DNA of 28,304 nt from JAWOFN01 sp046497505 [NCBI: bacterium] (GTDB lineage Bacteria > Blakebacterota > Blakebacteria > Blakebacterales). The stretch is taken from assembly GCA_046497505.1 (NCBI GenBank), contig JAWOFN010000115.1:1-28304 (forward strand), read 5' to 3'. The translations under genes and the position numbers were made by a program. Below the pieces are notes generated by a model. That model made no database searches. It was not told where the DNA came from and was given only the letters and a program-made list of their open reading frames with translations. How positions within the stretch are numbered: position 1 is the stretch's first letter; each line of letters opens with the position of its first letter. Below are positions 1 to 28,304 of the stretch, piece after piece.

Positions 1-21
1 CACCGACCTCCACGAAGAGAA

Positions 22-54
22 GGGGCCGCGTCCACCGTGCGGCGACGCGGCCCC
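22..54 (-). terminator. Rho-independent terminator of the M14 peptidase operon
   Basis: A perfect 11-bp GC-rich stem (arms 22-32 and 44-54) encloses an 11-nt loop. Read on the minus strand, the stem is followed by the T-rich run TTCTCTTC. It lies 33 nt past the stop codon of the M14 gene at 88-1869, as expected for an intrinsic terminator. The rest of positions 1-87 shows no gene. Confidence 0.75.
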
Positions 55-87
55 GGTTTGACGCACCCGACCAATATGGTCAGGTGC

Positions 88-1869
88 TCAGCGCAGGTCA
101 ACGGAACGGCTGACCGTCCCCCCCTTCTGACTCCGGTAGGTGAGGGTCACACTGCCGCTCCCCGAGACGATCCAGCGCACCCGGATCTCTCCTCTCCCGG
201 GTACGCCCGACTCGATGGACAGATGCGCGGGGTCGTGCTCCACAAGGCGGATCTGCTCTCCGAGCGAGCCGGAGACGTATCCTCCGGCCTCCACCTCGAC
301 CCGGCGTCCTTCGATGGTGAAGGAGTCGGGGAGCCCGATGCGGTTGATCCGTGCGATGGACGCCCGGCTCGGGATGGCCTTCGGGTTGACGACCGTCGCG
401 GTGACCTGCCAGGTGTCCCCTTCCAGCCGCTCCACCTCCACCTGGTCCATCTGGACCATGGGCATCTGGTCGGCATGGAAAAGGGCGAACATGGCGTTCC
501 GATGGCACATTTCCTGGAGCATGAAGGGCACGGTCACACGGTTGAAGTACTTGCTCCAACCCCCGACTTCGATGGTCCCGTATTCCGGATGCTCCACCTC
601 GTGCCAGTCCACGTACCATGCGCCCAGGCCCAGGCGGTCGTTGTAGAATAGCATCCGCTTCTCGGCCGGGACCGGAGCGTCCTCGTCCCACGCCTCGTTG
701 AAGTACTGGTTCCTGGACCACAGCTCGTTGCTGAAGGAGAAGATCCCCAGCCCGTCGTACGTCCAGTCGATGAAGCCTCCGTAGACCGTGTAGAGGTCGT
801 CCCATATGATGTAGTAGTTGTAGTAGGGGAGGATCAGCTCGCCCCGCTCGCCGATGTAGTCGTACGCTCGGATGTCCTCACGGGGATAACCCGCACCGTC
901 CCGGTAGGAGGAGGCACCCGGCCCCCTCAGGATCATCCCGCCGCTGTTGTGCCACGACTGGACCCCCGCCACGTTCGGGTGGGCCAGCAGGAACTCGCCG
1001 ACCGCCCGGGCCTCCGGGTGACTGAAGGGGTACCAGTGGGCCCCGCGCTGGATGTAGTCCGGCTTCCAGTCGGTGGGCCAGTTCCGGTTCAGGTCGTAGC
1101 CGCCGGGGCCGTCCTCGTTGATCCGACCATCCCCGTCGTTGTCGATCCCCTCGCTTCCCAGCATGGTCCAGTCACCGGTCTCACCGGGTCCCACCCGCAC
1201 CATGAGGCGGGGGTCGACGTCACTGACCTTCATGTTCCCCCGTCCGGGAGTGTACTTGCGCATCGAGGTGATGTGGCCGTCCCCGTCCAGGTCGTCGTAG
1301 CCGTCCTCATCGGCTCGGCCGTCGTTGTCGCTGTCCAGGGGACGCACCCCGCTCCGGCTGCTCGAGGAGGTGTTGGCCTCCTCGAACCAATGCTGGCGGC
1401 CGTCGGGGTTCTGGGTCGGGAGGACGTAGAAGGCCCGCTCGTCAACCAGCCTGCGGACCTCGGGCATCTCGTAGTTCTCCATCAGGAACCAGATGAGGTA
1501 GAGGTTGATCTCCACTCCCTGGATCTCGTTCCCGTGGATGTTGCCGTCCACCCAGAAGGCGGTCTTCTCCTCATGGGGTCCGGTATCCGGGTTGTTGACG
1601 ATCATCAGCCACATGTCGCGGCCTTCCCACGACTTACCGATGCTCACCAGTTCGAGGAACTTCGGATAGGCCTGCTCCAGTTCCCGGAGTACCTCCTCCA
1701 TCTGGGGGAAGCTGTAGTAACGGTCGAACCGGAGGTCCACCTTGGGGTCCTGGACCGGTTCGGCGAAGAAGGACTGGCCCGGGGCGGCTCCGGCAGCGGC
1801 GGTCACGAGGCCCGCCGCCAGGAGCGCCGCGGACAGCAGCCTCCGGACATTCATCAGACGGTTCGTCAT
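88..1869 (-). CDS. Secreted M14 family zinc carboxypeptidase (catalytic residues intact)
   Basis: This 593-residue protein begins with a Sec-type signal peptide (residues 1 to about 30), so it should act in the periplasm or outside the cell, removing C-terminal residues from peptides. The M14 zinc motif HGNE gives ligands H112 and E115. The third ligand is H307 (SWHNSGG), the carboxylate-binding pair is N261-R262 (DLNRNWP), and the general base is E382 (SNELW). Two Asp-rich DxDxDG loops (about 179-201 and 243-255) resemble calcium-binding loops inserted before the active-site strands. The region after about residue 460 looks like a beta-rich accessory domain. The ATG at 1869 follows AGGAGG with an 8-nt spacer and lies 12 nt after the stop of the upstream paralogue, so the two are cotranscribed. 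Family assignment is firm; the substrate is unknown. Confidence 0.93.
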   Translation of the reverse strand: MTNRLMNVRRLLSAALLAAGLVTAAAGAAPGQSFFAEPVQDPKVDLRFDRYYSFPQMEEVLRELEQAYPKFLELVSIGKSWEGRDMWLMIVNNPDTGPHEEKTAFWVDGNIHGNEIQGVEINLYLIWFLMENYEMPEVRRLVDERAFYVLPTQNPDGRQHWFEEANTSSSSRSGVRPLDSDNDGRADEDGYDDLDGDGHITSMRKYTPGRGNMKVSDVDPRLMVRVGPGETGDWTMLGSEGIDNDGDGRINEDGPGGYDLNRNWPTDWKPDYIQRGAHWYPFSHPEARAVGEFLLAHPNVAGVQSWHNSGGMILRGPGASSYRDGAGYPREDIRAYDYIGERGELILPYYNYYIIWDDLYTVYGGFIDWTYDGLGIFSFSNELWSRNQYFNEAWDEDAPVPAEKRMLFYNDRLGLGAWYVDWHEVEHPEYGTIEVGGWSKYFNRVTVPFMLQEMCHRNAMFALFHADQMPMVQMDQVEVERLEGDTWQVTATVVNPKAIPSRASIARINRIGLPDSFTIEGRRVEVEAGGYVSGSLGEQIRLVEHDPAHLSIESGVPGRGEIRVRWIVSGSGSVTLTYRSQKGGTVSRSVDLR

Positions 1870-1881
1870 GGCCAGAGCCTC

Positions 1882-3630
1882 CTAGCGCAGCGTGATGGTT
1901 CGGGTGATGGTCCCGCCGGCCTGCGGGGCCAGCACGGTGAGCTGGATCCGCGTCCCGGCAGGTGCCTTCACCAGCCACTCGACGGTCGATCTCCCTCCCG
2001 ATCCTTGCAGGTTCCGAACCTGGTCCTGGATGTTCCCGGTCAGCACATCGAAATCACCGGGCTCCAGGCGCAGTGTGACGGGGGGAGCCGTCCGGGAGCG
2101 CAGCCCCATCGCGGTGGCCGTCGGCAGGTAGCCTTCGTTGACCACCACCGCCTTCACCAGGAAGATCCCATCGCCCCGGGTCTCCGCCGCGGTCTCCAGG
2201 AGCTCCACCGACGGGAGCTGGTCACCGGCCCAGACCGCGAACTCGGCGTGTTTCCGGGCCAGTTCGGCGATCTCGGCCGGTGGCGGGTTCGTCCGGATGT
2301 TGGGAACGAAGCCCCCGACCTCCACCTGACCGAGCTGGGGGTGGTCCACCGGGGTCCATCCCACGAAGCCGTCCACCCCGGCGGCCTCGAACCAGGCCAG
2401 CCAGGCCTTCTCGTCCGAAGAAGGACCGCGGGCCGTCGGGCGTCCCCGGGGTCCCGTCTCCTCCGCACCCCGTGGAAGGGTCCATACGGGGGTGGTGAGT
2501 GAGATGCGTCCGAGCTGGAAATAGGCGAAATCGTGCCAGGCACCCCGGGCACCGGATGCCCCGCTGCCGGAGAGGCCGGTGATCTCATCGAACTCGTCCG
2601 AGAACCAGGCCAGGTAGTCCGCGTCCTGCGAGAGGATCCCGGAGGGAGCGCTCTGCTGTCGGAAATAGTTGCGGACCTCCTCCATGCTCACACCGGGCGG
2701 GATCTCCATCCCTTCGGGGATGTTTACCTGTGCCTGCCGCTCGCGGGTACCCTGGGGCACCTGGAGCAGGTTGTCGTAGGGGCTGAAAGTCAGGAAGAGG
2801 GTGATGTTGGGATGGGTGAAGGTGAAGTCGGCCAGGGCCCTCGTCTCCACCTCGCTCACCTGGTGAGGTCCGGCGTGGTCCTGGTAGAAGGGGTATTCAT
2901 GGGGCCAGTTCATGTTGAGGTGGGTCCCGCCGGGACCGTCCTCGTTGTACTCCCCGTCCCCATCGTCGTCGATACCCTCGGTGTAGAGGGTGTACGTGCC
3001 GCGCTCACCCCTGCTGCGGTCGGCGCGCTTCATGAGCCGCTCGTCGTCGGGGTCGGACATCCACACACCCTCGGGGTCGCGGACGCGCATCATGGTGACC
3101 AGGCCGTCGCCGTTCAGATCGTCGCCGCCGTCCTCGTCTGCCTCACCGTCCCGGTCCTCGTCCTCCGGATCCGGCTTGAAGGGCATCTCCAGCCCGGGCC
3201 GGGTGAAGAACCACTCGGCGCCGTCCGGGTTGAGGCGGGGGATGACGTAGACGGTCCGGCGGTCCAGCAGGTCGGTCACCGCCTGGTCGCTGCCGTAGCG
3301 GGAGGCCAGGTGGTCCGCTAGGTAGAGGGCGGTCATACTGCCGATGAGGTGGTTGGCCTCGAGGTTGGCCGTCACCAGCATGGCGGGCTTGGCGTCCGCC
3401 TCACCCCGGCCGCTGAGGGTGACGAGCCAGACCTCCCGTCCTTCGGCGGTCCTCCCCAGGATCTCCAGGGATGCTGCCCTGCTGTCCTCCACTGAGCGAA
3501 GGAGGCGTGTGAGGCCGTCATAGTCCAGATAGTCGTCATATGAGCCGGTCTGGGCAGATGCGGGGCCGGCTCCCGCGAGCAGTCCTCCCATGAGCAGGAG
3601 GATCGCCGCACGCAGGCGAGGTGACGTCAT
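1882..3630 (-). CDS. Secreted M14-like protein, probable pseudoenzyme
   Basis: This 582-residue paralogue of the downstream M14 peptidase has a signal peptide (residues 1 to about 26) and the same layout: M14 core, two DxDxDG calcium-type loops (about 154-178 and 219-231) and a C-terminal beta-rich part. Aligned by eye to its neighbour, the zinc motif HxxE is replaced by ExxH (E91, H94 in LEANHLIG). The third zinc ligand is Ser283, the substrate-binding Arg is Met240 (HLNMNWP), and the catalytic Glu is Pro381 (TTPVW). Normal M14 hydrolysis is therefore unlikely. The fold and flanking motifs such as LNPDG and NWP remain, suggesting a retained binding or partner role. The ATG at 3630 follows AAGGAG. 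It is the first gene of the operon. Confidence 0.88.
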   Translation of the reverse strand: MTSPRLRAAILLLMGGLLAGAGPASAQTGSYDDYLDYDGLTRLLRSVEDSRAASLEILGRTAEGREVWLVTLSGRGEADAKPAMLVTANLEANHLIGSMTALYLADHLASRYGSDQAVTDLLDRRTVYVIPRLNPDGAEWFFTRPGLEMPFKPDPEDEDRDGEADEDGGDDLNGDGLVTMMRVRDPEGVWMSDPDDERLMKRADRSRGERGTYTLYTEGIDDDGDGEYNEDGPGGTHLNMNWPHEYPFYQDHAGPHQVSEVETRALADFTFTHPNITLFLTFSPYDNLLQVPQGTRERQAQVNIPEGMEIPPGVSMEEVRNYFRQQSAPSGILSQDADYLAWFSDEFDEITGLSGSGASGARGAWHDFAYFQLGRISLTTPVWTLPRGAEETGPRGRPTARGPSSDEKAWLAWFEAAGVDGFVGWTPVDHPQLGQVEVGGFVPNIRTNPPPAEIAELARKHAEFAVWAGDQLPSVELLETAAETRGDGIFLVKAVVVNEGYLPTATAMGLRSRTAPPVTLRLEPGDFDVLTGNIQDQVRNLQGSGGRSTVEWLVKAPAGTRIQLTVLAPQAGGTITRTITLR

Positions 3631-3837
3631 GCCCTTCTCCTTGCGCGAGAGTGGGTCGTGCTACCGGATGTCTATACCCGGTGCCGGGGCACTTCCTTCA
3701 CCCACGTCGTCTGCACAGGCGGTACGTGGGAGAACGGTGTCAACCCGACCGGGCGGGGCTCGTCGTACGGTACAGAGTGGAGAGACGTGAGCTGCCGCGG
3801 GACGGTCCGGGGAGGACCGTCCAGGAAGGGCGATCCG
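3631..3837. other. Divergent intergenic region between the M14 operon and the VIT/VWA gene
   Basis: This 207-nt gap should hold promoters in both directions, but none is convincing. On the minus strand there is a TTGACA at 3738-3743 with no good -10 at the proper distance, and a TATAGA at 3671-3676 with no good -35. The only strong structure is the hairpin at 3801-3821, listed separately. Confidence 0.5.
3801..3821 (+). promoter_or_regulatory. Perfect hairpin directly before the ribosome binding site of the VIT/VWA gene
   Basis: The arms GACGGTCC (3801-3808) and GGACCGTC (3814-3821) form an uninterrupted 8-bp stem with a 5-nt loop. The ribosome binding site AGGAAGGG (3823-3830) begins just after it and the ATG is at 3838. 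It could be a leader hairpin affecting translation or mRNA stability, or a dyad operator. The structure is seen; its role is inferred. Confidence 0.5.
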
Positions 3838-6279
3838 ATGTATGCTCGCCGGAAGTCGCTGGCAGCCTTGCCCCTGCTGATCGTGCTCGGGACGGCGGTA
3901 ACCGCCCCGGCCCAGGACGTCCATATCGTACCCCGCCCCGACCACCCCGACCCCCATGCCATCTACCTCGCGTCGGCCCGGATGGACCTGGGCATCGAAG
4001 GCGGGGCGGCGAACGCCTCCATCACACAGGTCTTCGCCAATCCCAACCCCTGGCAGGCGGAGGGGATCTATCTCTTCCCCCTCCCCGACGACGCAGCGGT
4101 AACCGATTTCCGGCTGACCATGGACGGACGGTCCGTGCAGGGAAGGGTACTGAGCAGGGAGGAGGCGCGGCGGATCTACCTCGACATCGTCTGCCGCATC
4201 CGGGATCCGGCCCTCATGGAATGGGTGGGGCACAGGGTCTTCCAGGCCCGGATCTTCCCCTTCGAACCCCGTTCCGAGCGTACCCTGACATTGAGCTGGG
4301 CGCAGGTACTCCCCCGGGAAGGGGATTTCCGGAGCTTCCGCTATCTGGACGGGAGGGGAAGGAGAGCGGGGCCGCCGGTGGCGGTCCGGCCGGTACGCCG
4401 ACCGGGTGATCCCCACCCTCCGCTTCCGCCCGGGGTCCGGCAGGTCCCAGGCAGGGGGTACGATCCCTCCCCTGCTCCCGGGAAGCCCGGGTTCACCGTA
4501 GAAGGTCTGATCCGTACCGAGCGTCATCCCATCCGGTCGGTGTACTCCCCCACCCATACCCTGGACGTGAGTGAGGGGGACGGGGAAGTGCGTTTCGGCG
4601 CCGAGGGCACCCTGGAGGCGGGACGGGGGTTCAGGCTCTACTACGCTCCCGCCCCGAAGGAGGGGGTCGGCATGGACCTGCTCACCCACCGGGTGCGCGG
4701 GGAGGACGGCTTCTTCCTCCTCACCATCACCGCTGGATCGGCGGAACCGGGCGAGCGTCTCCCCCGAGACATCGTCTTCGTCCTGGACCGATCCGGCTCC
4801 ATGGGATCGGACGGCAAGCTCGAGCAGGCTCTGGAGGCCCTCCGTTTCGGACTGGGCACCCTCCACGAACGGGACCGGTTCGGGCTGGTGACCTACAGTT
4901 CCAGCACCGTTCCCTGGCGCGAGGTCCTGAGCCGGGCGGACCGGGCTTCCGTGCGGGAGGCCCGCGGGTTCGTAGACGGGATCTCCGCCGGGGGGAGCAC
5001 CCATATCGAGGGGGCCCTCCGGGAGGCGGCACGGCTGGTGCGTTCCTCGGAGGACGGTCGACCGGCCTATGTGGTCTTCTTCACCGACGGTCTCCCCACC
5101 GCGGGCGAACGGGACCCCCGGATCCTGCTGGAACAGGCTGCGGAATCCTTCCCGAAGCGAACCCGTCTTTTCACGTGGGGGGTGGGCTACGACGTGAACG
5201 CCTTCCTGCTCGATCGACTGGCCGAGCAGCACAGCGGGCGTGCTGCCTACGTTGAGCCGGTCGAGGACCTGGAGGCCAGGGTGAGTACCTTCTTCGGCCA
5301 GATCAGCACCCCGGTCCTGGCCGACCTGGGACTGGAATTCCAGGGGGTCCGTACCCGGGACCTCTATCCGGTCCGTCTTCCCGACCTCTTCCAGGGAGGG
5401 GAGATCACGGTCATGGGCCGCTATCGGGACGAGGGGAGTGCGACCATCCGGCTCACCGGCAGCGCCGGGGAGGAGCCTGCCGTCCATACCCGGAGGACCA
5501 GCTTCCCGGAGGATGGGGGGGCCGACTTCCTGGCACCCCTCTGGGCCCAGCGGAAGGTGGGCTACCTGCTGGAGCAGATCCGCCTCCACGGGGAGTCGGA
5601 GGAGGTGAAGGAAGAGATCGTCACGCTGGGCGAACGCTACGCGCTGGTGACCCCCTACACCTCCTATCTGGTCACCGAGGAGATGGCGGACGCAGTCTTC
5701 CAGGGGATGCTGGCCCCCGAGGACGCCTCGCTGGTCATGGCTCGTGCGGCCATGGAGGCACGGGCCCGCCCGGACAGGTCGGTCTACGCGGCGGGCGCGG
5801 GTTCCGAGCAGCAGACCGGGGCGGATATCATACAGTCCGCCAGGGCGGAGAAGGTCCTCCAGGAGACCCTGGCACTGCAGACCGGGCGGTTCCTGAAGGC
5901 GCGGCACGTGGCGGGCAGGACCTTCCGGTGGGAGGAGGGAGCGGGTCTCTGGCTGCAGGACGGGATCACCGATACCTCCGATGTCCGGATCGCCGAGGTC
6001 GGGGATGAGGACTTCGACCGGCTGCTCGCGGCCCATCCCGACCTGGCCCGCTGGGCCTCGGTGGGGGAGCGGGTACGGGTGATGCTGAACGGTCAGGTCT
6101 GGGAGACCCGACTCCCTGCGCCTCCAGGGCCGGGGCCTCAGAACCTCAGCAGGGTGGCACCCCAGGTGAAACCGCTCCCGAAGGCGGCAAGGCAGACCAG
6201 GTCGCCCCGGTCCACCAGCCCCTCCTCCACCGTCTCGTCCAGAGCGATGGGGATGGAGGCCGCGGTGGTGTTCCCGTAG
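3838..6279 (+). CDS. VIT domain / von Willebrand factor A domain protein with signal peptide
   Basis: From the ATG at 3838 (preceded by AGGAAGGG) this is 813 residues with a signal peptide ending near AQ26. A VIT domain (about 35-160) carries the family signature EEARRIYLDIVxRxRDP. A von Willebrand A domain follows (about 310-480) with a complete metal-ion site, D317-R-S-G-S321, plus the later GGSTH and FTDG motifs. The C-terminal part matches the inter-alpha-trypsin-like family (RYALVTPYTSYLV). Such proteins usually bind ligands outside the cytoplasm. Two oddities stand out. Residues about 171-222 are an Arg/Pro/Gly-rich stretch where relatives have a short strand linker. The last roughly 50 residues lie beyond the normal family end and are antisense to the fabH 3' end. 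A frameshift or lost stop near 6125-6170 would explain the tail. Confidence 0.88.
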   Translation: MYARRKSLAALPLLIVLGTAVTAPAQDVHIVPRPDHPDPHAIYLASARMDLGIEGGAANASITQVFANPNPWQAEGIYLFPLPDDAAVTDFRLTMDGRSVQGRVLSREEARRIYLDIVCRIRDPALMEWVGHRVFQARIFPFEPRSERTLTLSWAQVLPREGDFRSFRYLDGRGRRAGPPVAVRPVRRPGDPHPPLPPGVRQVPGRGYDPSPAPGKPGFTVEGLIRTERHPIRSVYSPTHTLDVSEGDGEVRFGAEGTLEAGRGFRLYYAPAPKEGVGMDLLTHRVRGEDGFFLLTITAGSAEPGERLPRDIVFVLDRSGSMGSDGKLEQALEALRFGLGTLHERDRFGLVTYSSSTVPWREVLSRADRASVREARGFVDGISAGGSTHIEGALREAARLVRSSEDGRPAYVVFFTDGLPTAGERDPRILLEQAAESFPKRTRLFTWGVGYDVNAFLLDRLAEQHSGRAAYVEPVEDLEARVSTFFGQISTPVLADLGLEFQGVRTRDLYPVRLPDLFQGGEITVMGRYRDEGSATIRLTGSAGEEPAVHTRRTSFPEDGGADFLAPLWAQRKVGYLLEQIRLHGESEEVKEEIVTLGERYALVTPYTSYLVTEEMADAVFQGMLAPEDASLVMARAAMEARARPDRSVYAAGAGSEQQTGADIIQSARAEKVLQETLALQTGRFLKARHVAGRTFRWEEGAGLWLQDGITDTSDVRIAEVGDEDFDRLLAAHPDLARWASVGERVRVMLNGQVWETRLPAPPGPGPQNLSRVAPQVKPLPKAARQTRSPRSTSPSSTVSSRAMGMEAAVVFP

Positions 6280-7133
6280 CGGTGGATGTTGCTGTAGACC
6301 TTCTTGGGCGGGAGGCCCAGCCGCTTCCGCATCGCCTCGGTGATTCGCTGGTTGGCCTGGTGGGGGACCACCATGGACACGTCGTCCGGGACCAGGCCCT
6401 CGGCCTCCAGGACCTCCCGGATCACCTCGGGGAAACGGGTGACCGCGTGACGGAACACCTCCCGACCTTCCATATGGGGGATGGTCAGTCCCAGATCGAT
6501 CATCTCTTTGCTTATCCACGGGTTGGCGGCCGAACTCGGCGCCCTCATGCAGAGGGCCTCGGCGAACCGGCCGTCTGCGTGGAGTCTGTGACCCATGATG
6601 CGCGAACCGTCCTCCTCGGTGGCCTCCAGGCACACGGCTCCTGCCCCGTCCCCGAAGAGCACAGCGGTATCCCTCCCCTCGTTGCTGAGGCTCATGCCGG
6701 TCGAGTGGACCTCCGAACCCACCAGCAGGACCCGTCGATACATCCCCATGCGGATGTACGCGTCGGCGGCGGAGAGGGCGTAGATGAATCCGGTACACTG
6801 GTTGCGCACGTCCAGGGCCCCGATTCCCTCCATCCCGAGTCCCCGCTGGAGCAGCACCCCGTCCCCGGGGAAGTACATGTCGGGGGAGAGGGTGGCGAAT
6901 ACGATGAACTCCACGTCCTCCGGGGTCCACCCGGCATCCTCCAGGGCGTCCCGGGCGGCGCCCACCCCGAGCTCGGCGGAACCCTGTCCCTCAGCGGCGA
7001 ATCGCCGCTCGGATATCCCCGAACGCTCCCGGATCCACTCGTCCGAGGTGTCCATGAGGGCCTCCAGGTCGTGGTTGGTCACGACCCTGTCCGGCAGATA
7101 GCGGCCGGTCCCTGCGATACGTGTATAGGGCAT
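6138..7133 (-). CDS. fabH: Beta-ketoacyl-ACP synthase III
   Basis: This 331-residue cytoplasmic enzyme condenses an acyl-CoA primer with malonyl-ACP to start type II fatty acid synthesis. The catalytic triad is complete: Cys113 (NQCTGF), His258 (PHQANQR) and Asn288 (GNTTAAS). The C-terminus has the expected GSGFTWGATLLRF ending, so the stop is reliable. The ATG at 7133 is chosen because AGGAGG sits 8 nt upstream and the protein then begins at the normal FabH N-terminus (YTRIAGTGRYLP). It stands alone rather than in a fab cluster, but a FabL-like enoyl reductase lies 2 kb away. Its 3' end overlaps the convergent VIT/VWA frame by 142 nt. A sigma70-type promoter is visible at 7173-7201. Confidence 0.95.
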   Translation of the reverse strand: MPYTRIAGTGRYLPDRVVTNHDLEALMDTSDEWIRERSGISERRFAAEGQGSAELGVGAARDALEDAGWTPEDVEFIVFATLSPDMYFPGDGVLLQRGLGMEGIGALDVRNQCTGFIYALSAADAYIRMGMYRRVLLVGSEVHSTGMSLSNEGRDTAVLFGDGAGAVCLEATEEDGSRIMGHRLHADGRFAEALCMRAPSSAANPWISKEMIDLGLTIPHMEGREVFRHAVTRFPEVIREVLEAEGLVPDDVSMVVPHQANQRITEAMRKRLGLPPKKVYSNIHRYGNTTAASIPIALDETVEEGLVDRGDLVCLAAFGSGFTWGATLLRF

Positions 7134-7172
7134 CTGCGTGCCCTCCTTCCTGGGGTGGTTCAGGCTGCCGGT

Positions 7173-7201
7173 ATCATGCAGTAGACCCCGCAGAGGGTCA
7201 A
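7173..7201 (-). promoter_or_regulatory. Probable sigma70-type promoter of fabH
   Basis: On the minus strand, TTGACC (7196-7201) and CATGAT (7173-7178) are separated by 17 nt. That is five of six consensus matches at -35 and four of six at -10. It would place the start about 30 nt upstream of the fabH ATG. The rest of the 7134-7340 gap shows only weak inverted repeats near 7183-7200 and 7291-7307. Confidence 0.5.
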
Positions 7202-7340
7202 CACCCCCTCTTCTCCCGTGCTCTTCCTCACCGGCTCCGCCCGTGCCCCCCCTGCATGGGCCCGATTCTCCTGCGATCCGATACACCGTCTCATCCAGGG
7301 GTGGATGGAACGATAGGGGAGAGCACCCGCAGGCCGTCGG

Positions 7341-9041
7341 TCACCAGGCCAGGGCCTTCGCCTCCCGGCGGGGATCCGCTCCCGCCATGTAGAGGGGTGC
7401 GGGCCCCCGCCGGAGGACCACGATCCCCTGGGCCCCGCCGAAGTCCGCCGACTCGCCGGTGGGGTAGAGACGGAGCTGGTGCCCCCGCTCCTCCAGGCCG
7501 TTGATGATATCCAGTCCGACCCCCTGTTCCAGGCGGAGCTGGAGCCCCGAGTAGGAACGGAAACGCGGGGCCTCGACCGCCCGCTGGATGTCCAGGCCGA
7601 AGAGATGCCACTGGTTGAGCACCTGGACCAGGGTCTGGACCTGACCGTCACCACCGGGGGTGGCCAGGCCGAGGATGGGACGTCCCTCTTGCAGGACCAT
7701 GCTGGGACAGAGGGTGTGGTAGCTCCGGTGGCCGGGGCGCAGCTCGTTCGGGTGCCCGGCTTCGAGACTGAAGAGCGCTCCGCGGTTCTGGAGGATGATA
7801 CCCGTCCCGGGTACCATCACCCCCGACCCGAAGGAGTTGAAGAGGCTCTGGATGAGGACGACCATGTTCCCCTGGATGTCGGAAGCGATGCACACCACCG
7901 TGTCGTCCTCCCGGTCCCGGGGCTGCCCCGGATCCATCTCAGGGGCCGCCACCTCCATACTGATCCGGGCGGCCTGGGCCAGGGCGTACTCCTTGCTGAG
8001 CAGCGAGTCGAGAGGGGCCTGGTAGCCAGCGGGATCCGAAGCGTGCTCGTCCCGATCGGCGAAAGCCAGCTTCTTGGCCTCGATGAGGACGTGCAGGTAG
8101 CTGCCGTCGTCCTGACGGAGTTTTTCCAGGTCGAAGGGCTCGATGATGTTCAGCATCTCCAGCAGGGCCATCCCCTGAGTGTTGGGGGGCATGGCCGCCA
8201 CCTCCAGCCCCCGATAGGAGGTGGTGATCGGCTCCACCCAGTCGGAGGTGTGACCTGCCAGGTCGCCCGCGGTGATGTATCCTCCCTCCGACCGGGAATG
8301 GGAGGCCAGGCGGTCCGCCAGGCCGTCGGTATAGAGGGCTGTCCCGCCCGAGGAGGCCACCGCCCGCATGCTGGCGGCCAGGTCGGTCTGGACCAGCATA
8401 TCCCCAACCGGCGGGATCTCATCCCGGGGCATGAAGACGGCGCTGAGTTCCGGTGAGTCCTCGATCAGCCACTGGGCGGTCGTGAGGTCGCGGTGCAGCT
8501 TGGGCGAGACCGGGAAACCGCCAGCCGCCAGCCGGATGCCCGGTTCCAGCAGCCCGGAGAGGGATCGGGAGCCGAAGCGTCTCAGCGCCTCGGCCCAGGC
8601 AGCGCTCGCTCCGGGGACCGTGACCGGGGCAAGACCCCGTACAGGCATCTGCTGGAGTCCGCGGACCCGCAGGGCGTCGGCGTCGGCCCCGCTGCCCGCA
8701 CGCCCCGACCCGTTCAGTCCGTACAGCTGACCGTCCCGGGCGGAATAGATGAGCATGAAGGTGTCGCCGCCCAGCCCGTTCATGTGGGGACGGACCACCG
8801 CGAGCACCCCGGCCATGGCCACCGCCGCGTCCACCGCGTTCCCGCCGCTCTTGAGTACTTCGAGTCCAGCCTGTGCTGCCAGGGGATGACCGGCGGCGAC
8901 GGCTCCATGATCCCCCATGGCGAGGGGTCGCCAGGCGAATTCCCGGTCCTCCTGGGCGGCCGAAGGCCGGACGGAGAAGAGGATCAGCACCATACCGCAG
9001 GCGACGGTCATGCGGCGGCGGGCGGTCACGGACATCATCAT
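7341..9041 (-). CDS. Secreted gamma-glutamyltransferase family protein (YwrD-like)
   Basis: This 566-residue protein has a signal peptide (residues 1 to about 29, ending SAAQ) and the N-terminal-nucleophile hydrolase layout of gamma-glutamyltransferases. The predicted self-cleavage site and nucleophile is Thr381 in DDTVVC, which would split it into a large and a small subunit. Further family motifs are NGLGGD, GSGRAG, VPGTGIILQNRG and the oxyanion-type PGGDGQ. Wording such as NRGALFSLEAGHPN resembles the YwrD-like branch more than classical E. coli Ggt. The likely role is hydrolysis or transfer of gamma-glutamyl groups, for example from glutathione, in the periplasm. The start has three tandem ATG codons behind AAGGAG and GGAAG, so the first residue is uncertain by one or two codons. 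A weak promoter (TTGCGT, 17 nt, TAGGTT on the minus strand at 9126-9154) lies upstream. Confidence 0.92.
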   Translation of the reverse strand: MMMSVTARRRMTVACGMVLILFSVRPSAAQEDREFAWRPLAMGDHGAVAAGHPLAAQAGLEVLKSGGNAVDAAVAMAGVLAVVRPHMNGLGGDTFMLIYSARDGQLYGLNGSGRAGSGADADALRVRGLQQMPVRGLAPVTVPGASAAWAEALRRFGSRSLSGLLEPGIRLAAGGFPVSPKLHRDLTTAQWLIEDSPELSAVFMPRDEIPPVGDMLVQTDLAASMRAVASSGGTALYTDGLADRLASHSRSEGGYITAGDLAGHTSDWVEPITTSYRGLEVAAMPPNTQGMALLEMLNIIEPFDLEKLRQDDGSYLHVLIEAKKLAFADRDEHASDPAGYQAPLDSLLSKEYALAQAARISMEVAAPEMDPGQPRDREDDTVVCIASDIQGNMVVLIQSLFNSFGSGVMVPGTGIILQNRGALFSLEAGHPNELRPGHRSYHTLCPSMVLQEGRPILGLATPGGDGQVQTLVQVLNQWHLFGLDIQRAVEAPRFRSYSGLQLRLEQGVGLDIINGLEERGHQLRLYPTGESADFGGAQGIVVLRRGPAPLYMAGADPRREAKALAW

Positions 9042-9162
9042 CTTCCGACGGACTCCTTGCGGAGGGGAGGACTGCTCGGCTCAGGAATGGGGGACGCCTC
9101 CCGCTGAGGGCGAACCCGTCAGAGGAACCTAGCCAGCTTCGGGTCGGGACGCAACAGCACGA

Positions 9163-9180
9163 CGCCCCCTCCGGGGGGCG
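9163..9180. promoter_or_regulatory. GC-rich inverted repeat upstream of the fabL-like promoter
   Basis: CGCCCCC (9163-9169) and GGGGGCG (9174-9180) form a 7-bp stem with a 4-nt loop. It ends 6 nt before the -35 element at 9187, in the divergent gap between the gamma-glutamyltransferase and the fabL-like gene. It may be an operator or a relic terminator; nothing in the sequence decides between these. Confidence 0.35.
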
Positions 9181-9186
9181 CCTTCA

Positions 9187-9215
9187 TTGACACGGGTGTG
9201 CCCGGCCCGTTTACT
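9187..9215 (+). promoter_or_regulatory. Strong sigma70-type promoter of the fabL-like/arsR operon
   Basis: A consensus -35 TTGACA (9187-9192) is followed after exactly 17 nt by TTTACT (9210-9215). Transcription would start near 9222, leaving a leader of about 34 nt before the GTG at 9256. This is the best promoter match in the window. Confidence 0.7.
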
Positions 9216-9255
9216 TGGAACGGATACCCGGAGGAAGACAATCCAGGAGGTCTAC

Positions 9256-10062
9256 GTGGCGGACACACCCCTGAGCGGCTGGGCCCTGATACTGGGCGCC
9301 AGCAGCGGGTTCGGTGAGGCGGCGGCCCTCGCCCTGGCCGAGGCGGGGATGGACATCTTCGGCGTCCATCTCGACCGGAAGGCCACCATGCACAACGTGG
9401 AGCGGATCACCGGGGCCATCGAGAACGCCGGCCGGCGCGCCCGCTTCTTCAACATCAACGCGGCGGACCCGGACAAGCGGAAGACTGCGGCCGCCCGGAT
9501 GAGGGAGACCCTGGATGAGTCCGGACAGGCAGGGGAGGTCCGGGTGCTGTTCCACAGCCTGGCCTTCGGTACCCTCAAGCCCCTGGTGGGTGAGGAGGAA
9601 GGGGAGAGCGTGACCCCTTCCCAGATGGACATGACACTCGATGTGATGGCCCACTCCCTGGTCTACTGGACGCAGGAACTGGTCTGGAGCGGTCTCATGA
9701 CCGATGGGGGGAAGATCTTCGCCATGACCTCCAGCGGGGGCGGCCGGGTGATGGACAGCTACGGAGCGGTCAGCGCCGCCAAGGCCGCTCTGGAGAGCCA
9801 CATCCGCCAGCTCACGCTGGAGCTGCGCCCGAAGGGTATCTGCGCCAACGCCCTGCGGGCCGGCGTCACCGACACCCCCGCGCTCCGCAAGATCCCGGGG
9901 CACGGGGAGTATCTCGAGAAGGCCGCGGGGAACAACCCGGGCCGTCGTCTCACCGAACCGGAGGACGTGGCCCGCGCTCTGGTCCGTCTGTCCATGCCCG
10001 GTACCGAATGGATCACCGGCAACGTCATCGGGGTGGACGGCGGCGAGGACATCGTCGCCTGA
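9256..10062 (+). CDS. Enoyl-ACP reductase, FabL-like short-chain dehydrogenase
   Basis: This 268-residue protein starts at GTG 9256, which has AGGAGG at 9245-9250 and begins at the normal N-terminus. An N-terminal Rossmann motif (GASSGFG, residues 14-20) should bind NAD(P)H. The active site has the enoyl-reductase spacing of Tyr, six residues, Lys (Y169 and K176 in SYGAVSAAK), not the YxxxK of ordinary short-chain dehydrogenases. The LFHSLAFG segment matches the FabI/FabL signature, and the C-terminal half (NALRAGVTDTPALRKIPG, then GNVIGVDGGEDI) is closest to Bacillus FabL. It would reduce enoyl-ACP in the last step of fatty acid elongation. It is the first gene of a two-gene operon with an ArsR regulator. 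Another enoyl or oxo-acyl reductase activity remains possible. Confidence 0.85.
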   Translation: MADTPLSGWALILGASSGFGEAAALALAEAGMDIFGVHLDRKATMHNVERITGAIENAGRRARFFNINAADPDKRKTAAARMRETLDESGQAGEVRVLFHSLAFGTLKPLVGEEEGESVTPSQMDMTLDVMAHSLVYWTQELVWSGLMTDGGKIFAMTSSGGGRVMDSYGAVSAAKAALESHIRQLTLELRPKGICANALRAGVTDTPALRKIPGHGEYLEKAAGNNPGRRLTEPEDVARALVRLSMPGTEWITGNVIGVDGGEDIVA

Positions 10063-10085
10063 CAACGAGCATCGAAGGGAGCCAT

Positions 10086-10472
10086 ATGGCCCGCAGGATG
10101 GAAGAGTTCCGGGAAGAACAGATCGACACCTGCGATACGGATGCGGTGGATGTGGAGAAGGTCCGCGCGGTGAGGGAGGAACTCCCCGAGGAAGAGGTGC
10201 TGCAGGACCTGGCTGAGACCTTCCGCACGCTGGCGGACGGTTCCCGTGTGAAGATCCTCTTCGCCCTGGCACGCCAGGAACTGTGCGTGCACGACCTGGC
10301 GCTGCTCCTGGATGTCTCTTCCAGCGCCGTCTCCCATCAGCTCAGCACCCTGCGCCGCATGCGGCTGGTGCGCAGCCGACGAGATGGCCGGATGGTCTAT
10401 TATCACCTGGACGACGACCATATCGAGAAGCTCTTCGTCGCCGGTCTGGAGCACGTGGAAGAGGAGCGCTGA
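10086..10472 (+). CDS. ArsR/SmtB family metal-sensing repressor
   Basis: This 128-residue winged-helix regulator has the recognition helix SSSAVSHQLSTLRRM (about 78-92) and the wing RRDGRMVYYHL. Two metal sites known from the family are visible. The alpha5 site of SmtB is matched with exact spacing by D110, H112, H123 and E126, and is typical of zinc sensors. An alpha3N-like site could use Cys16 near the N-terminus with Cys67, His69 and Asp70 (ELCVHDL). Family members leave DNA when metal binds. The ATG at 10086 is 23 nt after the fabL-like stop and follows GAAGGGAG, so the two genes are cotranscribed. No metal transporter lies nearby, so the target is unclear; a zinc alcohol dehydrogenase is the convergent neighbour. 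Confidence 0.9.
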   Translation: MARRMEEFREEQIDTCDTDAVDVEKVRAVREELPEEEVLQDLAETFRTLADGSRVKILFALARQELCVHDLALLLDVSSSAVSHQLSTLRRMRLVRSRRDGRMVYYHLDDDHIEKLFVAGLEHVEEER

Positions 10473-10527
10473 GGTCCCCCGGCACCCCCCCCTGAAGAGG
10501 ACCCGATCGGGATTCCGGCGCTGGGCG

Positions 10528-10550
10528 GACCCTCTCGGGGAGTGAGGGTC
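10528..10550. terminator. Possible bidirectional terminator between arsR and the alcohol dehydrogenase
   Basis: GACCCTC (10528-10534) and GAGGGTC (10544-10550) form a 7-bp stem with a 9-nt loop. It lies in the gap between two convergent genes and overlaps the alcohol dehydrogenase stop codon. There is no T-tract on either side, so the assignment is weak. Confidence 0.35.
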
Positions 10551-11547
10551 AGGGCACCAGCACCGCGTCGCCGGTGAAGCGGCTCTCCTTCACCCCCAGG
10601 AGGGCATCGTTCGCCTCCTCCATGGGGAAGGTCGCGGTGGTGGTCTCGATGGGGACCTCCGTGGCCAGCTCCAGCAGCTCCTCCCCGTCCCGTCGCGTGG
10701 AGTTGGCCACGCTCCGCAGGACCTTCTCGTGGTAGAGATGCTCCTCGTATCGCAGTTCGGGGACGGGGCTCATCCAGATGCCGGCGAGAGCCAGGGTGCC
10801 CCCCTTGTCCAGGGCCTCCATCGCCAGGGGAATCAGCTTGCCGGCGGGGGCGAACATGATCGACGCGTTCATCTTCTCCGGGACCTCGTCGCCTGCCTCG
10901 CCCACCCAGGCCGCTCCCAGCTCCTCGGCGTGCCGCTTGTGCTCCTCACTCCGCGTGAAGACGTACACCTCGCACCCCTCGTGACGGGCGACCTGGATCG
11001 TCATGTGGGCCGAGTTCCCGAACCCGTAGAGTCCCACACGCATCCCCGAGGTCGCCCCGGAGAGCCGGAAGGCCCGGTATCCGATGATGCCGCCGCACAG
11101 CAGGGGGGTGGCCTCCACATCGCCGATCCCCTCCGGGATGAGATAGGCCCAATCCTCGCCCACCGTGGTGTACTCCGCGTATCCCCCGTCCACGTCCCAC
11201 CCCGTGAAGCGGGCGTACTCACAGAGGTTCTCCATCCCCATCTCGCAGTATTGGCACTCGCCGCATGCTTCGTGGAGCCAGGCCATCCCCACGCGGTCGC
11301 CGATCTCGAAGCGGCGGGTCCCCTCACCCAGGGCGTCCACCCTCCCCACGATCTGGTGGCCGGGGATGACCGGCTGCTTGTGCAGTTCCAGGTCCCCCTC
11401 GACGGTGTGCAGGTCGGTGTGGCAGAGTCCGCAGGCGGAGACTTCCACCCGGATCCTGCCGGAGCCCGGTTCGGGTCGGCCCACCTCCCGAGCCTCCAGA
11501 GGCCCCTCTTCGATGGGTGCCTGCTGCTCGAGGACCATGGCACGCAT
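10549..11547 (-). CDS. Zinc-dependent alcohol dehydrogenase
   Basis: This 332-residue medium-chain dehydrogenase oxidises alcohols or reduces aldehydes with NAD(P)H. The catalytic zinc ligands are Cys42 (GLCHTD), His64 (GHQIVG) and Cys151 (LLCGG). The structural zinc is held by Cys95, Cys98, Cys101 and Cys109 (CGECQYC and NLC). The Rossmann motif is YGFGNSA. Segments such as GHQIVGRV, ARFTGWDVDGGYAEY and LLCGGIIGYRA place it in the CAD2-like/AdhP-like bacterial branch, where Gln after GH is usual. The ATG at 11547 is preferred because GGAGGAGG lies 7 nt upstream. It has its own promoter (11657-11686) and about 100 nt of leader containing a hairpin, so it need not depend on the nifJ operon upstream. 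It fits fermentative aldehyde disposal. Confidence 0.93.
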   Translation of the reverse strand: MRAMVLEQQAPIEEGPLEAREVGRPEPGSGRIRVEVSACGLCHTDLHTVEGDLELHKQPVIPGHQIVGRVDALGEGTRRFEIGDRVGMAWLHEACGECQYCEMGMENLCEYARFTGWDVDGGYAEYTTVGEDWAYLIPEGIGDVEATPLLCGGIIGYRAFRLSGATSGMRVGLYGFGNSAHMTIQVARHEGCEVYVFTRSEEHKRHAEELGAAWVGEAGDEVPEKMNASIMFAPAGKLIPLAMEALDKGGTLALAGIWMSPVPELRYEEHLYHEKVLRSVANSTRRDGEELLELATEVPIETTTATFPMEEANDALLGVKESRFTGDAVLVP

Positions 11548-11570
11548 GACCGTTCCTCCTCCCAATACGA

Positions 11571-11600
11571 GGGCCCCGCCTCCATGCGGGGACGGGGCCC
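11571..11600 (-). promoter_or_regulatory. GC hairpin in the alcohol dehydrogenase leader
   Basis: GGGCCCCG (11571-11578) and CGGGGCCC (11593-11600) can form an 8-bp stem; an alternative CCCCGC/GCGGGG stem lies inside. On the minus strand it sits downstream of the predicted start site and ends a few nt before the GGGAGGAGG ribosome binding site. It could instead be a leftover terminator of the nifJ operon, but the following TCGTATT is not a good T-tract. Confidence 0.45.
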
Positions 11601-11656
11601 TTGTCCGATCACTTCAGGGTTTCGGCTGCGGGGGCCTTATGGGGCCCTCCGACGCG

Positions 11657-11686
11657 ATTATCCTCCTGGCCGCCGACAGGGGTCAA
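11657..11686 (-). promoter_or_regulatory. Sigma70-type promoter of the alcohol dehydrogenase gene
   Basis: On the minus strand, TTGACC (11681-11686) and GATAAT (11657-11662) are 18 nt apart, each matching five of six consensus positions. It lies between the stop of the upstream flavoprotein gene (11694) and the dehydrogenase ATG, giving a leader of about 100 nt. Confidence 0.6.
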
Positions 11687-11693
11687 GCACTCC

Positions 11694-12683
11694 CTACTGC
11701 CAGGAGTGGAGGGTCTTCATGTAGTTGGCCCGCTCGAAAGCGGCAGGGTCGGCCACCGACTGCTGGCTCATCGAGCCCTTCATCTGCTCGATGGAGATGT
11801 ACTCCTTCTCGACCATCCAGTTCTGCAGGTCGTAGAGTACATTGGAGAGGTGGCGTACCCCGTTCATGAGCAGGGCACTGGCCATCATCGTCACGTCCGC
11901 CCCCGCCAAGAGCATCCGCAGTACGTCCAGGTGCGTATGGATACCGGTGGTGGCGGCCATGCTCATACCCACGTGACCGTGGAGGATGGCGATCCAGCGC
12001 AGGGGAAGCCTGCTCTCGGCCGAGTTGCTCAGAACCAGGTCCGGCTTCACCTCCAGCTCCTCCAGGTCGATGTTCGGCTGGTAGAAGCGGTTGAAGAGGA
12101 CCAGGCCGTCGGCGCCTGCTTCCTCCAGGCGGGAGGTGAAGTCCATCAGGGCACTGAAGTGAGGGCCCAGCTTCATGGCCACAGGGACCGATACCTGGCC
12201 CTTCACCTCCTTCAGGATGTCGACATAGCGCCGCTCGATGTCCTGACCGGTGAGGCCTTCCTCCGCCGCCACATAGTAGACGTTCAGCTCGATGCCGTCG
12301 GCACCGGCCTCCTCCATCTGGGCGGCGTACTCGGTCCATCCCCCGGGGGTGGTCCCGTTGAGGCTGGCGAAGATGGGGATGTCCACCGCTTCCTTGCAGG
12401 CCCGGATGTGCTCCAGGTACTCCTCGGGACCCAGGTAGTCGGTGTCCAGGTCGGGGAAGTAGGTGATGGCCTCGGCGAAGTGCTCGACCCCCCGCTGCAG
12501 GTGATGGCTCAGCTCCTGGCTGTCGTGGAGGATCTGCTCCTCGAAGAGGGAGTGCAGCACCACCGCGGAGGCGCCGGCGTCCTCCATCTGGCGGATCCGG
12601 TCCACGTCCTCAGAGAGGGGTGAAGCGGCGGGCACCAGGGGATTGCGCAGTTCCAGGCCCATATACGTGGTCTTCAGGTCCAT
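11694..12683 (-). CDS. Dihydroorotate dehydrogenase-like flavoprotein, cotranscribed with nifJ
   Basis: This 329-residue protein has the FMN-binding TIM barrel of class 1 dihydroorotate dehydrogenases (RNPLVPAASPLS at the N-terminus, phosphate-binding TTGIHTHLDVLRMLLAGAD near residue 265). The catalytic Cys of class 1A enzymes, normally in an NxSCPN context, is replaced by Tyr137 (ELNVYYV). It is therefore probably not the pyrimidine biosynthesis enzyme. Its start lies 15 nt after the nifJ stop and follows GGGAGGG, so it is the second gene of a nifJ operon. From memory, such proteins are often annotated next to pyruvate:ferredoxin oxidoreductase, suggesting an electron-transfer role with that enzyme; I could not check this here. 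The gene symbol pyrD is deliberately not given. Confidence 0.85.
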   Translation of the reverse strand: MDLKTTYMGLELRNPLVPAASPLSEDVDRIRQMEDAGASAVVLHSLFEEQILHDSQELSHHLQRGVEHFAEAITYFPDLDTDYLGPEEYLEHIRACKEAVDIPIFASLNGTTPGGWTEYAAQMEEAGADGIELNVYYVAAEEGLTGQDIERRYVDILKEVKGQVSVPVAMKLGPHFSALMDFTSRLEEAGADGLVLFNRFYQPNIDLEELEVKPDLVLSNSAESRLPLRWIAILHGHVGMSMAATTGIHTHLDVLRMLLAGADVTMMASALLMNGVRHLSNVLYDLQNWMVEKEYISIEQMKGSMSQQSVADPAAFERANYMKTLHSWQ

Positions 12684-12698
12684 GTTGGCGTTCCCTCC

Positions 12699-16307
<3,609 letters not shown>

Positions 16308-16334
16308 GGATGGTACCCTCCGAGAGGAAAAAAC

Positions 16335-16365
16335 TATTTAGGACCGCATAGTCTGATAATGCCAA
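16335..16365 (-). promoter_or_regulatory. Candidate nifJ promoter in an AT-rich island
   Basis: The short gap 16308-16388 contains a conspicuously AT-rich stretch (about 16327-16370). On the minus strand it offers TTGGCA (16360-16365) and TAAATA (16335-16340), 19 nt apart, then a run of six T. The spacer is longer than ideal, so the exact elements are uncertain, but the base composition marks this as the likely nifJ control region. Confidence 0.4.
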
Positions 16366-16388
16366 ATAAGGGAGGGTGCCACAACCGA

Positions 16389-18953
16389 TTAAGTCCCCTT
16401 CGCACGCTCCGGGGAAAGGGGTCCTGGAAGGGCTGGCGAGGGTACCGGGGACGCTCCGGCTGAGAGGAGAGGGAAGAGGAGCCAGAGCAGGCCCAGCACG
16501 CTCATGATCCCGCCCCAAAGCAGCCCGGGCAGCCGGAAGCGGAAGGTGACCTCTTGGGTCCCCGCCTCCAGGGGGAGGGCCTGCATCACCACGTTGGCCG
16601 AATGCAGTCCCGTCGGTGCCCCGTCCACCTCCGCCCGCCATCCGGGATAGGGGGCCTGTGAGCGCACCAGCACCCCGGGACGGTCGCTGTCCACCCTCAG
16701 GCGGATGCGGTCCGGTCCCCGTGACAGCAGTTCGATCCGCCAGTCGGGTGAGGTCCCCTCCGCCGGTATCCCGGGGGGTGGGGGAGGAGGCGCTGGGGCG
16801 GGTCCGTCACCGCCGTCGGGGAAGGGACCCAGTACCACGGTGGCCGAGGGATCGAACCCCCCTGCCGCCATCCACGCGAAGGCGGCGGAATCACCGGGGG
16901 CCGTCGTCCAGTCGTAGACCATCTGCCAGGGGCGGAGGGCACCCCGCTGTTCCAGTACCAGCAGGGGAGGGACAGGGGTGGTCGGGTCGGGGGGCCGGCG
17001 GTCGGTGGGATAGAGGGCCCGCATCCCCGGCATGTGCTGGAGTCGCCGAGCGGTCTCCGGATCGGTGAGGAGGATGTAGCGGATCCCCAGCACGGCAGCC
17101 AGGGGCGGACGGGACACCTCCGGGGCCCGGCGCCATCCCGCTTCTGCCCGGGCCAGGGATCGGATGCGCAGGGCGGAGAGGCCGTCGAAGGTACGCACCC
17201 CCTGGAGGGCGGCCACGTTGGGGAGGAGCCACTTCCGGTGCAGTCGGAGCAGGTCCCGGTGGTCGGTGAGGAGGGGGAGGGGCCCCTCTTCCCGATCGGA
17301 GACGGTCCAGCGTGCCGCCCGGCCGGCCGGGTCGGTCTCCAGCATCGCCCGAGCGGCGGGAACGGGACGCTTGAGCTCGTCGAGGGAGGCGGTGGGGAAA
17401 TATCCCTCCGCCCCGACGAGGAGTTCGGCGGCCACCAGCAGCACCACCGCGGCGGGTGCAGCCCTGCGCAGTACCCTCTCCTCCTTCCTGAGGGCCCAGC
17501 CGGAGAGCACCGCCGTGAGGCCGGTGACGGCGAGTCCCAGGACCTGGCGGTCCCGATAGCCGCCGACACCCGCTCCCGGGTGACGGAACTCCAGTCCGGT
17601 CCACCGCAGAAGGGTTTCGTAGACCCCCTGATCCGCCGCAGCCAAGAGGGCCGCTCCAGCCAGGACCGTCCCCCCGCCGACCATCAGGAACAGGGGGAGC
17701 CGGGAGCGCATCCGGGGCAGGACCGCATGGTCCATGCCCCGGCGGCGGCCGTTGACGCTGTGGAGCCCCCATCCGGCGAAGCAGGAGAAAGCGGGGAGGA
17801 GCATGAGGAGGTACTTCTCGTCGAAGCGGTAATAGCCGCTGCCCGGTATCAGCCGGTCCAGCCGGCCTATCAGGGGGAGGCCCCCCCCGAGACCCAGGAG
17901 GAGGGTGAGGAGGGTCAGGATGGTGAGTACCGACCGGTCGCCGGCGGGGGTGTGACGCCAGCCCGCCGCGGCCAGGACCAGGACGGGGACCCCCATGTAG
18001 AGACCGGGGAGATAGTGGGCCCGGACCTGGCCGGTGATATCCACCCAGGATGTCAGGCTGCCGGGGTCCCAGGCGTGCCAGGGCATGATCAGGCCGAGGA
18101 GGCGTCCGGGACCGGTGAAGAAGGCCGCCGACTCCGCGGTACCCACCCCGGCGGTCCGGGTGGTCCGGAGGATCAGACCGACGGCGGGCACCAGCTGGGC
18201 CCCCGCAAGCAGGAGTGCGCCGGTCCCCACCACGAGGAATCCCAGCAGGACCGGGCCGAGGCGTTCGGCGGGCCGGGGCGGGATCCCGAACCCCGGTCCC
18301 GGTCCCAGGTAGACACGGGCCGAGGCGTACGACCAGAAGGGGAGCAGGAAGAGGGTCCACAGGAGTATCTCCAGCCCCCCGCAGAGGAACATGGCAGCCA
18401 GGGCCGCTGCAGCCCCCCGCCGGGGCCAGCTCGCCCCGGCCTCCAGTCCCCTGGGGAACCAGTGGAGCACCCAGGGAAGCCAGGCGAGAGCGAGGGACAG
18501 GCTCACCAGGGAGCCGCTGCTCACCGACGGGCCGGCGGCGAGGTAGACGAGCCCCGCCATCACGGCGGGCCAGCGGTCCGCGCCCCTGCTCCGGAGGAGG
18601 ACCGTCATGCCCAGTGCCCCCCACACCATGTGGAGCCAGCTCACCAGGGCGAGACCCGTGCCCAGGGGGAGGAGCACCAGCAGCAGGTGGGGGGGGTAGA
18701 AGAGTCCGAACTGGGGGTTGGCCGCGACGGGGATCCCCCCCTGGACCGCGGACCACCACTGGGGGAGCAGGTCCCCGGCACGCCAGGCAGCCGACAGGTG
18801 CTCCCGCATGGGGAGGAAGTAGGCGGCCCAGTCCCCCAGCACGAAGGTACGTCCGGGTAGCCAGGCGGGACCGGTGAGGACCAGGGCGGCCAGCCCGTGG
18901 ATGAAGAGGGCGGTCCGGACGGTCTTTCGGGGCTCGGTGCCCGTACCGCTCAC
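16389..18953 (-). CDS. YfhO-like multi-pass membrane protein (GT-C type)
   Basis: This 854-residue protein has roughly a dozen hydrophobic helices in its first 500 residues, an extracytoplasmic region of about 270 residues, and a last helix near the C-terminus (LLWGGIMSVLGLLWLLFPLL). An acidic motif after the first helix (LGDWAAYFLPMREHL) and the C-terminal APYPGWRAEVDG segment are typical of the YfhO family. In that family, members transfer sugars from lipid carriers to cell-wall polymers outside the membrane. An unusual proline run (about residues 718-728) links two parts of the extracytoplasmic region. It begins with GTG whose TG is shared with the TGA stop of the preceding gene (GTGA overlap), so translation is coupled. 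The family is likely; the acceptor is unknown. Confidence 0.82.
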   Translation of the reverse strand: MSGTGTEPRKTVRTALFIHGLAALVLTGPAWLPGRTFVLGDWAAYFLPMREHLSAAWRAGDLLPQWWSAVQGGIPVAANPQFGLFYPPHLLLVLLPLGTGLALVSWLHMVWGALGMTVLLRSRGADRWPAVMAGLVYLAAGPSVSSGSLVSLSLALAWLPWVLHWFPRGLEAGASWPRRGAAAALAAMFLCGGLEILLWTLFLLPFWSYASARVYLGPGPGFGIPPRPAERLGPVLLGFLVVGTGALLLAGAQLVPAVGLILRTTRTAGVGTAESAAFFTGPGRLLGLIMPWHAWDPGSLTSWVDITGQVRAHYLPGLYMGVPVLVLAAAGWRHTPAGDRSVLTILTLLTLLLGLGGGLPLIGRLDRLIPGSGYYRFDEKYLLMLLPAFSCFAGWGLHSVNGRRRGMDHAVLPRMRSRLPLFLMVGGGTVLAGAALLAAADQGVYETLLRWTGLEFRHPGAGVGGYRDRQVLGLAVTGLTAVLSGWALRKEERVLRRAAPAAVVLLVAAELLVGAEGYFPTASLDELKRPVPAARAMLETDPAGRAARWTVSDREEGPLPLLTDHRDLLRLHRKWLLPNVAALQGVRTFDGLSALRIRSLARAEAGWRRAPEVSRPPLAAVLGIRYILLTDPETARRLQHMPGMRALYPTDRRPPDPTTPVPPLLVLEQRGALRPWQMVYDWTTAPGDSAAFAWMAAGGFDPSATVVLGPFPDGGDGPAPAPPPPPPGIPAEGTSPDWRIELLSRGPDRIRLRVDSDRPGVLVRSQAPYPGWRAEVDGAPTGLHSANVVMQALPLEAGTQEVTFRFRLPGLLWGGIMSVLGLLWLLFPLLSAGASPVPSPALPGPLSPERAKGT

Positions 18954-20776
18954 GTCGTCTCATCCTCCCGGTCCACATCCCCGTCGCGGCCGGGGGGAGA
19001 GCCCCTCATCTCCTCCTCGATGACCTCGTCCAGGGAAGGGCCCCCCCGGGGTCGGAGCAGGCCCCGTTCGATGAGGGGGTCGGGACGGTAGAGGAGGCCC
19101 CAGCGTTCCGAGACCGCCTGGAGACGGGAAGCGGTCCGCTCCTCGCCCAGGCTCCGGGCCGCGCCCAGCAGTCCCCCGCGGAAGGGGGGGGCACCCAGCA
19201 TGAAGACGTCCAGCAGGAGCCAGCCCTCTTCCACCGGTTCGGCCACCAGGTCCCAAAGACGGGACATCTCGAGGGCCATGACCGAGACCACCTCCTCGAC
19301 GAGGCGCTCCTCGGCCTCCTCCGCGTCGGGGGAGGGAAAGGCTTCCGGGGAACGCTCGGGGAGCCGGCGATAGGGGAGGGTATCCAGGCGTTCCTTCCAC
19401 GCGGGGCCGAGACGGCGGAGCAGACCGAAGGGCCCGGCGTGCATGCCCCAGCCGGTCAGGACCCCGTCGATGCGTTCCCGGCTCCATCCCTCGGCGACCA
19501 GCCGCTCCCCCTCCCGGAGGAAGGAGGCGGCCAGGGCGAGACCCGGGGAGGGTTCGGCCAGATAGCAGAAGACACCGAGGAGGTCGGCGGAGGCCAGCAG
19601 GTGCCGGGCGGCGTCCTCGAAGGGGTCGGGCGCGCCGGCGGCAGGGAACCAGGTCACCTCGGCCAGCAGCGGAGGCCGGGCGCAGGGCAGCCTCCGGAGG
19701 AGTCCCGCCCCGCCAGACACCTCCATGGCGGGGACATCCCCTCCGGGGACCGTGCTCCCCCCGGCCTTCAGGGGCGGGGCCATGAGCTTCCCGAAGCGCT
19801 CGGAGACATCTGCGGGGACCTCGAGTCCCTCGGCGCGGTCCCTCCGCTCCCCCTCCCGATCCCCGCGGGGACGGCGCAGGGCTTGACGGGCTCGCAGGAG
19901 GGCCAGCAGGTGCCGGTGGACCTCGCCAGAGACCAGGTCCGCAAGACGGCGGGCCTCTTCTTCCAGCCCCTCCTGCAGGGGGGTCCCGTCGGCGGCGATC
20001 CCCACGGCCTCGATGACCCGGGAGGGGGCGGGGTAGTGGCCCCCGGTCCGCTTGCGTACGGCCTTGCGGTAGCGGTTCCGGAAGGCCCGGCGGCCCAGGC
20101 CGGTGCCTTCCATCAGCAGCTGGAGGGGACGGAAGCCCATGCGACGGGCGGGGGGGCGGAAGCGTCCGGAGCGGATCTCCTCCACCAGGTCCGCCGCCTC
20201 GGCGTGGAGCCGCTCCCGGGACACCACCCGGTCCACCAGACCCCACTGCAGGGCCTTCTCGGCGTCTACCGCCTGACCGGTCAGGATCATGTCGAGGGAC
20301 CGGCGCTGTCCGATGAGCCGGGGCAGACGCTGGGTACCTCCCCATCCCGGGAGGATCCCGATATGGACCTCGGGGAAGGCGAGCCAGCTCTCCTCCGCTG
20401 CGGCGATGCGGGTATCGCAGGCCAGGGCCAGCTCCACCCCCCCGCCCAGACAGCGACCCTCGATGGCTGCGATGACGGGGAAGGAGAGATCGGCGAACTC
20501 CTGGAAGAGGAGCTGGCCCTCCCGTGAGGCCTCGTAGGCCTCCTGCCAGGCGTCCACCTCCTCCATGGCCGACACGTCCGCCCCGGCCTGGAAGTCGCCG
20601 CCGGACTCGGCGGCGAAGACCAGCCCCCGGGGAGGGACCTGGCGGGCCTCTTCAGCCAGTCTCCTGAGGTCGGCCATCACCCCGCGGGTGAGCAGGGGCG
20701 GTCGGCGACCCTCAGGGGTGAAGAAGGCCCAGAGGATATCGTCCGTTCGTTCGGTGCGTAATCCCATGTCCCGCAT
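18950..20776 (-). CDS. FadJ-like protein: enoyl-CoA hydratase domain with degenerate dehydrogenase domain
   Basis: Residues about 10-200 form a crotonase domain with the oxyanion motif QAGAD and both catalytic glutamates, E115 (GGGVE) and E136 (FPEVH), so hydration of enoyl-CoA looks possible. A FadB/FadJ linker (HYPAPSRVIEAV) follows. After that, only about 60 residues occupy the place of the NAD-binding Rossmann domain. No GxGxxG motif is visible, and the HFFNP-type catalytic His segment reads RRLPCARPPLLAEV (361-374), without His. The C-terminal 3-hydroxyacyl-CoA dehydrogenase helices remain (WGMHAGPFGLL, about 443-453; APPFRGG, 529-535). At 608 residues it is about 100 shorter than FadJ. 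No thiolase gene is adjacent. No good ribosome binding site marks the start; Met4 is an alternative. It overlaps the YfhO-like gene by GTGA. Confidence 0.83.
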   Translation of the reverse strand: MRDMGLRTERTDDILWAFFTPEGRRPPLLTRGVMADLRRLAEEARQVPPRGLVFAAESGGDFQAGADVSAMEEVDAWQEAYEASREGQLLFQEFADLSFPVIAAIEGRCLGGGVELALACDTRIAAAEESWLAFPEVHIGILPGWGGTQRLPRLIGQRRSLDMILTGQAVDAEKALQWGLVDRVVSRERLHAEAADLVEEIRSGRFRPPARRMGFRPLQLLMEGTGLGRRAFRNRYRKAVRKRTGGHYPAPSRVIEAVGIAADGTPLQEGLEEEARRLADLVSGEVHRHLLALLRARQALRRPRGDREGERRDRAEGLEVPADVSERFGKLMAPPLKAGGSTVPGGDVPAMEVSGGAGLLRRLPCARPPLLAEVTWFPAAGAPDPFEDAARHLLASADLLGVFCYLAEPSPGLALAASFLREGERLVAEGWSRERIDGVLTGWGMHAGPFGLLRRLGPAWKERLDTLPYRRLPERSPEAFPSPDAEEAEERLVEEVVSVMALEMSRLWDLVAEPVEEGWLLLDVFMLGAPPFRGGLLGAARSLGEERTASRLQAVSERWGLLYRPDPLIERGLLRPRGGPSLDEVIEEEMRGSPPGRDGDVDREDETT

Positions 20777-20818
20777 GAAAGCGGTCCGGGCCCGCCCGGG
20801 TCAACGTACAACCCCCGC

Positions 20819-22312
20819 TCAGGCGGAGGGCCCGGAGGGGCGGCGGGCGACCACGACCAGCGAGAGGCCGGGCAATGGGAGGATGGGATCGATGAGACGC
20901 CAGAACCAGACCAGGGTGTCGAACACCTTCAGCTGGAACCGGCCCAGCCGCCTGCGCTTCAGGATCCGGGCGTTCACCAGCCAGGGGAGGGTCCCCACCC
21001 GGTTGAAGGAGAAGATGCGGTCGACCTCGAAGCCCGCCTCCTCGAAGCGCGTCGACAGCTCCTCCCGGCTGTAACGGCGGTGGTGATCCAGGACCCGGTC
21101 GAGGGTGCCGTAGAGCCACGGGTGGGCCGGGACCAGGACCAGGGCCCGGCCCCCGGGGGCCAGGGTGCGGTAGATGTTCTCCAGGGCCACCTCGTCCCGT
21201 TCCACGTGCTCCAGCACGTTCAGGCAGACGGCGGTGTCGTACCGGCACTCCAGGTCGTCGAACTCCCGCGGCACCTCCAGGTCCAGGTCCCGGACGTCCA
21301 CCCGCTGGTAGTCGCCGAATCGGTTCCTGAGGTAGTCCAGGTGGAGGGGGTCGGTGTCCGAAACGGTGTAGCGGTCCCGGGGGAGGAGCTTGAGGGTGAT
21401 GTTCCCCAGCCCCGAGCCCAGCTCCAGCACATGGCGTCCCACCCAGGGACGGATGGCATCGGCGATCCAGCGGTTGAAGCGGTGGGTGCTGGACAGACCC
21501 AGCAGCATGTCGTGGCCGTAGCGCTCGTCGTAGGCATCGTCGATGAGGCGGTATTTCAGGATGGTGGTTACGGCCCGGAGCCCGTCACGCCACGTGATCT
21601 TCTTCCCCTCGTCGTAGCTCCGGCCCCGGTAGGAGATGGGGACCTCGAAGATGCGGCAGTCCCGCCGGGCCAGCTTGGCCGTGATCTCCGGTTCGATGCC
21701 GAAGCGGTCCGAGCGGAGGGGGATCGACTTCAGGATCAGGGCCCGTACCGCCTTGTAGCCGGTCTCCATGTCGGTGAGGTTGAGCCCGGTGAACATGTTG
21801 GAGAGGGTGGTCAGCAGGCGGTTGCCCACCGTGTGCCAGAAGTAGAGGACCCGCCGGTACCCGGCGGCCTGGAACCGGGAGCCGTAGACCGCGTCCGCCT
21901 CCCCGGAGAGGATCGGCTCCAGGAGCCGGACGTAGTCCCGGGGGTCGTACTCCAGGTCGGCGTCCTGGGTGAGGATGATCTCGCCCGCGGCCTCCTCGAC
22001 GGCCCGGCGCAGGGCGGCCCCTTTCCCCCTGTTCTCCTCCTGCCTCAGCAGGGTGATGGTGTCGGGGTGGGCGGCCGCGAAGGTCTCCAGCAGCTCGATC
22101 GTGCCGTCGGTGGAGGCGTCGTCCACCACGATGAGTTCCCGCTCCAGCCCGCCGGGCAGGGGGGCGGCGAGGACCTCCTCGAGGAGCTGCTTCACGAAGA
22201 AGCGCTCGTTGTAGACGGGGATGAGGATGCTCACCCGCCGGAAGGGGCCTGAGGGGTCTCCTCCCGGCGCGTGAGCCGGGGCGCTGCGGTCGGTCGGTTC
22301 TTCCGGGTGCAT
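20819..22312 (-). CDS. Fused family 2 glycosyltransferase and SAM-dependent methyltransferase
   Basis: This 497-residue protein has two enzymes in one chain. Residues about 26-255 are a family 2 glycosyltransferase of the dolichyl/polyprenyl-phosphate mannose synthase type (ILIPVYNE, VVDDASTDGT, and the metal-binding D117-A-D119 in TQDADLEYD). Residues about 270-430 are a class I methyltransferase with motif I LELGSGLGN and the NVLEHV segment. This pairing is a known architecture. The first domain probably charges a polyprenyl phosphate with a sugar at the inner membrane face; the methyl acceptor is unknown. The downstream YfhO-like protein could be a user of such a lipid-linked sugar. It is 42 nt upstream of the FadJ-like gene. 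No clear ribosome binding site supports the ATG at 22312. Confidence 0.9.
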   Translation of the reverse strand: MHPEEPTDRSAPAHAPGGDPSGPFRRVSILIPVYNERFFVKQLLEEVLAAPLPGGLERELIVVDDASTDGTIELLETFAAAHPDTITLLRQEENRGKGAALRRAVEEAAGEIILTQDADLEYDPRDYVRLLEPILSGEADAVYGSRFQAAGYRRVLYFWHTVGNRLLTTLSNMFTGLNLTDMETGYKAVRALILKSIPLRSDRFGIEPEITAKLARRDCRIFEVPISYRGRSYDEGKKITWRDGLRAVTTILKYRLIDDAYDERYGHDMLLGLSSTHRFNRWIADAIRPWVGRHVLELGSGLGNITLKLLPRDRYTVSDTDPLHLDYLRNRFGDYQRVDVRDLDLEVPREFDDLECRYDTAVCLNVLEHVERDEVALENIYRTLAPGGRALVLVPAHPWLYGTLDRVLDHHRRYSREELSTRFEEAGFEVDRIFSFNRVGTLPWLVNARILKRRRLGRFQLKVFDTLVWFWRLIDPILPLPGLSLVVVARRPSGPSA

Positions 22313-22319
22313 AGTGGGG

Positions 22320-22513
22320 GGACTCTAGCAGAGCCTCCCGCGCCCTGTCACGGCCAGCGGACCGCGCAGCGCCGGGCCGTGTTCGTGTAGCGGGAATCCA
22401 GCAGCCACAGGCTCCCGTCCGGGGCGAATGCCATCTGGTTGGCCGGCTCCTGGAGGGTCCAGGCGGCGATCAACCTGCCGTCCCCGCCGTAGACCTCCAT
22501 GCGGACCAGGCCG
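22320..22513. repeat. Direct repeat copy A: 3' part of tandem beta-propeller genes
   Basis: This segment aligns without gaps to 23519-23712 at an offset of 1199 nt, with about 14 mismatches by eye in 194 nt. It covers the last 160 or so coding bases of the propeller gene plus about 28 nt after its stop. The similarity continues less strictly through the gene. Confidence 0.85.
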
Positions 22514-23448
22514 GTGGTGTTCCCCTCTTCGAACCGTGTGTCCGAGGCCTTCTGGCCGAGGAGCGCGGTGATTACCCAGAGACGTCCTCCACCATCGTAG
22601 GCGATGTCGAACGTGACCGGGTCGGCTGCGGCACGGACCGCACCCGGATCCCGGACGGCCATCTCCGGCGTGCGGGGGGTGAATGCGAGCTCACGGGTGA
22701 TCACCCTCTCCAGATCCCCCGTGCCCGCATCGTAGATCCGGATCTCATCGAAGTAATGGAACGCGACGGCCACGCTCCCGTCTTTCCCCGCGGCTCGGAT
22801 CGTGTTGACCAGGACTCGGTTGCGGGGCTCCTGAACCGGCTTCGGTTCACCGAAGGTCCTGATCAGATCCCCCTCGGAGTCGAGGATCTCGACGAGGGGC
22901 GGGAGGGGAGGGTAGCCGGCGCCGGGTCTGACCTCCATGACCACCATGTCGCCCGTACCGGCCCTCATGTAGCGGTCCTGTCCGATCGGGACGGGGGTGG
23001 CACCGGTCAGGACCTCTCCGTCCATCGGCTCGCTCTCCAGGAACGATCCCTCGGTGGTGAAGAAGCTGATACGGCGGTTCATGAGGTCTTTCACCGCGAG
23101 CCGGCCGTCGGGCGTGAACCAGCAGCCCGCCGGCATCTGGAACTCCCCGGGGCCGCCCCCTTCCTGACCGACCCGCCCGAGGAAGGTGCCGTCGGGGGCG
23201 TACATGTGGATGGCCTTGTTGCCCCGGTCGGTCACATAGAGGGTCCCGTCCTCGCCCACGGTCATCTGCCGGGGACCGTACAGCAGGGCCTCCTCGGAAC
23301 CCGAGGCGCCCACCCGGACCTGTACGGTCAACTCGGGTGGCGGCGCCGCCGGCCGGAAGGAGTTCCGCACAGTCGATACGTCCTGGCCCTGTACGGAAGG
23401 GGCCAGGAGGAGCAGTCCGAAGACCGTTCCTGACATCAGTCGATGCAT
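22348..23448 (-). CDS. Secreted 6-bladed beta-propeller (NHL-like) protein, copy 1
   Basis: This 366-residue protein has a signal peptide (residues 1-22, ending VQGQ) and NHL/6-bladed propeller repeats, the clearest being GTLYVTDRGNKAIHMYAPDG and the following GQEGGGPGEFQMPAG. Others centre on FDEIRIYD, GGRLWVIT and DGSLWLLD. No catalytic residues are recognisable; such propellers usually bind ligands or partners. The ATG at 23448 follows GGGAGGAA. It is a tandem duplicate of the gene just upstream (23547-24671), with a 98-nt gap. It ends 35 nt before the glycosyltransferase fusion on the same strand, so readthrough into that operon is possible. The C-terminus CAVRWP is shared with the paralogue. 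Confidence 0.9.
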   Translation of the reverse strand: MHRLMSGTVFGLLLLAPSVQGQDVSTVRNSFRPAAPPPELTVQVRVGASGSEEALLYGPRQMTVGEDGTLYVTDRGNKAIHMYAPDGTFLGRVGQEGGGPGEFQMPAGCWFTPDGRLAVKDLMNRRISFFTTEGSFLESEPMDGEVLTGATPVPIGQDRYMRAGTGDMVVMEVRPGAGYPPLPPLVEILDSEGDLIRTFGEPKPVQEPRNRVLVNTIRAAGKDGSVAVAFHYFDEIRIYDAGTGDLERVITRELAFTPRTPEMAVRDPGAVRAAADPVTFDIAYDGGGRLWVITALLGQKASDTRFEEGNTTGLVRMEVYGGDGRLIAAWTLQEPANQMAFAPDGSLWLLDSRYTNTARRCAVRWP

Positions 23449-23518
23449 CTGGGTTCCTCCCTCCTCGATCCGACCGCCCTCTTCGTGCCGGCGGACGGGG
23501 CTGCCGCAGAGTCAGGGA

Positions 23519-23712
23519 GGACCCTACCAGAGCCCCCCGCTGCCTGTCACGGCCAGCGGACCGCGCAGTGCCGGGCCGTGTTCGTGTACTGCGAATCCAG
23601 CAGCCAGAGGCTCCCGTCCGGGGCGAATGCCATCTGGTTGGCCGGCTCATCCAGGGTCCAGGCGGCGATCATCCTGCCGTCCCCGCCGTAGACCTCCATG
23701 CGGACCAGGCCG
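23519..23712. repeat. Direct repeat copy B: 3' part of tandem beta-propeller genes
   Basis: This is the partner of 22320-22513 (about 93 percent identity by eye, no gaps). The duplicated unit extends past the stop codon into the intergenic sequence. Confidence 0.85.
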
Positions 23713-24671
23713 GCGTATTCCCCGGTCTCCTCCCTCTCCCCGGTGCCCGCCTCATCGAACAGCGAGGTGATGACCCAGAGGCGCCCGTCCGGGTCGAAGG
23801 CCACATCCAGGGTCACCGGGTCGGCGGCAGCGGTGGCCCGGACCGCCACATTCCCCTCCCCGACATCCCGGGTCTGCATCTCCAGCTTCGGCTCCCGGGG
23901 GGTGAAGGCCAGCTCCCTGGTGATGATCATGTCGACCTGGCCGCTCTTCACATCGTAGATCCGGATGTCGTCGGCGAACCGGAAGGCGGCGGCTACCTGT
24001 CCCCTGTGCCCGGCTATGGAGACGCTGTTCACCAGCATCCCCGCCCGCCGGTCCTCGACCGGCTTCCGCTCCCCGAAGCTCTTCAGCGAGCGGCCCTCGC
24101 CGTCCACCACCTCCAGGAAGGGGGGTTCGGAGGGTGCGCCGCCCGGCCCTTCCCTGCGCATCACGACCATCCCGCCGGTATTCGCGGTCAGGTAGGTGCC
24201 GTCCCCCAGCGGCTCGAGCACCGCGCTGGTCATGAGCATCCCATCCAGCGGCTCGCTCCGGAGGAACTCCCCGTCGGGGCGGAAGTAGCTGGTCCGCTGG
24301 TTCATCATGTCCTTCACGGCCAGCAGCCCGTCGGGGGTGAACCAGGAGCCGGCGGGCATCTGGAACTCGCCCGGGCCGCCCCCCTCCTGGCCGATCCGCC
24401 CCAGGAAGGTGCCGTCGGGGGCGTACATGTGGATCGCCTTGTTCCCCCGGTCGGTGACGTAGAGGGTCCCGTCGGGACCCATGTTCAGGTGACCGGGCGT
24501 GTAGAAGAGGGCCTCGTCCGGTCCGCTCTCCCCCACCACGGTCAGCACCTCGAGCGTGGGGGCAGGGCCCGCCGCCTCGAAGGGGTTGGCCACCACCATC
24601 GGCTCCTGGGCCCCGGCCGCGGCGGCTGCGGCGATCAGCAGGGTCAGGGACAGGGTCGTCAGACGCTTCAT
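23547..24671 (-). CDS. Secreted 6-bladed beta-propeller (NHL-like) protein, copy 2
   Basis: This 374-residue paralogue of the downstream gene has an Ala-rich signal peptide (residues 1-21, ending AGAQ) and the same propeller repeats (TLYVTDRGNKAIHMY, DDIRIYD, DGRLWVIT, DGSLWLLD). Start choice: ATG 24671 has GGAGG 6 nt upstream; an ATG two codons earlier overlaps that site and is less likely. The two copies are almost identical in the first blade and at the C-terminus. They diverge in the middle, for example in a Glu/Gly/Thr-rich loop (about residues 310-325) that is different in the other copy. It is the first gene of the long minus-strand run. No catalytic motif is seen. Confidence 0.9.
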   Translation of the reverse strand: MKRLTTLSLTLLIAAAAAAGAQEPMVVANPFEAAGPAPTLEVLTVVGESGPDEALFYTPGHLNMGPDGTLYVTDRGNKAIHMYAPDGTFLGRIGQEGGGPGEFQMPAGSWFTPDGLLAVKDMMNQRTSYFRPDGEFLRSEPLDGMLMTSAVLEPLGDGTYLTANTGGMVVMRREGPGGAPSEPPFLEVVDGEGRSLKSFGERKPVEDRRAGMLVNSVSIAGHRGQVAAAFRFADDIRIYDVKSGQVDMIITRELAFTPREPKLEMQTRDVGEGNVAVRATAAADPVTLDVAFDPDGRLWVITSLFDEAGTGEREETGEYAGLVRMEVYGGDGRMIAAWTLDEPANQMAFAPDGSLWLLDSQYTNTARHCAVRWP

Positions 24672-24866
24672 GCACATCCTCCGGTTCCGCGCAGGGTCGG
24701 ATCCATCGCTCATCCCTGTATCGAACGAGCCGGTCTCGGGATGGACGAGATCTTTTCGCCGTTGCCCCGCGGGGGAGCAGGCCGTTCCCTTCAGGACATG
24801 GGCAGAGGAACCAGACAACAGGGATCGGACGGGGACCGGGCGGATACCCAACCCAGGAGGGGCACG

Positions 24867-25694
24867 GTGGCCGAGGTGGAGGTGGAACGCCTGGGCACCA
24901 ACGGCCGCGGGGTGGGGCGGCTGGATTCCGGCATGGCGGTCTTCGTGGAAGACGGGCTGCCGGGACAGCGCGTGCGGGCCCGCCTCCACAAGGTGAAGAA
25001 GAGCTTCGCGGAAGCACGCATCGAGGAGGTCCTGGAGGAGAGTCCCCACCGGACCGAGCCCCGATGTGTCCACTTCTTCACCTGCGGAGGATGCCGGCTG
25101 CAGCACCTGGACTACGCCGCCCAGCTCCGGGCCAAGACCGCCCAGGTCACCGACGCCCTGGAGCGGATCGGGCACTTCGACGATCCCCCGGTACGGGACG
25201 CCCTGGACAGTCCCGATGCGTGGGGCTACCGGAACAAGATGGAGTACTCCTTCGGGGACGTCCGCTGGCTGACGAAGGAGGAGATGGGCGCGGAGGAGGG
25301 GAACGTGCAGCGCGACTTCGCCCTGGGGCTCCACCCCCGGGGCCGGTGGGCCCAGATCCTCCACCTTCAGGAGTGTCATCTGCCCCATCCCCGGTCGGTG
25401 GAGATTCTGAAGGCGGTCCAGGACCGGACTGCCGGGAGCCGGTTCGCACCCTACTCCGGCAAGACCCACCGGGGCTACTGGCGTTTCCTCATCACCCGGC
25501 AGGGGGTACGCACCGACCAGTGGCTGGCGGACATCGTCACCGAGGACCTGCCCGACGCACATGGTGAGACCGAGGCCCTGGCCCGGGGCCTGGAGGAGAT
25601 CGGAGGCAACCGTTACTGTCTCGATCTCGTTCAACCGATCGACCTGCTCCCCCATACGCCCCATGTGGAGTGTGTGGCCCGGCTGACCGCCTGA
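24867..25694 (+). CDS. RumA/RlmD-like protein lacking its methyltransferase core
   Basis: This 275-residue protein starts at GTG 24867 (AGGAGG at 24855-24860, 6-nt spacer). It has a TRAM RNA-binding domain (about 1-58) and the 4Fe-4S ligands of RNA uracil-5-methyltransferases, C67, C73, C76 and C170, with the C-x5-C-x2-C pattern of E. coli RumA. The central RNA-binding domain follows to about residue 228. Then the sequence jumps to the family C-terminus: LARGLEEI, then VQPIDLLPHTPHVECVARL. The SAM-binding motif, the DPP motif and the catalytic SCNP cysteine, about 170-190 residues in all, are absent. The frame stays open across the join. It may be an in-frame deletion pseudogene, an assembly collapse, or a retained RNA-binding Fe-S protein. 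Methylation by this chain alone is not expected. Confidence 0.82.
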   Translation: MAEVEVERLGTNGRGVGRLDSGMAVFVEDGLPGQRVRARLHKVKKSFAEARIEEVLEESPHRTEPRCVHFFTCGGCRLQHLDYAAQLRAKTAQVTDALERIGHFDDPPVRDALDSPDAWGYRNKMEYSFGDVRWLTKEEMGAEEGNVQRDFALGLHPRGRWAQILHLQECHLPHPRSVEILKAVQDRTAGSRFAPYSGKTHRGYWRFLITRQGVRTDQWLADIVTEDLPDAHGETEALARGLEEIGGNRYCLDLVQPIDLLPHTPHVECVARLTA

Positions 25695-25732
25695 TGAGTC
25701 GCGGACACGCGATCGAACCCTTGGAGTCCATC

Positions 25733-26911
25733 ATGGCCCGACCGACCACGACGTCCGTGCAGAGCCATCTTCTTTTCCTCATGCTCCCCCTCTTCCTGCT
25801 GACCGCCTGCGGCGGGGGCGAGGAATGGGGAGGGCGACTCGAGACCGTGGACGGGGTGAGCCATCTCTACAACCCGGATACCGCGGCCTGGGGCATGGAC
25901 TGCGTGCCCCTGGTCCAGGAGGAGGTCCTGGGCGGTACGGCGGGTCCGGAAGAGGCGCTCCTGAGCTCGCCTGTGGCCGTGGCGGTGGGGACGGATGGGA
26001 CCCGCTACGTCCTGGACCAGGCGGACCACCGGGTCCTCCGCTTCGATGGACAGGGGGACTACCTGGGGAGCTTCGGCCGGGAGGGGGAGGGTCCCGGGGA
26101 GTTCCTCGATCCGGCGGACCTGGCGCTGCTGGAGGACGGCACCCTCGTGGTGACCGACTACGGGAACGGGCGGGTGGGCCTCTTCGATGCCGGGGGCACC
26201 TTCCTGCGTTCGTTCCGGGCCGGGGCCCAGGCCGGGCAGGTGGCCGAGGCCGGCAACGGGCTCCTCTACATCACGAGCCAGCCCCGGAGCATGATGATGA
26301 TGGCACGTCTGGGGACTGTTGAGGATGAGGAACCCGCACTGGTGGAGCAGTACGACCTCCAGGGTGCGGTCACCGACCGCCTCGGGACCCCGGTGGACTC
26401 GGAAGGGGTGCTGCTTCCCAGGTGGAAGAACAAGATCTACATCGCTTCCGCTCCCGATGGGGCCCTGCTCCTGAACTGGATGCTGGACGACCGCATCCAG
26501 GTCTTCTCCCCCGGGGGCGAGCTGATCCGGGTGGTACACCGCCCCGTGGCCTTCGAGCCCCGGGAACCCACCGAGGAGACGCAGGGCACGCCGGAGGGAG
26601 GGATGAGCTTCCAGTTCGAATTCGACATCCTGGCTGTGGGCATGGCGGTCCGTCCGGACGGCGAGATGATGGCCGTCACCACGGCCCTGGACCCCACCGA
26701 CTTCCGTTTCCGGGAGGAGCAGGAGGAGGACCCCCGGCCCTCCCGGTGGGCCATCGACCTCTTCGACGACGCCGGGCGCTGGCTGGCCCGCTACCCCACG
26801 GGGGAGGAGATGCCCGCAGCGGTCCTGGACTGGGGAGCGGACGGGCTCTATGTGATCAACCACCAGGGGGACGCCAGCGTCCGGCGCTTCTCCATCGTGC
26901 AGCCGCAGTAG
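25733..26911 (+). CDS. 6-bladed beta-propeller lipoprotein
   Basis: This 392-residue protein has a lipoprotein signal peptide with lipobox LTAC, the lipidated residue being Cys26. It should be anchored in a membrane facing the periplasm or surface. Propeller repeats include [23 protein letters not shown], in shortened form [13 protein letters not shown], then [11 protein letters not shown] and [15 protein letters not shown]. It is clearly related to, but more divergent than, the tandem pair at 22348-24671. The ATG at 25733 (GGAG 6 nt upstream) is chosen because it gives a proper lipoprotein signal; an ATG at 25694 overlaps the stop of the preceding gene (TGATG) and is the alternative. It is probably cotranscribed with the RumA-like gene 38 nt upstream. 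Function is unknown. Confidence 0.88.
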
Positions 26912-26995
26912 ACGACCTCCGGGTCCCACCCGGGCAGGTCACGGCGTTCGGGGTTTCGGGCGCCTCCGTCACCGGGCATCATACAGTCCTGGGAG

Positions 26996-27016
26996 CCCGC
27001 CGGGCGCTCCGGCGGG
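26996..27016 (+). promoter_or_regulatory. Perfect GC hairpin just before the YyaL-like gene
   Basis: CCCGCCGG (26996-27003) and CCGGCGGG (27009-27016) make an 8-bp stem with a 5-nt loop in the 128-nt gap after the propeller lipoprotein. It ends where the purine-rich ribosome binding region (27017-27027) begins. With no T-tract it is a poor intrinsic terminator; a leader hairpin is equally possible. Confidence 0.45.
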
Positions 27017-27039
27017 AGGAACGGAGGTGCCTCGATCCC

Positions 27040-28304
27040 ATGGACCCGCATCGCACAGCCCTGGACCTCACCCCCGAGGAGCGTGCGGGACTGCCCTCCG
27101 ACGGCGGAGAGGATTTCAACCGCCTGGTCTTCGAGGAGAGTCCCTACCTGCTCCAGCACGCCGCCAACCCCGTGGATTGGTATCCGTGGGGTGATGAGGC
27201 GTTCCAGCGCGCCCGGGAGCTGGACCGCCCCATCTTCCTCTCCATCGGCTACTCCACCTGCCACTGGTGCCACGTCATGGAGGAGGAGTCCTTCGAGGAC
27301 CCCGAGGTGGCGGGACTCCTCAACGAACACATGGTCTGCATCAAGGTGGACCGGGAGGAGCGCCCGGACATCGACAGCCTCTACATGACCGTCACCCAGG
27401 GCATGACCGGGGGCGGGGGCTGGCCCATGACGGTCATCATGACCCCGGACGGGCGCCCCTTCTTCGCCGGGACCTATTTCCCCAGACTGAGTGCACCGGG
27501 ACGCCCGGGCATGGTGGACCTGGTCCCCAGCATGGGCGAGGCGTGGGCCGAGCGCAGGGAGGAGGTCCTGGAGAGCGCCGAGGAGATCCGGGAATGGCTG
27601 GAGGGGGCGGTCCGGGGCTCGGCCGGGGGCCAGGTGGGGGCCCACCTGCTCCCCAGGGCCTACGAGCAGCTGGCCCAGCGCTACGACGCCGAGTGGGGGG
27701 GCTTCGGGGAGCGTCCCAAGTTCCCCACGCCCCACAACCTCACCTTCCTGCTCCGTTTCAGGGAACGCTCGGGGGAGGACCCCGCCCTCACCATGGTGGA
27801 GCACACCCTCCAGCGGATGCGCCAGGGCGGCATCTTCGACCAGGTGGGATTCGGCTTCCACCGCTACAGCGTCGACCGGCAGTGGCTGGTCCCCCATTTC
27901 GAGAAGATGCTCTACGACCAGGCCGGCATCGCCCTGGCTGCCATCGAGACCTTCCAGGCCACCGGCAGCCGGCGCTACGCCGGGATGGCCAGGGAGGTCT
28001 TCACCTACGTGCTCCGGGACATGCAGGGCCCCGAGGGGGGCTTCTACTCCGCCGAGGACGCCGACAGCGAGGGGGAGGAGGGGCGCTTCTACGTCTGGGG
28101 TGCCGACGTGGTGCGGGAGGTCCTGGGTGAGGAGGCGGAGCTCTACATGGAGGTCCACGGCTTCACCGAGGAGGGGAACTACCGGGAGGAGGCCAGCGCT
28201 CAGCAGACCGGCCGTAACATCCCCCACCTCCCCGAACCCCTGGAGACCCAGGCGGGCCGGCTCGGCATGGACCCGGCGGAGCTGACCCGGCGGATGGAGG
28301 CGGC
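27040..28304 (+). CDS. YyaL/DUF255 family thioredoxin-fold protein (3' end outside window)
   Basis: The frame is open from ATG 27040 to the window edge (421 codons); family members are about 650-700 residues, so roughly the last third is missing. The N-terminal signature [18 protein letters not shown] is followed by a thioredoxin-like active site C74-H-W-C77 ([10 protein letters not shown]), then [11 protein letters not shown] and GGGGWPMTV. An alpha/alpha-barrel region resembling N-acylglucosamine epimerases follows ([39 protein letters not shown]). The biochemical role of the family (also called spermatogenesis-associated protein 20-like) is not settled; a redox role is suggested by the CxxC. 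GGAGG at 27023-27027 is 12 nt from the ATG, a rather long spacing. No signal peptide is seen, so it is probably cytoplasmic. Confidence 0.93.

What the first reader, a model, noticed from the sequence alone, without database searches (positions are those of the whole stretch)
24867..25694. RNA uracil-methyltransferase relative without its methyltransferase core
All four Fe-S ligand cysteines, the TRAM domain and the exact family C-terminus are present, but roughly 170-190 residues with the SAM site and catalytic Cys are missing, and the frame is open across the join near 25548-25590. Its good ribosome binding site and intact cysteines argue against simple decay. It may be a very recent deletion, an assembly collapse, or an RNA-binding Fe-S protein with a new role.
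Basis: partly seen in the sequence, partly recalled or inferred. Interest (0 to 1): 0.6.

Follow-up and report, generated by a model that had tools for sequence, protein, structure and literature searches.

The report
rRNA methyltransferase gene missing its middle
A common bacterial gene for an enzyme that puts a methyl mark on ribosomal RNA has here lost its catalytic middle in one in-frame step, apparently so recently that the rest has not decayed; it is most likely a freshly broken gene or an assembly slip, not a new kind of protein.

Summary
ORF 24867-25694 (+, 275 aa) is an RlmD/RumA-type 23S rRNA m5U methyltransferase that keeps the TRAM domain, the four Fe-S cysteines, most of the central domain and the last ~26 residues. 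About 188 residues are missing in frame, with the SAM site, DPPR and the catalytic cysteine; the lost part lies nowhere else in the window. The break falls inside two domains, where the sequence fits both flanks (nt ~25568-25613). What remains looks like a normal full-length enzyme: 28 of 29 near-invariant columns kept, root-to-tip rank 24 of 36, and the orphaned C-terminus about as close to consensus as in full-length relatives. So the loss looks young, without sign of a new role. Best reading: a recent in-frame deletion allele without methyltransferase activity (0.6); an assembly join is next (0.25). A working core-less RNA-binding protein is not excluded but has no positive support beyond an intact frame. 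The host genome is not held and no close relative was reached, so reads, paralogue and sister strains are untested.

The parts
24867..25694 (+). core-less rlmD-like ORF, 275 aa, GTG start
24855..24860 (+). AGGAGG ribosome-binding-site-like sequence, 6 nt before GTG
   Evidence: sequence read
24873..25022 (+). TRAM domain (residues 3-52)
   Evidence: Pfam PF01938, E 9e-12
25065..25094 (+). Fe-S ligand cysteines C67, C73, C76 (fourth, C170, at 25374-25376)
   Evidence: invariant columns of the 30-row alignment; ligand role from RumA (PMC5614603, passages)
25095..25586 (+). rest of the N-terminal part, with an incomplete central domain; the helix at residues 83-100 probably packed on the lost catalytic domain (recalled from the RumA structure, not tested)
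25568..25613 (+). deletion junction; ~188 codons missing; exact point ambiguous because both flanks fit
   Evidence: two-sided profile alignment, 14 best splits after residues 234-249; pLDDT under 50 at residues 242-252
25614..25691 (+). last 26 residues of the RlmD family (two C-terminal strands of the lost methyltransferase domain)

Best explanation
It is a recent in-frame internal deletion allele of an ordinary rlmD gene. About 564 nt were removed, perhaps by slippage or illegitimate recombination between two stretches that look alike (both encode a helix like ALARxLEE). Shown: the missing segment, the kept frame, the ambiguous junction, the ordinary rate in what remains. Inferred: the mechanism of loss, that the deletion is real in the population, and that the product, if it folds, cannot bind SAM or methylate U1939, so that the position is unmethylated unless another gene does it. 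Loss is probably tolerable because rlmD is lost or dispensable in some bacteria (literature).
For: Core motifs are absent while the flanks align in order. The break points do not respect domains: in RlmCD the central domain is 128-261 and the catalytic one 281-454 (PMC5614603, passages), whereas the window aligns to residue 214 of RlmCD (envelope to 224) and again from 422. The orphan C-terminal strands keep 62% identity to consensus (rank 24 of 37, median 65%; 26 columns), and the window's root-to-tip distance ranks 24 of 36. Of 49 near-invariant columns 28 are matched, 20 fall at gaps of the window row and one is a substitution (F261L); so 28 of 29 outside the gaps are kept (two of the 20, next to the junction, depend on how the junction is aligned, and one of them would then be a D-to-G change). 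rlmD loss and what appears to be a pseudogene are reported in Mollicutes (PMC7226160, passages).
Against: No read data, no sister strain and no host genome could be examined, so the full-length parent at this locus was not seen. The frame is kept, which a random deletion does one time in three. No other lesion was seen in the ORF. The window's terminal branch is long (0.72, rank 8 of 36), so 'recent' is relative: a deletion some way back on that branch with continued constraint would look much the same in the N-terminal part; the argument rests mainly on the 26-residue C-terminus.
Confidence: 0.6

Rival explanations
1. Assembly artefact: the cell has a full-length rlmD and the contig joins the two flanks wrongly.
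For: No whole genome is held for the window, so it may be a metagenome contig. The retained part looks like that of an active enzyme. The junction is a GC-rich stretch that fits both flanks, and an imperfect 15-nt direct repeat (87%) lies at 25539-25553 and 25569-25583. Another gene of the window, the FadJ-like one, also lacks a core, though it is much more diverged.
Against: Some neighbours match their profiles end to end: PFOR over 2-1167 of 1167, gamma-glutamyltranspeptidase over 2-511 of 512; not every neighbour was checked. Assemblers usually need a longer exact shared word to join two places (general knowledge); no long exact direct repeat was found in 25300-25760, but the parent DNA is unknown.
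Confidence: 0.25
2. A working TRAM + Fe-S RNA-binding protein without methyltransferase activity, for example an RNA chaperone or a competitor at the U1939 region.
For: Intact start signal, TRAM, four cysteines and frame. AlphaFold2 gives a confident model (mean pLDDT 89.4; 93 even in the block 261-270 of the C-terminus) that superposes on RlmCD (256 residues, Z 20.9, rmsd 2.7). NCBIfam has a TRAM-only RNA chaperone model (29 bits here, below its cut-off of 85).
Against: The model is the parent fold with a hole, from an alignment with 29 full-length enzymes, so it does not show that the truncated chain folds; Foldseek's own superposition of the best hit gives only TM 0.70 and rmsd 9.4. The central domain lacks its end. 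No other relative with this architecture was found among those examined. No change of rate.
Confidence: 0.1
3. A second, redundant copy of rlmD is decaying while a full-length paralogue does the work.
For: Two RlmD-type genes on different contigs occur in many genomes of some groups (tables).
Against: The host genome is not held, so no paralogue could be looked for.
Confidence: 0.05

Closest known systems
RlmD (RumA), 23S rRNA m5U1939 methyltransferase, E. coli 1uwv/2bh2
   Same: TRAM, C-x5-C-x2-C plus a fourth Cys, central domain, C-terminal strands
   Different: ~188 residues with SAM site, DPPR and catalytic Cys missing
RlmCD of Streptococcus pneumoniae (5xj1, 5zq0)
   Same: best hit by sequence and by fold
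   Different: RlmCD has no Fe-S cluster (PMC5614603, passages) but has the full catalytic domain
rlmD pseudogenes (some Mycoplasma hyorhinis strains, PMC7226160, passages; L090 here)
   Same: loss of the methyltransferase by mutation of the gene
   Different: L090 carries a stop and a damaged cysteine motif; this ORF is still open. The M. hyorhinis gene was not examined here
TRAM-only RNA chaperones (NCBIfam PyTRAM, NF053605)
   Same: TRAM domain
   Different: score far below the family cut-off (29 vs 85 bits); extra Fe-S and central parts

Membership tests
RlmD / TIGR00479 | score over the curated cut-off | tested here: not met
   157.7 bits against 183.55
RlmD / TIGR00479 | TRAM domain | tested here: met
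   PF01938 E 9e-12
RlmD / TIGR00479 | four Fe-S cysteines | tested here: met
   C67, C73, C76, C170 invariant in A1
RlmD / TIGR00479 | SAM-binding motif, DPPR motif and catalytic SCNP cysteine | tested here: not met
   columns fall in the gap; not found elsewhere in the window
RlmD / TIGR00479 | C-terminal VQPxDxxPHTxHVE stretch | tested here: met
   weak alone
RlmD / TIGR00479 | methylation of U1939 | not testable with these tools
   needs an assay
PyTRAM RNA chaperone (NF053605) | score over the curated cut-off | tested here: not met
   29 against 85 bits
rlmD pseudogene | sister strain with the full gene at the locus | not testable with these tools
   no close relative reached in 485 genomes of seven phylum-level sets

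The most novel reading that the evidence does not exclude
A TRAM/Fe-S protein that binds the U1939 region of 23S rRNA without methylating it, made in one step by in-frame loss of the catalytic core and caught very early, before its sequence changed.
Probability: 0.07. Interest if true: 0.5.

Novelty: new member of a known kind. Interest (0 to 1): 0.13.

Why it matters
As a recent deletion allele it is one more sign that m5U1939 may be dispensable in nature, and it warns against reading an open frame with intact metal ligands as a functional protein. If the protein were functional it would separate RNA binding by the TRAM/Fe-S part from catalysis, and so test what the Fe-S cluster of RlmD is for.

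Tried and rejected
Host genome and its paralogue: not held. Sister genome: one scan of genome contigs confirmed 125 relatives and kept 80 loci at 30-45% identity; 485 genomes in seven phylum-level sets around those loci (419 with a match) gave at best 48% over more than 200 residues, and up to 56% over the first ~127. A further 60 genomes of the phylum of the Latescibacterota locus were searched with the family model. Viral contigs: none confirmed. Plasmids: 42 records with a match, all under 60% identity; I did not check these for a missing core.

Other core-less relatives: of the 80 loci, 76 run 422-557 residues from match to stop and carry DxPRxG. Two are cut by the contig end (L004; L062, whose SAM part has begun) and two are frame-shifted with the core present (L053, L066). 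Of the 56 loci L081-L136 from whole genomes, 52 gave a row (some repeat earlier loci; L095 and the three FadJ loci L114-L116 gave none). Of these 52, 37 run 335-469 residues to a stop (36 with DxPRxG; L094 without, but with the SCNP motif), 13 are cut by the end of the DNA held, L136 is frame-shifted with the core present and L090 is truly core-deleted, with a stop. The match tables were cut, and I opened only some short frames plus the best matches. 'open_frame_aa' is a weak filter in GC-rich DNA (the window's own frame is 785 codons), so absence of other core-less forms is not proven.

Rejected: core elsewhere in the window; functional exaptation as first choice. No long exact direct repeat marks the junction (which covered 25300-25760; an imperfect 15-nt one lies there); the parent DNA is unknown, so a repeat-mediated deletion is only inferred. 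No promoter-like site by the consensus scan, which says little for a host with unknown sigma factors. Papers: two searches (8 of 8 and 15 of 24 papers listed) showed no core-less RlmD in the titles and abstract starts listed; of papers only passages of PMC7226160 and PMC5614603 were seen.

Full report
What is there. The ORF at 24867-25694 reads 275 codons from a GTG with AGGAGG 6 nt upstream. Its first part is the N-terminal half of an RlmD/RumA-type rRNA uracil methyltransferase: TRAM domain (PF01938, E 9e-12), residues 9-240 on positions 1-220 of the 432-position RlmD model, and cysteines 67, 73, 76 and 170 in invariant columns. Its last ~26 residues are the family's C-terminus (52% identity over 27 residues with L001, 63% over 19 with L042; residues 422-448 of 5xj1, weak taken alone). 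Codon-position GC is that of a coding frame throughout, a little flatter after the junction (third position 0.89 before, 0.75 after).

What is missing. I aligned the ORF to a profile of 36 complete relatives (35 distinct) with one free jump: 405 against 338 without the jump, with 186-191 columns skipped at the 14 best splits. The junction can lie anywhere in about residues 234-249 (nt 25568-25613), because that helix fits the left flank (near the end of the central domain) as well as the right flank (the LARDL helix just after the catalytic cysteine). Lost are the end of the central domain, FFQTN, the SAM motif, DPPR and SCNP. Eleven full-length relatives find no further piece in the window (other hits E 0.13 or worse).

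Does the remnant look like a designed unit? No. In RlmCD the central domain spans 128-261 and the catalytic domain 281-454 (PMC5614603, passages); the window leaves the alignment to its relative inside the first and re-enters inside the second. AlphaFold2 gives mean pLDDT 89.4, 93 even in the C-terminal block 261-270, but under 50 at 242-252. The model superposes on RlmCD from end to end in the second-look aligner (256 of 275 residues, rmsd 2.7, Z 20.9), less well in Foldseek's own superposition (TM 0.70, rmsd 9.4). That is the parent fold with a hole. Because the alignment holds 29 full-length enzymes, this says where the parts came from, not that the short chain folds.

How old is it? On the retained columns the window's terminal branch ranks 8 of 36 and its root-to-tip distance 24 of 36 (midpoint root; 11 and 23 of 36 with the N part alone). 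Identity to consensus is 0.52 for the N part (rank 14 of 37, median 0.47) and 0.62 for the C-terminal piece (rank 24 of 37, median 0.65) (duplicate L086 left out of the tree but not of the consensus count). 28 of 29 near-invariant columns outside the gap are kept. Strands that belonged only to the lost catalytic domain would not stay conserved for long without it. So the deletion is young on the scale of a long branch (0.72), or is not real. The C-terminal argument rests on 26 columns.

Is it seen elsewhere? I found no relative with the same gap. Of 80 loci from the genome scan, 76 are full length with DxPRxG, and the other four are contig ends or frameshifts. Whole-genome searches covered 485 genomes with the window protein in seven phylum-level sets (419 with a match) and 60 with the family model (59 with a match, 38 over the cut-off). 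The short frames that I opened were contig ends or frameshifts, except L090. There an rlmD remnant runs in one frame with about 240 residues of the core gone, part of the cysteine motif gone and a TAG. That is an independent broken rlmD. The tables were cut and most places were judged by frame length only, so the survey is not exhaustive.

Against what is known. rlmD has been lost several times in Mollicutes, what appears to be an rlmD pseudogene is reported in some M. hyorhinis strains, and rlmD was not necessary in a transposon study of M. bovis (PMC7226160, passages). A young deletion allele is thus ordinary. It is not a member of the RlmD family by function: SAM site and catalytic cysteine were tested and are absent, and the score is below the cut-off. 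Its origin from an RlmD-type gene is not in doubt.

What stays open. The host is not held, and the best relative reached is 48% identical over more than 200 residues, so assembly error, a paralogue and sister strains could not be tested. I give a real, recent deletion 0.6, an assembly join 0.25, a functional core-less protein about 0.1, a decaying redundant copy 0.05.

Noticed in passing
window 18953-20776 (-): 608-aa FadJ-like protein: enoyl-CoA hydratase part intact (36% over 306 residues with a full FadJ, L114), NAD-binding Rossmann core missing, C-terminal part only 25% alike. A second enzyme of this window without its cofactor core, but strongly diverged and so probably old. In 27 other genomes no listed match extended past residue 321 (list cut).
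   Followed up: partly
   Followed up: partly
L062 (Herbinix MAG, 5986 to contig end): RlmD homologue with a long insertion of imperfect repeats (DQIEGADRIEV-like) between the central part and the SAM core.
   Followed up: no
window 22351-26908: three 6-bladed beta-propeller (NHL/DUF5128) genes around the ORF, two leftward before it and one rightward after it.
   Followed up: no
window 88-3630 (-): two adjacent M14 zinc carboxypeptidase genes.
   Followed up: no
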